Assembly: GCF_004138165.1 (NCBI RefSeq)
Contig: NZ_RYFF01000037.1
Span: 1 to 55,428 of the forward strand
From: Candidatus Chloroploca sp. Khr17
Lineage (GTDB): Bacteria; Chloroflexota; Chloroflexia; Chloroflexales; Chloroflexaceae
Length of the DNA: 55,428 nt
Reading direction: 5' to 3'
Below are positions 1 to 55,428 of this stretch, piece after piece. Each line of letters opens with the position of its first letter. Positions within the stretch are counted from its first letter, which is position 1. Made by a program: the position numbers and the translations under genes. The notes below the pieces were generated by a model, which worked only from the letters and a program-made list of their open reading frames with translations, made no database searches and had not been told where the DNA came from.

Positions 1-2
1 TT

Positions 3-221
3 GTCAGTATGACGTGCGTCAAAGCGGAAGAAGCTGGGCGGACGGTCGTACTGGTCGACCCCGCATACACCTCGCAGATGTGTTCGTCCTGCGGTGAACT
101 CGTGAAGAAGACGCTGCGCGACCGCACCCATTCCTGCCCGAACTGCGGGCTGGTGATGGATAGGGATCATAATGCGGCACGCAACATCCTGCATCGGGGC
201 CTCCAGTATCTTAGATCGTAG
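3..221 (+). CDS. tnpB: TnpB (IS200/IS605 family) C-terminal part, cut by window edge
   Basis: This is the C-terminal end of a TnpB-type RNA-guided nuclease, and the frame stays open to the left edge of the window. It shows the OrfB zinc ribbon: a CSSCG pair, then CPNCG about 18 residues later. The closing signature DRDHNAARNILHRG follows, and its Asp belongs to the RuvC-like catalytic set. The protein then ends after a few residues. The upstream RuvC and wedge regions lie outside the window, so I cannot tell whether the gene is intact. A conserved right-end hairpin follows. A decayed relative lies at 26108-26325 on the other strand. Confidence 0.9.
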   Translation, partial: VSMTCVKAEEAGRTVVLVDPAYTSQMCSSCGELVKKTLRDRTHSCPNCGLVMDRDHNAARNILHRGLQYLRS

Positions 222-231
222 CTTGATGAGT

Positions 232-282
232 GTGGGGCGGCACACTCTGAAGCCCAGGTGCTTTAGCCCTGGGAGCCGTCAC
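232..282 (+). mobile_element. Right end of the IS200/IS605-type element
   Basis: This segment directly follows tnpB and holds a GC-rich hairpin (CCCAGG at 253-258 with CCTGGG at 268-273), ending in GGGAGCCGTCAC. The same order of GGGCGGCACAC, a hairpin and GGGAGCCGTCAC recurs after the tnpB remnant near 26098-26148. That shared layout makes a transposon end likely. In the family this end also forms the 3' part of the guide (omega) RNA; that role is inferred here. Confidence 0.7.
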
Positions 283-597
283 ATAGACACGTAAAGTATT
301 CAAATACTATCTTTTACGCATCATCTTACACGATTGCGGTAGATATATCACTCCTTAATTCATCTGTACATGAACAAGGTCTGTGATAGCCAGACTATAC
401 CATACTCCCGGCACAAGAGTGTAACCACTTGCCCCAAAAAGCGACGTGAAGTGGTGGGAATATCTATAACAGTTGCCGGTAGCTTGTTACCAGCAACTGC
501 TATTCCCCAGGCCCTTATTGCGTGATGCCGATCCTTGCCGCTCACCCTACCATACCATACAATCAAAGCAACCAGGGCTTGTGTGCCCTGGCTGAAC

Positions 598-695
598 ATG
601 GGGCAACCACGTTCCCTCACGCCCCCGTTTTCCTTCATCGTGTGCTACGCTGAAAATGGGGGAACCACGTTCCCCCACGCCCCCCGTTTTCCTTC
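598..695. repeat. Direct repeat of about 40 bp, two copies
   Basis: Copies at 598-636 and 656-695 both read ATGGGG, then AACCACGTTCC, then CACGCCCCC and GTTTTCCTTC, with a few differences. About 20 bases separate them. The arrangement looks like a tandem duplication that has since diverged. Confidence 0.7.
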
Positions 696-754
696 GTGGT
701 GGTACGCCGACAGGCGCATCGTGTACTGATGCAACGTCCGAGTAGGGTTCGATA

Positions 755-814
755 GCGTCCGCATCTGCGTCATCTGCGGACGCCCTAATCTGCGTCATCT
801 GCGTAATCTGCGGA
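755..814. repeat. CTGCGTCATCTGCGGA short repeats with inverted arms
   Basis: The word CTGCGTCATCTGCG occurs twice, and a third near-copy has TAATCTGCGG. The first copy is flanked by inverted arms GCGTCCGCA (755-763) and TGCGGACGC (775-783). It lies just upstream of the first cupin gene. Confidence 0.6.
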
Positions 815-883
815 CTATCGGGATGACGTTGCCTCAGCCCTACCCGTATTCGATCCGCACACTGAAAGATGCGAGAATCCCTG

Positions 884-1225
884 ATGAGCTTTGATCCTGA
901 ATATATGGTTGATGTGGCCGAGGCGTTGCGCCACGCTGCCTATGATGGGGCGATCTGGAGCCTGAATTGCGAGCAGTTGAATGTGAATCTGATGCGTTTG
1001 ATGACCGGGGCAGGCATTCCCGAGCATCGCAATGACGAACTCGATGTGCTCCTGGTGGTCTTTGAGGGCTCTGGTGAACTGCAACTGGATGATCAGCGGC
1101 TTGCCCTCGAGCCTGGCCTTGCACTGGTGATCCCTCGCGGGGCCCGCCGTGCGATCCGCTGCCTGCGTGGGCCGCTCGCCTATCTGATGGCCCACCGCCA
1201 ACGCGGGGCGCTCTTGCCGCGTTGA
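884..1225 (+). CDS. Small cupin-fold protein
   Basis: This is a single-domain cupin of about 113 residues. The motif region has GIPEHRNDELDVLLVVFEGSG, followed by a short link and a second strand block with PGLALVIPRGARRAI. The classic metal ligands are only partly present: there is one His in PEHRND, and the usual GxHxH core is not obvious, so metal binding is uncertain. I prefer the ATG at 884 to the one at 869 because GCGAGAA lies at a better distance. It converges on a second small cupin. Function and ligand are unknown; cupins of this size are often sensors or small-molecule-binding proteins. Confidence 0.7.
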   Translation: MSFDPEYMVDVAEALRHAAYDGAIWSLNCEQLNVNLMRLMTGAGIPEHRNDELDVLLVVFEGSGELQLDDQRLALEPGLALVIPRGARRAIRCLRGPLAYLMAHRQRGALLPR

Positions 1226-1268
1226 GGCGCAAACCCTGGGTGCGCTTAGTAGAGGGTGAGCGTTCGTC

Positions 1269-1301
1269 AGACCTCACAGGTCTTCAAGACCTGTGAGGTC
1301 T
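1269..1301. terminator. Perfect hairpin between convergent cupin genes
   Basis: Arms of 16 bp (AGACCTCACAGGTCTT and its complement) are separated by a single C. The hairpin lies 43 bases after the stop of the upstream cupin. There is no T-tract. A diverged copy, with the same flanking CGTCAGACC, follows the VanW gene at 14052-14090, so this is a repeat as well as a likely terminator. Confidence 0.6.
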
Positions 1302-1330
1302 AAGGCAGGCGCAGGCACAACGCACGTTGC

Positions 1331-1440
1331 GATAACGAATTGGGGCCACGAAGCAACGAATAATTGCGTCACAAAGCCTGTCTTCGTATATTCGTGAGTG
1401 TTCTTCGTGGTCGGCGGCGCTACCAGAAAACTCACTTCAC
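1331..1440. repeat. Palindromic repeat family 1, copy A (degenerate)
   Basis: This copy carries GATAACGAAT, GGCCACGAAG, then TATTCGTGAG and CTTCGTGGTCGGCGGCGC followed by ACCAGAAAAC. It shares its right half with the copies at 3843, 14099 and 34408. Its left arm is eroded. Confidence 0.6.
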
Positions 1441-1447
1441 AGACCAC

Positions 1448-1768
1448 TCACATCGCCCCCTTGAGCAAGAGCAGCAGCATCACGACGGGCGTCTTGGCAA
1501 CAATGCTGTGCGGCAACTGGGCCGGCATATGCACCCAGGTATTGGGGCCGGCCTCAAGCACCTCGGTGCCAAGCGTCAACGTTGCCGAACCCTCAACAAT
1601 ATGGAGCATGGCAGCCATCGAGGCCGTATGCTCCGAGAGTTCTTGCCCCGCCGCAAAACCAAAAAGCACCGCCTTGAGATGCGTATCCTGGTAGATCGTC
1701 CGGCTGATCGTGCCATCGGTGGGGATCGTCACCTGAGCGGCGAGATCCTGAAAACTGGTTGCATTCAT
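1448..1768 (-). CDS. Small cupin-domain protein
   Basis: This cupin of 106 residues has good motifs: GQELSEHTASMAAML (cupin 1), then GAPN-like LEAGPNTWVHMPAQLPHSIVA (cupin 2, with a late His). The protein ends in a hydrophobic LLLLLK stretch. The start at 1768 is supported by GGAGG seven bases upstream, while the longer open frame would run through a palindrome. Similar proteins buffer or sense small ligands. Its neighbour upstream is fabF on the same strand, separated by a large hairpin, so it is probably transcribed on its own. Ligand not known. Confidence 0.8.
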   Translation of the reverse strand: MNATSFQDLAAQVTIPTDGTISRTIYQDTHLKAVLFGFAAGQELSEHTASMAAMLHIVEGSATLTLGTEVLEAGPNTWVHMPAQLPHSIVAKTPVVMLLLLLKGAM

Positions 1769-1816
1769 ACGCTGCCTCCGGTAGCAATATCGGAGCCTAC
1801 GGCTCTCACGGATCTC

Positions 1817-1869
1817 GCTTGTGGTGGCGCACACAGCCAGCAAAGCTGGCTGTGTGCGCCACCACAAGC
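1817..1869. terminator. Perfect 25-bp-arm palindrome after fabF
   Basis: Arms of 25 bases meet at GCCAGC-AAA-GCTGGC. It lies just after the fabF stop and before the cupin gene. There is no T-tract. It belongs to the family of palindromes with a GCCAGC/GCTGGC core seen elsewhere in the window. Confidence 0.7.
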
Positions 1870-1887
1870 ATAGGATTAGTATGAGCC

Positions 1888-3294
1888 CTAGCGCTTAAAG
1901 ATCAACACGGCATTGACGCCACCAAAGCCAAACGAATTGGACATCGCAACCTGCAGGTGCGCCGGACGAGCGGTGCCGGGTACATAGTCAAGGTCGCACT
2001 CTTCATCGGGCTGGTCAAGGTTGAGCGTCGGTGGGATCAGGCTGTTCTGCAACGTCAAGATCGTCGCAACGGCTTCGACGGCACCAGCCGCCCCGGTGAG
2101 GTGCCCAATCATTGACTTATTCGCGCTGATCGGCACATTGCCGGCATACTCCCCAAAGACCTGCTTGATCGCCCGCGTTTCGGCCAGGTCACCGGCAGGC
2201 GTAGCGGTCGCGTGAGCATTGATATAGTCGATCTGCTGGGGATCAAGGCGGGCGTTGTGCAAGGCGCGACGCATCGCCCGCACCGCCCCATAGCCATTGG
2301 GGTCAGGGGCAGTGACGTGGTAAGCATCGGAACTGGCCCCATAGCCAAGCAACTCAGCCTGAATATGGGCACCCCGGCGGCGCGCACTCGACATGCGTTC
2401 GAGCACCAGCACAGCGGCGCCCTCGCCGAGCACGAAGCCATCACGGTGCGCATCAAAGGGGCGCGAGGCATGCGTCGGATCATCGTTGCCCTGGGTGGTC
2501 AACGCCCGGATCACCGCAAACGCACCAACCGTGAGCGCTGAAATCGGGGCTTCGGCCCCACCAGCCAGCATAATCTCGGCGTCACCCCGCCGGATCACCT
2601 CGGCTGCCTCACCGATGGCCTGGGCGCCAGCGGCACAGGCCGTACAGACCGCCGACGTATAGCCACGCAACCCGAGCTGGATCGCAACCTGACTCGAGGG
2701 CATATGCGGCAGCGCCGACGCAATGAAAAAGGGACTAATCTTCATCCCACCGCGTTGCAGCAGCGTCGCCGAAGCCTGCTCGATCTCTTGCATCGAACTG
2801 GTACCGCAACCAATCAGCGTACCAATCTCCTCACTGGCCGCCGGGTCAATGCGCAGATTTGCCGCTGTGACCGCCATATGCGCTGCGGCAACGGCTAACT
2901 GACTGGAACGCGAAATACGCCGGGCCTCTTTCGCATCCATAAAGACCTGCGGCACGAAATTGGGCACCTGGGCGGCAATCTGGCACGGGAACTGGCTCGC
3001 ATCAAAGTGGGTAATGCGCGTTACCGCACTCTGCCCACTACTCAAGCCCTTCCAAAAAGGAGCCAACCCGATCCCGAAAGGCGAAACAACGCCCATCCCA
3101 GTCACAACAATCCGGCGGTCTTCATCCTCTTCATCCAGCCCGAGCGGCAAAGGGGCGGTGATTGGCGCATCCTCAAGCACCTCGGCCAGCAATTCATCAA
3201 TCCGGGCCTCAAGGTCAGTGGACGCCGTCGAACGCACCAGACTGAGCAACTCGGCACGCAGGGCCGCTCGCCGATTCGCTGACATCTGCGCCAT
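1888..3294 (-). CDS. fabF: 3-oxoacyl-ACP synthase II (KAS II)
   Basis: This is the condensing enzyme of type II fatty acid synthesis, joining malonyl-ACP to a growing acyl-ACP in the cytoplasm. The Cys-His-His triad is visible in CTACAAGAQ, NAHATATPAGD and KSMIGHLTGAAG. The fold begins at RIVVTGMGVVSPFG and ends with NSFGFGGVNAVLIFKR. The start at 3294 has AGGA about ten bases upstream and gives 468 residues. That is longer than the usual 410 because about 60 acidic, Leu-rich residues precede the synthase domain. It lies 74 bases after fabZ on the same strand, so the two probably form one transcript. Confidence 0.95.
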   Translation of the reverse strand: MAQMSANRRAALRAELLSLVRSTASTDLEARIDELLAEVLEDAPITAPLPLGLDEEDEDRRIVVTGMGVVSPFGIGLAPFWKGLSSGQSAVTRITHFDASQFPCQIAAQVPNFVPQVFMDAKEARRISRSSQLAVAAAHMAVTAANLRIDPAASEEIGTLIGCGTSSMQEIEQASATLLQRGGMKISPFFIASALPHMPSSQVAIQLGLRGYTSAVCTACAAGAQAIGEAAEVIRRGDAEIMLAGGAEAPISALTVGAFAVIRALTTQGNDDPTHASRPFDAHRDGFVLGEGAAVLVLERMSSARRRGAHIQAELLGYGASSDAYHVTAPDPNGYGAVRAMRRALHNARLDPQQIDYINAHATATPAGDLAETRAIKQVFGEYAGNVPISANKSMIGHLTGAAGAVEAVATILTLQNSLIPPTLNLDQPDEECDLDYVPGTARPAHLQVAMSNSFGFGGVNAVLIFKR

Positions 3295-3368
3295 AGTCAA
3301 GTCCTGGCCTATACGCGGAAACGTTCGAGTATGATACCACGCTGCACGAGAGCCTGCAACGCGAGGGC

Positions 3369-3794
3369 TTACCCCGTCACGGCAAAGAGCAGGCCCGCCT
3401 CGCACGCCAATTCGCCGTCAACAGTGGCCCGCCCTCGGCCTTTGCCAATGCCACGACGCAGCTTGTCAAGGGTCACTTCGAGGCGCAGATGATCGCCGGG
3501 GCGCACCACCCGCTTGAAGCGACAATCATCAATTCCTGCAAAGAGCACCAGTTTATCAGCGTAGGCCGGCAGACTCATCACCGCCACGGCACCAGTCTGC
3601 GCCAGCGCCTCGACAATCAACACCCCGGGCATCACCGGATTCTCGGGGAAGTGGCCTTGAAACTGCGGCTCATTGACCGTGACCAACTTCTCGCCCACTG
3701 CGCGTACCCCGGCCTCAAGCTCGCTCACCCGGTCAAGCAAGAGGAACGGGTACCGATGCGGCAAAATCGCCATAATCTCTTGGATTGTTAACAC
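3369..3794 (-). CDS. fabZ: 3-hydroxyacyl-ACP dehydratase FabZ
   Basis: This hotdog-fold enzyme of 141 residues dehydrates 3-hydroxyacyl-ACP to trans-2-enoyl-ACP. The signature is complete: [12 protein letters not shown] at the N-terminus and [20 protein letters not shown], which holds the catalytic His and Glu. It starts with GTG at 3794, with AAAGGAT upstream at a normal distance. It is first in a two-gene unit with fabF. The chain length matches the family. Confidence 0.96.
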
Positions 3795-3842
3795 AGGTCT
3801 TGATCCTTTCTATATCGTGTTTCGTCGTCGGTCAACTATATG

Positions 3843-3962
3843 TCCCGGTAGCACCACCGACCACGAATATTGATAACGAATAAACGAATATGGGCGGCTC
3901 TGTGCGGTATTCGTTTATTCGTGACCCCCATTCGTGGTCGGCTAACGACGCCAGAAAACTTC
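3843..3962. repeat. Palindromic repeat family 1, copy B
   Basis: The left arm has GGTAGCACCACCGACCACGAAT and the right arm ATTCGTGGTCGGC, then GACGCCAGAAAACTT. The middle carries GATAACGAATAAACGAATATGGGC and GCGGTATTCGTTTATTCGTG. The two halves are inverted copies of each other. It lies upstream of fabZ. At 3967-3987 a small hairpin (ACACACTA, loop of five, TAGTGTGT) follows. Confidence 0.75.
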
Positions 3963-3985
3963 ATTCACACACTAATAAGTAGTGT

Positions 3986-4127
3986 GTAACCTACGTTTTC
4001 TGCTCTAGGGCTTGGCTTCGACAAGCTCAGCCAACGGCGGACGATGGGCGTTGCGTACGGACGAAGCCTGGGCCTGCCGAAGCCTAAGCCTGCCGAAGCC
4101 CCGTTGATAGAAGCAAACTTTTGTTAC
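3986..4127. repeat. Second element with GTAAC...GTTAC inverted ends
   Basis: The ends read GTAACCTACGTTTTCTGC and, inverted, GAAGCAAACTTTTGTTAC. They resemble the outer ends of copy C at 14099-14240. The interior differs: it holds GGCTTCGACAAGCTCAGCC and several copies of CCTGCCGAAGCC. This may be a related miniature element with a different core. Confidence 0.5.
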
Positions 4128-4227
4128 CGACCATACGTCGGTTGAGTCCCTACTAGATCTCCATGCTAGAATAGAAGGGAACTAGTTGATATGATGATGT
4201 AGAACACACGCTGTGTGAGGTAATAGA

Positions 4228-4725
4228 ATGCAACAACGTAGTGGTGGTGGTTGGATCGGTTGGTTGATTTTCCTCCTTGTCATCTTCGGCTCGCGTTTTC
4301 TTCCGCCTGTCGCCCAGTGGCTTTCACAGGTCACTGGTTTCGCTATTACAACACCGATGCTGATCGGGGTTCTGGTTGGGCTTGGCGTGCTGGTGAGCAT
4401 TGTCAGTTCCATGATCCAAGAGACAAATAAGGAGCAACCCCCTGGCACCGGGATGCCACCAATGCCAACCGGTCAACCGCGGCGCGGCGCGGCCAATGGG
4501 CCGACGATTTCGGTTCCACCGACGTCGGCATCGTCACCCTTTCCCGCTGCGCCCCACAGTGGCTTGCCGCAGGCACGTTTGCCCACTGGTGCGCCCCCAC
4601 GCTTAAAGCCGCCTCAGTTCGAGCCAATTATTGATCCCCGGGTGCTGGTCATTGGCATTGTTGGCCTTGTCCTTATGGGGGGCGTCTTTTTGTTGCTTTT
4701 CCTTGTTGCGCCAGCCATTCCGTAA
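4228..4725 (+). CDS. Small membrane protein with Pro-rich loop
   Basis: I do not recognise the family. The protein has 165 residues. Two hydrophobic spans lie near the N-terminus (WIGWLIFLLVIFG, and LIGVLVGLGVLVSIVSSMI around residues 40-63). A Pro/Ala-rich linker of about 65 residues follows, then a C-terminal span with VLVIGIVGLVLMGGVFLLLFL. GAGGTAA sits five bases before the ATG. It ends 24 bases before a methyltransferase gene on the same strand, so the two may be co-transcribed. No catalytic motif is visible. Confidence 0.75.
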   Translation: MQQRSGGGWIGWLIFLLVIFGSRFLPPVAQWLSQVTGFAITTPMLIGVLVGLGVLVSIVSSMIQETNKEQPPGTGMPPMPTGQPRRGAANGPTISVPPTSASSPFPAAPHSGLPQARLPTGAPPRLKPPQFEPIIDPRVLVIGIVGLVLMGGVFLLLFLVAPAIP

Positions 4726-4749
4726 CAACAATCAGTGTATGGTGGATCT

Positions 4750-5517
4750 ATGCAGTCCTATGACCCCTTTGCCCGCTACTACGATGCCGATTTTCGTGAA
4801 TACCGCGATGATGTGGCCCTGTATCACGAGTTCGCCCGCCGCACGGGGGGGCCCCTGCTCGAGTTGATGTGTGGCACCGGTCGTGTGCTGGTGCCGCTTG
4901 CCGAAGCCGGCTATACGATCACTGGCGTCGATAGTTCAGCCGCGATGCTTGACCTTGCCCGCGAACAACTCGCCGAGGCCGAATTGACCGCCCAGACAAC
5001 CCTGATCCAAGGCGATGTCCGTGATGTTCATGTGCCCACCAACCATTTTAGCCTGGCTTTCATCGCGATCAATTCGTTTATGCACCTCGAACGGGTCGGC
5101 GACCAACTTGCCTGCCTGAATACGATGCGCAAGGCGCTAACCCGGCGCGGCCTGCTGATCCTCGATCTCTTTAGCCCCGATCCTGCCGAGATCATCCGCG
5201 AAGATAACCGGCTTGTCCTTGACCGTGCCTATCACCTCGATGGCCGTTATGTGCAGAAGTTTGTCGCCATTGATAGCGACTATGCGTCGCAAGTGAGTCG
5301 CGTCACCTACCTCTACGATGAAACCGATCTACAGGGTCAGGTGACACGACGCACGATGCAGTTCACAATGCGCTGGTTGTATCGCTTTGAACTCGAACAC
5401 CTGCTGGCCCGGGCCGGTTTTGTGGTTCGCCACATCTATGGCTCGTATGAGCTCGATGAGTACGCCACAGGCAGCCCGCGCCTTATTGCGGTGGCGAGTC
5501 CGGCCCGCGAAGCCTAG
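4750..5517 (+). CDS. Class I SAM-dependent methyltransferase
   Basis: This Rossmann-fold methyltransferase has about 255 residues. SAM motif I is LLELMCGTGRVLVPLA, followed by GVDSSAAML and the acidic end of strand 2. QGDVRDV and FIAINSFMHL fit motifs II and III, and the post-motif region has RRGLLILDLFSPD. The opening DPFARYYDADF is typical of small-molecule methyltransferases. I prefer the ATG at 4750, preceded by GGTGGA, to the ATG at 4735. The substrate is unknown. It converges on gmd, with only nine bases between the stops. Confidence 0.85.
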   Translation: MQSYDPFARYYDADFREYRDDVALYHEFARRTGGPLLELMCGTGRVLVPLAEAGYTITGVDSSAAMLDLAREQLAEAELTAQTTLIQGDVRDVHVPTNHFSLAFIAINSFMHLERVGDQLACLNTMRKALTRRGLLILDLFSPDPAEIIREDNRLVLDRAYHLDGRYVQKFVAIDSDYASQVSRVTYLYDETDLQGQVTRRTMQFTMRWLYRFELEHLLARAGFVVRHIYGSYELDEYATGSPRLIAVASPAREA

Positions 5518-5526
5518 CATACGTCG

Positions 5527-6516
<990 letters not shown>

Positions 6517-6628
6517 TCAAACGAAGCTTCGTGCGGTATCAGTATACCCAACATCATGTGCTATAGTGTAACATTACTGGCGTTTTGCATTTCTGGGGAA
6601 GCGGGGCCAAAGGCACCCAATAAGCTCG

Positions 6629-6657
6629 CTTATGCTGGCCGTTTTCGCCAGCATAAG
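6629..6657. repeat. Hairpin CTTATGCTGGC / GCCAGCATAAG
   Basis: Eleven-base arms flank CGTTTTC, directly left of the nested palindrome at 6656-6784. The arms carry the GCTGGC/GCCAGC words in reversed order relative to the other palindromes. Confidence 0.6.
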
Positions 6658-6784
6658 GCATGTTTCAAACGAGCTTGACCGTTTGCGGTAATTGGAGTGC
6701 CGACTTCAGTCGGCTGAACTGGAAGCCGACTGAAGTCGGCACTCCAAACGGTCAAGCAAGCATACCCAATGCTGAAACATGCCT
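6656..6784. repeat. Nested three-level palindrome upstream of pcrA
   Basis: Three inverted repeats are nested. The outer pair AGGCATGTTTCA is at 6656-6667 and 6773-6784. The middle pair GCTTGACCGTTT is at 6673-6684 and 6746-6757. The inner 22-base pair, beginning TGGAGTGCCGACTTCAG, is at 6693-6714 and 6725-6746. All arms are exact. The structure sits between divergent gmd and pcrA, where no terminator is needed. Confidence 0.85.
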
Positions 6785-6830
6785 AAGCCTTGCGTTGAAG
6801 GGCTTCAGCCCTGACGTTGATGAGGTAGAT

Positions 6831-9125
6831 ATGTCCAAGCATACACAAGGGCTGAATCCCGCACAACGACGGGCCGTCGAGGCAACTGCCGGACCCGTGC
6901 TGGTGCTGGCCGGGCCGGGCAGCGGCAAGACACGGGTGTTGACGCATCGCATTGCCTATCTGATCAATGAGGCTGGGGTCGATCCGTTTCATATCCTGGC
7001 GGTGACGTTTACCAATAAGGCCGCCCGCGAGATGAAGGATCGCCTCCATGCGTTGATCGGCCCCGATGCGGCGCAGGTGCTCTCGGCGGGCACCTTTCAT
7101 AGCCTCTGTGCGCGGTTCCTCCGCAAGGATATTGTCCACCTCGGGCGCGAACGCGATTTTGCGATCTACGATGCCGATGATCAACTTCGCTTGATGCGCC
7201 GGGTGCTGCGCGACCTCAAGCTTGATGAGAAACAGCATCCCCCTAGGGCGATCCTTGGCCAGATTTCGAGTGCCAAAAATGAACTCGTCTCGCCTCAGGA
7301 GTATGCCCGCCTCAATCGTACCTATTTCGGTGAGCTTGTGACGCGCTGCTACGAACGCTACCAGGCGCTGCTACGCGAGTCGAACGCGCTCGATTTTGAT
7401 GATCTGCTGGTCGAAACAGTGCGCCTATTTGACGAGCATCCCGCGGTGCTGGCACGCTATCAAGATCGCTATACGCACCTGCTTGTTGACGAGTATCAGG
7501 ATACCAATCGGGTGCAGTACCTCTTGGTGCGCCAACTCGCGCTGCGCCACCGCAACCTCTTTGTCGTCGGCGATGATGATCAGTCGATCTATCAGTTCCG
7601 TGGCGCTGATGTGCGCAATATTCGCTCGTTTGAAGTGGATTATCCCGAGGCCCAGGTGATTCTGCTCGAGCAGAATTATCGTTCGACCCAGGCGATTCTT
7701 GATACGGCTCAGGCGATTATCAATGCCGGTGATAAGCAGCGCCACCTCAAAAGCCTCTGGACCGACAACGATCAGGGCCTCGACGTTGCGCTCTACGAGG
7801 GCTTTGACCAGGAAGCCGAGGCGGGTTTTGTCGTGGACGAAATTGCCCGCCTGGTTGCCGCCGGCGAGGTGACACCGGGCGGGTGCGCGGTGATGTATCG
7901 CACCAATGCTCAATCCCGCCCCGTCGAAGAGGCGCTGATCCGACGTGGCTTGGCCTATCAAATTGTTGGCGGCATGCGTTTTTATGACCGCAAAGAGATC
8001 AAAGATGTCATCGGTTATCTGCGTCTGATCATCAATCCCTTTGATAGTGTTAGCTTCAGCCGGATCCTCAACTGGCCCGGACGGGGCATTGGCGAGCGCA
8101 CCGAGGCCGAGTTGATGCGCTGGGCAATGGAGATGGGCGTGCCCGTCTTTCAGGCGCTGCGTGAACTCGAAACAGGCACTATCGCGTCACCTTTGAATGC
8201 CCGGTCAACCAGTGCGCTGCTTGGGTTCCTTGCCCTTATTGACGAGCTCAGCCGTGACTGGCAAGAACGTCCCCTCACCGAGTTGATGGATACGGTGCTT
8301 GAGCGCGTTGGGGTGCGCCAGGCGCTTGAGCAAGAGTATGGCGTAGAAGCAGCCGAAGAGCGCTGGCGTAATATCGAGGAGTTGCGCTCGGTGAGCACCG
8401 AATATCTCAATCTGCCAACCGAAGCTCAGTTGCCGACCTTTCTCGAAGAAGTCGCCCTCGTGGCCGACGTCGACCGCTTCGATGCGGAAGCCGATGCGAT
8501 CACCTGCATTACGCTTCATCAGGCCAAAGGCCTTGAATTTCCGGTCGTTTTTCTGATCGGACTCGAGGATGGCTTGCTGCCGCATAGCCGTTCGCTCGAA
8601 ACCCGCGACCAGATCGAAGAAGAGCGCCGCCTGCTCTATGTTGGCATAACCCGTGCCAGGCAACGCCTCTATCTCTGTTACGCCTTCAAGCGCATGCAGT
8701 ACGGGCGCAGCACGTTCAGCACACGCTCACGTTTCCTCACCGACATTCCCCGTGAATTGCTGAAACAGCCGCACGGGCGCAGCGGAATCAATCAACCGAC
8801 GGCTCAGACGAGCATGTTCACCAAGCGGAGCGGTCTCGACCGCGAACCTGAACAGCGCATTGCCAGGCCAGGCCAGAAGACCGCGCCTGTCGTCATCCCA
8901 GCCAATCGTTCCGGTGGCAAAAACACCCGGACAAAACGGCCTGCCGGCCCAACGGAAGTCTCCTTTTTTGCCGGGCAGCGTGTTCGCCACGCGACCTTTG
9001 GCGAAGGTGTCGTTGTCAGCAGTCGCCTGGTGGAGGACGACGAAGAGGTCACCGTTAGCTTCCCTGACCGCGAACGACGGCTGCTCGCCAGCTTTGCCCG
9101 TCTTGAACGGGTGAGCGAAGCGTAA
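6831..9125 (+). CDS. pcrA: ATP-dependent DNA helicase PcrA/UvrD
   Basis: This superfamily 1A 3'-5' DNA helicase of 764 residues acts in nucleotide excision repair, mismatch repair and fork or transcription conflict. Motifs appear in order: LNPAQRRAVEA (Q motif), GPGSGKT (I), VDEYQDTN (II), GDDDQSIYQFRGA (III), QNYRSTQ (IV), TLHQAKGLEFPVVF (V) and YVGITRARQRLYL (VI). The last 45 residues, from FFAGQRVRHATFGEGVV, form the Tudor-like domain known in PcrA to contact RNA polymerase. The start at 6831 has GAGG six bases upstream. A longer frame back to 6660 would run through the nested palindrome and is rejected. Confidence 0.96.
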   Translation: MSKHTQGLNPAQRRAVEATAGPVLVLAGPGSGKTRVLTHRIAYLINEAGVDPFHILAVTFTNKAAREMKDRLHALIGPDAAQVLSAGTFHSLCARFLRKDIVHLGRERDFAIYDADDQLRLMRRVLRDLKLDEKQHPPRAILGQISSAKNELVSPQEYARLNRTYFGELVTRCYERYQALLRESNALDFDDLLVETVRLFDEHPAVLARYQDRYTHLLVDEYQDTNRVQYLLVRQLALRHRNLFVVGDDDQSIYQFRGADVRNIRSFEVDYPEAQVILLEQNYRSTQAILDTAQAIINAGDKQRHLKSLWTDNDQGLDVALYEGFDQEAEAGFVVDEIARLVAAGEVTPGGCAVMYRTNAQSRPVEEALIRRGLAYQIVGGMRFYDRKEIKDVIGYLRLIINPFDSVSFSRILNWPGRGIGERTEAELMRWAMEMGVPVFQALRELETGTIASPLNARSTSALLGFLALIDELSRDWQERPLTELMDTVLERVGVRQALEQEYGVEAAEERWRNIEELRSVSTEYLNLPTEAQLPTFLEEVALVADVDRFDAEADAITCITLHQAKGLEFPVVFLIGLEDGLLPHSRSLETRDQIEEERRLLYVGITRARQRLYLCYAFKRMQYGRSTFSTRSRFLTDIPRELLKQPHGRSGINQPTAQTSMFTKRSGLDREPEQRIARPGQKTAPVVIPANRSGGKNTRTKRPAGPTEVSFFAGQRVRHATFGEGVVVSSRLVEDDEEVTVSFPDRERRLLASFARLERVSEA

Positions 9126-9196
9126 GCCGATCCTCAGAGCAGCGTCGTTTCCGCAGACACGATCCTGGTCGCTCACTGAGAAGCTATGCAGAGGGC

Positions 9197-9230
9197 AGGC
9201 TGTATGGTCTTCTGAAAGACCCTACAGCCT
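9197..9230. terminator. Hairpin after pcrA
   Basis: The arms AGGCTGTA-GGTCTT and AAGACC-TACAGCCT pair with one mismatch around a short loop. It lies about 70 bases after the pcrA stop and just before the next gene. There is no strong T-tract. Confidence 0.6.
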
Positions 9231-9267
9231 AACCTTGATGCGCCCATTATGTAAAAAGGGATCCCTT

Positions 9268-10011
9268 ATGTTCAGAGAAAGGCATCGGCAACACCGTAGA
9301 GCAGGTTCTCCACCCAAAGAAACCATCCTGAGCAATGTTCTGGGTGAGTTCCTTGACCCTATCGATGCACTCTTCACCATCTTTTTCAGCATTCTCTTTG
9401 CACTACTCTTCACGCTTTCGTATGGCATTTTGATCTATCATGGCATCATCTCGACCTCTTTTGCAAATGGATATGGACAAGAGCTGTTTCTTACCATCAT
9501 GGGAGCTGTCGCAGCCTGGGGGATCATCGACGGCGTTCTCTATGTTCTGGGTGAGGGTCTCGCACGGCGCGAGCGCTATCGGTTGCTTCAGTATGTTCAA
9601 ACCAGTGAGAGTGAGCAAGATGCCACGACCGCCATTGCCTATGAACTAGATTTCATCCTTGAGCCGATAACCAGCGATGCTCAGCGACAAGCCCTTTATC
9701 ATGACATTCGTGCCTATCTGAGCCAGGCCGAGCCCCAGGCAATTGGCATAAAGCGTGAGGATCTGATTGGTGGCGTAGCAACAGTCTTGCTATATGTCGC
9801 CGCCGTGTTTCCCTCCCTGCTCCCACTGCTGCTGATCCCCGATAACACCATCCTGGCAATTCGCATCTCGAATGTTGTGTCGTTTATCATTATTTTCGCT
9901 ATGGGCTACAATTGGGGGCTCCATACCGATATGAATCCGTGGAAGATGGGCTTGCTGCTCTCGTCTGTGTGCCTGGCTATGGTGCTGGTGGCTATGTTGT
10001 TAGGAGGCTAG
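9268..10011 (+). CDS. VIT1/CCC1-type membrane protein
   Basis: This integral membrane protein of about 247 residues has a cytoplasmic N-terminus and helices at LFTIFFSILFALLFTLSYG, a second around FLTIMGAVAAWGIIDGVLYVLG, and three near the C-terminus (VATVLLYVAAVFPSLLPLLL, VVSFIIIFAMGY, and LLLSSVCLAMVLVAMLLGG). The layout and the WGIIDGVLYVLG signature match bacterial proteins annotated as VIT1/CCC1 Fe/Mn transporter relatives. The Glu/Met metal cluster of true VIT1 is not clear, so the transport role is uncertain. The ATG at 9268 has AAGGGAT upstream. It stands alone and ends near a small GC hairpin. Confidence 0.7.
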   Translation: MFRERHRQHRRAGSPPKETILSNVLGEFLDPIDALFTIFFSILFALLFTLSYGILIYHGIISTSFANGYGQELFLTIMGAVAAWGIIDGVLYVLGEGLARRERYRLLQYVQTSESEQDATTAIAYELDFILEPITSDAQRQALYHDIRAYLSQAEPQAIGIKREDLIGGVATVLLYVAAVFPSLLPLLLIPDNTILAIRISNVVSFIIIFAMGYNWGLHTDMNPWKMGLLLSSVCLAMVLVAMLLGG

Positions 10012-10012
10012 G

Positions 10013-10033
10013 AGGGGCGAATCACCCGCCCCT
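10013..10033. terminator. Small GC hairpin between convergent genes
   Basis: AGGGGCG and CGCCCCT pair around a seven-base loop, right after the stop of the VIT1-like gene and 46 bases before the end of the opposing gene. Confidence 0.45.
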
Positions 10034-10078
10034 ACCGCATCACGAAGCTACACCATCCCACCTACGCAGGGCAAAGGC

Positions 10079-11542
10079 TTACACCCGCATCTCCCCAAGC
10101 CGCTTGTCCAGGAAACTGGCAGCAAAAGCCATAAAGTGGTAGATATCGGCAAAGTTGCTGGCAATGCCCAGCGAGACGCGCACGGCACCGGCGCTCTTTT
10201 TGTGCTTCTGTTGCAGGATCGCCTGGAATTGATCCAGCGTCATCCGCTGCTCATCCTGAAAGGCCTCACGCATCTCGGCCTCGGTCAGGCCATGCGCGAC
10301 CTCCCCGGCCCCGGGGTTGCAGAAGCAGCCTGTGCGTAGGGAGATCTGGGCCTGATTCGCCAACTGCTCAACGATGTGGAAATCGATCAACTCAGCCTCG
10401 GGATCGTAGAAGTTGAAGGCGATCGTTCCGCCGCGATTGGTAGTGTCAGTCGGCCCATAGATGCGCACCAGGGGCGAGCCATTGCTGTGGCGCAGCGCCG
10501 CCAACTCTTCGAGCAGCCAACCCGTAAGTGCAGCGACCCGGTCGTGGATCAAATCTACGCCAATGCTGTCAATATACTCTAGCCCAATCTGGATCGCAGG
10601 CAGGTTGAGGTAATCTACTGTGCCATCCTCATAGGCCGCCTCGCTATCAGCCAAGTGATGGCTACACCCCTGCACCGAGGCCATCGTGATCGTTCCGCCG
10701 GCAAACCAGGGACGCCGCAGCTTTTTCAGCGCGTCCTTCCGGGCCAGCAGGCAGCCTACCCCGGTGGGGTAACCAAAGATCTTGTAGAACGAGAGCGAGA
10801 CGAAGTCGGGTTTCCAACGGCTCAGATCCAGCCGATTGGTGGGCGTGAAGGCCGCCGCGTCCACGAAGACATCCCATCCCTTGGCCTGGGCGTGCTCGAT
10901 CAGATCGAGCGGGTGCTGCACACCAGAAAAGTTGGACTGGGCTGGAAAGGCAAAGAGGTTTGCATAGGCCGGATTCGCCCGGTCAAGCAATTCGTCCAGT
11001 CGATCCTGACTGATGCGCAGATCCGGCGGAACCACGGGCAGATAATGCACCGCTGCGCCCTTGGCCTGGGCAAACTCGCGGATGCCATTGACGGAATTGT
11101 GGTTGTCAAAGGTCAGCAGGTAGCGCCCGCCAGCGCAGAAGGGATAGGCCTCACCCACCAGTTTGAGTGCGCCACTGGCATTGGGGGTGAAGATGGCAGC
11201 GTACTCCTCAGGCGAGGCCCGGAAGAAGTCGTAGACATAGGCTCTGGCCTGGTCGACCAAGCGGGTGGAGGCCATCGAAGTAGGATTGACGGAATGAGGG
11301 TTGCCAAAGACATGCTGCCGTAACAGGTCAGCATGACGGCGCACCTGCTCTTCAGCGTAAAGGCTTCCTCCGGTATAGTCCAGGTAAATATGCCCCTGCT
11401 GATCCAGCCGGGCGTATTCGGTGGCCCGCAGTTCGCGCAGGCGAGAGGTCGCTGCATAGGCTGGATTGCGCTGCAAAAAAGCGGCCCGGGCAGCGTCGAA
11501 GCCCTCGGGGCGATAGAGGTCAGCAGCAATGAGGGCAGTCAT
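10079..11542 (-). CDS. Class V aminotransferase, Moco-sulfurase-like domain
   Basis: This PLP enzyme of 487 residues is related to cysteine desulfurases and to the N-terminal domain of molybdenum cofactor sulfurase. LDYTGGSLYAEEQVRRH opens the fold. The PLP lysine is in SLSFYKIFGYPTGVG. The motif RTGCFCNPGAGE near the C-terminus has the position of the persulfide cysteine of Moco sulfurases (RTGCFCN type). The MOSC domain found in eukaryotic fusions is absent. AAGGAG sits five bases before the ATG at 11542, so the six-residue upstream extension is rejected. It follows a LysR regulator by 32 bases on the same strand. Moco sulfuration or another cysteine-sulfur role is inferred; no Mo enzyme lies nearby. 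Confidence 0.85.
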   Translation of the reverse strand: MTALIAADLYRPEGFDAARAAFLQRNPAYAATSRLRELRATEYARLDQQGHIYLDYTGGSLYAEEQVRRHADLLRQHVFGNPHSVNPTSMASTRLVDQARAYVYDFFRASPEEYAAIFTPNASGALKLVGEAYPFCAGGRYLLTFDNHNSVNGIREFAQAKGAAVHYLPVVPPDLRISQDRLDELLDRANPAYANLFAFPAQSNFSGVQHPLDLIEHAQAKGWDVFVDAAAFTPTNRLDLSRWKPDFVSLSFYKIFGYPTGVGCLLARKDALKKLRRPWFAGGTITMASVQGCSHHLADSEAAYEDGTVDYLNLPAIQIGLEYIDSIGVDLIHDRVAALTGWLLEELAALRHSNGSPLVRIYGPTDTTNRGGTIAFNFYDPEAELIDFHIVEQLANQAQISLRTGCFCNPGAGEVAHGLTEAEMREAFQDEQRMTLDQFQAILQQKHKKSAGAVRVSLGIASNFADIYHFMAFAASFLDKRLGEMRV

Positions 11543-11574
11543 ACAACTCTCCTTTGGCATGGTCAGACACTACC

Positions 11575-12465
11575 TCACACATAAGCCGAACGCTTCAACT
11601 GGGTCACCAGAAAGTCGCGGAGTGCGCGCGCCGCTGGCGAGGCAACCCGGTCGCCTCGCCAGACGAGGCCCAGGGTCCGTTCGAGTTTCTGGTCTGTGAC
11701 CCGTAACACCATAACCTCACTCGTCTCTTGCACGGCCAATCGTGGTACAAGCGCAATACCGATGCCCGCCGCCACAAACCGCAAGAGCGTATCGGTCTCT
11801 CCGCCATCAAGGACAACCCGCGGGGTAAAGCCAGCCTGCTGGCAGGCCGTCAACGTCGCCTCACGCAATTCGTAGTTTTCAGGCGAGAGCACCCACGAAG
11901 CATCTTGAAAATCGGCTATTTGCGCCATACCTTGCGCAGCCAGAGGATGATCACGGCACACAACAATGACCATCTCTTCGGTAAAGAGCGGTACCACCGT
12001 CAGATGTTCGTCTTCAACCGGAAGCGTCACAATCCCCACATCAGTCAGGCCAGCTTCCAGCAGATCAAACAGGGTCTGCACTCCCGCCTCATGCAACCGC
12101 AACTCGATACCAGGGTAACGCCGATTAAAAGCCGCGAGCACCCGTGGCAACAGTTGTGTCCCGACCGTCGGTGGTGTCCCGACCGACGCACGCCCGCGCC
12201 GCAAGCCAACGCGCTCGGCCATTTCGGCCCGAGCCGACTCAACCTGAGCCATAACGGCACGGGCATGGGGCAACAGCGCTTCACCAGCCTCGGTCAGGCG
12301 CACATTGCGCCCAACACGATCAAAGAGGGCCACCCCCAGTTCTTGCTCGAGCTGGCTAATCTGTTTGCTCAAGGCAGGCTGGGCAATATGCAATTCAGCA
12401 GCCGCGCGCGTCACGTGTGAGTAACGAGCTACTGCTTCAAAGTAGCGCAGATGTCGTAGTTCCAT
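11575..12465 (-). CDS. LysR-family transcriptional regulator
   Basis: This is a regulator of 296 residues. The winged helix-turn-helix is ELRHLRYFEAVARYSHVTRAA, continuing through HIAQPALSKQISQLEQELG and LFDRVGRNVRLTEAG. The rest is a periplasmic-binding-protein-like effector domain, starting around RASVGTPPTVGTQLLPRVL. The gene is upstream of, and in the same direction as, the class V aminotransferase, so both may be on one transcript. This differs from the usual divergent LysR layout. The 172-base gap to the divergent VanW gene could hold its operator. The effector is unknown. Confidence 0.93.
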   Translation of the reverse strand: MELRHLRYFEAVARYSHVTRAAAELHIAQPALSKQISQLEQELGVALFDRVGRNVRLTEAGEALLPHARAVMAQVESARAEMAERVGLRRGRASVGTPPTVGTQLLPRVLAAFNRRYPGIELRLHEAGVQTLFDLLEAGLTDVGIVTLPVEDEHLTVVPLFTEEMVIVVCRDHPLAAQGMAQIADFQDASWVLSPENYELREATLTACQQAGFTPRVVLDGGETDTLLRFVAAGIGIALVPRLAVQETSEVMVLRVTDQKLERTLGLVWRGDRVASPAARALRDFLVTQLKRSAYV

Positions 12466-12637
12466 AGGTTGCTCATCCTGGTCATCACGACCAGAGGTGG
12501 TTCAAGAAAACAGTGTTGCGTAGATACGTCAATGTGCCTTAGTATAGCAGATCAGTTCGAGAGCGTGTTATAATCGTAAGCAGTTTGACGCTCACTCGTG
12601 TCGCTCACGTGTCATCATAAGAAATGGAGGTACAGCT

Positions 12638-14038
12638 ATGTACCGCTACCTCATACTCATTGTCCTGGCATTGGCGTTGCTTCTTCCGAGTACGCCCCTG
12701 GCGGCTGCACCAGCAGCCAATCCGCAGGCAACAGCTTTTACCTATTTCCCTGAAACCGGCCACAATGTTGGCATGCAGATCAAGCAATTCTTTGACACCT
12801 ACGGCGGGGTGGCCGTCTTCGGTCTGCCGCTCACCGAATTGATCATTGGGGCCGACGGTCGTCAGGTTCAGTATTTCGAGTACGCTCGGTTTGAGTATAA
12901 CCCAACCGCGCCGCTTGCCGCTAGGGTAACTCTTACCCGTGCCGGGGCAATGGTGAGCGAGGGACGCGCCGATCCTGCTTTTCAATGGATGACAGGCAGC
13001 GCCGATCCTGAACGCGATTTTTACCCCGAGTCGGGCCATACGCTCGGGGGTGCCTTCCGCTGGTTCTGGCAAAGCAACGGTGGGGTTCCAGTCTTTGGCT
13101 ATCCGATCTCTGAAGAGTTGTACGAGCAAGACGATGTGACCGGTACCGAGGTGCTGGTGCAATACTTTGAACGTGCCCGCTTGGAGTATCATCCTGCAAC
13201 CGCAACCGAGCCTGATGCCGTGCGCCTGACCCCCGTTGGACGGATGCTGCTCCAGCGCGATCCGGTGGCCCGCGCCGCCACAGCACCAGTCCGAGCGATT
13301 GAATTGCTCGGACGCGCCACGACGGGCTTTGCGGCCTCGTCCTACGAGCGCGTGACCAATGTTAGTCGGGCCACCGAGATGGTGCATGGCATGATTGTGC
13401 CGGCCGGGGCCGAGTTTTCGTTTAACTCGATTGGCGATTTTTCTGAGGCCAATGGCTTTGTGGATGGCTATGCGATCGTGGGCGGGCGCCTCGAGCGCGT
13501 CATCGGCGGCGGCCTCTGTCAGGTCTCAACGACGCTCTTCCGGGCCGTCTCGTACGCGGGCTTGCAGATTACCCGCCGCGTCGGCCATAGCCATATTGTC
13601 AATTTCTACGAAAATATCCTTGGCTTCGATGCCACCGTCTTTGTGCCCAGTGTCGATTTTCGCTGGCGCAACGATAGCCCCGGCCCGGTCTATTTGGTCG
13701 GCATTACCGATCTGAATGCCTCGCAGGTCTCCTTCGAGATCTATGGCATTAATGATGGCCGCAAGGTCGTCCATCAGGCCCCCATTACACGCAATTGGAA
13801 GCAACCCGGCGTTGCCGTCTGGCAGTATGATGCATCGTTGCCCCAGGGTGCCGTGCGCCAGATGGTGCAGGGACGCGCCGGGGTGGATGTGACGCTGAAC
13901 CGGGTGATTACGTTGGCCAATGGCCGTACCCGCACCGATGCCTATGTCACCCGCTATGCGCCCTGGGAAGATTTCTTCCTCTATGGGCCAGGCGTTACCC
14001 CGCCATCCGGGGTCAAGGTGATAGCCCCCAGGCGCTAA
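12638..14038 (+). CDS. Secreted VanW-domain protein with FPETGH repeats
   Basis: This exported protein of 466 residues has the signal peptide YLILIVLALALLLPSTPLAAA. Two tandem copies of a repeat follow: YFPETGHNVG...GGVAVFGLPLTE around residues 35-70, and YPESGHTLGG...GGVPVFGYPISEE around 130-160. Each continues into VQYFE-ARLEY. Repeats of this kind are common in secreted Chloroflexota proteins. The second half is a VanW domain with VPAGAEFSFNSIGDFSEANG and GGGLCQVSTTLFRA, where the conserved Cys sits. GGAGGT lies six bases before the ATG. VanW domains occur in glycopeptide-resistance clusters, but no van genes are near, so resistance should not be assumed. A cell-wall role is inferred. Confidence 0.9.
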   Translation: MYRYLILIVLALALLLPSTPLAAAPAANPQATAFTYFPETGHNVGMQIKQFFDTYGGVAVFGLPLTELIIGADGRQVQYFEYARFEYNPTAPLAARVTLTRAGAMVSEGRADPAFQWMTGSADPERDFYPESGHTLGGAFRWFWQSNGGVPVFGYPISEELYEQDDVTGTEVLVQYFERARLEYHPATATEPDAVRLTPVGRMLLQRDPVARAATAPVRAIELLGRATTGFAASSYERVTNVSRATEMVHGMIVPAGAEFSFNSIGDFSEANGFVDGYAIVGGRLERVIGGGLCQVSTTLFRAVSYAGLQITRRVGHSHIVNFYENILGFDATVFVPSVDFRWRNDSPGPVYLVGITDLNASQVSFEIYGINDGRKVVHQAPITRNWKQPGVAVWQYDASLPQGAVRQMVQGRAGVDVTLNRVITLANGRTRTDAYVTRYAPWEDFFLYGPGVTPPSGVKVIAPRR

Positions 14039-14051
14039 GGAGCGAGCGCCC

Positions 14052-14090
14052 GTCAGACCACCCGAGTCTTGAAGACCTGTGCGGTCTGAC
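14052..14090. terminator. Hairpin after the VanW gene, copy of the 1269 hairpin
   Basis: GTCAGACC and GGTCTGAC close a stem whose interior (GAGTCTT, GAAGACC) pairs imperfectly. It lies 14 bases after the stop. Sequence and flanks resemble 1269-1301. Confidence 0.6.
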
Positions 14091-14098
14091 TAACTGGT

Positions 14099-14240
14099 CT
14101 GTAACGTAAGTTTTCTGGCGTCCTCAGCCGTCCACGAATGGGGGCCACGAAGAAACGAAGAGCGCATGGAGCAGCCCATATTCGTTTATTCGTTATCAGC
14201 ATTCGTGGTCGGCGGCGCTACCGGGAAACTTTTGTTACAG
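14099..14240. repeat. Palindromic repeat family 1, copy C (complete ends)
   Basis: The outer ends read CTGTAACGTAAGTTTTC and, inverted, GGGAAACTTTTGTTACAG. Inside are CCGTCCACGAATGGGGGCC, AAGAAACGAAG, CATATTCGTTTATTCGTTATC and GCATTCGTGGTCGGCGGCG. This is the best-bounded copy of the family and has no coding capacity. It lies between the VanW gene and manA. Confidence 0.8.
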
Positions 14241-14272
14241 ACTACTGACTACAAAGGAGAAATGAGGTTCTG

Positions 14273-15337
14273 GTGAAACAGCCGCCGCTCGGACCCGTAT
14301 TGACGACTCCCAGGCTGGTCGAGCCGATCTGGGGTGGCACACGCCTTGCACCATGGCTTGATCTGCCCCAACCCTACCCAGAACGCCTCGGTGAGAGTTG
14401 GCAGGTCTTTGAGGGAAATCTCGTCAACTCTGAACCGTGTGCCGGAAGATCACTCGCCGACCTTGTTACCCTGTATGAGGGCGATCTGGTCGGAAGTCGG
14501 ACGCTCCAGCGCTATGGGGCCGATTTTCCGCTGCTCGCCAAGTTCATTGATGCCAATGACCGGCTCTCGATCCAGGTGCATCCTGACGATGCGTATGCCC
14601 ATACCTATGAGGCCCATACCGGCTTTCACGGTAAGACCGAGGCATGGTATATCATTGATGCCGCCCCGGGTGCAACGGTAACGTATGGCCTCACAAAGCC
14701 ATGCACGCGAGAGGAATTTGCCGCCGCGGTCGCCGATGGTTCCGTCGAGCACCTGATGGCCCATGTGGCCGTGGCCCCCGGTGATGTGATTTTTGTGCCC
14801 GCCGGGACGATCCACGCGATCAATGCAGGCATTCTGCTCTTTGAGATTCAGCAGAAGTCCGATCTCACCTATCGGGTCTATGACTATGGCCGCCGTGATG
14901 CCCACACCGGTCAACCTCGGACGCTCCATCTTGAACAGGCGCTGCAGGTGAGCCAGTTTGCCCCGGCCTCCCATGCCTTGGTGCCGCCGCTGCGCCTGGC
15001 CCCTAACCGGGATCTCTTGATTGCCTGCCCTTCGTTTGCGCTTGAACGCTGGAACCTCGCGCAACCAGTCACCGCTGCGACTGATCAAGGGAGCTTTGCG
15101 ATCCTGACCGTGCTCGATGGGTACGTGCAACTGGTTACCAATGCGCCCACCTTGGAACTTGAACGTGGGCGCTCGGTCGTGTTACCGGCAGCCCTTGGTA
15201 CCTATCACCTTGTGCCGCACGGCAACGCGATGGTGCTCAACGCGTATGTACCCGATCTGCCGCAACTCATCCAGCAAGCCACAACCGCAGGGTATGCCTC
15301 CGAGCAACTTGCCGCTACCATTCGTCAGTTACTGTGA
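14273..15337 (+). CDS. manA: Mannose-6-phosphate isomerase, class I
   Basis: This zinc enzyme of 354 residues interconverts fructose 6-phosphate and mannose 6-phosphate, the entry to GDP-mannose. Zinc and substrate motifs are visible: DRLSIQVHPDDAYAH, GKTEAWYIID, VPAGTIHAINAG and the C-terminal strand block. It begins with GTG at 14273. The nearby ATG at 14262 leads to a stop after four codons. The stop overlaps the GTG start of rsmE (GTGA), so the two are translationally coupled. It serves the same sugar route as gmd. Confidence 0.93.
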   Translation: MKQPPLGPVLTTPRLVEPIWGGTRLAPWLDLPQPYPERLGESWQVFEGNLVNSEPCAGRSLADLVTLYEGDLVGSRTLQRYGADFPLLAKFIDANDRLSIQVHPDDAYAHTYEAHTGFHGKTEAWYIIDAAPGATVTYGLTKPCTREEFAAAVADGSVEHLMAHVAVAPGDVIFVPAGTIHAINAGILLFEIQQKSDLTYRVYDYGRRDAHTGQPRTLHLEQALQVSQFAPASHALVPPLRLAPNRDLLIACPSFALERWNLAQPVTAATDQGSFAILTVLDGYVQLVTNAPTLELERGRSVVLPAALGTYHLVPHGNAMVLNAYVPDLPQLIQQATTAGYASEQLAATIRQLL

Positions 15338-16107
15338 AAAACACGTTTCGTTTTTTTGTTGAGCCCGCCACCGTGCATAGCGATCTGGTGCGCCTGGAAG
15401 ATCCGGCCCTGGCGCATCAACTCAGCCGGGTCTTGCGCCTCAATCCCGGCGATCAGATCCTGCTCCTTGATGGCCTCGGCACCGCCTATACCCTGGAATT
15501 GACCGCCCTGAGCCGCAAAGAGGTTGTGGGTCACATCCTTGCCCATGAACAGGCCACCGGCGAACCAGACCTGCACCTGACGATCTATCTGCCGCTGATC
15601 CGGGCCGAACGCTTCGAGTGGGCGCTGCAAAAATGTGTTGAACTAGGGGCCTCACGCTTTGTGCCCGTGCTCTGCACACGCTCGCTCGCAAGTGAGCGGG
15701 CTGACCAGCGCAAACACGAACGCTGGCAACGCATCGTGCGCGAGGCCGCTGAACAGGCGTGCCGTGGCGTGCTGCCAATCATCGAACCACCACAGACCTT
15801 TGCCAGCGCCTGCACCCAGGTACACCAGGTGAGCCTCGCCCTCCTGCTCGCCGAATTCGATGGCATGCCGTTGCTCCGTACGATACTTCGCACGTACCTC
15901 ACCACAACGAATAGCCCCAGCCCCACCTCGCTCGCCCTCTTCAGTGGACCCGAAGGCGGTCTCACCCCAGATGAACTGACAACCGCAGTTGACCATGGTA
16001 TCATGCCTGTATCACTTGGCCCGCGTATTTTGCGCGCCGAGACTGCACCGGTTGCCGCAACCGCAGCCCTGCTCTATGAGCTAGACAACCGTTCGGCAGT
16101 CACCTGA
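15334..16107 (+). CDS. rsmE: 16S rRNA (uracil-1498-N3)-methyltransferase
   Basis: This SPOUT-class enzyme of 257 residues methylates U1498 in the decoding region of 16S rRNA. The N-terminal PUA-like domain includes DPALAHQLSRVLRLNPGDQ. The knotted SAM site shows LFSGPEGGLTPDEL and SLGPRILRAETAPVAA, both family hallmarks. The GTG start overlaps the manA stop. A gap of 42 bases leads to ctp, so a three-gene transcript is likely. Confidence 0.95.
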   Translation: MKNTFRFFVEPATVHSDLVRLEDPALAHQLSRVLRLNPGDQILLLDGLGTAYTLELTALSRKEVVGHILAHEQATGEPDLHLTIYLPLIRAERFEWALQKCVELGASRFVPVLCTRSLASERADQRKHERWQRIVREAAEQACRGVLPIIEPPQTFASACTQVHQVSLALLLAEFDGMPLLRTILRTYLTTTNSPSPTSLALFSGPEGGLTPDELTTAVDHGIMPVSLGPRILRAETAPVAATAALLYELDNRSAVT

Positions 16108-16149
16108 TCTATCGTTTCCCCTTACGTCACACGGCAAGAGGTTTAGCTT

Positions 16150-17523
16150 ATGATTCGTATCTCGCGCGCGCTGATCGCCGGCTCCATTGTGAGCGTTCTG
16201 GTCGCCATCATTGCCTTTGCCAGTGGCTGGACGGCAGCACGACTGGCAGGGACAACCTTTGTCGATAGTTTTCTTGCCAGTTTCGCGACAACCTCGGTTC
16301 GGCAGGATACGCCGACGAATATGCGTGACCAATTTGCGGTCTTCTGGCAGGTCTGGCATCTGGTTGAAGGCGAATTTTACCAGACCGAACCTATCGACCA
16401 GCAAGAGATGGTCTATGGCGCGATTCGCGGCATGCTGAGCTCGCTCGATGATGAGTATACAACCTTTCAAGAACCCGTTCTAGCCGCCCAGAGTCGCGAG
16501 TCAATGCAGGGGAAATTCGAGGGTATCGGGGCCTATCTCGGCATCAAAGAGGGCGAGATCATTATCGATCGGCCCTTCAAGGGCTCGCCAGCCGAACGTG
16601 CCGGATTGCAAGCAGGAGATGTCGTTGTCGCCGTCGATGGGCTCTTGCTCGGCCCAGAAATTGCCACCCTGAGCGATAGCGAGGCCACCAGCTTCGCCGC
16701 AAACAAAATTCGTGGCCCCAAAGGATCGCTTGTAACCCTGACGCTGCGGCGTGAACCAGACCCTGAGCCGTTTGACGTGGCGATCACCCGCGACGAGGTA
16801 CCCATCATCACCGTCAACGGCGAGATGCTTGACAATGGCGTTGCCTACATCCAGATCACCGAATTCAAAGCCACCACTACCGCCCTGCTCGACGATACAC
16901 TAAGCGAATTGATTCCGCAGCAACCAACCAGTATTATCCTCGATTTGCGGAATAATCCCGGTGGTTATCTACGCACTGCGCAAGAAGTCCTGGGCCGTTT
17001 TTACAACGGCGTGGCCCTCTATGAAGAAGAAAATGGCGGGGTCATCAAAGAACTCCGCACCATTCCCGGCGCGAGTGATACACGGCTGTATGACCCACCA
17101 ATGGTCGTGCTGATCAATGGGTCATCAGCCAGCGCCGCCGAAATTGTCGCCGGAGCCTTGCGCGACGAGCGTCCCAACACAACGCTGCTTGGTGAGCGGA
17201 GCTTTGGCAAAGGATCGGTTCAGAACATTCACCAGTTACGTGACGGCAGCAGTGCGCGCATCACCATTGCCCACTGGCTCACCCCTGATCGCTCGCGGAT
17301 CAATCGCATTGGCATCACCCCCGAGTACGAAGTGCTTGCCTCAGATGATCCGGCGTACATGGTACCCTGCGTCGCTGGACGTCGCCCGAACGAAGGCGCA
17401 CCAGCCTGTCACGACGCCCAACTCGCCTGGGGCCTCCAACTCCTCGCAGGCATCACACCACCACCGCCCTCCGAGCAAACAACCCTATTCCCTCAACGAG
17501 GCCCACCGGCCATCTTCTCATGA
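16150..17523 (+). CDS. ctpA: C-terminal processing protease (S41 family)
   Basis: This membrane-anchored serine protease of 457 residues has one N-terminal helix (LIAGSIVSVLVAIIAFASGW). A PDZ domain lies around residues 120-200 (GIGAYLGIKEGEIIIDRPF, SPAERAGLQAGD). The tail-specific protease core has LDLRNNPGGYL, then the Ser of INGSSASAAEIVAGAL and the Lys of ERSFGKGSVQ. It cleaves C-terminal tails of exported or envelope proteins. GAGG lies about eight bases before the ATG. The last 50 residues are Pro-rich and variable. A strong hairpin follows. Confidence 0.94.
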   Translation: MIRISRALIAGSIVSVLVAIIAFASGWTAARLAGTTFVDSFLASFATTSVRQDTPTNMRDQFAVFWQVWHLVEGEFYQTEPIDQQEMVYGAIRGMLSSLDDEYTTFQEPVLAAQSRESMQGKFEGIGAYLGIKEGEIIIDRPFKGSPAERAGLQAGDVVVAVDGLLLGPEIATLSDSEATSFAANKIRGPKGSLVTLTLRREPDPEPFDVAITRDEVPIITVNGEMLDNGVAYIQITEFKATTTALLDDTLSELIPQQPTSIILDLRNNPGGYLRTAQEVLGRFYNGVALYEEENGGVIKELRTIPGASDTRLYDPPMVVLINGSSASAAEIVAGALRDERPNTTLLGERSFGKGSVQNIHQLRDGSSARITIAHWLTPDRSRINRIGITPEYEVLASDDPAYMVPCVAGRRPNEGAPACHDAQLAWGLQLLAGITPPPPSEQTTLFPQRGPPAIFS

Positions 17524-17548
17524 GCCGTGCCCTGCACGATTCACAGCA

Positions 17549-17596
17549 AAACGCAGCAAGCGCTGCTCGCTTGAGCGAGCAGCGCTTGCTGCGTTT
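17549..17596. terminator. Strong hairpin after ctpA
   Basis: Exact arms of about 22 bases (AAACGCAGCAAGCGCTGCTC and on) surround TTGA. The right arm ends in GCGTTTC. It lies 26 bases after the ctpA stop and 13 before the end of a possible opposing frame, so it could serve both. Confidence 0.75.
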
Positions 17597-17608
17597 CTGA
17601 AGCCTCGA

Positions 17609-17947
17609 TCACCAAGGAAGACGGGGTTGCCTGGGGAGGGCAGTGACGAGAGAGATCCGTCTGGGTTTGGTCGTCATCAGGACAAGCAACGGAATGGCGA
17701 CGATAACTGCCCCAATTGTATGAGGAACATGCAAACCAGGAAGCTCTCCCTGGTCAATGTGGACATGATCTGGTTCAAAACCCGATCCATCTAAGTCAGT
17801 TTGAAGGAGTGATAACCTCGGCTCCAGATGCAGTATAATCTCACTTTCTCCTTTTGAGGGGAAATTTATGACAACCTTTTGTGAGAGATTATTTACGGAA
17901 ACGCGCCTTTCGGTGCGAAAATCTTGGGTATGGTATACTTCGACCAT
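17609..17947 (-). CDS. Possible small membrane-anchored protein
   Basis: This frame of 112 residues is not recognised. In its favour, GGGGAG sits five bases before the ATG at 17947, a hydrophobic span AVIVAIPLLVLMTTK is followed by basic residues, and it ends next to the hairpin at 17549. Against it, its first 80 bases overlap the better-supported start of the pseudokinase gene on the other strand. If the pseudokinase actually starts at 17946, the two genes would be divergent and both could be real. Confidence 0.35.
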   Translation of the reverse strand: MVEVYHTQDFRTERRVSVNNLSQKVVINFPSKGESEIILHLEPRLSLLQTDLDGSGFEPDHVHIDQGELPGLHVPHTIGAVIVAIPLLVLMTTKPRRISLVTALPRQPRLPW

Positions 17948-19829
17948 GAACACTCCCCGCTTGCCAGTTCGTACCGACAAGCGTCCCAACGAAGGGCTTG
18001 TTGAACTGCGCAATTACACGTTGATCGAGTTGCAAGGCCAGGAAGAGCTTGCAACGATTTATCGTGCCACGCATCAGACGCTGGATCGCCCGGTCGAAGT
18101 GCATGTCTTGCGGCGCCATGATTGGATCTCGGTGAGTCGCTTTCAGCTTGCCGCCCGCCTGGCGGCTCGCCTGACCCATCCGGGCCTCGTTCCGGTGATC
18201 GATGCTGGTCACGATGAGCAACTGGGCGATTATCTCGTCACTCCTCAGCTTGATGCGCAACCGCTGCACAAGCTGCTCGAAGCAGGGCCAATGCCCCCGA
18301 TCCGGGTGTTGCGCATTGTGCAGCAGCTTGCCGCTGCCCTTGATTACCTCCACGGTGAAACGATCTTTCATCGCGATGTGCAGCCAGTCAATATTTTTGT
18401 CGGAAGCGAAGGCGTTGCCTATCTTGCCAATCTCAGCCTCGCGTCCGGGCCAGATACCCCCGATCTCAGCAGTATTGACGAGGCCGATTACCTGACCCCC
18501 TATTCCGCCCCGGAACAACGCCTCAGCAAGGGCGAGGCCGGTACAGCCCTTGATGTCTATAGCCTGGGGGCCGTGATCTACCATATGCTCACCGGCGAGA
18601 TTCCCACAGGGGCTGAATTACCTAGCCTCGCACGGCACGATCCCGGCCTGGTCGCCGCCGATCGCGTTGTACAGCGCATGATGGCGGCCCAACCCGCAAC
18701 TCGCTTCCCATCCGCAGGCGCGGCTGCCCTCGCGCTCCGCCAAGCCCTGCGGAGTTATGTCGATGAAGCCAGCGCTGATATGGAAGAGTCGCGCTGGGAA
18801 CCGGTAGCCGAGTGGCTCGATAATCCCGTCGAGACTGTCCTCCAAACGACTGGTAATGAACAATTTGGCGCTTTTCTGAGCCGCGCACGCAAACGCGCCG
18901 ACGAGTTGCACCGCCGTGATGCGATTCGCCGCCACCTTACCAGTTGGAGCCGCGATAGCTACTTTCGCCGCCGCAGCCTCGGTCAACTGATCGAGCTCGA
19001 ACAGATTGTGAGCTACAACGTCTATTTTTATGAACTCAAGATCTGTTACGAGACCCGGCAAGCGAGTCGGCCACGCGTGCGGCCCTTTGCCCCCGATGAT
19101 CAACCCTCCAACCAGGCTATCCCTGATCTCTGGACAATCCCTCTGCCTGAGGTCAAGCCTGACCGAAAATCCCGCCCCACCGAAGCCACCGTGCCCCACT
19201 CAATCCGCATTCTCCCCTGCACAACCTGTCTCCACGAAGGCAAAATCCCATGTAATGTCTGCAACGGCACGGGCCTGGTGACCAAAACCAATAAAATTTC
19301 GCATCCCGACCGCAGCCGCACCGAAGAGACGATTGAGGTCTCGTGTCCTCAATGCAAGGGCTATGGCAAAATCGCCTGCCCAACCTGCGACGGTCACGGC
19401 AAAATGACCGAAACCCAGGTCTTTCTCTGGTCACGTGAATTTCGCGTCTGGGAAGAGACCGATGATGTCGAAGATTTGCCGCCGGTCGCCCTGAAAACCG
19501 AGCGCCAACCCGTCTTTGCCGGCACCATCGATCTCTTTCAAGGCAACTGGCAGAGTGTTGCCCCACTCGCGGCTTTGATTGACGCTGCCTCGCAGTATGG
19601 CGACCAAGATACCCGTATCGTCTCAAGCGAGTTGAATGTCCACGGTGTAATGATCACCGAAATTGATGGCCTCCTTGAAGAAAAACCGCAACGCCTCTAC
19701 TTGATTGGCGAACAAAACCAGACGATCGGCGACTGGACCCTGCTCAACCCCGAACGCCTCATCCTCACAGCAGTCTTTGGCTTGCTCGCCTTGCTTGCGC
19801 TGTTGACCCTGATCTTTACCTTGTTTTGA
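17868..19829 (+). CDS. Predicted membrane pseudokinase with DnaJ-like zinc motifs
   Basis: The protein has 653 residues. Residues about 50-310 have the fold of a Ser/Thr kinase (YLHGETIFHRDVQPVNIFV, YSAPEQR, LDVYSLGAVIYHMLTGEIP). Catalytic positions are changed: the VAIK Lys is His (VEVHVLR), the catalytic-loop Lys is Gln (HRDVQPVN), and DFG reads NLS. Kinase activity is therefore unlikely. Residues about 448-510 carry four CxxC motifs of the DnaJ zinc-finger type (CTTC, CNVCNGTG, CPQCKGYG, CPTCDGHG) without a J domain. The protein ends in a single membrane span (LTAVFGLLALLALLTLIF). GAGGGG lies seven bases before the ATG at 17868. An ATG at 17946, closer to the domain, lacks such a site. It may bind a partner or misfolded protein at the membrane; this is inference. 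Confidence 0.85.
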   Translation: MTTFCERLFTETRLSVRKSWVWYTSTMNTPRLPVRTDKRPNEGLVELRNYTLIELQGQEELATIYRATHQTLDRPVEVHVLRRHDWISVSRFQLAARLAARLTHPGLVPVIDAGHDEQLGDYLVTPQLDAQPLHKLLEAGPMPPIRVLRIVQQLAAALDYLHGETIFHRDVQPVNIFVGSEGVAYLANLSLASGPDTPDLSSIDEADYLTPYSAPEQRLSKGEAGTALDVYSLGAVIYHMLTGEIPTGAELPSLARHDPGLVAADRVVQRMMAAQPATRFPSAGAAALALRQALRSYVDEASADMEESRWEPVAEWLDNPVETVLQTTGNEQFGAFLSRARKRADELHRRDAIRRHLTSWSRDSYFRRRSLGQLIELEQIVSYNVYFYELKICYETRQASRPRVRPFAPDDQPSNQAIPDLWTIPLPEVKPDRKSRPTEATVPHSIRILPCTTCLHEGKIPCNVCNGTGLVTKTNKISHPDRSRTEETIEVSCPQCKGYGKIACPTCDGHGKMTETQVFLWSREFRVWEETDDVEDLPPVALKTERQPVFAGTIDLFQGNWQSVAPLAALIDAASQYGDQDTRIVSSELNVHGVMITEIDGLLEEKPQRLYLIGEQNQTIGDWTLLNPERLILTAVFGLLALLALLTLIFTLF

Positions 19830-20092
19830 GCCTCTGGCTGGGTTTGAGGGCTAGCAGTTTCGTATCATCCCTTTTTCAGCGTAGCTGAACATAATTCTCA
19901 CCCCTGCTTACGTTTGCTACGGTAGAACTGTCTAGCCCCTTTGCTCCAGTTCCGCATCCCCCCGTTTGGGATGCATCAGGAGCAAAGCTCAAGTGGCTTC
20001 GCTCTCAGCAATCGTTCTCTTCGCAGTAGCCAGGTGCTTGATATGGCCTGTGTTCCGCGAGAGGTCAGGGTTTATCAAAGCCGAGGTAGATC

Positions 20093-21436
20093 ATGCAACG
20101 CCGTCGCCTTACCCGCTACTGGGTCTTGCTCCCTTGTGCAGCGCTCATTCTCTTCTTGACGGCCTGTGGTGCTGCCGCAGGGGGAAGTTCATCAGAAACG
20201 ACGCTGCTGCCAACAGCCCGCATTGCAGGCACCACTGAGCCAATTGAACCGCTTCAACTTGAGCTCCCCATCACAACGACCAGGGCTGAACCAGAAGCCA
20301 CGGTCGCGACGCCCGTTGTGCCTGTCGTTATGCCGCAGCTACCCACCCCACGGAACGGCCCCGGTGATCTGCCCTATCCGCTCACCCTCACCAGGCTCAA
20401 CTTTGGCGTCGTCGGGCATCTCTACTACACCGACCGCCGCACCACGCTAAGCAAGGCCCGCGAGGCGGGGTTTCGCTGGTTTCGCCAGCAGATCCACTGG
20501 CGCGATATCGAAGACCGGAGTGGGGCGTTGCTCTGGGGCGACCTCGATAGCATTGTGGCCGATGTCAATAATGCCGGCATGCTCTTGATGATCAATATTA
20601 CCCGTTCGCCAACCTGGTATACAAGCAATGGGGCCGACGGTTTACCCGACGACCCCACAACCCTGGCGCGCTTTGCCGGTGCCCTGGCCGAACGGTACCG
20701 TGGCCGTGTCCACGCGATTTTGATCTGGAACGAACAAAACCTCGCTTACGAAAATGGGGGCACCATCGGGCCAGACGATCCGGGACATTTTGTCGAGATC
20801 ATGGCCGCCACGTATACGGCGATCAAAGCCGCTGACCCGAGCATCATCGTTGTTGCGGGAGCGCCTGCGTCCACCGCCACCAACGATCCTGCGATTGCGA
20901 TGGACGCACTCTCGTATCTGCAAGCAATGTATACCTACAAGGATGGCATGATCCGCGACTACTTCGACGTGCAAGCCCTACATCCCGGTGGGTCGGCCAA
21001 TCCACCCGAAACGCTCTACCCCGAAAACCCCAGCCAGGCCCAAGGTTGGACTGACGACCCTTCCTTCTACTTTCGCCATGTCGAAAATCAGCGCCGTGTG
21101 ATGGAAGAAGCCGGCATGGGCCATCACCAGGTCTGGATTACCGAGTATGGTTGGGCAACCGCCAATACGAGCCCAGGGTACGAGTTTGGCAACCAGATTA
21201 GCTTCGAGACCCAGCGTGACTATATCGTGGGGGCCATTCGTTACACTGCCGAACACTACCCCTGGGTCAGCAACATGTTCCTCTGGAACCTCAACTTTAC
21301 TGTGCTCCAACGTGAAGCCGGGCGCGACCCGATGCACGAACAGGGCTCCTTCAGCATCGTCAATGCCGACTGGTCACCACGGCCCGCCTTCTGGGGCATT
21401 CAGCAGGCCATTGCCGAAATCTCGGCGATGCCATAA
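20093..21436 (+). CDS. Lipoprotein, predicted clan GH-A glycoside hydrolase
   Basis: This exported lipoprotein of 447 residues has a signal peptide ending in the lipobox LTAC. A Thr/Pro-rich linker of about 80 residues precedes a TIM-barrel domain starting at LTLTRLNFGVVGHLYY. The acid/base is probably the Glu of ILIWNEQN and the nucleophile the Glu of WITEYGW, which suits the GH5/GH39-like clan. The substrate cannot be read from the sequence; turnover of the cell's own surface glycan or biofilm polymer is plausible. GAGG sits six bases before the ATG. In the 263 bases upstream I see no gene. Confidence 0.85.
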   Translation: MQRRRLTRYWVLLPCAALILFLTACGAAAGGSSSETTLLPTARIAGTTEPIEPLQLELPITTTRAEPEATVATPVVPVVMPQLPTPRNGPGDLPYPLTLTRLNFGVVGHLYYTDRRTTLSKAREAGFRWFRQQIHWRDIEDRSGALLWGDLDSIVADVNNAGMLLMINITRSPTWYTSNGADGLPDDPTTLARFAGALAERYRGRVHAILIWNEQNLAYENGGTIGPDDPGHFVEIMAATYTAIKAADPSIIVVAGAPASTATNDPAIAMDALSYLQAMYTYKDGMIRDYFDVQALHPGGSANPPETLYPENPSQAQGWTDDPSFYFRHVENQRRVMEEAGMGHHQVWITEYGWATANTSPGYEFGNQISFETQRDYIVGAIRYTAEHYPWVSNMFLWNLNFTVLQREAGRDPMHEQGSFSIVNADWSPRPAFWGIQQAIAEISAMP

Positions 21437-21453
21437 CAGGCGGGATATGGTAT

Positions 21454-21482
21454 CATAAGGCTGGGTAGCACCCGGCCTTATG
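21454..21482. terminator. Hairpin between the glycosidase gene and gltA
   Basis: CATAAGGC-GGGT and ACCC-GCCTTATG pair with one mismatch around AGC. It lies 18 bases after the glycosidase stop and 64 before gltA. No T-tract follows, so terminator or gltA leader are both possible. Confidence 0.5.
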
Positions 21483-21545
21483 CACGTCTATCCGCTCGTC
21501 AATGCATAAGCAGGTGTGCAACGTGGCAACAGAGGAGTTTCTGCA

Positions 21546-22835
21546 ATGAGCAAAGACACGCTGACGGTAACAGACAATCGCACAGGCAAGACGTACGAAA
21601 TCCCCATTCAAAACGACACCATTAATGCTATTGACTTGCGGAAAATCAAGGTCGCATCCGAAGATTTTGGGATGATGACCTACGATCCGGCCTATATGAA
21701 TACGGCCGCCTGCAAGAGCACAATCACCTATATTGATGGTGACAAGGGCATTCTCGAATATCGCGGCTATCCGATCGAGCAACTCGCCGAGCAGAGCTCG
21801 TACCTTGAAGTCGCTTACCTCTTGATCTATGGCGAACTGCCCAATGCCGAACGGCTGAAATGGTGGGAATATCGGATCAGCCGACATAACTTTATTCACC
21901 AGAACCTAATCGATCTGATCCAGGCTTTTCGCTATGATGCGCACCCGATGGGCATCCTGATCAGCTCGGTTTCGGCTATGTCAACGCTTTTCCCCGAAGC
22001 CAAAGAGGTGGATGATCCCGCTGTCCGCGAAAAGCAGATCTGGCGTATGCTTGGGATGATCCCAACCGTCGCCGCTTTTGCGTATCGCCATCGCATCGGG
22101 CGCCCCTTCAACTTCCCCGACAATTCACTCAGCTACACCGCGAATCTGCTCTATATGATGGACTTTATGAATCAGCGTGACTATGAGGTCAATCCGGTGC
22201 TCGCCAAAGCACTAGATGTGCTCTTTATTCTGCACGCCGATCACGAGCAGAACTGTTCGACCGCAACGATGCGTGGTGTCGGTTCAAGCCGGGTCGACCC
22301 GTACTGTTCGCTCTCAGCCGCCGCTGCCGCCCTCTATGGCCCGTTGCACGGCGGGGCCAACGAGGCTGTCCTGCGGATGTTGCAGCACATTGGCAATGTA
22401 AAGCATGTGCCTGACTTTATTGATCGGGTCAAGAAGGGCGAAGGCCGCCTGATGGGCTTCGGCCACCGCGTCTACAAGAACTACGACCCACGCGCCAAGA
22501 TTATCCGCAAGGTCGCCTACGAGGTCTTCGAGGCCACCGAGAGCAACCCGTTGCTCGAAATTGCCGTCGAGCTCGAGCGGATCGCCTTGCAGGATGAGTA
22601 CTTCATCGCACGCAAATTGTACCCGAACGTTGACTTCTACAGCGGCCTTATCTACCAGGCTTTGCGCTTCCCGATCGAGTACTTCCCCTTCCTCTTCGCG
22701 ATCCCCCGCGCCTCGGGCTGGCTCGCGCAGTGGCAAGAGATGCTCGAAGACGACGAGCAGAAGATCATGCGCCCGCGCCAGATCTACCTCGGCGAAGCCC
22801 GCCGTGACTATGTCCCCCTCGACCAGCGCTCATAA
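21546..22835 (+). CDS. gltA: Citrate synthase (first copy)
   Basis: This protein of 429 residues condenses oxaloacetate and acetyl-CoA to citrate. The catalytic set is visible: the His of LFILHADHEQN, the His of MGFGHRVYKNYDPRAK, and the Asp of YPNVDFYSG. LYGPLHGGANEAVLRML is also canonical. An N-terminal block of about 50 residues is typical of the hexameric GltA type. The ATG at 21546 is chosen because GGAG lies upstream. A long hairpin follows the stop. A second, shorter citrate synthase lies 4.9 kb downstream. Confidence 0.95.
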   Translation: MSKDTLTVTDNRTGKTYEIPIQNDTINAIDLRKIKVASEDFGMMTYDPAYMNTAACKSTITYIDGDKGILEYRGYPIEQLAEQSSYLEVAYLLIYGELPNAERLKWWEYRISRHNFIHQNLIDLIQAFRYDAHPMGILISSVSAMSTLFPEAKEVDDPAVREKQIWRMLGMIPTVAAFAYRHRIGRPFNFPDNSLSYTANLLYMMDFMNQRDYEVNPVLAKALDVLFILHADHEQNCSTATMRGVGSSRVDPYCSLSAAAAALYGPLHGGANEAVLRMLQHIGNVKHVPDFIDRVKKGEGRLMGFGHRVYKNYDPRAKIIRKVAYEVFEATESNPLLEIAVELERIALQDEYFIARKLYPNVDFYSGLIYQALRFPIEYFPFLFAIPRASGWLAQWQEMLEDDEQKIMRPRQIYLGEARRDYVPLDQRS

Positions 22836-22851
22836 GATCAACCGAATAGCC

Positions 22852-22887
22852 ACGCAACAACGCCAGCATACGCTGGCGTTGTTGCGT
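22852..22887. terminator. Perfect palindrome after gltA
   Basis: Sixteen-base arms (ACGCAACAACGCCAGC) surround ATAC. It lies 16 bases after the gltA stop, facing the opposing pucC gene. Confidence 0.75.
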
Positions 22888-22908
22888 GCCTGCCGCGCCG
22901 AGACATCT

Positions 22909-22957
22909 TTGCTTGCACTGAAAAAGCCAGCATAGCTGGCTTTTTCAGTGCAAGCAA
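22909..22957. terminator. Perfect palindrome on the pucC side
   Basis: Arms of 23 bases meet at GCCAGC-ATA-GCTGGC. The arms contain an A5/T5 block, which gives a T-run in either direction. It lies 21 bases beyond the pucC stop, so this pair of hairpins probably separates two convergent units. Confidence 0.75.
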
Positions 22958-22978
22958 GCTTCGCGAGGGAGGCACCCC

Positions 22979-24400
22979 CTAAAAAAGAATCTGATCCACG
23001 TTCGCTTGATCCAACCCCGCCCACGGCGACCGTACCGTCCCGTTGCGCACCTGGCTGCCAATGCGCAACCCCAGCAGCAATGCGATCGAGAGCACGAGCA
23101 GGCTCAGTGAGGTGGCATAGACCGCCGTGTACCCGAGCGCGACATTGCCGGTCAGGTACTGCACAATATCGCGCCCAAGCCCCCCGCCAATCGTGCCAAA
23201 GCCCTGCGCCAGCGCCTGAGTGATGCCCCACAACCCGATAAAGAGCCCGGCATGATTGCGATCCACCAGGCCCATCACCAGCGCCAGCGCACCAACAATG
23301 AAACTCCCCCGCCCCGCGCCAATCAGGGTTGCGCCCGTACGAAAGAGATTCACCTGGCCTGTTTCGCTTGCTAGCGTCACCGCAAGAAAGCCCCCGGCCC
23401 CCAACAGACACCCGAGACTGATCAGCAAAACTGGTGAACGCCCCTTCCAGAGCATCACCGCCGCCCCGATAATGCCCAGCAACATCCCAACCCCCCAGAG
23501 CGCCGTTAGGCGAGTTGTCTGAGTTATGGTCATGCCAAGCACCTGACCGCCATACGGTTCAAGCAAGACATCGTGGGTTGCAAAGCCGAGCGTCGCAATA
23601 AAGAGCACAATGAAGAGATTGCGCAGCGGGGCTTGACGGGCCAGCAGGCGCAACGACTGCCCGAGCGTCTCGCGGACACGAATCGGGTCAGGGACATCCT
23701 CAAGGTCGCCGTTTGGCTTCAGACGCTCTTGGTGAAACATCGCCACAAAGGCCAGGGCAATAAAGATGACCGCCGAACCCTGCATCACCTGGATCAGCAC
23801 AATATGATTGTAATTAATAAGTAACTGACCCATCACAATCGAACTGAAGATCGTGCCGAGCACCAGCATAATCCAGAGCACCCCAAGCACTTTACCGCGC
23901 TCATTGGCCGGGGTAATATCGCTGACCGTCGCGAGATAGATCGTCTCGACCACATTGACCCCGATGCCATACGCAAGGAAAATCAACGTACAAACAAGCA
24001 TCGCCACGGGGAACGTCAACGCACCATCGCCACTCAGCAAGATCAACGAAAAGGGCGCAGTTGCGAGACCGCCATAGGTCAGCAGCGCACCAAAGACCAT
24101 GTACGGTGTACGCCAATTGCCCGCCGCCCGATCGACATCCGAACGAAAGCCGACCAGCGCTCGTGCTGGTGAAACAAAATAGTGGAGCGAGATCAAAAAA
24201 CCAACGGCGACCGCAGGAATACGTAGCTCATCAATCAACACCCGATTGAGGGTGCCGGTAATCGGCGCAAGTGAAACACCCATCCCAAACTGAAACAGCC
24301 CCAGGCGCAAAACGCGCAACCAGCGTTGCAAACCAGGACGCGCAGCAAGCCAGGCCCCGATCACCTGCAGCGGGTGCCTCAAGAGCTTACCTGGTGTCAT
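22979..24400 (-). CDS. PucC-family (BCH2) transporter-like protein
   Basis: This 12-helix major-facilitator relative of 473 residues belongs to the PucC/LhaA group, which acts in assembly of light-harvesting complexes or bacteriochlorophyll delivery in phototrophs. Typical blocks are RLGLFQFGMGVSLAPITGTL, NRVLIDEL, the charged loop ALVGFRSDVDRAAGNWRTPY and FGALLTYGGLATAPFSLILL. AAGGAG sits eight bases before the ATG. No bch, puf or chlorosome genes are in the window, so the exact pigment partner is unclear. This gene is the main sign that the organism is phototrophic. Confidence 0.85.
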   Translation of the reverse strand: MTPGKLLRHPLQVIGAWLAARPGLQRWLRVLRLGLFQFGMGVSLAPITGTLNRVLIDELRIPAVAVGFLISLHYFVSPARALVGFRSDVDRAAGNWRTPYMVFGALLTYGGLATAPFSLILLSGDGALTFPVAMLVCTLIFLAYGIGVNVVETIYLATVSDITPANERGKVLGVLWIMLVLGTIFSSIVMGQLLINYNHIVLIQVMQGSAVIFIALAFVAMFHQERLKPNGDLEDVPDPIRVRETLGQSLRLLARQAPLRNLFIVLFIATLGFATHDVLLEPYGGQVLGMTITQTTRLTALWGVGMLLGIIGAAVMLWKGRSPVLLISLGCLLGAGGFLAVTLASETGQVNLFRTGATLIGAGRGSFIVGALALVMGLVDRNHAGLFIGLWGITQALAQGFGTIGGGLGRDIVQYLTGNVALGYTAVYATSLSLLVLSIALLLGLRIGSQVRNGTVRSPWAGLDQANVDQILF

Positions 24401-24536
24401 ACACTCAACTCCTTAACCTCTCCCAAGCAACACCATCCGACGTGACCGACACGTCAGTCAGTCTTAACTATAACACGCCCCTTGCGTCATAAATGTAATA
24501 AAGCACAAAATATCGTTGCGATCTGGCATCACTGCA

Positions 24537-24902
24537 TCAGCCTTGGTCCCCCTCAAGGTTGGCCCGCATACGACGCGGGAGGCCACGTACCACCAGACGG
24601 TAAGATTCATCGATCAGTTCATAGACGAGGGCATCTTCAAGCGTGCCATCAAGGGTGAGCGTGATCCAGTGACGCTTGTTCAGGTGATAACCGGGCTGGA
24701 TCGCAGGAAAGGTTGCCCGCAGGAGATCGCCATGATCGGGATCAACCTTCAGCGAGAGGCGAAGCGGATCATCGGTCAGGGCCAGCAAGGCAAACATCTT
24801 GCCGCCCACCTTGACCACAAGGGTCACCGTATCAAACGGAAAAGTCTCTTCGGCCCCAGGCTTTGCGCCAAGGGCGGCCCGAATGGTGTGCAACGTCAGC
24901 AT
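24537..24902 (-). CDS. MmcQ/YjbR family protein
   Basis: This protein of 121 residues has the cyaY-like fold of the MmcQ/YjbR family. LTLHTIRAALGAKPGAEETFPF is the typical start, then VGGKMFALLAL, and the C-terminal GYHLNKRHWITLTLDG. AGGAGG lies five bases before the ATG. Members are often annotated as DNA-binding, but the biochemical role is not settled. It stands alone. Confidence 0.85.
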   Translation of the reverse strand: MLTLHTIRAALGAKPGAEETFPFDTVTLVVKVGGKMFALLALTDDPLRLSLKVDPDHGDLLRATFPAIQPGYHLNKRHWITLTLDGTLEDALVYELIDESYRLVVRGLPRRMRANLEGDQG

Positions 24903-25253
24903 GGTTTCCTCCTATCTTGCGCTAGAAAAAGGCGCATTGTTGGCGAAAAAGCCTGCAATGTGTCGCATCAAAACTCAAGCAAACCAGGCCAGCACCGCCA
25001 GCACGAGCGCGATAGGCAAACGCGCCAGACCAACCCACACCCAGTTCGCATCGCCCGAGATTGAGGCAAGCGCCTGGCGACGCCGAGACCCAAGACGGGA
25101 GCGCCATACGCGTCTACAGCAAGCTCCTCAACCATGCCGTCGCCATGATCACCGGGAACTTCCGGCGGCGCATGGGCGCGCAACTCACGCTGAGCCGGGG
25201 CGGGGTGCTGCCGGAACAGCAGAACGAGAGCGAATTCACCGAACTGACGCGGT
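24903..25253. other. Gene-poor stretch, possible transposase scrap
   Basis: No well-supported gene is seen. A forward frame at 25061-25273 contains IRVYSKLLNHAVAMITGNF, loosely like the C-terminal end of some DDE transposases, but no catalytic part is present and the match is weak. The composition is GC-rich compared with the flanks. Confidence 0.3.
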
Positions 25254-25685
25254 CTAGTCCTGACTTGGCATAGGGAAGCGCCCGAACATAATCAGACGCT
25301 GGCGCTCAACGAGGCGGTCGGGTGCATTCAGACGCAAGAGCTGGATGGTCGTACGTCCTTCCGCAGTTTTGCCCTCAATACGTGCCTCAACCAAACCAAA
25401 ATGGGTTATCCATGAGGCAAGGCGTGGGTTGAACAGAGGTGTGAGCGCACCCGTAAGTGGATCAAACGAAGTGAGATCCGACCCTTTGTAGCGATTGCAG
25501 CGCCAGCAGGTCAAGGCGAGATTGTTTTCATGCGTAGCACCACCGTGCTTTACTGCAATGACATGGTCAACTTCATGCGGGAGCATAAAAGCCAGTTCGC
25601 TTGGCAGCAGGCAATACTCGCACTGGCCGTGGGCGCGACTCTCAACCAGACGACGTAACGCCTGCGTGATATAGGTCTTGCTCAT
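25254..25685 (-). CDS. HNH endonuclease-like protein
   Basis: This protein of 143 residues has a full HNH motif: CEYCLLPSE, then HEVDHVIAVKHGGATHENN, then LTCWRCNRYKG. The two CxxC pairs should hold a structural zinc. The start overlaps the stop of the upstream gene by four bases (ATGA), a strong sign of co-translation. HNH proteins of this size occur in defence, mobile and housekeeping settings, and the role here is unknown. It lies next to a dead tnpB. Confidence 0.88.
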   Translation of the reverse strand: MSKTYITQALRRLVESRAHGQCEYCLLPSELAFMLPHEVDHVIAVKHGGATHENNLALTCWRCNRYKGSDLTSFDPLTGALTPLFNPRLASWITHFGLVEARIEGKTAEGRTTIQLLRLNAPDRLVERQRLIMFGRFPMPSQD

Positions 25686-26029
25686 GGACGCGAGGGGAGC
25701 GCAGTGAGCTTGCCAGCTTTCAGCATGACCATCACGTGTTCGATGCGGGCAAACTCGTCGAGTTCACGCGCTTCGGGTGTTGTTAAGGTGCCAGCCTGGG
25801 AACGCTCCAACAACAGTTGCAAGCGTTGCTGGATGACGGGTGGTGGGGTAAATGCCGCCACCTCCGCCGCAGTGGGGTTGCTGGCAAGAAAGTCCACAAT
25901 GGCGCGATAGGTCGCTGCTGGTAACGCAGGCTGGTGGAGGCTCAAGGCAAGGAGTTCCGGAAGTTGCTCGCGCACCTCAGCCATCCGGTCGAACAATTCA
26001 TCAGGGATTTCGATGCTGATCACTGGCAT
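25682..26029 (-). CDS. Hypothetical partner of the HNH protein
   Basis: This protein of 115 residues starts MPVISIEIPDELFDRMAEVR, followed by Ala/Leu-rich helices (AATYRAIVDFLASNPTAAEV) and LTTPEARELDEFARIEHVMVMLKAGKL. The opening resembles small strand-helix proteins of the antitoxin type, but I see no firm family match. GGAGGGA precedes the ATG at 26029. It overlaps the HNH gene by four bases, and a pairing of such a protein with HNH suggests a functional two-gene module. Confidence 0.75.
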   Translation of the reverse strand: MPVISIEIPDELFDRMAEVREQLPELLALSLHQPALPAATYRAIVDFLASNPTAAEVAAFTPPPVIQQRLQLLLERSQAGTLTTPEARELDEFARIEHVMVMLKAGKLTALPSRP

Positions 26030-26093
26030 GCTTCCCTCCACCCCCTCGCCATAAGGTTTTTCTGATCCATACGCTATTCCTGACGAGCAGTAT

Positions 26094-26143
26094 AGCACAC
26101 GTGACGGCTCCCAAGCCCTCGGGCTTGGGAGCCGTCACGTGTG
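26094..26143. repeat. Perfect 50-bp palindrome at the end of the tnpB remnant
   Basis: Two 24-base arms meet at TC. Read on the minus strand it ends GGCTTGGGAGCCGTCAC, matching the right end after the left-edge tnpB. In that other element only one arm is present, so here the right end has become a full palindrome. Confidence 0.7.
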
Positions 26144-26325
26144 CCGCCCTACCCTCGTGCGGTTCCAACCAAAGTGTTTGGAGACCCCGATGCAGCATAT
26201 TGCGCGCCGCATTGTGATCGCGCCCCAGCACCAGCCTGCAGTACGGGCATGGATGGGTACGGTCGCTCAACTACTTCGGCAGGAGTTCACCGAAGAACGA
26301 GCACAGCTAGGTGTCGACCAATCAA
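26108..26325 (-). pseudogene. tnpB: tnpB remnant (IS200/IS605 family)
   Basis: The minus strand reads CSFFGELLPK, a stop, then LSDRTHPCPYCRLVLGRDHNAARNMLHRGLQ. This aligns with the zinc ribbon and final motif of the left-edge TnpB. One Cys of the first pair is lost and there is an in-frame stop. Upstream of a VD(T) codon the similarity fades. The final Asp-containing motif and the right end are preserved. Confidence 0.85.
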
Positions 26326-26385
26326 GCCTGATGATCCCAGGCATCATCCTTATGCTGGCACAAACGCACAGCCCAAGCCGAAATT

Positions 26386-26406
26386 TTTAGGACGGTACGT
26401 CCTAAA
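26386..26406. repeat. Small palindrome TTTAGGAC / GTCCTAAA
   Basis: Eight-base arms surround GGTAC, 95 bases upstream of trpA and at the fading edge of the tnpB remnant. It could be a leftover left-end hairpin of that element or a regulatory site for trpA; neither can be shown. Confidence 0.35.
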
Positions 26407-26501
26407 TCCCGCCCGGCAAGTGTGGTATCATTGACCTCATCTACATGCGTAGCCACTTCTGTGCTAGATCCAATGCCTTGCCAAGAAGATAGATCGATCC
26501 T

Positions 26502-27290
26502 ATGAGTCGTATTCGTGAAACCTTTGCTCGCCTACAAGCCGAGGGCCGGGTAGCCTTGATGCCCTACCTCACGGTGGGCTTCCCCGAGCGTGAAAGTACC
26601 CTTGAACTGGTGCCAGCGCTTGAAACTGCCGGGGCAAGCCTCTTTGAACTGGGGGTGCCCTTTTCTGACCCGCTCGCCGATGGGGCGACGATCCAGCGCT
26701 CAACCCAGCGTGCTTTGCAAAATGGCATTACCCTGGCCGATTGCATTGACACCACGGCCCGCCTCCGCGAGCGCGGCGTTCGTGCGCCGTTGCTCTTGAT
26801 GGGCTATTTCAATCCGTTGCTCCGCTTTGGTATTGAACGGGCGTGCCGTGAACTAGCCGCCGCAGGTGGGGATGGCTGGATCATTCCCGATATGCCGCCC
26901 GAAGAGTCGGCCGAATTGCAGGCCGCCGCCACAAAACACGGTCTCGATATGATCATGTTTGTGGCTCCCACCACCCCCGAACAACGCATTGCCGAGATTG
27001 CCGCCCGCGCCAGCGGCTTCATCTATGTCGTCTCCCTCACTGGCGTCACCGGCGAACGCCAGAGTATGGCCGCCAACCTCGGCGAGGTGCTGCAACGGGT
27101 TCGCCGCCATACCGATCTGCCTCTCGTCGTTGGCTTTGGAATCAGCCGCCCTGAACACGTTGCCGAAGTCGCCCGCCTTGCCGATGGGGCCATTGTCGGC
27201 AGTGCCCTGCTCGCCCATCTTGAACAGTTACCACCTGATCGCCTTGTCCCCGGTGCCGTCGCCTTTGTCCAACAGCTGCTCGGCTCCTAG
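26502..27290 (+). CDS. trpA: Tryptophan synthase alpha subunit
   Basis: This TIM-barrel protein of 262 residues cleaves indole-3-glycerol phosphate and passes indole to TrpB. The catalytic Glu is in [11 protein letters not shown] and the Asp in [10 protein letters not shown]. The phosphate loop has [11 protein letters not shown] and [12 protein letters not shown]. Length matches the family. No trpB or other trp genes are near, so the pathway is dispersed. The ribosome binding site is weak (no clear GGAG). Confidence 0.96.
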
Positions 27291-27438
27291 GTAGGCAGCA
27301 GGTCAGAAAACGTACGCTACTGACTGCGAGCCTTGCATGCTTTTCGAACAAGCTGTCAGCAAAGTTGACATCTTTCACCAGAAGAGATCAGACTTTGAGG
27401 ATAACAACCCTACCGCCAGGTTAAAAAGGAGAACCACC

Positions 27439-27672
27439 ATGGAGGCCAAAGCCTATGTGTTGATCGAAGCTGAGTCGGGACGGGTCGCCGAAGTCCTTGC
27501 CGCCCTTCGCGCTATCCCCGATATGACTGCCGCCGATGGCGTGACCGGACCGTATGATATCATCGCAACCGTCGAAACGGCGGATCCGCGCAATATTGGG
27601 CATCTGGTGATGAGCGAAATCCAGGGGGTCGAAGGCATCAAGCGCACAGTTACTTGCATTGTCATTGGTTAA
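27439..27672 (+). CDS. Stand-alone Lrp/AsnC ligand-binding (RAM) protein
   Basis: This protein of 77 residues is a ferredoxin-like RAM domain only: AKAYVLIEAESGR, DMTAADGVTGPYDIIATVE and EGIKRTVTCIVI match the effector part of Lrp/AsnC regulators. The DNA-binding helix-turn-helix is absent. AAGGAG lies seven bases before the ATG. It ends 23 bases before citrate synthase 2, so co-transcription is very likely. It may sense an amino acid and act on a partner regulator or enzyme; this is inference. Confidence 0.88.
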   Translation: MEAKAYVLIEAESGRVAEVLAALRAIPDMTAADGVTGPYDIIATVETADPRNIGHLVMSEIQGVEGIKRTVTCIVIG

Positions 27673-27695
27673 TGTCATGCGACAAAGGAGTGACG

Positions 27696-28820
27696 ATGAC
27701 ACAGTCTTCCAAAGGCCTTGAGGGGATTGTCGCGGCGCAAACAGGGATTAGCCATATCGACGGTGAACATGGACGTCTGTTGTATCGCGGTCTTGACATC
27801 AATGTGCTGGCCGAACATTCAACGTTTGAAGAGACAACTTCACTACTCTGGTATGGCAAGTTACCCAATCGTAAACAGTACGAGAGTTTTCGTCGCAAGA
27901 TGATCGAGAATCGCCTCATTCCCAATGAGGTCATTGCGCTCTTGCTCCTCTTGCCCAAGAAGACGACCGTTATGGGCGTCTTGCGGACTGCCGTCTCAGC
28001 CCTCGCGCCGTTTGACCCCGAAACCGGCGATAATTCGCTTGATGCCAATGTCAACAAGTCGATCCGCCTGACCGCCGCTATGCCAACGATTGTGGCGGCC
28101 TGGGAACGCATCCGTAACGGGCTCTGGCCGGTCACACCCAGCACCGAACTCGATCATGCGGCCAATTTCCTCTATATGCTTACCGGCAAAGAGCCCGATC
28201 CCGCCGCCGCCCGTGTGCTCGATCAGTGCCTCATCCTTCACGCCGACCACGGCTTGAATGCCAGTACCTTCGCCGCCCGTATTACGGCCTCGACTCTCTC
28301 GAATCTCCACAGTGCGATTACGTCGGCGATCGGCACCCTCCGTGGCCCGCTTCACGGTGGGGCCAACGAGCAAGTGATGCGGATGCTGCTGGAGATCGGT
28401 GATGTCGATCGCGTCGATCACTATATGCGCGGCGCTCTTGCCGCCCGCAAAAAGATCATGGGCTTTGGTCATCGGGTCTACAAGGCCGATGATCCACGCG
28501 CCGCCTGGTTACGCAGTCTCGCCAGAGAGCTTGCCGAAACGACCGGCAATCAGCGCTGGTACCTCATGAGTGAACGCATCCGCGAGATTGTCCAGTCCGA
28601 ACGATCCCTCCCAGTCAATGTGGATTTTTACTCGGCTTCGGTCTACTATACGCTCGGTATTCCGATTGATCTTTTCACACCAATCTTTGCTATTAGCCGT
28701 GTTGCTGGCTGGACAGCTCACGTCTATGAGCAGTACGCCGATAACCGCCTCATCCGTCCTGAGTCCGAATACGTCGGCCCTGTGGATGTCCCATACATCA
28801 CCCTCGACCAGCGCCCGTAA
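27696..28820 (+). CDS. Citrate synthase / 2-methylcitrate synthase (second copy)
   Basis: This protein of 374 residues carries LILHADHGLNAST, LRGPLHGGANEQVMRML, MGFGHRVYKADDPRA and LPVNVDFYSASVYY, so the catalytic His, His and Asp are present. It lacks the N-terminal block of the first copy and is of the shorter dimeric type. Such enzymes may use acetyl-CoA or propionyl-CoA, and the sequence alone does not decide. Propionyl-CoA is a normal metabolite in Chloroflexales carbon fixation, so methylcitrate synthesis is possible. AAGGAG precedes the ATG. It follows the RAM gene. Confidence 0.92.
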   Translation: MTQSSKGLEGIVAAQTGISHIDGEHGRLLYRGLDINVLAEHSTFEETTSLLWYGKLPNRKQYESFRRKMIENRLIPNEVIALLLLLPKKTTVMGVLRTAVSALAPFDPETGDNSLDANVNKSIRLTAAMPTIVAAWERIRNGLWPVTPSTELDHAANFLYMLTGKEPDPAAARVLDQCLILHADHGLNASTFAARITASTLSNLHSAITSAIGTLRGPLHGGANEQVMRMLLEIGDVDRVDHYMRGALAARKKIMGFGHRVYKADDPRAAWLRSLARELAETTGNQRWYLMSERIREIVQSERSLPVNVDFYSASVYYTLGIPIDLFTPIFAISRVAGWTAHVYEQYADNRLIRPESEYVGPVDVPYITLDQRP

Positions 28821-28837
28821 AAGCGGGCGTCTCAAGC

Positions 28838-28888
28838 TTTGCTTCACGAAAAAACGCCAGCATTGCTGGCGTTTTTTCGTGAAGCAAA
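28838..28888. terminator. Perfect palindrome between citrate synthase 2 and nrdJ
   Basis: Arms of 24 bases with an A6/T6 block meet at GCCAGC-ATT-GCTGGC. It lies between convergent stops and would give a T-run in both directions. Confidence 0.8.
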
Positions 28889-28900
28889 AGATGAACCGAC

Positions 28901-31192
28901 CTAAAAATCAATCTCGCAACTCCCCGACATACAGGCAAGTTCCTGCGCCGCGTTTGTCAGATCTTCCTCTTCGTAGCGGTAGACCTTCGAGAAATCAATC
29001 TCGGGGAAGGAAGCCGCCAGCCGCTCGTACTCTTCGCGGGTGATTTCAACATAGGGCATGTTGTCGTACTTGGCATCGAACGCCGGCAAGAACGAGAGCC
29101 CCCCAATCAGGTCGCGATGCTCCCAAACCCATTTCATCAGATCAAGCACTTCGTCGGGACGATAGGTAATGGTACATGACGGATTGTGCTCGGTCCAGTA
29201 GGTCTTGTTCTGCAACCAGAATTCACACTGCGCAATCGCCGAGCGATCTTTCCGGGTAATCGCCCCATCCGGCGATTTGACCGGGAAGTGGATCACCCAG
29301 GTATTGGCGTTGGCTGGGGTCTGCCCATTTTCGGGATCCATCGGCACACCGGCATCGCGCAAGACTTTGAAGATCGGTGAATGTGCAGCTACCCGTACGT
29401 TGCGAATATAGTAGGGAGCCCAACGGGAATGCAAGCCCGATGAACAGTTGACCAGTTGCGACGAGTTCCCCGACGGCTTGACACAACTGATCGACACCGA
29501 CTGGTTGATCCCAAGGCTGAGCGCCACCTGACGATTTGTCTCGATGGCAACATGGCGCAGACGCTCTTTCACCCCCGCATCTTGCGCAATCGGGCTATCC
29601 ATCTGACCAGTGATATCGACACCAAGCAGGCGCTCGTCTTCACAATTGCGCTGCCACTGCGTCCGCAAGCCGGGGAAGTGGGTCGCCAGCGACTGGATGG
29701 TTCCAATGATCGTCGCCACCTCGACCTTCTCACGCAGAGTTTCAAAAGTATCCTCGTGGCGCGCCACCGCAGCACTGAGATTGCAGAACTGCCACGGGCG
29801 TAGGACAATCTCGCCGCAGGGGTTCGTGCCAAACTCGGCGGCCTGGCGGCGGGCCGGCTTGAGCAGATTCGCCGCCTGACGATTGAAAATCCCTGGCTCG
29901 CCGCGCCCCGACTCAACCATCCCAAGGAACTGTGCAATAAACTCGGTCTGCGTCAGACTACCCTGCGGCCAAACCGCCGAATTATTCGCGTTCCAGCGCT
30001 GACTATTCTCGCGCTCGAAATCACCATTCTTGCAGAGGCGCATCTCATCATCGTCGTAGTCAAAGAGGCTGATCATTGCGGTGCGCCGTACCCCACCGCT
30101 GACGGCCGCATTGCCAACCGAACACATCATATCATGGGCATCAATGGGGCGCAGGAAGCTGCCCTGCCGCGCCAGGATGCGCGAGCGCACAAAATCGAGC
30201 ATGATCCGCAGCGGCTCGGGGCCCGAGGCCCGGCCACCCTTGGTGCGCAACGGGGCACCAGCTGGACGCAAATGCGATAGGTCGAAATGAATATCGCCAC
30301 CCTCAAACCAGTTCTCAAGGCCCGCTCGCAAGGCATCGGCCCAACCCTCAGCCGAGTCTTCGACGACCATCCGACGCGGGGCCGAGCCAGTCTGACGACG
30401 AATCCGTGGGAAATTCTCCACATAACGCCCCTCGACCGAAAAGCCCACCCCACAACCACTCATCGAGATAATCAACGCCTCAACAAACGAGTCAATGCTC
30501 TCAACCGGCTGATACGAGCAGTTATAAATGGCAATATTATTGCGCCGGGCCGCCGGACCAGCCATCGCCAACAGGCGCATCGAAGGCATCGAGCGCATCT
30601 CGAGGATGGCCTGGCGGATGCGCGCATAGGTTTCGGCCGGCAGACGCGCGCCAGCGAGCTCGTAGAGATAGTCAACCGAACGATCGACGGTTTCAATCCA
30701 AGTCTCACGACGCCCAAGATCGTAGTTAAAACGTGAATATTTATCAAAAAACTGGAACCGCTGCAACGGCGTTGGAAAATACTGATCCGACTCCGCAAAT
30801 GCCTGCCGCACCTCATCGGGAATGGGCCGCTCAACCCGCTTCTTGGCATGCTCAGCACGATAGAGAATATAATGCTTAGCCGCTTCAAACTCACCAGCGG
30901 CCTGCAACACCATCTCGACAATATCCTGCACCCCTTCGACCGTCGGGGACTCACCATGCGCCTGGGCCGCCAGAATATTGACGACCCGCTCGGAAAGCTC
31001 AGCGATCGCCACCCGCGGCGTGCGATTCAGGCTCGCAAAACAGCGCGTGAGCGCATTCTCGATCCGCTCAATGTCAAACGGTACCACCCGCCCATCACGC
31101 TTCACAATCGTTGTCGGAATAAACATCCCGGCCTGATCAAGTGCCTGAAACCCACCTGCGATATGACCCACACCATTCGTCCCGCTTGCCAT
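28901..31192 (-). CDS. nrdJ: Class II (B12-dependent) ribonucleotide reductase, monomeric type
   Basis: This enzyme of 763 residues makes deoxyribonucleotides with adenosylcobalamin and works with or without oxygen. An ATP-cone starts at IVKRDGRVVPFDIERIENAL. The active site shows FGTNPCGEIVLRPWQFCNLS, with the Cys and Glu of the radical site. The end has a redox Cys pair in CMSGSCEIDF. Length and layout are close to the monomeric triphosphate reductase type. GAGGAG is eight bases before the ATG. Two NrdR-like boxes lie about 160-210 bases upstream. Confidence 0.93.
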   Translation of the reverse strand: MASGTNGVGHIAGGFQALDQAGMFIPTTIVKRDGRVVPFDIERIENALTRCFASLNRTPRVAIAELSERVVNILAAQAHGESPTVEGVQDIVEMVLQAAGEFEAAKHYILYRAEHAKKRVERPIPDEVRQAFAESDQYFPTPLQRFQFFDKYSRFNYDLGRRETWIETVDRSVDYLYELAGARLPAETYARIRQAILEMRSMPSMRLLAMAGPAARRNNIAIYNCSYQPVESIDSFVEALIISMSGCGVGFSVEGRYVENFPRIRRQTGSAPRRMVVEDSAEGWADALRAGLENWFEGGDIHFDLSHLRPAGAPLRTKGGRASGPEPLRIMLDFVRSRILARQGSFLRPIDAHDMMCSVGNAAVSGGVRRTAMISLFDYDDDEMRLCKNGDFERENSQRWNANNSAVWPQGSLTQTEFIAQFLGMVESGRGEPGIFNRQAANLLKPARRQAAEFGTNPCGEIVLRPWQFCNLSAAVARHEDTFETLREKVEVATIIGTIQSLATHFPGLRTQWQRNCEDERLLGVDITGQMDSPIAQDAGVKERLRHVAIETNRQVALSLGINQSVSISCVKPSGNSSQLVNCSSGLHSRWAPYYIRNVRVAAHSPIFKVLRDAGVPMDPENGQTPANANTWVIHFPVKSPDGAITRKDRSAIAQCEFWLQNKTYWTEHNPSCTITYRPDEVLDLMKWVWEHRDLIGGLSFLPAFDAKYDNMPYVEITREEYERLAASFPEIDFSKVYRYEEEDLTNAAQELACMSGSCEIDF

Positions 31193-31353
31193 ACAACCTG
31201 CTCCTCTATCTTCACCTGCTGTAACTAAACAATGGCAATACGCTCAACCTGTAGCTAAGGCACACGACGGTACCAAAACAACCTAAGAGTGTAAAGAATT
31301 AAATCGTCGTTAAAGAAATTCACGTTAAGCGACTGAGCGACTTCTTCAGGCAA

Positions 31354-31400
31354 CCACTACATATAGTACAGATTTATTATGTAGACCTCTATATCTAGGA
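31354..31400 (-). promoter_or_regulatory. Tandem NrdR-like boxes upstream of nrdJ
   Basis: Two 16-base palindromic sites are centred at about 31361 (CCACTACATATAGTAC) and 31392 (ACCTCTATATCTAGGA). Both resemble the known NrdR consensus ACACWATATWTWGTGT. Their centres are 31 bases apart, about three helical turns, as in known NrdR sites. They lie in the 276-base gap upstream of nrdJ. No nrdR gene is in the window. Confidence 0.65.
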
Positions 31401-31468
31401 GTCACAACAATGCCGCGCCAGTGTAGCACACAGGTGCGTGGTATGTCAAGGCAAGAAAAAGTTTAACA

Positions 31469-32527
31469 CTAAGAGGCGTTAAAATGCAGCCGCAGAAAGC
31501 CGCGTTCTAGCAGATCGCTCATCCTGAACGCATCAAGATCGAGAATCACCCGTGCATTCAAGGGTGCCCGCGCAGCCGCTTCACGCAACGACCCTTCATA
31601 GTCAAACCCCGGCATGCCAACATAACTCGCCAGTTGCTCAAACCCACTTGCCCCGAGTGCCACCATGGCCCGCTGACGCTCGGTCAGTGCAATAATCGTC
31701 TGCCCGCGGATCAACTCGCCCTCGGTGACCACACGTACCACGGCGAGGTGCCCCTTGCCCAGTTGGGGATGCAAGGCGTACACCGCTGCAGCCACCGCAG
31801 GCAAGGGCATCGCCAGCGCCTGATGACTGCCCGCCTGAAGATACCCCTCTAGCAGACGCGCCAGCAATGCCCCAGGCGTCCCACACCGTTCTTCCAGCAA
31901 CCGCACCGCCGCCGCACCAAGCCGCAACTTCTCAAACGCATCGCGGGTCACCAGTTCAATATGCATGCCACTCTCAAGCACCAACGCAAGCGCATGCGGA
32001 TCAGCAAAGACATTAAATTCAGCTGCCGGGGTCAGTGAACCCGCCCCATGCGCCCCGGCTACCGCGACGAGCCGCACCCCGGCCAGATCCGTCGGATACG
32101 CCTGAACCGCCCGCGCAACATTGGTCAACGGCCCTAGCGCAAGAATGGTCAGATCTGGGTACAGACGCGCCGCCGCCGCAAGTGCCCCTGGCGCACCCAC
32201 CGGCAGTTTTACCAGGTCGTGTCGCTGCTGATGCCCCCAGAAGGCATCACGACCATGCGTGATGACGCCAGTATTGGTACGCAGGTGGATCAGCGGCGCC
32301 GAAGCGCCCATCGTCACAGGAACGTCACGTTGCAACGTAGCGAGCAACGTCAAGGCATTCGCCGTCGTATGCTGTAATGTCCCACTCCCAAAGACCGTAC
32401 TTACCCCCACTACCTCTACCGACGGCGCAGCGAGCAACCATGCCAGCGCAAGCGCATCATCACAACCTGGATCGGTATCAACAAAAATCGGTTGAGGCTT
32501 GACACTGATTGGCAAACCATCAATCAT
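31469..32527 (-). CDS. Nucleoside hydrolase (IUNH family)
   Basis: This protein of 352 residues has the N-terminal calcium motif DTDPGCDDALALAWLL, then LGPLTNVARA and AEFNVFADPHAL, as in inosine-uridine preferring nucleoside hydrolases, which cleave the N-glycosidic bond in purine or pyrimidine salvage. The C-terminal His-Asp pair that normally completes calcium and substrate binding is not evident; the matching region reads MPLPAVAAAVYAL. The ATG at 32527 overlaps the stop of the upstream gene (ATGA); a GTG three bases earlier is possible. Confidence 0.85.
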   Translation of the reverse strand: MIDGLPISVKPQPIFVDTDPGCDDALALAWLLAAPSVEVVGVSTVFGSGTLQHTTANALTLLATLQRDVPVTMGASAPLIHLRTNTGVITHGRDAFWGHQQRHDLVKLPVGAPGALAAAARLYPDLTILALGPLTNVARAVQAYPTDLAGVRLVAVAGAHGAGSLTPAAEFNVFADPHALALVLESGMHIELVTRDAFEKLRLGAAAVRLLEERCGTPGALLARLLEGYLQAGSHQALAMPLPAVAAAVYALHPQLGKGHLAVVRVVTEGELIRGQTIIALTERQRAMVALGASGFEQLASYVGMPGFDYEGSLREAAARAPLNARVILDLDAFRMSDLLERGFLRLHFNAS

Positions 32528-33132
32528 CACGGTCTCGTTTCATTGAGTGAGGAAGGCAACAACTCTTCGAGCGCATAGTCAGCCCGCGCCGCCTGAAGCG
32601 CTTCGACAAAAGCCCGAGGACGCTCAGGGCTCAGGATCATCGTTGTCCGTTGATCACGGGCCACCGCTACCAGTCGCTCGCGATTCGTCGCAAGAAAGAA
32701 GACTTCACCATACGGCGCAAGACGAAACGGTCCCTGGTAACCAAAAATACCCGCATTGAAAGCAAAACGCAACCCCCGACGCGGCACGTCAGCAAGATTC
32801 GAGGCCAGTGATACGCCGGTCACCAGCTTCAAAGGAATGCGTAAGGCCGGCATCAGCCGCCGCCGCACAACCAACTCCGTCGCCGTGATCTCATACCGAC
32901 GAGGCTGCACTGCATAGGTCAACAACAAAAAGACGGCGATCGCCAGTGCCAACGCCACTGGAATCAGCAACCCATCCCAGCGCATGTTCGCCAGATACGC
33001 AAAAAGCAACGGCAAGACAAGCAAGCCCCCGAGATACGCAAGGCCAGTTGTTACCCGCAACGCATACGCATCTAGTGGGGCCACGAGAAAAATCTGTGTC
33101 GGTGTTGGAACCTGTTTCGTTTGACGTTTCAC
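32527..33132 (-). CDS. PH-domain-like membrane protein
   Basis: This protein of about 201 residues has two adjacent hydrophobic spans (YLGGLLVLPLLFAYL and LLIPVALALAIAVFLLLTYAV). A soluble part follows with RRYEITATELVVRRRL, ALRIPLKLVTGVSL and a bacterial PH-like strand pattern ending in ERPRAFVEAL. The GTG at 33132 is chosen because a longer frame would run into the divergent gene and lacks a start site. A TATAAT box ends six bases before that GTG, so the message may be leaderless. It is coupled to the nucleoside hydrolase by overlap. Role unknown. Confidence 0.75.
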   Translation of the reverse strand: MKRQTKQVPTPTQIFLVAPLDAYALRVTTGLAYLGGLLVLPLLFAYLANMRWDGLLIPVALALAIAVFLLLTYAVQPRRYEITATELVVRRRLMPALRIPLKLVTGVSLASNLADVPRRGLRFAFNAGIFGYQGPFRLAPYGEVFFLATNRERLVAVARDQRTTMILSPERPRAFVEALQAARADYALEELLPSSLNETRP

Positions 33133-33138
33133 AGAGTC

Positions 33139-33144
33139 ATTATA
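33139..33144 (-). promoter_or_regulatory. TATAAT -10 box just before the GTG
   Basis: The minus strand reads TATAAT, six bases, then GTG. A typical start of transcription would fall at or next to the start codon. No clear TTGACA element lies 17 bases upstream. Confidence 0.5.
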
Positions 33145-33225
33145 TACTGATCTTAGTGCCTTGTTTACCAGGATGCAATCGCTGCAACGCTCGCGCTGGC
33201 CCTGCCAGCCTAACCAAAGAAATCC

Positions 33226-34125
33226 ATGAACCAAACCACCCTGAATCTCCTACCGGTCGCCCCAACCTATTTCGACTGGCGCGGTCATCGCATCGCCCAC
33301 TATCACGCCGGTGAAGGGGAACCGGTGCTCCTTATCCACAGTATCAACGCCGCCGCCTCAGCCTTCGAAATGCGTGGCCCGTTCACCGGGCTCGGCGAGG
33401 GCTTCGCCGTCCATGCGCTCGATCTGCTTGGCTATGGCAATAGTGACCGCCCAACCCGCACCTATCAGGCCGAAGACTACATTGACCAGATCGGGGCCGC
33501 GCTCGAGCGGATCGGTCAACCCGTCACGCTCATTGCCAGTTCGCTCAGTTCAGCCTATGCCATCACCGCCGCCGCCCGTTGGCCCGACCGCGTCAAGGCC
33601 CTCGTGCTCGCCTGTCCCACCGGCATGGGGCAACTCTCTGACCCGGCTGGCCCCATCGCCAGACGCATCCATCAGTCCCTCCGTGGCGCAGCCGGGCGTG
33701 CCATCTTTGACCGCCTGACCAGTCGCAAGGGTACCGCCTACTTCCTGCGTTCACAGGCTTACCACGACCCCGCAACCGTTACCAGCGCGACCCACGATGG
33801 CTTCTACCTCACCAGTCGTCGCCCAGGAGCGCACTATGCACCTATCTGTTTTCTTACCGGTCTGCTCAACTGCGACGTGCGCTCGATCCTACCGACGTTG
33901 CGCCAGCCAACCCTGCTGATCTGGGGGCGTCAGGCCACCACCACCCCCGTCAAGCGGGCCGATGCCTTCCTCGCCGCAAATCCTCGCGTTCGCCTCGAGG
34001 TTATCGATCAAGCATCGATGTTAGTGCAGGATGAAAAACCCGCCGAGTTCAACGCCCTCGTCCGCACCTTCCTGGCGTCAACCGTCAATGCCATGCCATC
34101 TCACGGCGAGCCGGTGCTATCGTAG
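33226..34125 (+). CDS. Alpha/beta-hydrolase-fold protein with altered triad
   Basis: This fold of 299 residues has VLLIHSINAAASAFE, LDLLGYGNSDRPTRTY, ASSLSSAYAITAAARWPD and LIWGRQATTTPV. The nucleophile position keeps Ser, but the usual flanking glycines are Ala and Ser. The usual acid Asp appears as Ala, and the final His of the AGH motif appears as Met (IDQASMLVQDEKP). It may therefore be non-hydrolytic or use other residues. The start has only a weak upstream AAAGAAA. It is divergent from the PH-like gene. Confidence 0.85.
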   Translation: MNQTTLNLLPVAPTYFDWRGHRIAHYHAGEGEPVLLIHSINAAASAFEMRGPFTGLGEGFAVHALDLLGYGNSDRPTRTYQAEDYIDQIGAALERIGQPVTLIASSLSSAYAITAAARWPDRVKALVLACPTGMGQLSDPAGPIARRIHQSLRGAAGRAIFDRLTSRKGTAYFLRSQAYHDPATVTSATHDGFYLTSRRPGAHYAPICFLTGLLNCDVRSILPTLRQPTLLIWGRQATTTPVKRADAFLAANPRVRLEVIDQASMLVQDEKPAEFNALVRTFLASTVNAMPSHGEPVLS

Positions 34126-34127
34126 AT

Positions 34128-34171
34128 GATGTGCGCTGACGCGACCCTGTAGGATCGCGTCAGCGCACATC
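34128..34171. terminator. Hairpin between convergent genes
   Basis: Exact 17-base arms (GATGTGCGCTGACGCGA) surround a ten-base loop. It overlaps the stop of the leftward zinc protein gene and follows the hydrolase stop by two bases. Confidence 0.75.
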
Positions 34172-34382
34172 ACCCCAACTCCGCCATCGCAACCGGCTCA
34201 TCACGCGGCTCGCACACCCCACAAAAAAGCGCCCGCGCCGTGACAATCGCCTGGTGCGTACCTCGTTGATCTTTATACAGCGCCACAATATGCGGCAGCT
34301 CCTGCACATGATCCCGACAGAGCGCTCGTCCACAAAAGATACACGTCCCGTGGGCCGGCCGTTCGCAATGCCAACAATTCAT
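34170..34382 (-). CDS. Small zinc-binding protein, B-box-like
   Basis: This protein of 70 residues has CWHCERPAHGTCIFCGRALCRDH, a CxxC-x7-CxxC-x4-CxxH pattern like B-box or DUF2180 zinc fingers, and a late ALFCGVCEP pair. AAGGAG lies six bases before the ATG at 34382. The partner and role are unknown; small proteins of this type may bind protein or RNA. It is alone. Confidence 0.75.
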   Translation of the reverse strand: MNCWHCERPAHGTCIFCGRALCRDHVQELPHIVALYKDQRGTHQAIVTARALFCGVCEPRDEPVAMAELG

Positions 34383-34407
34383 GTCATCTCCTTCTGGCAA
34401 TTCAAAC

Positions 34408-34528
34408 GTACGTTTTCTGCCAGCGCCGCCGACCACGACTACTGAGAAGAAGAAACGAAGATGGGCGGTGCGGTATTCGTTTATTCGTGGCCCCCATTCG
34501 TGGTCGGCGAACGACCCCAGAACACTTC
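34408..34528. repeat. Palindromic repeat family 1, copy D
   Basis: Starts AACGTACGTTTTCTGCC, then GCCGCCGACCACGA, AAGAAACGAAG, GCGGTATTCGTTTATTCGTGG and CCATTCGTGGTCGGCG, and ends CCCCAGAACACTT. Lies between the small zinc gene and the DUF2079 gene. Confidence 0.75.
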
Positions 34529-34535
34529 ATTGGCC

Positions 34536-36488
34536 CTACGGCACAAGGATCGTACCAACCACAACCGGCTCGATCCCTGGTGGCAATGCTTGCTCATCAG
34601 AAAAGGCTGCTTCAGGATGCGTTGCATCATACCACGCAATCTGCCATTCGTAGCGCCCAGCGGGGATCTCATCCGGCACCTCAAACGCAAAGCGCTCATA
34701 GATCAGTTGGTCATCAGGCCAGGTTGTGATTGGCTGCAGCACATAGGTCGGTAGATGCACAAACCGTGCATCGCTCGCTACGCCAAGCTGACTGATCGCA
34801 ACCCACGGTGTTGCCGGTGGCGGCCCGTTCAACTCCCAGACAAACGTCGCCTCGAAACGCCGCCCTGCGCGCTGTTCCACCGCAAAGCCACGCAGCGTTG
34901 CCGGGCCAAGATCGAGACTCTTGGCCGCAACCTCCACCGTCGACGTCAGCGTAACCGTATTGCTCAAGACCTGCGCTGCCGGTGCGTCGCGCTGAAAGAG
35001 CAACAGCCCATCGCGGGCAGCGACCAATCCAAACGAGGAATCGTTCAGCAAGGTGCGAATCTCCGCCGCTTCATACGCCACCGTCGGCAAAACACCCTCG
35101 TCGGTCAACGTACGCCAGTCAAAGAGCGCATCCGCCAGCACATACTCCACGTCGGGCAAGAGTGACGGCAAGCGCTCGCCCCCAGGATCATCAGGGTAAC
35201 GCACCAGATAGAGCGTATCACGATTCACCAGGCGCGGCGCAAGAAACATTGAGGCCGCCAGTGGCACCGTATCAGGCACCGCCTCGGCCAGAAAACGATC
35301 CTTCACCTCATCACGCGCTACCTGCCCATACCGCGCATGATCCAACCCCTGCCCCGGCAACGCCAGCCAGAAACGCGGATTCAACGGCTGATCAACCATC
35401 AAAAGGCTAACCACAGCCACAATCACCGTCGTAAAGATCAGATCCGGCTTCCACTGCCGCACACGCTCACCCGGTGCAGCCTCAGCACCCTGCTGGCGCA
35501 ACCGCACCGCCCCATCAATCACCGCCATCACCACAAAAGGCACCACCAGCGCATAATGGTGATAGGCATAGTGATAGACCGTACCAGGGCCACTGCTGAG
35601 CAGCACCGCCAGCGTCAACGGGGCCGCAGGCAACAACCAGCGCCAGCCACGCCACCCTAAAAAGAGCACCGGACCAAAGACCAGCAACGCACTCACCAGG
35701 CGCGGCAGCAACGTCCCCCAGACCTGCGACAGATTGCCGTAATAGTGATTCACATACCCTGACGTGACCGCGAGACCTGTGGCCGAAGACACAAAGAGCC
35801 CCCGCACCCCAAAGAAGACCACACTCCCGTAGAGTGCAGCGGCAAGCATCGTCCCCATCCCAGCGCGGCGACGCTCGGCCCAGAACCAGAGAAACGCCCC
35901 GATCCCAAAGACCGGAGCCGCCACATACACCTTGCTCAACAAGCTCAACGCAATCCAGAGGGCATACCAACGCCAGGCCTGGCGATCGGCAGCATCGAGG
36001 GCAAAGAGCAGCAGCGGCATCGCCAGCGTATCGCCGTGAAAATCAAAGAGCACCGCCGTCAACGCCACCGGATAGAGCAAATAAAGCAGCGCGACACTCC
36101 GAGCAGCGGTTACATCCTCAAGATGGCGCAGCGCCATCCGATAAGCCGGCAGCGCCCCGGCGACCATCAGCAGCGCCTGCCCAATCAACAACGGCTGAGC
36201 ATTGGGCCACAGCGCCAGCAGCGGCACAAAAGCGAGATAGATCACCTCAACATGCCCAGCCAGGCGGCTCACATTGCCCCCCGGCCCCGTCGTCACCAGA
36301 GGTTGCCCACGCAACACCGACAAGATCGCCTGCGTCATATTGCCCAGATCGAACATCCCGGCATTATAGCCCCAATAACGCGCCAGGCTCAGACCCACCA
36401 GAACGGTAGCAACCACCAGCATCGCCACCCAGAGGAACCGATCGCGAGGGAGGGAGGGCGTACGATCCTCTGTAAACGTAGTTTCCAT
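34536..36488 (-). CDS. DUF2079 family membrane protein
   Basis: This protein of 650 residues has about 10 predicted helices in the first two-thirds, and its C-terminal third is soluble. The start region FDLGNMTQAILSVLRG is the DUF2079 hallmark, and FHGDTLAMPLLLFAL fits as well. The fold resembles the integral-membrane glycosyltransferase superfamily of polyprenyl-phosphate users, but no catalytic evidence is available. It is last in a five-gene leftward operon with glycosyltransferases; the gap to the preceding gene is nine bases. Confidence 0.85.
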   Translation of the reverse strand: METTFTEDRTPSLPRDRFLWVAMLVVATVLVGLSLARYWGYNAGMFDLGNMTQAILSVLRGQPLVTTGPGGNVSRLAGHVEVIYLAFVPLLALWPNAQPLLIGQALLMVAGALPAYRMALRHLEDVTAARSVALLYLLYPVALTAVLFDFHGDTLAMPLLLFALDAADRQAWRWYALWIALSLLSKVYVAAPVFGIGAFLWFWAERRRAGMGTMLAAALYGSVVFFGVRGLFVSSATGLAVTSGYVNHYYGNLSQVWGTLLPRLVSALLVFGPVLFLGWRGWRWLLPAAPLTLAVLLSSGPGTVYHYAYHHYALVVPFVVMAVIDGAVRLRQQGAEAAPGERVRQWKPDLIFTTVIVAVVSLLMVDQPLNPRFWLALPGQGLDHARYGQVARDEVKDRFLAEAVPDTVPLAASMFLAPRLVNRDTLYLVRYPDDPGGERLPSLLPDVEYVLADALFDWRTLTDEGVLPTVAYEAAEIRTLLNDSSFGLVAARDGLLLFQRDAPAAQVLSNTVTLTSTVEVAAKSLDLGPATLRGFAVEQRAGRRFEATFVWELNGPPPATPWVAISQLGVASDARFVHLPTYVLQPITTWPDDQLIYERFAFEVPDEIPAGRYEWQIAWYDATHPEAAFSDEQALPPGIEPVVVGTILVP

Positions 36489-36497
36489 AAATTTAAC

Positions 36498-37409
36498 TTA
36501 TACTGGGCGTTGCGCAATGATGCGGATAACCCCACTTGACTTCATGAAAGCAGAAATCAACCCAAAGGGGAGAAAGAACAGAATCGCGAACGGATTTTGA
36601 TAACGAACAAAACGCGCTAGCTTCCCGAAACCCAGTGCTTGCAACCAGAAACGTGTACTCCCGATCCAAATATTAGGCATTGAAATATGCTTAATTGAAC
36701 GCATACGCAATGATGCTAAACGAAACAAAAGTACAAGGGTTTTTTGAGGAAAGAGAGAAAGATGGCGAGGAACATCATATCCATACCAATGAGTCTTAAA
36801 AATACGAACCGTATGCGAGTCAATATTTGGAATCGTAACAATGCAATATCCCCCGGGGCGAAGGATATACTCAACATACTTCAGTAGGGCTAATGGATCA
36901 GCAACATGTTCCAGCACATGTCTCATCACAACAAGATCAACGCTGCCCGGTGGAAGATCAACATCAGCTAATTGGCCGGTACGCACATCCAGATCATAGC
37001 GATCGCGTGCAAGCTGTGCTGCCACACCACTTATCTCAATGCCTATCAGCTGAGGCCGCCCACGACGACGTAATTCGTTGAGAAACTCACCTGTAGCTGA
37101 ACCAAGTTCAAGAATGCGGCTTGCTGGCGTTGTCAGGGCAAGAATTTCGCAAATCTCGGAACGCCAGGCCATACGACGCATCAACATCAAGAGTGACTGG
37201 GGGCGCTGCATATAACTTTCATATGAAGCCGGATAGATCGCCGCTAGTTCTTCATCTGTGGTGGGGCGTGGCGTCAGCGTAACCAGACCACACTCTGGAC
37301 ACTGAAGTAATTTGTAGATTGCGCTATTCGTCAAAATCGTACGATCGTAGCCTATGCCAAGCGTATGAAAGGTTTCATTCCCACAGAGATTGCAACGCTG
37401 CACATGCAC
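36498..37409 (-). CDS. Class I SAM methyltransferase with N-terminal zinc ribbon
   Basis: This protein of 303 residues opens with CNLCGNETF and CPECGLV, a zinc ribbon typical of sugar or glycan methyltransferases of this type. SAM motifs are ILELGSATGEFLNELRRRG and GIEISGVAAQ, then VMRHVLEHVADPLALL and LRPGGYCIVTIPN. AAAGGAG lies six bases before the GTG at 37409, so the earlier ATG, which overlaps the upstream gene, is rejected. It sits between the flippase-like and DUF2079 genes and likely modifies a surface sugar. Confidence 0.87.
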   Translation of the reverse strand: MHVQRCNLCGNETFHTLGIGYDRTILTNSAIYKLLQCPECGLVTLTPRPTTDEELAAIYPASYESYMQRPQSLLMLMRRMAWRSEICEILALTTPASRILELGSATGEFLNELRRRGRPQLIGIEISGVAAQLARDRYDLDVRTGQLADVDLPPGSVDLVVMRHVLEHVADPLALLKYVEYILRPGGYCIVTIPNIDSHTVRIFKTHWYGYDVPRHLSLFPQKTLVLLFRLASLRMRSIKHISMPNIWIGSTRFWLQALGFGKLARFVRYQNPFAILFFLPFGLISAFMKSSGVIRIIAQRPV

Positions 37410-37431
37410 AACGCGCTCCTTTAACCTGGTG

Positions 37432-38397
37432 TCACAGACCTTGCTTAAACACGGTGTCGGGAATCGATTGACGACGACGCCCAACCGCAAAGACTAATCC
37501 ACCAATTAAACCCGTGCCATTACTTAAAATATGCATAAAGAGCGATAGCGCAAGAGCCTCGGACGGACTCACTCCAGCAAAACCTAGCAGCAAAACAAAG
37601 GCATTATCCTGTAGACCCAACCCATTAATTGCGATTGGGAGGACAGTAATTGCTTGACTGAAGGGGATCATGGCAAAATAGACGACAGGACTTGCTATGA
37701 TCCCAAAAGCTCTACCCGCAAAATAGACTGCCAAGCAGATCGATAATTGCCGTAATGCCGAAACAAGAGCACTGCCAAACAGGATCGCGGGACGCCTCCG
37801 CAAGGCCATGAGACTCATATGTGCTTTCACAAGTGAAGCACCTAGCCGCTGCCACATCCGCCTGGGGAGCATATGTTCAATGACTTTTAACAATGCAGTG
37901 TTAAAAAGAAGACCAACTGCACCTACAAAGAGACCCATGATCACGACCAGTGCCATGATCAGCGTCGTGTTGATCCAGACTTCAGGCAGAAAAAGCAATG
38001 CCACGAGTCCAACCGCAATTGTAACACCCATTCCAATAATGCGATCCATCAGCACTGACGACACGGCAGCCTCACGTTGCTCAGTGTCTGGAGCAATCAG
38101 CGCCATCTTTACGAGATCGCCCCCAATTGATGAAGGCAAAAACATGCTAAAAAAGGTGCCGATCAATAAAATACGTAGTAAATTCAAGAATGGTTGCCGA
38201 ACTCCCATTCCATACAACAATAACTGCCAGCGTAATGTACCCAAAAAGAGCGCAAAAAGATTTGCCAGGATGCCTGCGATGAGCCACCAGGGATTAGCCC
38301 CGCTCACGATCGCTCCCACGCTGGTGAGTTCTACCTGCGTCAGTAACCATCCAACTAGAAACAGGGTTAGCACGATGCGCAAGACAGTCTTGCCCAT
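37432..38397 (-). CDS. LPG-synthase-TM / AglD-type membrane protein
   Basis: This multi-pass protein of 321 residues belongs to the lysylphosphatidylglycerol-synthase TM (UPF0104, AglD/YbhN) family. The signature is FFSMFLPSSIGGDLVKM, followed by INGLGLQDNAFVLLLG. Relatives are linked with lipid-linked sugar flipping or glycolipid assembly. It overlaps the upstream glycosyltransferase by ATGA. GGAGG precedes the ATG. Confidence 0.88.
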   Translation of the reverse strand: MGKTVLRIVLTLFLVGWLLTQVELTSVGAIVSGANPWWLIAGILANLFALFLGTLRWQLLLYGMGVRQPFLNLLRILLIGTFFSMFLPSSIGGDLVKMALIAPDTEQREAAVSSVLMDRIIGMGVTIAVGLVALLFLPEVWINTTLIMALVVIMGLFVGAVGLLFNTALLKVIEHMLPRRMWQRLGASLVKAHMSLMALRRRPAILFGSALVSALRQLSICLAVYFAGRAFGIIASPVVYFAMIPFSQAITVLPIAINGLGLQDNAFVLLLGFAGVSPSEALALSLFMHILSNGTGLIGGLVFAVGRRRQSIPDTVFKQGL

Positions 38398-39650
38398 CAG
38401 TTGTCCCTCCCAGAGGAGCTATCACGAGTAGCCGAATGATCAGACGGTGAAGAAATGGCGATACCTCGTCGGGCGAGCACGGTATCATACACTGCATTGA
38501 TCTGCACCCCTATCGCATGCCAGCTATATAGATCTTCGCAGCGCCTGCGCAGTTCCTGCCCTCGACGCTCACGCTCGACCGGATCACGCAATAAGGCGAT
38601 GATCCGCTCAGCCAGTGCAACCCTATCGCCAACCGGAGCATAACATCCGGTCTCGGCAAGCGTAGCTACATTGCCTGGTAAATCAAACGCAACGGTCGGT
38701 AACCTGCAAGCCATATAGTTGAGGAGTTTGCCATTTCCTTCCAGGCTGGTCAATTTGGCCGATACAGCGACATCACCTAGCGCGAGATACCGGGCAGCTT
38801 GCTGATACGCAATACGCCCTGGCAATGTTACGTGATCAGCAATGCCCAGCGCATGAGCTTGTGCATTGTATTGCTCTTCGTCGGGATAGCCCATAAGCAG
38901 AAAGTGTGTATTAGGGCAGGACGCCAGAATGCGGGGTATTGCGTCTAACAAAAGATCAATCCCTTGATAGGCGCTTAGGACGCCCAGATACACAACAACC
39001 TGACGCTCACGCGGTAAGCCGAGTTCATCATAGAGATCTTGCAGTTCCTCTTTTGCGTAGGGGCGAAAGCGCTCTAGATCAACACCATAATCTACCTCAA
39101 AAACACGATCAGGTGGGAAATCAAAACGCCCCTGCAACGACTCACGAATGTAAGACCACATAAGCATTGCATCAACATGGCGTATGATCGTCCGCTCAGT
39201 GAGTTCAGCCAGACGATAGAGCCTTCCCCCCTCCCGAATGAAGTTGTGGTTGACCATCTCTCCAGCCATGCTTCCCTGCAAATCAAGCACAAGTGGCACG
39301 TTCAGCAAACGCGCCACAGGAAGAGCAATCGCAGCTCCTTCATGCAAATGCGCATGCAAAAGATGCGGTTGATAGTGCCGGGCAACTTGCAAGGTGCGCC
39401 CGAGGAGCAGCAGATCCAGATACAGTTTATGCCAGGAAGGGCCGGCTGAGCGCTTGTGATACCAGGGGATCTGAGGGATGCGATAGATTGGAATATGACC
39501 GGGATCATTGCCAAGGTGATAGGTCACAATCGCAACATGGTTCCCTTGAAGTTGTTGTGACCGTGCTACTTCATAGATTTGCACATGACAACCACGATCC
39601 GAAAAATATGGTGTCGGTGCAATCATTAACACACGCTTGGCGCTCGTCAT
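38397..39650 (-). CDS. Glycosyltransferase family 4 (GT-B fold)
   Basis: This enzyme of 417 residues has an N-terminal Rossmann domain (VLMIAPTPYFSDRGCHVQIYE) and a C-terminal donor domain with VVVYLGVLSAYQGIDLL, LLMGYPDEE and KLTSLEGNGKLLNYMACRLP, where the late Glu is the typical EX7E-like donor site. The sugar donor is not deducible. It starts four bases after the GT2 stop, and a longer start at 39665 would overlap that gene. Confidence 0.9.
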   Translation of the reverse strand: MTSAKRVLMIAPTPYFSDRGCHVQIYEVARSQQLQGNHVAIVTYHLGNDPGHIPIYRIPQIPWYHKRSAGPSWHKLYLDLLLLGRTLQVARHYQPHLLHAHLHEGAAIALPVARLLNVPLVLDLQGSMAGEMVNHNFIREGGRLYRLAELTERTIIRHVDAMLMWSYIRESLQGRFDFPPDRVFEVDYGVDLERFRPYAKEELQDLYDELGLPRERQVVVYLGVLSAYQGIDLLLDAIPRILASCPNTHFLLMGYPDEEQYNAQAHALGIADHVTLPGRIAYQQAARYLALGDVAVSAKLTSLEGNGKLLNYMACRLPTVAFDLPGNVATLAETGCYAPVGDRVALAERIIALLRDPVERERRGQELRRRCEDLYSWHAIGVQINAVYDTVLARRGIAISSPSDHSATRDSSSGRDN

Positions 39651-39654
39651 CCCC

Positions 39655-40620
39655 TCACTCCCCATTCAGTTCCTCGCGTACCGCATAAATGGGCCGGTTG
39701 CTCCCTTCGTAATAGACCCGCGTGATCAACTCCCCTAGCAAGCCCATGCCAACCAGTTGCACTCCCAGCACCACCAGCAGCACCGCGAGCAATAAGAGCG
39801 GGCGATCACTCAATGGGCTGCCCAAAAAGAGCCGGATGTACCCCAGATAGGCCAGCAAGATGCTACCCACTGTCCCCAGGACAAGCCCGACGCTCCCAAA
39901 GACTTGCATTGGTCGCGTTGAGTACGAGAGCAAAAACCGTACGGTGATCAGGTCGAGCAATACTCTCGTCGTTCGGCTAATCCCGTATTTTGAAGTACCG
40001 TAACGCCGTGGGGCGTGATTGACCGGCATTTCGGCGACCGCAACACCCTGCCACGAGGCAATCGCCGGAATAAAACGATGCAGTTCTCCGTATAACGAGA
40101 TGTGCTTGACAATGTCGGTACGGTAGACTTTCAACGAGCAGCCATAGTCATGCAACGTCACCCCTGTCGCCCACGAAATCATGCGGTTGGCAACGATCGA
40201 AGGCAGCCGTCGGTTCAGAAAGGGATCCTGCCGGTGTGCTCGCCATCCGCTGACCACATCAAATCCCTCGGCGGCTTTGTTTAGCAACATCGCAATATCA
40301 TCCGGGTCGTTCTGGAGATCAGCATCAATGGTAACGAGCCATTCGCCCCGCGCCCGGTCAAAGCCCGCCGCAAACGCTGCCGTCTGCCCAAAGTTGCGCC
40401 GAAAACGTACCACTCGCACTCGTGCATCCCGCTCAGCCAGTTCATGCAGTAACGCAAAACTACCATCCCGTGAACCGTCATCAACACAGATGATCTCATA
40501 CGGCTTGTCGATCTGCGCTAGCGCCGCCGTGAGATGCGTGTAGAGATGCGGGATGCTCTCTTCTTCGTTGTAGATCGGTACTACCACCGAAAGCCAGGGC
40601 GCAACCTGTGTGCTCGCCAT
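39655..40620 (-). CDS. GT2 glycosyltransferase, polyprenyl-phosphate sugar type
   Basis: This protein of 321 residues has a GT-A domain (SVVVPIYNEEESIPHL, ICVDDGSRDGS, TIDADLQNDPDDI) and two C-terminal helices (VFGSVGLVLGTVGSILLAYL, LLLLAVLLVVLGVQLVGMGLLG). This layout suits DPM1/ArnC/GtrB enzymes, which load sugar onto a lipid carrier. GAGGAGG precedes the ATG at 40620. First gene of the five-gene operon. Confidence 0.92.
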   Translation of the reverse strand: MASTQVAPWLSVVVPIYNEEESIPHLYTHLTAALAQIDKPYEIICVDDGSRDGSFALLHELAERDARVRVVRFRRNFGQTAAFAAGFDRARGEWLVTIDADLQNDPDDIAMLLNKAAEGFDVVSGWRAHRQDPFLNRRLPSIVANRMISWATGVTLHDYGCSLKVYRTDIVKHISLYGELHRFIPAIASWQGVAVAEMPVNHAPRRYGTSKYGISRTTRVLLDLITVRFLLSYSTRPMQVFGSVGLVLGTVGSILLAYLGYIRLFLGSPLSDRPLLLLAVLLVVLGVQLVGMGLLGELITRVYYEGSNRPIYAVREELNGE

Positions 40621-40706
40621 CGCCTCCTCAATCACCGGATCTTATGTCTCTTCTACCACCCCTATTGTAGCGTATCAACCATACCATACAGGCAAGGCCT
40701 TAAACC

Positions 40707-40767
40707 CTGGGGCGTCGCGGGCCAACCATGCCAGCTTTGCTGGCATGGTTGGCCCGCGACGCCCCAG
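40707..40767. repeat. Perfect 61-bp palindrome between divergent genes
   Basis: Exact 29-base arms meet at GCCAGC-TTT-GCTGGC. It lies between the divergent GT2 and AEC transporter genes, so neither gene needs it as a terminator. Confidence 0.85.
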
Positions 40768-40804
40768 AAGAAAAATCCCTGATGCACTGCGGCATGAAGT
40801 GGTG

Positions 40805-40810
40805 TATACT
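40805..40810 (+). promoter_or_regulatory. Possible -10 box of the AEC transporter leader
   Basis: TATACT preceded by GTGG lies 117 bases before the transporter start. No good -35 element is visible. Transcription from here would include the structured leader. Confidence 0.35.
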
Positions 40811-40827
40811 AGACCTACATAGATCAG

Positions 40828-40910
40828 AGGTCGGTCGCCCAACATTACTGCCCTAGCTGCATCCGACCTTTCCCCCCTCTTCACGGTTGTCCCGCTGGAC
40901 AACCGTTTTT
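40828..40910 (+). promoter_or_regulatory. Structured leader with terminator-like hairpin
   Basis: A stem AGGTCGG (40828-40834) with CCGACCT (40863-40869) is followed by the hairpin ACGGTTGTCC-CGCT-GGACAACCGT and a run of T (40883-40910). The gene start is 17 bases further on. A terminator just before a gene suggests attenuation or a small-molecule leader. I cannot match it to a known riboswitch. Confidence 0.5.
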
Positions 40911-40926
40911 GGTATGGAGAAGACCC

Positions 40927-41862
40927 GTGGTTCGTGTGCTGTTTGAGGTGCTGCTGCCGGTCGCGCTGGTGGCCATCGTCGGGATGTTGTTGCGACGGCA
41001 AATGCCCCTTGACCAGGTAACGCTCAATCGGGTGGTGATCTATGGGATGAGCCCAGCCCTGATCTTTACGTCGCTGGTACGTGCTGATCTCAGTGGCAGT
41101 GGCGCAGTGGGGATGGTTACGCTGGCCGTTGGGACGGTTGTGGTGATGGGGGCGTTGACCCTCGCCGTGGCCTTGCCCTTTGGCGTCCGTGGCCGTGATT
41201 TGAGTGGCCTGTTGCTCGTGACCCTCTTTATGAACTCGGGCAACTACGGCTTGCCGGCGTCACGTTTTGCCTTTGGCGAGGCTGGGTTTACCCTGGCGAT
41301 CTTCTATTTCATTGTGCAGTCTGTGCTCTCACAAACGCTCGGGGTCGCCGTGGCCGCCGCCGGCTCTGCGCAGGCCGGGCCCGGTCTGCTCCGTGAGGTG
41401 ACCACGCGGGTGTTGCGTATGCCTCAGATTTATGCAACCGTGGCCGCCTTTGCCGTACGCGCAACCGGCTTTGACCCGGTGCTTGCCCAGGGGCTCTTCG
41501 CCGGTCTGTTTCGCGGTCTCGCCCTGCTCGGCGATGCCACGCTGCCCATGATGCTCGTGGTGCTCGGTACCCAACTCGCCGGTGGCCTGCATATCCAGGA
41601 ACCTGGCCTGGTCACTATCGCCACGATCCTGCGCTTGCTTGTCTCGCCCCTTGCCGCCTATGGCCTCGGCCTCGCCCTCGGTCTCGCCCCGCTGAACCTC
41701 GCGGTGGGCGTGATGCTCGCCGGTATGCCAGCCGCAGTCAATACAACCATTCTCGCCCTCGAGTTCGACAGCCGCCCCAGCCTCGTGGTCAGCACGGTGA
41801 TCGTCTCTTCAGTGCTGAGTGTGTTGACATTGTCAGTCTTGTTGACCTTGATCGGCGTATAG
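40927..41862 (+). CDS. AEC-family (auxin efflux carrier-like) transporter
   Basis: This protein of 311 residues has about ten helices: VRVLFEVLLPVALVAIVGML, then ALIFTSLVRADLS, LFMNSGNYGLPASRFAFG and ILRLLVSPLAAYGLGLALG. The NSGNYGLP block is typical of AEC permeases, which move organic acids or other metabolites. The GTG at 40927 has GGAGAAG seven bases upstream; TTG at 40909 is less likely. It follows the structured leader. Substrate unknown. Confidence 0.88.
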   Translation: MVRVLFEVLLPVALVAIVGMLLRRQMPLDQVTLNRVVIYGMSPALIFTSLVRADLSGSGAVGMVTLAVGTVVVMGALTLAVALPFGVRGRDLSGLLLVTLFMNSGNYGLPASRFAFGEAGFTLAIFYFIVQSVLSQTLGVAVAAAGSAQAGPGLLREVTTRVLRMPQIYATVAAFAVRATGFDPVLAQGLFAGLFRGLALLGDATLPMMLVVLGTQLAGGLHIQEPGLVTIATILRLLVSPLAAYGLGLALGLAPLNLAVGVMLAGMPAAVNTTILALEFDSRPSLVVSTVIVSSVLSVLTLSVLLTLIGV

Positions 41863-42015
41863 CGGCGCAAGCCTCATGCCCACACATAGCGCTCCAGCCC
41901 CAATACTTTGCAAAGAAGCTCACGCAAAGCCCCGAAGGGTTCGCTCACCTACGCGAAAACCTTTGCGCCTTTGCGTCAAACCAACCGCCTTCTTTGCAAG
42001 GTGGTGGCGCTAGGC

Positions 42016-42054
42016 CTGCCAACAAAAGCTCGTTTCGCGAGCCTTTGTTGGCAG
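42016..42054. terminator. Hairpin between convergent AEC and DM13 genes
   Basis: Arms of 17 bases with one mismatch (CTGCCAACAAA...CTCG) surround a short loop. Upstream, 41900-42000 also holds inverted TTTGCAAAGAAG / CTTCTTTGCAA words and GCCTTTGCGTC repeats. It ends seven bases before the opposing stop. Confidence 0.6.
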
Positions 42055-42061
42055 AACAACC

Positions 42062-42778
42062 TTATGTCAATTCAGCCGTGCTGAAAACCGTGCTGAAGGC
42101 ACGACAGTAGATGACGACCGACATAAAGCCGTCAAGCTCCAGATCGGCAGGGATCGCGTAGTTCTGATTGCCTTCGTTGGCCGTCAGGCGCTCAAACTCA
42201 ATATAACCAGGCCCGGTATCATGCAGTTCCGCACTGCTACGTGGCATAGGGTGACCGGCAATGCCAATGCGCAGATCCGGGCCGTTCTGCGCTTTGAAGT
42301 TTTCGAGCCGTAAAATACGACTACCATCGGGCAGTTGGTAGATGGTTGCCACACCCTCTGCCCAGTGCAGCCGGTCAATAAAGGTAAACGTGCCACTCGC
42401 TAGGGCAATTGGCTCAGTTGGCTCAACAGGACCCGTTGGTTCCACTTCTGGCGTAGGTTCAAGAGCAACCGTTGGTTCCACTTCTGGCGTAGGCTCCTCA
42501 GCCGCCCCCGGCGTAGGCTCCTCAGGAATCGCCGTCAGTGCGAGAGGGCTGGCACCATCAGGCGTAGCCGTTGCGAATGGCACTGCCACAACCTCAGGCG
42601 CTGCTGTTGGATCCGGGATGGCTGAGGCATCAACTACAGGAAAGGCTTCATCCACCCGCGTGCTGAAAAAAAGCGGACTGATCGCCCACCAGGCAAAGAC
42701 TCCTCCGAGCAACAAAGCTGATAGGCCAAGCCATACGACGAGTGTTGGTACACGACGCTTTGTATGTGGATGTGACAT
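42062..42778 (-). CDS. Membrane-anchored DM13-domain protein
   Basis: This protein of about 238 residues has one N-terminal helix (TLVVWLGLSALLLGGVFAWW). A Pro/Thr/Glu linker follows with three EEPTP/EVEPT-type repeats. The C-terminal DM13 domain has SGTFTFIDRLHWAEGVATIY, FKAQNGPDLRIGIAG and the conserved Cys of VVIYCRAFSTVFSTAEL. DM13 is thought to take part in redox or electron transfer through that Cys. The second ATG (42778) has a better spaced AAAGG. Confidence 0.85.
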   Translation of the reverse strand: MSHPHTKRRVPTLVVWLGLSALLLGGVFAWWAISPLFFSTRVDEAFPVVDASAIPDPTAAPEVVAVPFATATPDGASPLALTAIPEEPTPGAAEEPTPEVEPTVALEPTPEVEPTGPVEPTEPIALASGTFTFIDRLHWAEGVATIYQLPDGSRILRLENFKAQNGPDLRIGIAGHPMPRSSAELHDTGPGYIEFERLTANEGNQNYAIPADLELDGFMSVVIYCRAFSTVFSTAELT

Positions 42779-42838
42779 AGACATGTTCCTTTCGCTGAAT
42801 TCCTGAGGGATATAATACCCCTAGACGGGTTGTGCCTG

Positions 42839-42991
42839 AGGAGTGCTGGCTTTAGCCGGCTAATGGTCTTCTCGTACATAATCCGCTCTCGCCCACGAAG
42901 GTGGGCTTCGCTTCCCATAGCCGAGAGCTTCAGCCCGAAGGACTCAGATGCATACCGGATTCATTTCTGAAAGACCATAAGTCGGCACTCC
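42839..42991. repeat. Long imperfect inverted repeat
   Basis: The ends AGGAGTGC (42839) and GCACTCCT (42991) and then ATGGTCTT and AAGACCAT are inverted. An inner GCCCAC-GAAG-GTGGGC hairpin lies between. The outer words resemble parts of the nested palindrome at 6656 and the hairpin at 9197. The remaining 130 bases up to the amidohydrolase hold no gene. Confidence 0.55.
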
Positions 42992-43126
42992 TGGTTACAA
43001 CCCAGATAGGAGTACTATAGCGTACAATAGCTTCAAAGTGAGAACTGTGAGCTATCATACATAACACCAGATCCATCGTCAGGATCGAGGCACGCGTTAC
43101 TCTACCCGTACATTGATAGGAGCTTT

Positions 43127-44740
43127 ATGTCGCTTACAGCAACATTACTCGTGCGCAATGCGCGCATTGCCACCCTTGATCCAGCCCGGCCTTACGCCGA
43201 AGCCATGGCCGTCGTTGGCGAGCGCATTGCCTGGCTCGGCAGTGACGCCGATGCCGCCACCTGGCATGGCCCTGCCACCAAGGTGCTCGATGCCGAGGGG
43301 CGCCGCATCCTGCCTGGCCTGATTGATAGCCATTTCCATCTGCTCTCCGGTGCCCTCAGCCTCGGTCAGCTTGCCCTCGAAGATGCCGCCGATCTTGAAG
43401 AGGTGCAGGCCCGCCTCCGCACGGCTGCGACGCCGCTTCCTCCAGATGCCTGGCTGATCGGAAGAGGCTGGAAATATCGCCTCTTTGCTGGCGGCGAGAC
43501 CATCCATCGCCACCTCCTCGATGCCGTGGTGCCTGATCGTCCGGTCTTCCTGACGGCCTTTGATGGTCATACCGCCTGGGCCAATACGAGAGCACTCCAG
43601 ATGGCAGGTATGCTGCATGGTGCCGAGACAGGCAGTGACTTCAGTACGGTGGTGCTCGACGACGCTGGCTTCGCCACCGGCGAGTTGCGCGAGAACGAGG
43701 CGATGACGCTGGTGAGCCGCCTTCTGCCGCCTGTCACCGATGCAACCCGGCTCGCCTTGCTTCGTCAAGCGTTACGTCAACTCGCTGCCCTCGGCTTGAC
43801 CGCCATCCACAATATGGACGGCGACGAGCATCAGGTCAGGTTATTGCAACACTTGATTGCCAATGATGAGTTATCTCTGCGCGTTCTCTTGCCCCTCTCG
43901 CTCTCACCAGGCGACGATCCTGGCCGCATCAAACAATGGGCAGCAACAACCGGGCAGCTTCACGGGCCATATCTGCGCACCAGTGCGGTAAAACTCTTTA
44001 TGGATGGAGTAGTCGAGTCAAAAACAGCCCTTTTACTTGCGCCATACGCCGATGGCAGCGGCGATCTGGGCGTCGCCAACTATAGCTTCGAAGAATTTGT
44101 CCATCTGGCAAGCACAGCCGATGCGTTGGGGTTACAGGTCTTTGTCCATGCCATCGGTGACGCCGCCGTACGGCAGACGCTCGATGGCTTTGCCGCTATC
44201 CAGCATACGAACGGGCGACGTGATGCACGCCATCGCATCGAGCACGTCGAATTGCTTGATCCTGCCGACGCCCCACGTTTTGCCGAACTGGGCGTCATTG
44301 CGGCGATCCAGCCCATTCATGCCAACTTTGGGCTCGATCCGCAAAACACCTGGCGACGGATGAGCGGGCCGACACGCTGGCCCTGGGGTTTCGCATGGCG
44401 ACGGCTGCGCGACGCCGGTGCCCATCTCGCCCTGGGCAGTGACTGGCCCGTCGCCGACGCCAGCCCGCTCAAAGGCATCCACGTCGCGCTCAACCGAGAA
44501 CCTCTCGATCATGGCCTACCCAACCAACGGCTCACGCTTGACGAAGCACTTGCCGGTTACACCACCTGGGCCGCCTACGCCGGCCACCGCGACGATGATC
44601 TAGGGCAACTGACCCCAGGCTACCTCGCCGACTTCATCATCCTTGACCGCGACCCCTACAGCCTCCCCGTCGAAGAACTTGCCACCATCAAGGTCATCCT
44701 CACCATCGTCGGCGGCAAAATCATCTTCACCGCCTCCTGA
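43127..44740 (+). CDS. Amidohydrolase, YtcJ-like
   Basis: This metal-dependent hydrolase of 537 residues has the metal motif GLIDSHFHLLSG, the carbamylated-Lys site in SAVKLFMDGVVESKTALL, FVHAIGDAAVR, HRIEHVELL and the late Asp of LALGSDWPVADASP. The C-terminal strand domain is complete (DFIILDRDPYS). Such proteins cleave amides or related bonds; substrate unknown. AGGAG lies close before the ATG. It stands alone. Confidence 0.9.
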   Translation: MSLTATLLVRNARIATLDPARPYAEAMAVVGERIAWLGSDADAATWHGPATKVLDAEGRRILPGLIDSHFHLLSGALSLGQLALEDAADLEEVQARLRTAATPLPPDAWLIGRGWKYRLFAGGETIHRHLLDAVVPDRPVFLTAFDGHTAWANTRALQMAGMLHGAETGSDFSTVVLDDAGFATGELRENEAMTLVSRLLPPVTDATRLALLRQALRQLAALGLTAIHNMDGDEHQVRLLQHLIANDELSLRVLLPLSLSPGDDPGRIKQWAATTGQLHGPYLRTSAVKLFMDGVVESKTALLLAPYADGSGDLGVANYSFEEFVHLASTADALGLQVFVHAIGDAAVRQTLDGFAAIQHTNGRRDARHRIEHVELLDPADAPRFAELGVIAAIQPIHANFGLDPQNTWRRMSGPTRWPWGFAWRRLRDAGAHLALGSDWPVADASPLKGIHVALNREPLDHGLPNQRLTLDEALAGYTTWAAYAGHRDDDLGQLTPGYLADFIILDRDPYSLPVEELATIKVILTIVGGKIIFTAS

Positions 44741-44798
44741 GCACCCTCTGCGCCTCTGCGGCTCCCCGCCTCTGCGTTACATCCTCCCCCCAAACAAA

Positions 44799-44830
44799 AA
44801 CCAGGGGCGGCACCCACGCCACCCCTGGTT
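44799..44830. terminator. Hairpin between convergent amidohydrolase and hppA
   Basis: AACCAGGGG and CCCCTGGTT arms, with inner GG/CC pairs, surround a short loop. AAAAA precedes it, giving a T-run on the hppA side. Confidence 0.7.
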
Positions 44831-44854
44831 CAGATGAAGCTCTCACTTCAAACC

Positions 44855-47188
44855 TCAATCAGCGCTTGCCGGGGCCTTCACCACCTCACTGATCTGTTCC
44901 GTCTCACGCTTGCTTTGCCAGATCGCCCAGACCAGCAGGGCAAAACAAAAGATCATACCAATGATCACCGCAGGGCTACCAGGCGTAATGGTGACCACAA
45001 TCGGAGCAATAATCAGTGCCACCAAGTTGATCACTTTGATCATCGGATTGAGTGCCGGGCCTGCCGTATCCTTGAGGGGATCACCAACGGTATCACCAAC
45101 CACAGCGGCTTTATGAGGCTCGCTATGCTTGCCGCCAAAGTTGCCCTCTTCGATATACTTCTTGGCATTATCCCATGCCCCACCAGCATTCGACTGGAAG
45201 ACCGCCATCAACTGACCCGAGAGAATAATGCCGGCCAAGAAACCACCAAGTGCTTCAACCCCAAGCAAGAAGCCCACCAGAACCGGCACCATCACCGCGA
45301 TAATCCCGAGGCTGACCAATTCCTTTTGCGCAGCCGTCGTAGAAATCATCACTGCACGGGTATAATCCGGCTGAACCTTGCCCTCCATCAGGCCGGGGAT
45401 ACGGAACTGACGACGCACTTCAGTGACAATCTGCGCAGCAGCGCGCGAAACGGCACGAATAGTCAGCGCCGAGAAGAGGAAGGGCACTGCGCCACCTATC
45501 AACAGCCCAATAAAGACCGGTGGCTGCGCCACATTGATCCCCGTCAGCAACTGAACGCCCTGTTCACCCGCATCAATCAATTGCTGCTGCACTTTATTGA
45601 CATCGGTAAGGTACGAACCAAAGAGGGCCACAGCCGCAATGACTGCCGAACCGATGGCGATCCCCTTGGTAACAGCCTTCGTCGTATTGCCAACGGCATC
45701 AAGGTCATCCATCACATTACGGGCATTCTTATCGAGTCCCGCCATCTCGCCGATACCATTGGCATTATCCGAGATCGGCCCGAAGCTATCCATCGAAATC
45801 GTATTGCCCGTCAGCAAAAGCATCCCAATACCAGTCAATGAAACGCCATAGAGCACTGCGGTAAAGGCAACAATAGGATCAGCCGAAAAACTATTGAAGA
45901 TGAGCACCGAACTGAAAATCGAACCAGCGATAACCATCACCGCCCAGACGCTCGACTCCATGCCCAGCGCCAAACCCGAGAGAATATTGGTCGCCGCGCC
46001 TGTCTGCGAAGCCTTGGAGGTCTCTTTGACAGGGCTATAGTGGGTACTGGTGAAATACTCGGTAAGCTTATCAAGCACAATCGCCAGCACCAGACCAGAG
46101 AGGGTTGCCAGCAACGGGCGCCAGTCAACACTGCCATCGGGATTCGTCATGAAGAAGAAGCTCGCCACGATGCCACCGAGGGCAGCGACGACGGCAGCCA
46201 CATAGAAACCACGGTTCATCGCTGCCATGGCATTGCGGCGACGCTCATCGGTGCGCACCAGACTATTGCCAATCACCGAGGCAACCACGCCAATCGCCCG
46301 CAAGATCAACGGGAAGAGAATAAAGCGCAGATCATACTGACCATCGCCAAGCGTCCCCATAACCGCATCACCAAGCACCAGGCCCAGGATGAGCGCCGAA
46401 ACCAGCGTCACTTCAAAGCTCTCAAAGACATCCGAGGCCATCCCGGCGCAGTCACCGACATTGTCGCCGACCAGGTCAGCGATGACCGCCGCATTGCGCG
46501 GATCGTCCTCGGGAATCCCCGCCTCAACCTTGCCCACTAGGTCTGCCCCAACGTCAGCCGCTTTGGTATAGATCCCACCACCGACCCGCATAAAGAGCGC
46601 AATCAGTGAACCACCAAACCCAAAACCAAGCAAGGCATCAGGGGCGGCAATGCCAAAAACGATGAAGATGAGCGTCCCACCAAACAGGCCGAGCCCCACC
46701 GTGAGCATACCCGTCACCGAACCCGATTTGTAGGCGATCTGGAGCGCCGGATTGTAGCCTTTGCGTGCCGCCGCTGCAACCCGCACATTGCCTTCAACCG
46801 CAACACTCATGCCGACAAAACCAACCGCATACGAGAAGAGCGAGCCCATCAAAAAGGCGATAGCCCGCCCAATTGACACCCAGAGCACCGCAGCCTCTTC
46901 TGAGCCAAAACGCTCAACTGCCTCAAACGTAGGCGGGACAACCAATACGCTTGCAGCAAGGACAAACGTCAGAATAACAATTAGAATCGCAATCGTCCGA
47001 AATTGCTGACTCAGATATGCATTCGCACCTTGCTTGATAAAACCCCAGACCTCTTGCATCTTTGCCGTGCCCTTATCCTCGGCGAGAACCTGCGCCCTCA
47101 GGACAAAAGCATAGACAATACCCAAGACCGAAATGGCGAGCACAGCCCATACAGCCGCCTGCTGTAATGCATCCAGTCCTTCCAGCAT
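44855..47188 (-). CDS. hppA: H+-translocating pyrophosphatase, K+-independent type
   Basis: This protein of 777 residues has about 16 helices and couples pyrophosphate hydrolysis to proton pumping. Motifs: GGGIYTKAADVGADLVGKVE, IPEDDPRNAAVIADLVGDNV, GDTVGDPLKDTAGPALN. GNTTKA holds Lys where K+-dependent pumps have Ala, which marks the K+-independent H+ type in the family. AAGGAG lies seven bases before the ATG. The pump can recover energy from biosynthetic pyrophosphate. Confidence 0.96.
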   Translation of the reverse strand: MLEGLDALQQAAVWAVLAISVLGIVYAFVLRAQVLAEDKGTAKMQEVWGFIKQGANAYLSQQFRTIAILIVILTFVLAASVLVVPPTFEAVERFGSEEAAVLWVSIGRAIAFLMGSLFSYAVGFVGMSVAVEGNVRVAAAARKGYNPALQIAYKSGSVTGMLTVGLGLFGGTLIFIVFGIAAPDALLGFGFGGSLIALFMRVGGGIYTKAADVGADLVGKVEAGIPEDDPRNAAVIADLVGDNVGDCAGMASDVFESFEVTLVSALILGLVLGDAVMGTLGDGQYDLRFILFPLILRAIGVVASVIGNSLVRTDERRRNAMAAMNRGFYVAAVVAALGGIVASFFFMTNPDGSVDWRPLLATLSGLVLAIVLDKLTEYFTSTHYSPVKETSKASQTGAATNILSGLALGMESSVWAVMVIAGSIFSSVLIFNSFSADPIVAFTAVLYGVSLTGIGMLLLTGNTISMDSFGPISDNANGIGEMAGLDKNARNVMDDLDAVGNTTKAVTKGIAIGSAVIAAVALFGSYLTDVNKVQQQLIDAGEQGVQLLTGINVAQPPVFIGLLIGGAVPFLFSALTIRAVSRAAAQIVTEVRRQFRIPGLMEGKVQPDYTRAVMISTTAAQKELVSLGIIAVMVPVLVGFLLGVEALGGFLAGIILSGQLMAVFQSNAGGAWDNAKKYIEEGNFGGKHSEPHKAAVVGDTVGDPLKDTAGPALNPMIKVINLVALIIAPIVVTITPGSPAVIIGMIFCFALLVWAIWQSKRETEQISEVVKAPASAD

Positions 47189-47437
47189 CGCACAACTCCT
47201 TCGTTGCAGTGGGGGACTACATCAGCTTCAAGAACATGACGGGTAGCAAATAAGATATGCCTGAGGCATCAGCATATGTAACAATGCGACAACGTAACCC
47301 CATGATGGGGCATCTCGATGTACGCTGTTAGGGGAAATCCGAGCCCGGTGCCTGTCGATCAAGCCACCTACGGCGGACTTATTCTAGCACATGAAGGCTT
47401 GAATTGTAAAGATTGCCAAAGTAGACAAATGAGAACC

Positions 47438-47484
47438 GAAGGCCTCGTGCCGGGGCAGCCAAGTTGCCTCGGCACGAGGCCTTC
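47438..47484. terminator. Hairpin after the peptidase gene
   Basis: GAAGGCCTCGTGCCG and CGGCACGAGGCCTTC are exact arms around GGGCAGCCAAGTTGCCT, which itself pairs in part. It lies five bases beyond the peptidase stop. The stretch to hppA (47189-47437) shows no gene. Confidence 0.7.
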
Positions 47485-47488
47485 AGCT

Positions 47489-50400
47489 TCAGTTCCCAGA
47501 CCGTTGCAAACTAGGCAGGAAGACCTGATAGCGCTCAAATGAGAGCGGCGTAAAGGTACCCTTGAACGTGAAATGACTCGTATTGCCCGCACGATCCGTT
47601 GCCCGTGCGATGATCCGCAAGTCACCCGGAGCTATCGGCACAATGCTTTGATAGATGCCTGAGCCAGGATCGGTTTGTTCAAGCGCACGGTTTTCCCAGG
47701 TGCGCCCATCAGGGCCAATGTAGATCATGCTGACATTGGCAATGCCGCTTCGCCCAAACTCTGTGTTGAGCGAGATGTCACGCACCTGTATTTCTACAAG
47801 CGCCTCCGTCGCCTGTGCGAGTTCGATGTTGACATCAGGTGAACGGACAGCGACCGACTCGATGATGGGAGGCATCGTATCGCTCCGTAGCGCGAGGATC
47901 TCTCCGGTGAGCAACCTCGGATCGGGATCTTCATAGAAGACCTGGAAGACAAGTTGACGGTATGGGCGTAAGGTGCCAATTTTGCCACCAGGACTAGTCC
48001 GGAACTGTGCGATCGCGGTCACCAACTGATCACGCTGCAATTCCCCTTCGCCAACCGTGCTGTACGCAAACATTTTGTCGGGGAACCAGATCCCAATCCC
48101 CGCCGGAAACGCTGGTTCAATGTCGGTCTCAATGATCGGACTCGACGTCTCTGTCACCACCTGGGTGATCTGCGGATCAAAGCCCTCCCGTTCATCATAG
48201 ATACCACCAATCATCACCACATCTCGCACCCGCAAGCGTTCCGTACTGCCGTTGCTGAGCGCACTGATATCGTAGGCAAGGTTGGGCAAGACTGGTACGG
48301 CAATCTGGTTGTTCTCAAAAAGCCGCGGCGGTCGGACAAAAGCCTCGCCAAAGCTATCCTCCACCTTGATACTCTCGGGGCCAGGCCGCAGGATCGTACT
48401 CCCCGTCCGAAGAACCGGGACAAAATTCTCGCGGCTGAGATCAATAGTGAAGGTGATGGTACGGGTGAGACGTCCCAGACGATCGGGTTGAATCGGTGTA
48501 TTGATCTCGAGCGGTGCTGTCTGGGTTGGTGATGGATCCTCCAGTGGCGGCGGCAAGGGGTTTTCCATCTGCACCCGAATAAAGGGCAAGCCATAGAGCG
48601 TCATAATGCTGATCGCTTTGTAGTCATACGCGCTCAGCGTCGTCGAGTTGCGTACATAGCGCTGCTTGGACTTGACCAGCGCTTCGCCAATCGTTGGCCC
48701 AATTGGGAAGAGACTCTGGGCAGGTGAACGACCGAACGCTAGCACCTCAACTTTACGCGCCAGTTCCTCGGTAAGCAACACCGATAGCCGCTCAGAGTAG
48801 TCAATCCCGTCTGTGGTTCCATACCCATAGCCGGTATTGCCAATCCAGTTGCCGCCGTGACGGTTCAGTGCTTCAGCAAAGTCAGCCCGGTAGAGCAACG
48901 GCATCCCTTCGGCAAGCGCCCCAGTATGCACGTTGTAGCCACTGTGGCACCCGACCGAATAGCCAAGCGTCCCCATGAAGTAGACTCCAGGCGACGAAAA
49001 TTCATACTCCGGCACCAGCAAGCGCTCGGCCGGGAAGTTGCCTGTGCGATCTTCAACCGCAGGCAATAATTGCCAGTGGTCAAAGTGGGCATTCACCGAG
49101 TTGAGCGCGAGCGGATTCGATTGCAGGTTGACAAAGCCATCTTGTGGTAACGGAAAGTCGGTGTCAAGCCGCCCATCAAACCAGGTGCGCTCAAGATCCG
49201 GGCGCGTCCATCGATCATTGATCAAGGAGTTGACTTCCTGAGGAAATGACCTAGTCGTCGTTAAAATACTGGTAACTGCCTGAGCTTGATCGGTCAAAAA
49301 GTCATATCCCGTCACTGAAGCACGGGCAGGCCCCGGTTGACCGTCACCTTGCGAGGTTACATCAATGTGCGACGGTCTGTTGGTGTATTCGCTACCATCA
49401 AGCTGTGCATTCAGATAGTTGGCGATGTCTTTGGGGGTCTCAACAATCCGTCCAACTGCCAGTTGCGGCAGATGGAAGGGATACCCATAAAAACGATACG
49501 GCCGCCCTGCGCCATACGGGCTATCCGTCAAGAGCATCCGATAACGCAAGGCAGCCCCAAGCGCACTATCGGGGATGAGCATATCCCGTCCACCCACGAG
49601 GTCACGGGTGTACGCCAGATAATCAGCCTCGTTGGCAATCGTGGTGAGATCCGGAACACGAAAGAACGGCACAATATTGTCACCACCAATTAAGACAATG
49701 TTACGGACATTCGGGAATGTGATCCGCGCATCTTCAGCCGCATTCCCATAATAAAATTCCGCATTTGTATTGGTGATGGAAGTTGTCTGTGTCGCTGCTT
49801 CGATCAGGTTGTCGATCAGGCCCGCAACATAGCTGGCATAGAGGGGGTTCCCTTGATTGGCATCCCAGAGATCATACACATCCGTGATCGTAGCCGTCGA
49901 CGCTCTGCCAGACATCATTGGCTCTAAGCGGCCCAGATCGAGTACGATGCCATATTCAGGTGGAGCACCGTTGCTCTGCGGCGGACTCGACGCAAAGCGA
50001 TCAAGCGCAAAGCCTATCGAGCTAATAGTGCCCGTCTGAGGATTTTCATCAGGCCCATAGATCTGCGCTAGACGCTGCGGGTGGTGAATATACAATGTTG
50101 TGATTTGCTCAGGTCTGACATCGCCTCCACCAGGCAAACTGGAAAAATCAAGCCGCAGTTCTACCTCTGGTGCCGATGGGGGTATCGTCAACTCACTCCC
50201 ATCGAGACGTACCCCGAGACGGTACGGCAACGCATTCGTATCTCCGATAGGGTCTGCGCCGTTGTGCGGCACGACAACCACATAGTAGACCCCCGGCACC
50301 CAGATCAAGGTGTCAATCGTTTCGGGCGTACGACCACTGTTGATGCTGATGGCCCCGATGCTGCCTCCGATCGCCCCGATGCTCCCTCCGATCGCCCCGA

Positions 50401-50929
50401 TGCTCCCTCCGATCGCCCCGATGCTCCCTCCGATCGCCCCGATGCTCCCTCCGATCGCCCCGATGCTCCCTCCGATCGCCCCGATGCTCCCACCAACCTG
50501 CGTAATGCCCTCGAGACCCGGAACCCCAGGATCAAAGTTAAGATCAATCCCAGCTTCAGGATCAGGCCCTCCACCAAACACCAGATCATAATCGGCAGGT
50601 AAACCATCCAGCACAATCTGGATGCGCGAGGCAGGCCGGGCAACCACCATGCGAAAGAAATCAACATCGGTCGAACGATCAATGACGCCTGTTATCGTCT
50701 GCTCCCAACTCTGGAGGGTGCGATCACCGATCGACTCGGCAGCTTGCGGTCGATCATTTGAATTGGTACCAGGCGCTTCTTGTTCGATATACGGAGGAAG
50801 TTTGGTGACTTCACTCAACATAGCCGCAGGAACCTCAACCGGCTCGGCCAGAGCAGTGGCAGTAGGCTGCCTCCCTAATGGCGCCACAAGAAGGGCCATC
50901 AAGAGCAGCATAATAAGTTGACGTGGCAT
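47489..50929 (-). CDS. Secreted C25 (gingipain-like) peptidase with heptad repeats
   Basis: This protein of 1146 residues has a signal peptide (LIMLLLMALLVAPLG). A prepeptidase-like beta domain follows at residues about 60-130, then seven tandem GGSIGAI repeats (about 146-194). The caspase-like core has ITFPNVRNIVLIGGDNIVPFF, the His region SVNAHFDHWQLLPA (about 613) and the Cys of GYSVGCHSGYNVHTG (about 660), fitting the His-Cys dyad of C25. A beta-rich C-terminus ends YQVFLPSLQRSGN. CGGAG lies eight bases before the ATG. It starts 60 bases after the cyclase gene on the same strand, so co-transcription is likely. Its target is unknown. Confidence 0.85.
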   Translation of the reverse strand: MPRQLIMLLLMALLVAPLGRQPTATALAEPVEVPAAMLSEVTKLPPYIEQEAPGTNSNDRPQAAESIGDRTLQSWEQTITGVIDRSTDVDFFRMVVARPASRIQIVLDGLPADYDLVFGGGPDPEAGIDLNFDPGVPGLEGITQVGGSIGAIGGSIGAIGGSIGAIGGSIGAIGGSIGAIGGSIGAIGGSIGAISINSGRTPETIDTLIWVPGVYYVVVVPHNGADPIGDTNALPYRLGVRLDGSELTIPPSAPEVELRLDFSSLPGGGDVRPEQITTLYIHHPQRLAQIYGPDENPQTGTISSIGFALDRFASSPPQSNGAPPEYGIVLDLGRLEPMMSGRASTATITDVYDLWDANQGNPLYASYVAGLIDNLIEAATQTTSITNTNAEFYYGNAAEDARITFPNVRNIVLIGGDNIVPFFRVPDLTTIANEADYLAYTRDLVGGRDMLIPDSALGAALRYRMLLTDSPYGAGRPYRFYGYPFHLPQLAVGRIVETPKDIANYLNAQLDGSEYTNRPSHIDVTSQGDGQPGPARASVTGYDFLTDQAQAVTSILTTTRSFPQEVNSLINDRWTRPDLERTWFDGRLDTDFPLPQDGFVNLQSNPLALNSVNAHFDHWQLLPAVEDRTGNFPAERLLVPEYEFSSPGVYFMGTLGYSVGCHSGYNVHTGALAEGMPLLYRADFAEALNRHGGNWIGNTGYGYGTTDGIDYSERLSVLLTEELARKVEVLAFGRSPAQSLFPIGPTIGEALVKSKQRYVRNSTTLSAYDYKAISIMTLYGLPFIRVQMENPLPPPLEDPSPTQTAPLEINTPIQPDRLGRLTRTITFTIDLSRENFVPVLRTGSTILRPGPESIKVEDSFGEAFVRPPRLFENNQIAVPVLPNLAYDISALSNGSTERLRVRDVVMIGGIYDEREGFDPQITQVVTETSSPIIETDIEPAFPAGIGIWFPDKMFAYSTVGEGELQRDQLVTAIAQFRTSPGGKIGTLRPYRQLVFQVFYEDPDPRLLTGEILALRSDTMPPIIESVAVRSPDVNIELAQATEALVEIQVRDISLNTEFGRSGIANVSMIYIGPDGRTWENRALEQTDPGSGIYQSIVPIAPGDLRIIARATDRAGNTSHFTFKGTFTPLSFERYQVFLPSLQRSGN
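50348..50494 (-). repeat. 21-bp minisatellite, seven units, inside the peptidase gene
   Basis: Seven units of 21 bases (plus strand GATCGCCCCGATGCTCCCTCC), nearly identical, encode GGSIGAI. The first and last units differ slightly. Every reading frame of the block is open. Gain or loss of units keeps the frame. Confidence 0.95.
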
Positions 50930-50989
50930 GCATACGCTCCGATCTTAGGTAACAGAAGCAGTCGACACAGCGGGGTTGCTCACGCGAGC

Positions 50990-53900
50990 TTATAACGCCT
51001 GAACCAGCGCGAGATCGCGTTGGGCATCAAGTTCAGCAAAGATGGCCTGAGCTTCGGCGCGTGCCTGCGCAGCGGTCTCGCGATCACCCATCGCAAGCGC
51101 AAGGCGCGCTTGCTGATAGCGTGTTTTCCCCAACTCATAGCGATTATCAAGTTTGCTCAACCCAGTATAACTTGTCTCCAGACATGCCTGCGCTTTGGCA
51201 AAATCGCCAGATACCAGAGCCACCTGCGCACTGACCCGATGCGCGGTAGCCTCTTCGACTTTCATCGCCAGTTCGGCAGCTAAGATAAAAGCCCGTTCAG
51301 CATGGAGCCGAGCAACGGCGAGATCGCCCAGCGCCAGCGCCGCTTCAGCTGTTAAACGCAACACCTCGGGCAAAAAATTACGTGCGTTGATCTGCTGCAA
51401 GGTCTCAAGCGCCTCCAGAAAGAGCGGCATCGCATCAGCCGGGCGCCCCTGCAACAACAAGACCTCACCACGATTGTAGGTTGTGACCGCGACCCCTAGC
51501 GTCGAGCCGATCCGCGCAAACATGGCATTGCTCAGTTTATAGAGCTCACCGGCACGTTCAAGTTGATTGCGCCCCACCAGCACAACCGCAAGGTTATTCG
51601 AGGTACGCGCAATGGCCTGTACATCACCAATATTCTCACTTATCGCCAGGCTCTGTTCATAACAGGCGATCGTATCGGCCCACTGGCCCATATTCAGATA
51701 GACCATGCCAAGATTATTGAGCGTATCGCTCAAACCATCCAGCACGTTCTGTTGCGCAAAGAGAGCACGCGCCTGATCGAGGGCCGCGATCGCTTGATCG
51801 AGGATGCTTTGATCGCGATAGATCAGGCCCAAGAGTTTGAAGGTATGGGCTTGCTCTGACAGATTGCCCGCCTGTTCGGCCAACGCTTTGCCCTTCGAAG
51901 CCCATTCAATCGACTCGGCATACTTGCTCTGCCGAAAAAAGAGCCCGGCCCCAAGCAGATAACAACGCGCAAGCTCTTCCCCTCTTTCGAGCGACATTCC
52001 TTCCATGCCGGTACGTAACCAGGTAAATGCCTGTTCATAGTGCGAACGACGTTCCTCGACACTTGCCAGCAGACGATACATCCGCAGCCAGTTCTCTTCG
52101 CCGGGGGCTGTCAGTTTGAGCGCTTCCCCAAAATGAACTTCGGCATCGTCATACTCACCGAGCAATAACCGCAAATCGCCACTCTGCTCATGGATCAAGA
52201 TAAGTTGTTGCTTCAACGACGGCGTAGCCTGCACCTCTTGCAGCCGCTGGGCGACCGTCAGGGCAATCCCATAGAGGGCCAGCGCATCACGATTCGCAAA
52301 ACGTTGCGTTGCCTGTTCTGCGGCACGGATGTGATACGCAAGCGCCTGATCCCACGCTTCAGCCTGCAAATAGTGCCAGGCCAACACAGGCAGATGAGGT
52401 TCGAGTTGGCTACCTGCCAATGCCTCGATCCGGTGGGCCACCTGCTCATGCAAGACCCGCCGCCGAGCATAGAGAATCGCCTCATAGGCTACATCACGTA
52501 ACAGGGCATGCCGGAAAAGGTAGCTCAGAATCTGATCAAGTTGCTCGGCCTGGATCAATTCAAAACTCACCAGACACATTAGCCCTTCATCAAGTGGCGA
52601 CTGGCTCGCATACACACCTTCAATGATCGGGCGTTGAAAACGGCGCCCAATCACCGAGGCAACTTGGAGCAACGCCTGGCGCGGTTCATCCAGACGATCG
52701 AGGCGAGCTAGCAAGAGGCCTTCGATACTCCCCGGCAATTGAACCTCGTCGAGCGTACGCTCAAGCCGCCATTCACCCTTTTCCGTACGGCAAAGCACCT
52801 GTTCAGCGACCAGGGCATGGAACAACTCTTCAATAAAGAAGGGATTGCCCTGCGTGCGCTCAAGCAGCGGCAAGATTTCGGCGGGCGGTTCAGTGCCCCC
52901 CAGCAATTCACGCAAGAGCGCTACGCAATCTTCACTCGTAAGTTCACCTAACGGGATCTTGGCCGTCGTCGGCGTCTCAATCCAAAGGGCTGTGATCGGC
53001 GTATCAGGCCGATAGGTCACCAGCAATAAGAGCGGCAAGTCAACTGCGGCAAGGGCTAGTTGACTCAAAAGCTCATGTGAAGGCAGATCCGCCCAGTGAA
53101 CATCTTCAATCAGGATCAGCATCCGATCTTGCCTGGTGGCCCCAGCAAAGAGCGCCACGATCAGTTCCTGGAGACGGTCGTGCCGTTGTTCAGGTGAAAG
53201 CGACGTGGTCAGCGGGCTCTCTTCCAGCGCAACTCCAAGCGCATCACCAAGCAGAGGCGTAAACCGCTCGAGGTCAGGGGCAAGCTGACGTACACGGATA
53301 GCAAGCCGTGTTGTCAACTCAGGTTCGTGCAAATAGCGCACCGACAAGGTCAACAGCGTGCGCAAAGGGCCACGTACAGCAGCGTACGGTGTCCGCTGAT
53401 CATAGCTTTGACACTCACCCAGATAGATCGAAAACGACGGCATCGCCCGTCCATCAGGTGCCATGCTCGCAATCACGAGACGTTGCAACAACTCTTCGGC
53501 AAGCCGGGTCTTACCGGCACCAGCATCACCCACTAACGCCAGCATCCGACCATGCCCCAGCAACGCATCACTCGCCAGATCGAGCAAGGTTGCCAACTCG
53601 CGATCACGCCCAATCAAGGGGGTTGTCACTGTCCGTTGCTCAGACGCACCACCGCGTAACGGTATCGCAACGTCGGCAATCCGAACAACGCGTGACGGAA
53701 TGACCGGCGCACGAATACCCTTGAGTTGCAACGGTGAACTATCAACCAGGTCAAACTGACCCGCCACAATGAGTCGGGTCGCCGGAGAGATGAGCACTTC
53801 GTGATCAGCGGCCGCTGACATCAACCGTGCCGCCAGGTTCACATTCGAGCCCATCACGGTATATTCATAGCGTGTCGAGCCCCCCACCCGCCCTGCAAAG

Positions 53901-55198
53901 ACCGTTCCGGTATTGATCCCCATCTTATGCACAAACTGAAATGGCGTGGGCAAGACCGAGGCCAGCAAGGCTCCGACTTCAGCATTTGCTTCCTCGAGCG
54001 TTGTCGCGAGATCGAGCGCACAACGAATAGCACGCACCGAAGCATCCTCGTGGGCAACAGGAGCCCCAAAGAGCACCATCAACTTGTCGCCGTGCGTATA
54101 CATATCAACTTTATTCACAATACCATCATACCGATGGACAACCGTCTGCACCCGGCGATAATAGGCATTAAAGACCGCTGCGGCCAGATCCGGCGCATCC
54201 TGCAGATGGGCAAGGATCGCGCTGAAATCGTGAATGTTGATAAAAAGCACCGTAACCGGTCGAAACTCGCCAAGCCCGACTTCAGAGACCTCGAGAAACC
54301 GTCGTGGCAACCCTCGCACCAGATATGGCTCAAGTGCCGCGAGTTGGTGCGTCAGCCGTTCGAGGGTTTGCAAATCATCAAACCCACTGTGATCAAAAAG
54401 ATCAGTATGTGGCGGAGGTAGCACAGGTTCAGGCAGATCGGTCAGGCGATGAAAGCCACGGCCAACCCCTTGCACCGTAACGCCAGGAATATGTTCAATC
54501 GCCTCGCTTGAGATCACCACCTGCCCTGGCTCAGCCAGTTCCTGAGCCAGCGCCACCCGGTTCACCACCGGGCCAGTCACCACAAGCTCGACATGGCTCT
54601 GATCACCAACACTTGCCGCAAAGACACGCCCACTATGCACCCCAACGCGCAACCGCAAGGCAAAAGTACCAACGCGCGTTGCCAGATCAGCAAAGGCATC
54701 CATACGCCGTTGCATCGCAAGCGCAGCGGCAGCCGCAGCCGCCACATGCTGCTCACCCAGGCTGGCAGCATCAAAAAAGGCGGTGAGCGCATCACCACCA
54801 AATTTCAACAATGAACCCTGGCGGGCATGGATCTCGGCAATCAAGACATCAAAGAGGTGACTCACGATTGCCGTCACCTCTTCAGAACCCTGCCGCCCAA
54901 GACTGCTGAGTTGCTCAGAGAGCGCAGTAAAGCCAGAGAGATCGGCAAAGAGCAGACTGCCATTCCAGAAGGCCCCGGAAATATGCCCCGGTCGTGGCTG
55001 ACGCAACTGATCCTGAACAAGGCGGGCAGGCATAAATGCCGCGCACGCCGCAAGACGCGTACGTAAGACAACCGCCAGTTGCACCCGCTCATTAGCGGGC
55101 AGATCACCTGTTTGCGCCAGTTGTGATGCCAACTCAGGATAATTCTGAGCGAGGAACCTGGCAAGATAAGAGACCTGAGTGTCCATAGAAACAACCAT
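50990..55198 (-). CDS. Tandem class III cyclase with ATPase and TPR domains
   Basis: This protein of about 1402 residues has the domain order of soluble adenylyl cyclase. C1 (about 80-250) has LLFADLSGF and LLKFGGD, so both metal Asp are present (86, 136). It lacks the transition-state Arg: NRVAL has Leu four residues after Asn. C2 (about 313-480) has Asn at the first metal position (FINIHDF, about 321) but keeps NKVDMYTHGD, a Thr for adenine (EYTVMG) and NLAAR. One composite site, specific for ATP, is therefore predicted. An ATPase follows: GDAGAGKT (about 557) and LIEDVHWADLP. TPR repeats fill the last 450 residues. Start is uncertain: ATG at 55198 or 55186. It probably makes cAMP in response to an unknown signal. 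Confidence 0.9.
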   Translation of the reverse strand: MVVSMDTQVSYLARFLAQNYPELASQLAQTGDLPANERVQLAVVLRTRLAACAAFMPARLVQDQLRQPRPGHISGAFWNGSLLFADLSGFTALSEQLSSLGRQGSEEVTAIVSHLFDVLIAEIHARQGSLLKFGGDALTAFFDAASLGEQHVAAAAAAALAMQRRMDAFADLATRVGTFALRLRVGVHSGRVFAASVGDQSHVELVVTGPVVNRVALAQELAEPGQVVISSEAIEHIPGVTVQGVGRGFHRLTDLPEPVLPPPHTDLFDHSGFDDLQTLERLTHQLAALEPYLVRGLPRRFLEVSEVGLGEFRPVTVLFINIHDFSAILAHLQDAPDLAAAVFNAYYRRVQTVVHRYDGIVNKVDMYTHGDKLMVLFGAPVAHEDASVRAIRCALDLATTLEEANAEVGALLASVLPTPFQFVHKMGINTGTVFAGRVGGSTRYEYTVMGSNVNLAARLMSAAADHEVLISPATRLIVAGQFDLVDSSPLQLKGIRAPVIPSRVVRIADVAIPLRGGASEQRTVTTPLIGRDRELATLLDLASDALLGHGRMLALVGDAGAGKTRLAEELLQRLVIASMAPDGRAMPSFSIYLGECQSYDQRTPYAAVRGPLRTLLTLSVRYLHEPELTTRLAIRVRQLAPDLERFTPLLGDALGVALEESPLTTSLSPEQRHDRLQELIVALFAGATRQDRMLILIEDVHWADLPSHELLSQLALAAVDLPLLLLVTYRPDTPITALWIETPTTAKIPLGELTSEDCVALLRELLGGTEPPAEILPLLERTQGNPFFIEELFHALVAEQVLCRTEKGEWRLERTLDEVQLPGSIEGLLLARLDRLDEPRQALLQVASVIGRRFQRPIIEGVYASQSPLDEGLMCLVSFELIQAEQLDQILSYLFRHALLRDVAYEAILYARRRVLHEQVAHRIEALAGSQLEPHLPVLAWHYLQAEAWDQALAYHIRAAEQATQRFANRDALALYGIALTVAQRLQEVQATPSLKQQLILIHEQSGDLRLLLGEYDDAEVHFGEALKLTAPGEENWLRMYRLLASVEERRSHYEQAFTWLRTGMEGMSLERGEELARCYLLGAGLFFRQSKYAESIEWASKGKALAEQAGNLSEQAHTFKLLGLIYRDQSILDQAIAALDQARALFAQQNVLDGLSDTLNNLGMVYLNMGQWADTIACYEQSLAISENIGDVQAIARTSNNLAVVLVGRNQLERAGELYKLSNAMFARIGSTLGVAVTTYNRGEVLLLQGRPADAMPLFLEALETLQQINARNFLPEVLRLTAEAALALGDLAVARLHAERAFILAAELAMKVEEATAHRVSAQVALVSGDFAKAQACLETSYTGLSKLDNRYELGKTRYQQARLALAMGDRETAAQARAEAQAIFAELDAQRDLALVQAL

Positions 55199-55315
55199 TT
55201 TATTGCGCTTCAATTGACAGCACTACATGAACGTCACTCAGGGTAGGGTTTCGATGATATGATTATGCACGATACTGACCGGTTCTGTCTAGCACCTACT
55301 CCAAGCAGCGTTGGC

Positions 55316-55350
55316 TGGTATGTTGGGCGGCTAAGCCGCCCAACATACCA
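55316..55350. repeat. Perfect palindrome upstream of the cyclase gene
   Basis: Sixteen-base arms TGGTATGTTGGGCGGC and complement meet at TAA. It may end the gene at the right edge. The core differs from the GCCAGC type. Confidence 0.7.
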
Positions 55351-55372
55351 GGAGACCGATACACATTAGGGA

Positions 55373-55428
55373 CTACGCAGTGGCATCAGGACGCGCCCCG
55401 TCGCGCGGGCGCTTCGTCATGTCGGTCT
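55373..55428 (-). CDS. Possible C-terminal tail of a gene cut by the right edge
   Basis: The minus strand is open from the edge to a TAG at 55373, reading MTKRPRDGARPDATA at the end. With only 18 codons visible I cannot judge whether it is coding. The palindrome just beyond would fit as its terminator. Confidence 0.2.
   Translation of the reverse strand, partial: TDMTKRPRDGARPDATA

Follow-up and report, generated by a model that had tools for sequence, protein, structure and literature searches.

In the window (the whole analysed stretch of 55,428 nucleotides from Candidatus Chloroploca sp. Khr17), we find a gene for a kinase-like membrane protein whose kinase domain is very likely catalytically dead, judging from its residues, yet held by selection. 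This pseudokinase is one half of an order-wide pair and not a lone oddity: across the order (Chloroflexales, going by named records), genomes that have it usually also retain an active-looking sister of identical build. With a natural series of losses in addition, a partner function can be tested on two proteins whose main difference is whether they are competent for catalysis. We give about an even chance to the reading that the protein is the dead member of an ancient kinase/pseudokinase pair that spans the order and serves as non-catalytic partner or scaffold of its twin at the membrane. Bacterial pseudokinases are described as largely unexplored by experiment in the abstract of a 2025 review (PMC12599244).

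Gene and domain layout of the pseudokinase

The open frame (17868–19829, forward strand) translates into 653 aa, with M27 (17946) as the most likely start (Table 1). This start is favoured because the stop-to-stop frame opens only at residue 19 in the two nearest relatives and because an extended −10-like element (TGG-TATACT, 17931–17946, read by eye and in the window only) ends 6 bases upstream of that ATG, a position that a leaderless message would fit. The nearest named relatives, Candidatus Chloroploca asiatica and mongolica, share 95–97% identity in the pseudokinase protein. The AlphaFold model of the full-length protein (pTM 0.49) leaves the inter-domain arrangement undefined, and its hydrophobic C-terminal residues (628–653) are helical both there and in a model of the C-terminal module alone. 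The C-terminal helix proposed by the first-pass annotation of this DNA is borne out in this respect, and we read it as a putative membrane anchor.

Table 1. Coordinates of the pseudokinase gene, its parts, its upstream neighbour and related loci (plain numbers refer to the window)
Feature	Position	Strand	Details
S41 (CtpB-like) peptidase with PDZ	16150..17523	+	Directly upstream, same strand; listed as a neighbour only, outside the proposed system
Pseudokinase – SSUH2-like/DnaJ-zinc module – hydrophobic tail helix gene	17946..19829	+	627 aa from likely start M27
Pseudokinase domain	18000..18767	+	Residues 45–300; Pfam Pkinase E 4.3e-19; AlphaFold model against PDB
Gly-loop replacement G57-Q58-E59-E60-L61	18036..18050	+	Alignment
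beta3 Lys to His79, context PVEVHVL	18102..18104	+	Translation, alignment
alphaC Glu to Ala95	18150..18152	+	Translation, alignment
Catalytic loop HRDVQPVN; Asp170 and Asn175 kept, Lys to Gln172	18369..18392	+	Residues 168–175; translation, alignment
DFG to NLS	18429..18437	+	Residues 188–190; translation, alignment
APE motif, kept	18507..18515	+	Residues 214–216; translation, alignment
Helix F Asp229, kept	18552..18554	+	Translation, alignment
C-terminal module, first part	18768..19217	+	Residues 301–450; helices and long strand, conserved NVYFYEL...YETR
DnaJ-type zinc domain	19218..19397	+	Residues 451–510; four cysteine pairs
C-terminal module, last part	19398..19748	+	Residues 511–627; beta-rich stretch
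Hydrophobic C-terminal helix, read as membrane anchor	19749..19826	+	Residues 628–653; sequence and models
Active-looking paralogue, own genome	L065:6377-8434 (G000:C44)		
Kinase-less module frames in three g21 genomes	L070:5745-6812, L246:653-2011, L252:800-1873		356, 453 and 358 residues

A kinase fold without catalytic residues

Profile and model agree on a Hanks-type serine/threonine kinase fold like that of bacterial kinases: Pfam Pkinase matches the window protein above its cut-off (E 4.3e-19), and the best PDB matches of the AlphaFold model are chains of 6b2q, an entry with kinases A and B of M. tuberculosis (TM by target 0.79 and 0.81), followed by 4ow8 (PknA; 0.73). Within this fold, the three catalytic replacements reported by the first-pass annotation (VAIK Lys to His, loop Lys to Gln and DFG to NLS) are all present as His79, Gln172 and NLS 188–190, and the APE motif and helix F Asp that it described as kept are found at 214–216 and 229. 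Two further losses add to these, the alphaC Glu (now Ala95) and the second glycine of the Gly loop (now Glu59).

The losses of the beta3 Lys, alphaC Glu, DFG Asp and second Gly are shared by the orthologues. Among the 57 aligned pseudokinase rows, counting those with a letter at the position, Lys at beta3 is found in 0/53, the alphaC Glu in 0/53 and the DFG Asp in 0/54 (replaced by N, G or S)—the last count being circular since rows were labelled pseudokinase or active by their DFG Asp (contig-cut rows by other motifs), which does not apply to the other counts. Position 59 is E or D in 53/53 orthologous rows, while the active paralogues described below have G in 55/55. The HRD-Asp is present in all 54 rows and Asn175 in 38 of 54 (Thr in 13, Ser in 3). 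Pseudokinases are defined by loss of the beta3 Lys, the HRD-Asp or the DFG-Asp (main text of PMC12599244), and here the Lys and DFG-Asp are missing in all tallied rows that cover them, with the HRD-Asp retained. The earlier claim of a pseudokinase therefore stands as far as the kinase fold without catalytic residues is concerned, and the altered residues never revert in the tallied rows; what does not stand is the uniqueness of the domain order.

The invariant HRD-Asp and the frequent Asn175 are what would be expected if the domain still bound nucleotide or had some unusual activity, as an odd enzyme or nucleotide sensor, and the DLHK pseudokinases, which keep HRD-Asp and Asn with degraded ATP and DFG motifs, have nevertheless been modelled with ATP bound (main text of PMC12599244). 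We consider this improbable: the residue at beta3 is not fixed (His 37, Ser 8, Ala 6, Gln 1 and Tyr 1 among 53 rows), which also makes it doubtful that the histidine has been recruited for catalysis, position 175 is T or S in 16/54 rows, the DFG-Asp has become N, G or S, and the two acidic residues of the Gly loop should repel phosphates and disfavour ATP.

Conservation and selection across the order

Among 61 genomes searched (the own genome and 60 others from its genus, family and order), the pseudokinase protein is found in 56, the own genome included, a count that takes in partial copies, fragments and a frame-broken copy in genome G058, two pieces of which account for two of the 57 aligned rows. 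The C-terminal module is present in 60 of the 61. We had also considered G058 as a kinase-less case and dropped it, as its contig ends at that point and a piece of the pseudokinase lies in two frames on another contig; our tallies treat this genome as one with a kinase domain interrupted by a frame break, be it real or from assembly.

The lost catalytic residues could in principle mark a decaying pseudogene or a chance open reading frame, yet this has next to no chance of being correct: the protein is conserved with long open frames across four families of the order, and NG86 dN/dS values of the pseudokinase domain are 0.018–0.082 for 10 close pairs from three genera. By these estimates, the domain is under strong purifying selection. 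The corresponding values for the kinase domain of the active paralogue are 0.043–0.117 (10 pairs).

An active-looking twin of identical domain order

The same genomes carry a second protein with the same order of parts, in which a kinase domain is followed by the module, likewise with four cysteine pairs, and by a hydrophobic helix at the C-terminus. This paralogue shares ca. 30% identity with the pseudokinase protein over almost the full length but, unlike the latter, keeps the second Gly of the loop, the beta3 Lys, the alphaC Glu, the HRD-Asp, the Asn and DFG. Across its 57 aligned rows, counting those with a letter, Lys is found in 55/55, Glu in 56/56, HRD-Asp in 56/56 and Asn in 56/56. At the catalytic-loop position where kinases usually have Lys, 56/56 rows carry S, A or T, as in the own-genome copy with HRDVSPGN compared to HRDVQPVN in the pseudokinase. 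S, A or T in place of this Lys also occurs in active bacterial kinases. Three rows (L163, L164 and L168) have HCD instead of HRD, and the copy of G468, outside the tallied rows, reads DYG at DFG. The intact catalytic residues suggest a working kinase, while the S/A/T loop position, the HCD rows and the DYG copy count against a clean reading of the twin as active.

With regard to the first-pass annotation, which knew of no described system with this domain order, our literature search found none either among the papers listed (open-licence papers only, hence weak evidence), but the same genomes hold a paralogue of just this order with Lys, Glu, HRD-Asp, Asn and DFG intact, and the order is not unique to this protein. 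Homologues with intact catalytic residues, named there as evidence that would speak against the pseudokinase reading, thus exist in the form of the paralogue, while no orthologue is of this kind.

Both copies are present in 54 of the 61 genomes. The pseudokinase occurs without active copy in G023 (86% complete) and G059 (75%), the active copy without pseudokinase in G024 (95%, 970 contigs), G025 (85%) and G052 (80%), and neither in G034 (84%) and G039 (98%), the latter having the module only. A kinase tree was built from 90 rows, after 27 near-duplicates had been taken out of 117. In it, all pseudokinases group in a single clade (SH-aLRT 100, stem 1.57), one branch (94) has all active ones on the same side, and both together separate (91) from 9 of the 18 other kinase loci of the own genome, the rest of which were missed by the motif pattern. 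The pseudokinase and active labels each fall on a single clade. A module tree of 73 rows (near-duplicates and fragments removed), rooted on ten of 16 kinase-less outside relatives, has the same split; both are quick trees with SH-aLRT support only. Because the pseudokinases and active kinases form neighbouring clades, the simplest history would be one ancient duplication of the already fused gene before the order diversified, followed by a single loss of catalysis.

The C-terminal module and its possible likeness to SSUH2

The cysteine pairs (451/454, 462/465, 493/496 and 504/507) fit the arrangement of four CxxCxGxG repeats in the zinc domain of DnaJ (Hsp40), and none of the eight cysteines is replaced in any aligned row with a letter there. 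The first-pass annotation had correctly seen four pairs, but only pairs 2–4 are full CxxCxGxG motifs in the window protein, with the first degenerate repeat reading CTTCLHEG; Pfam DnaJ_CXXCXGXG matches below its curated cut-off (E 5.6e-5). The motifs are indeed a DnaJ-type zinc domain, though not a stand-alone part: they sit inside a larger module of ca. 350 aa that runs from helices and a long strand with NVYFYEL...YETR through the zinc domain and a beta-rich stretch to the tail helix (mean pLDDT 88.5 and pTM 0.72 when modelled alone).

Only the zinc stretch of this module matches solved structures with any confidence, DNAJA2 and DnaJ included. Foldseek of the module alone against the PDB finds the DnaJ zinc stretch of 7zhs (E 1.1e-3, TM by query 0.12), followed by hits at noise level, the best VIA-align hit is again 7zhs (Z 4.8), and a search of a viral structure library returns mostly zinc stretches. 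The beta-rich flanks have no convincing structural match in the PDB or the viral library, which shows neither novelty nor absence of relatives. The match of the zinc stretch to DnaJ by sequence and structure would agree with a protein that is mainly a DnaJ-like holdase, binding unfolded protein at the membrane through its zinc module with the kinase fold as a structural cap. We hold this to be very improbable since the match ends with that stretch: DnaJ and the pseudokinase protein have the four cysteine pairs in common, but the latter has no match to a J domain or the DnaJ C-terminal domain (Pfam, E up to 1), and similar zinc domains are found in proteins of other roles (e.g., anti-TRAP and BSD2). 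Of the chaperone-like function suggested in the first-pass annotation, the DnaJ-type zinc domain remains, but the suggestion was drawn from this domain alone, and its motifs belong to the wider module.

The module flanks, which no Pfam family matched in the window protein or the scanned kinase-less relatives, appear to resemble the animal protein SSUH2. An approximate, unverified 260-residue version of human SSUH2 gives 77.7 bits against the module profile A2, where the best of 200 shuffles with Cys and Gly kept in place reaches 31.8, and 74.5 bits against the kinase-less relatives (best of 200 such shuffles, 40.6). The part of this sequence after the zinc domain still scores 21.6 (A2) and 26.4 bits (kinase-less relatives), with 200 shuffles at most at 3.2 and 0.1. 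We take this as a strong lead that the module is SSUH2-like. SSUH2 (ssu-2) of animals, unlike the pseudokinase protein, is not known to have a kinase domain or tail anchor. Among the papers listed in our literature search, none was seen to describe a mechanism for SSUH2; should the likeness of the module to SSUH2 be genuine, work in a simple bacterium could offer a way into the human gene.

Outside the order, module frames of 457–748 residues with a second zinc stretch occur in the Chloroflexota families f24, f40 and f43, and a Pfam scan of two of these proteins found no kinase domain. By their appearance, these proteins of other Chloroflexota families (L182-L193 and L197-L201) look like bacterial relatives of SSUH2. 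Of 120 genomes of the class, 78 have a module match; 53 of these are members of the order, and the matches in the remaining 25 are no better than E 5.1e-7. Among 400 genomes of the phylum, with up to 5 candidates scored per genome, 360 are from outside the order and have no module match better than E 1.3e-17 among the matches listed; no match was found among PLSDB plasmids. These searches covered Chloroflexota genomes and PLSDB plasmids and do not imply that the kinase-module fusion is restricted to the order.

Kinase-domain losses in genus g21

Genomes of genus g21 are ca. 3 Mb in size, and three of them, G039, G466 and G478 (98, 93 and 87% complete), have a copy of the module without kinase domain; the active paralogue was not found in any of these three. 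The G039 copy falls inside the pseudokinase clade of the module tree, so the kinase domain was lost there, and the three losses are probably one event. Three other g21 genomes (G058, G472 and G468) have both a kinase-bearing copy and the active paralogue, while G474 (94% complete) keeps the pseudokinase with no active paralogue detected. The twin is thus missing in 3/3 kinase-less and 1/4 kinase-bearing genomes, which points the same way as the pairing across the order with too few genomes for significance.

A possible partnership of the two proteins

In the reading that we favour, both twins would sit in the cytoplasm on their tail anchors, and their shared modules or kinase folds would either bring them together or let them respond to a common ligand or client. 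The pseudokinase may then be an allosteric partner, a substrate that receives phosphate or a docking scaffold of the active twin, and one output may be an FHA/winged-helix regulator whose gene precedes that of the twin in some members of the family. The lost residues and their fixity, the purifying selection, the presence of both genes in most genomes and a tree compatible with one duplication all argue for such a pair, with the interaction itself as the conjectural step. Against it, the two genes lie apart and have no neighbour regularly in common, and the pairing could reflect two separately useful ancient genes.

The main rival builds on the latter point, with a stand-alone membrane scaffold that binds targets via zinc module and kinase fold and has no direct dealings with the twin, their co-occurrence being the shared ancestry of two useful genes. 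It agrees well with the module having its own use, as seen from its presence without kinase in other Chloroflexota and in the three g21 genomes, with the lack of a regular neighbour common to both genes, and with G474 retaining the pseudokinase without detected twin, but less so with pairing in 54/61 genomes at identical domain order and with a loss of the kinase domain that falls in genomes lacking the twin. We thus find it somewhat unlikely. A scaffold role, which the first-pass annotation had suggested, is one leading type of function for the pseudokinase.

A more specific version of the partnership seems unlikely. It posits an obligate pair of tail-anchored proteins that meet via their SSUH2-homologous zinc modules. 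At the membrane, the module would sense a client, the redox state or zinc, the dead member would switch the active one, and the FHA regulator would be an output. If true, this pair would work by a logic like that of receptor kinase/pseudokinase pairs, as their bacterial counterpart, and could help to find out what SSUH2 does.

Comparison with known bacterial pseudokinases

The pseudokinase domain of MviN is the docking site of an FHA protein after phosphorylation by PknB, and we know of no zinc module in MviN. This protein of Mycobacterium tuberculosis resembles ours as a dead kinase domain, deficient in ATP binding, within a membrane protein, but differs in that the domain belongs to a transmembrane protein on which peptidoglycan synthesis depends (main text of PMC12599244). 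The same review describes the bacterial pseudokinase families ActPs1-3, GLW, CP1, DYD and DLHK besides EssB/YukC, which like the protein studied here have degraded ATP- and metal-binding motifs and, in several cases, a C-terminal membrane region. DLHK shares with it the retained HRD-Asp and Asn, and DYD the missing alphaC Glu. Unlike our protein with its hydrophobic C-terminal helix (the putative anchor), DLHK is described there as mainly proteobacterial and without transmembrane region. The main text of this review does not contain the terms "chloroflex", "dnaj" or "zinc".

Gene neighbourhoods of the twins

We compared 24 pseudokinase loci (the window and 23 of 34 loci, with near-copies and fragments left out). 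An S41 peptidase gene as in the window is near the pseudokinase gene in 10/24 (locus L035 also has one), and other frequent neighbours encode mannose-6-phosphate isomerase (9/24) and RsmE (8/24), the window included in each case. A conserved neighbourhood as functional system was considered and rejected; we read it as inherited synteny. The genes of the pseudokinase and its twin are not adjacent: they lie on different contigs in the own genome and ca. 37 kb apart on the same contig in G003. No neighbour family common to both genes occurs in more than 3 of 25 active loci, which were picked out of the 57 rows to spread over genera.

Among these 25 loci, 9 have a same-strand run of FHA/Trans_reg_C, aroA, DUF6812, galE and the kinase with the twin last, and all 9 belong to the family of the window. 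Since FHA domains bind phosphothreonine, and kinase substrates are known among FHA-type regulators, this regulator is a candidate output of the twin; this concerns the twin in part of one family and is not evidence on the pseudokinase. In the own genome, the corresponding genes—FHA and winged-helix regulator, aroA, DUF6812, galE and the active twin—form an operon-like run (L065:2575-8434, G000:C44). Also near the twin there are genes for another kinase of PknB-like type (L065:614-2554) and for a large protein that looks by eye like a GAF/histidine kinase (L065:9290-12937).
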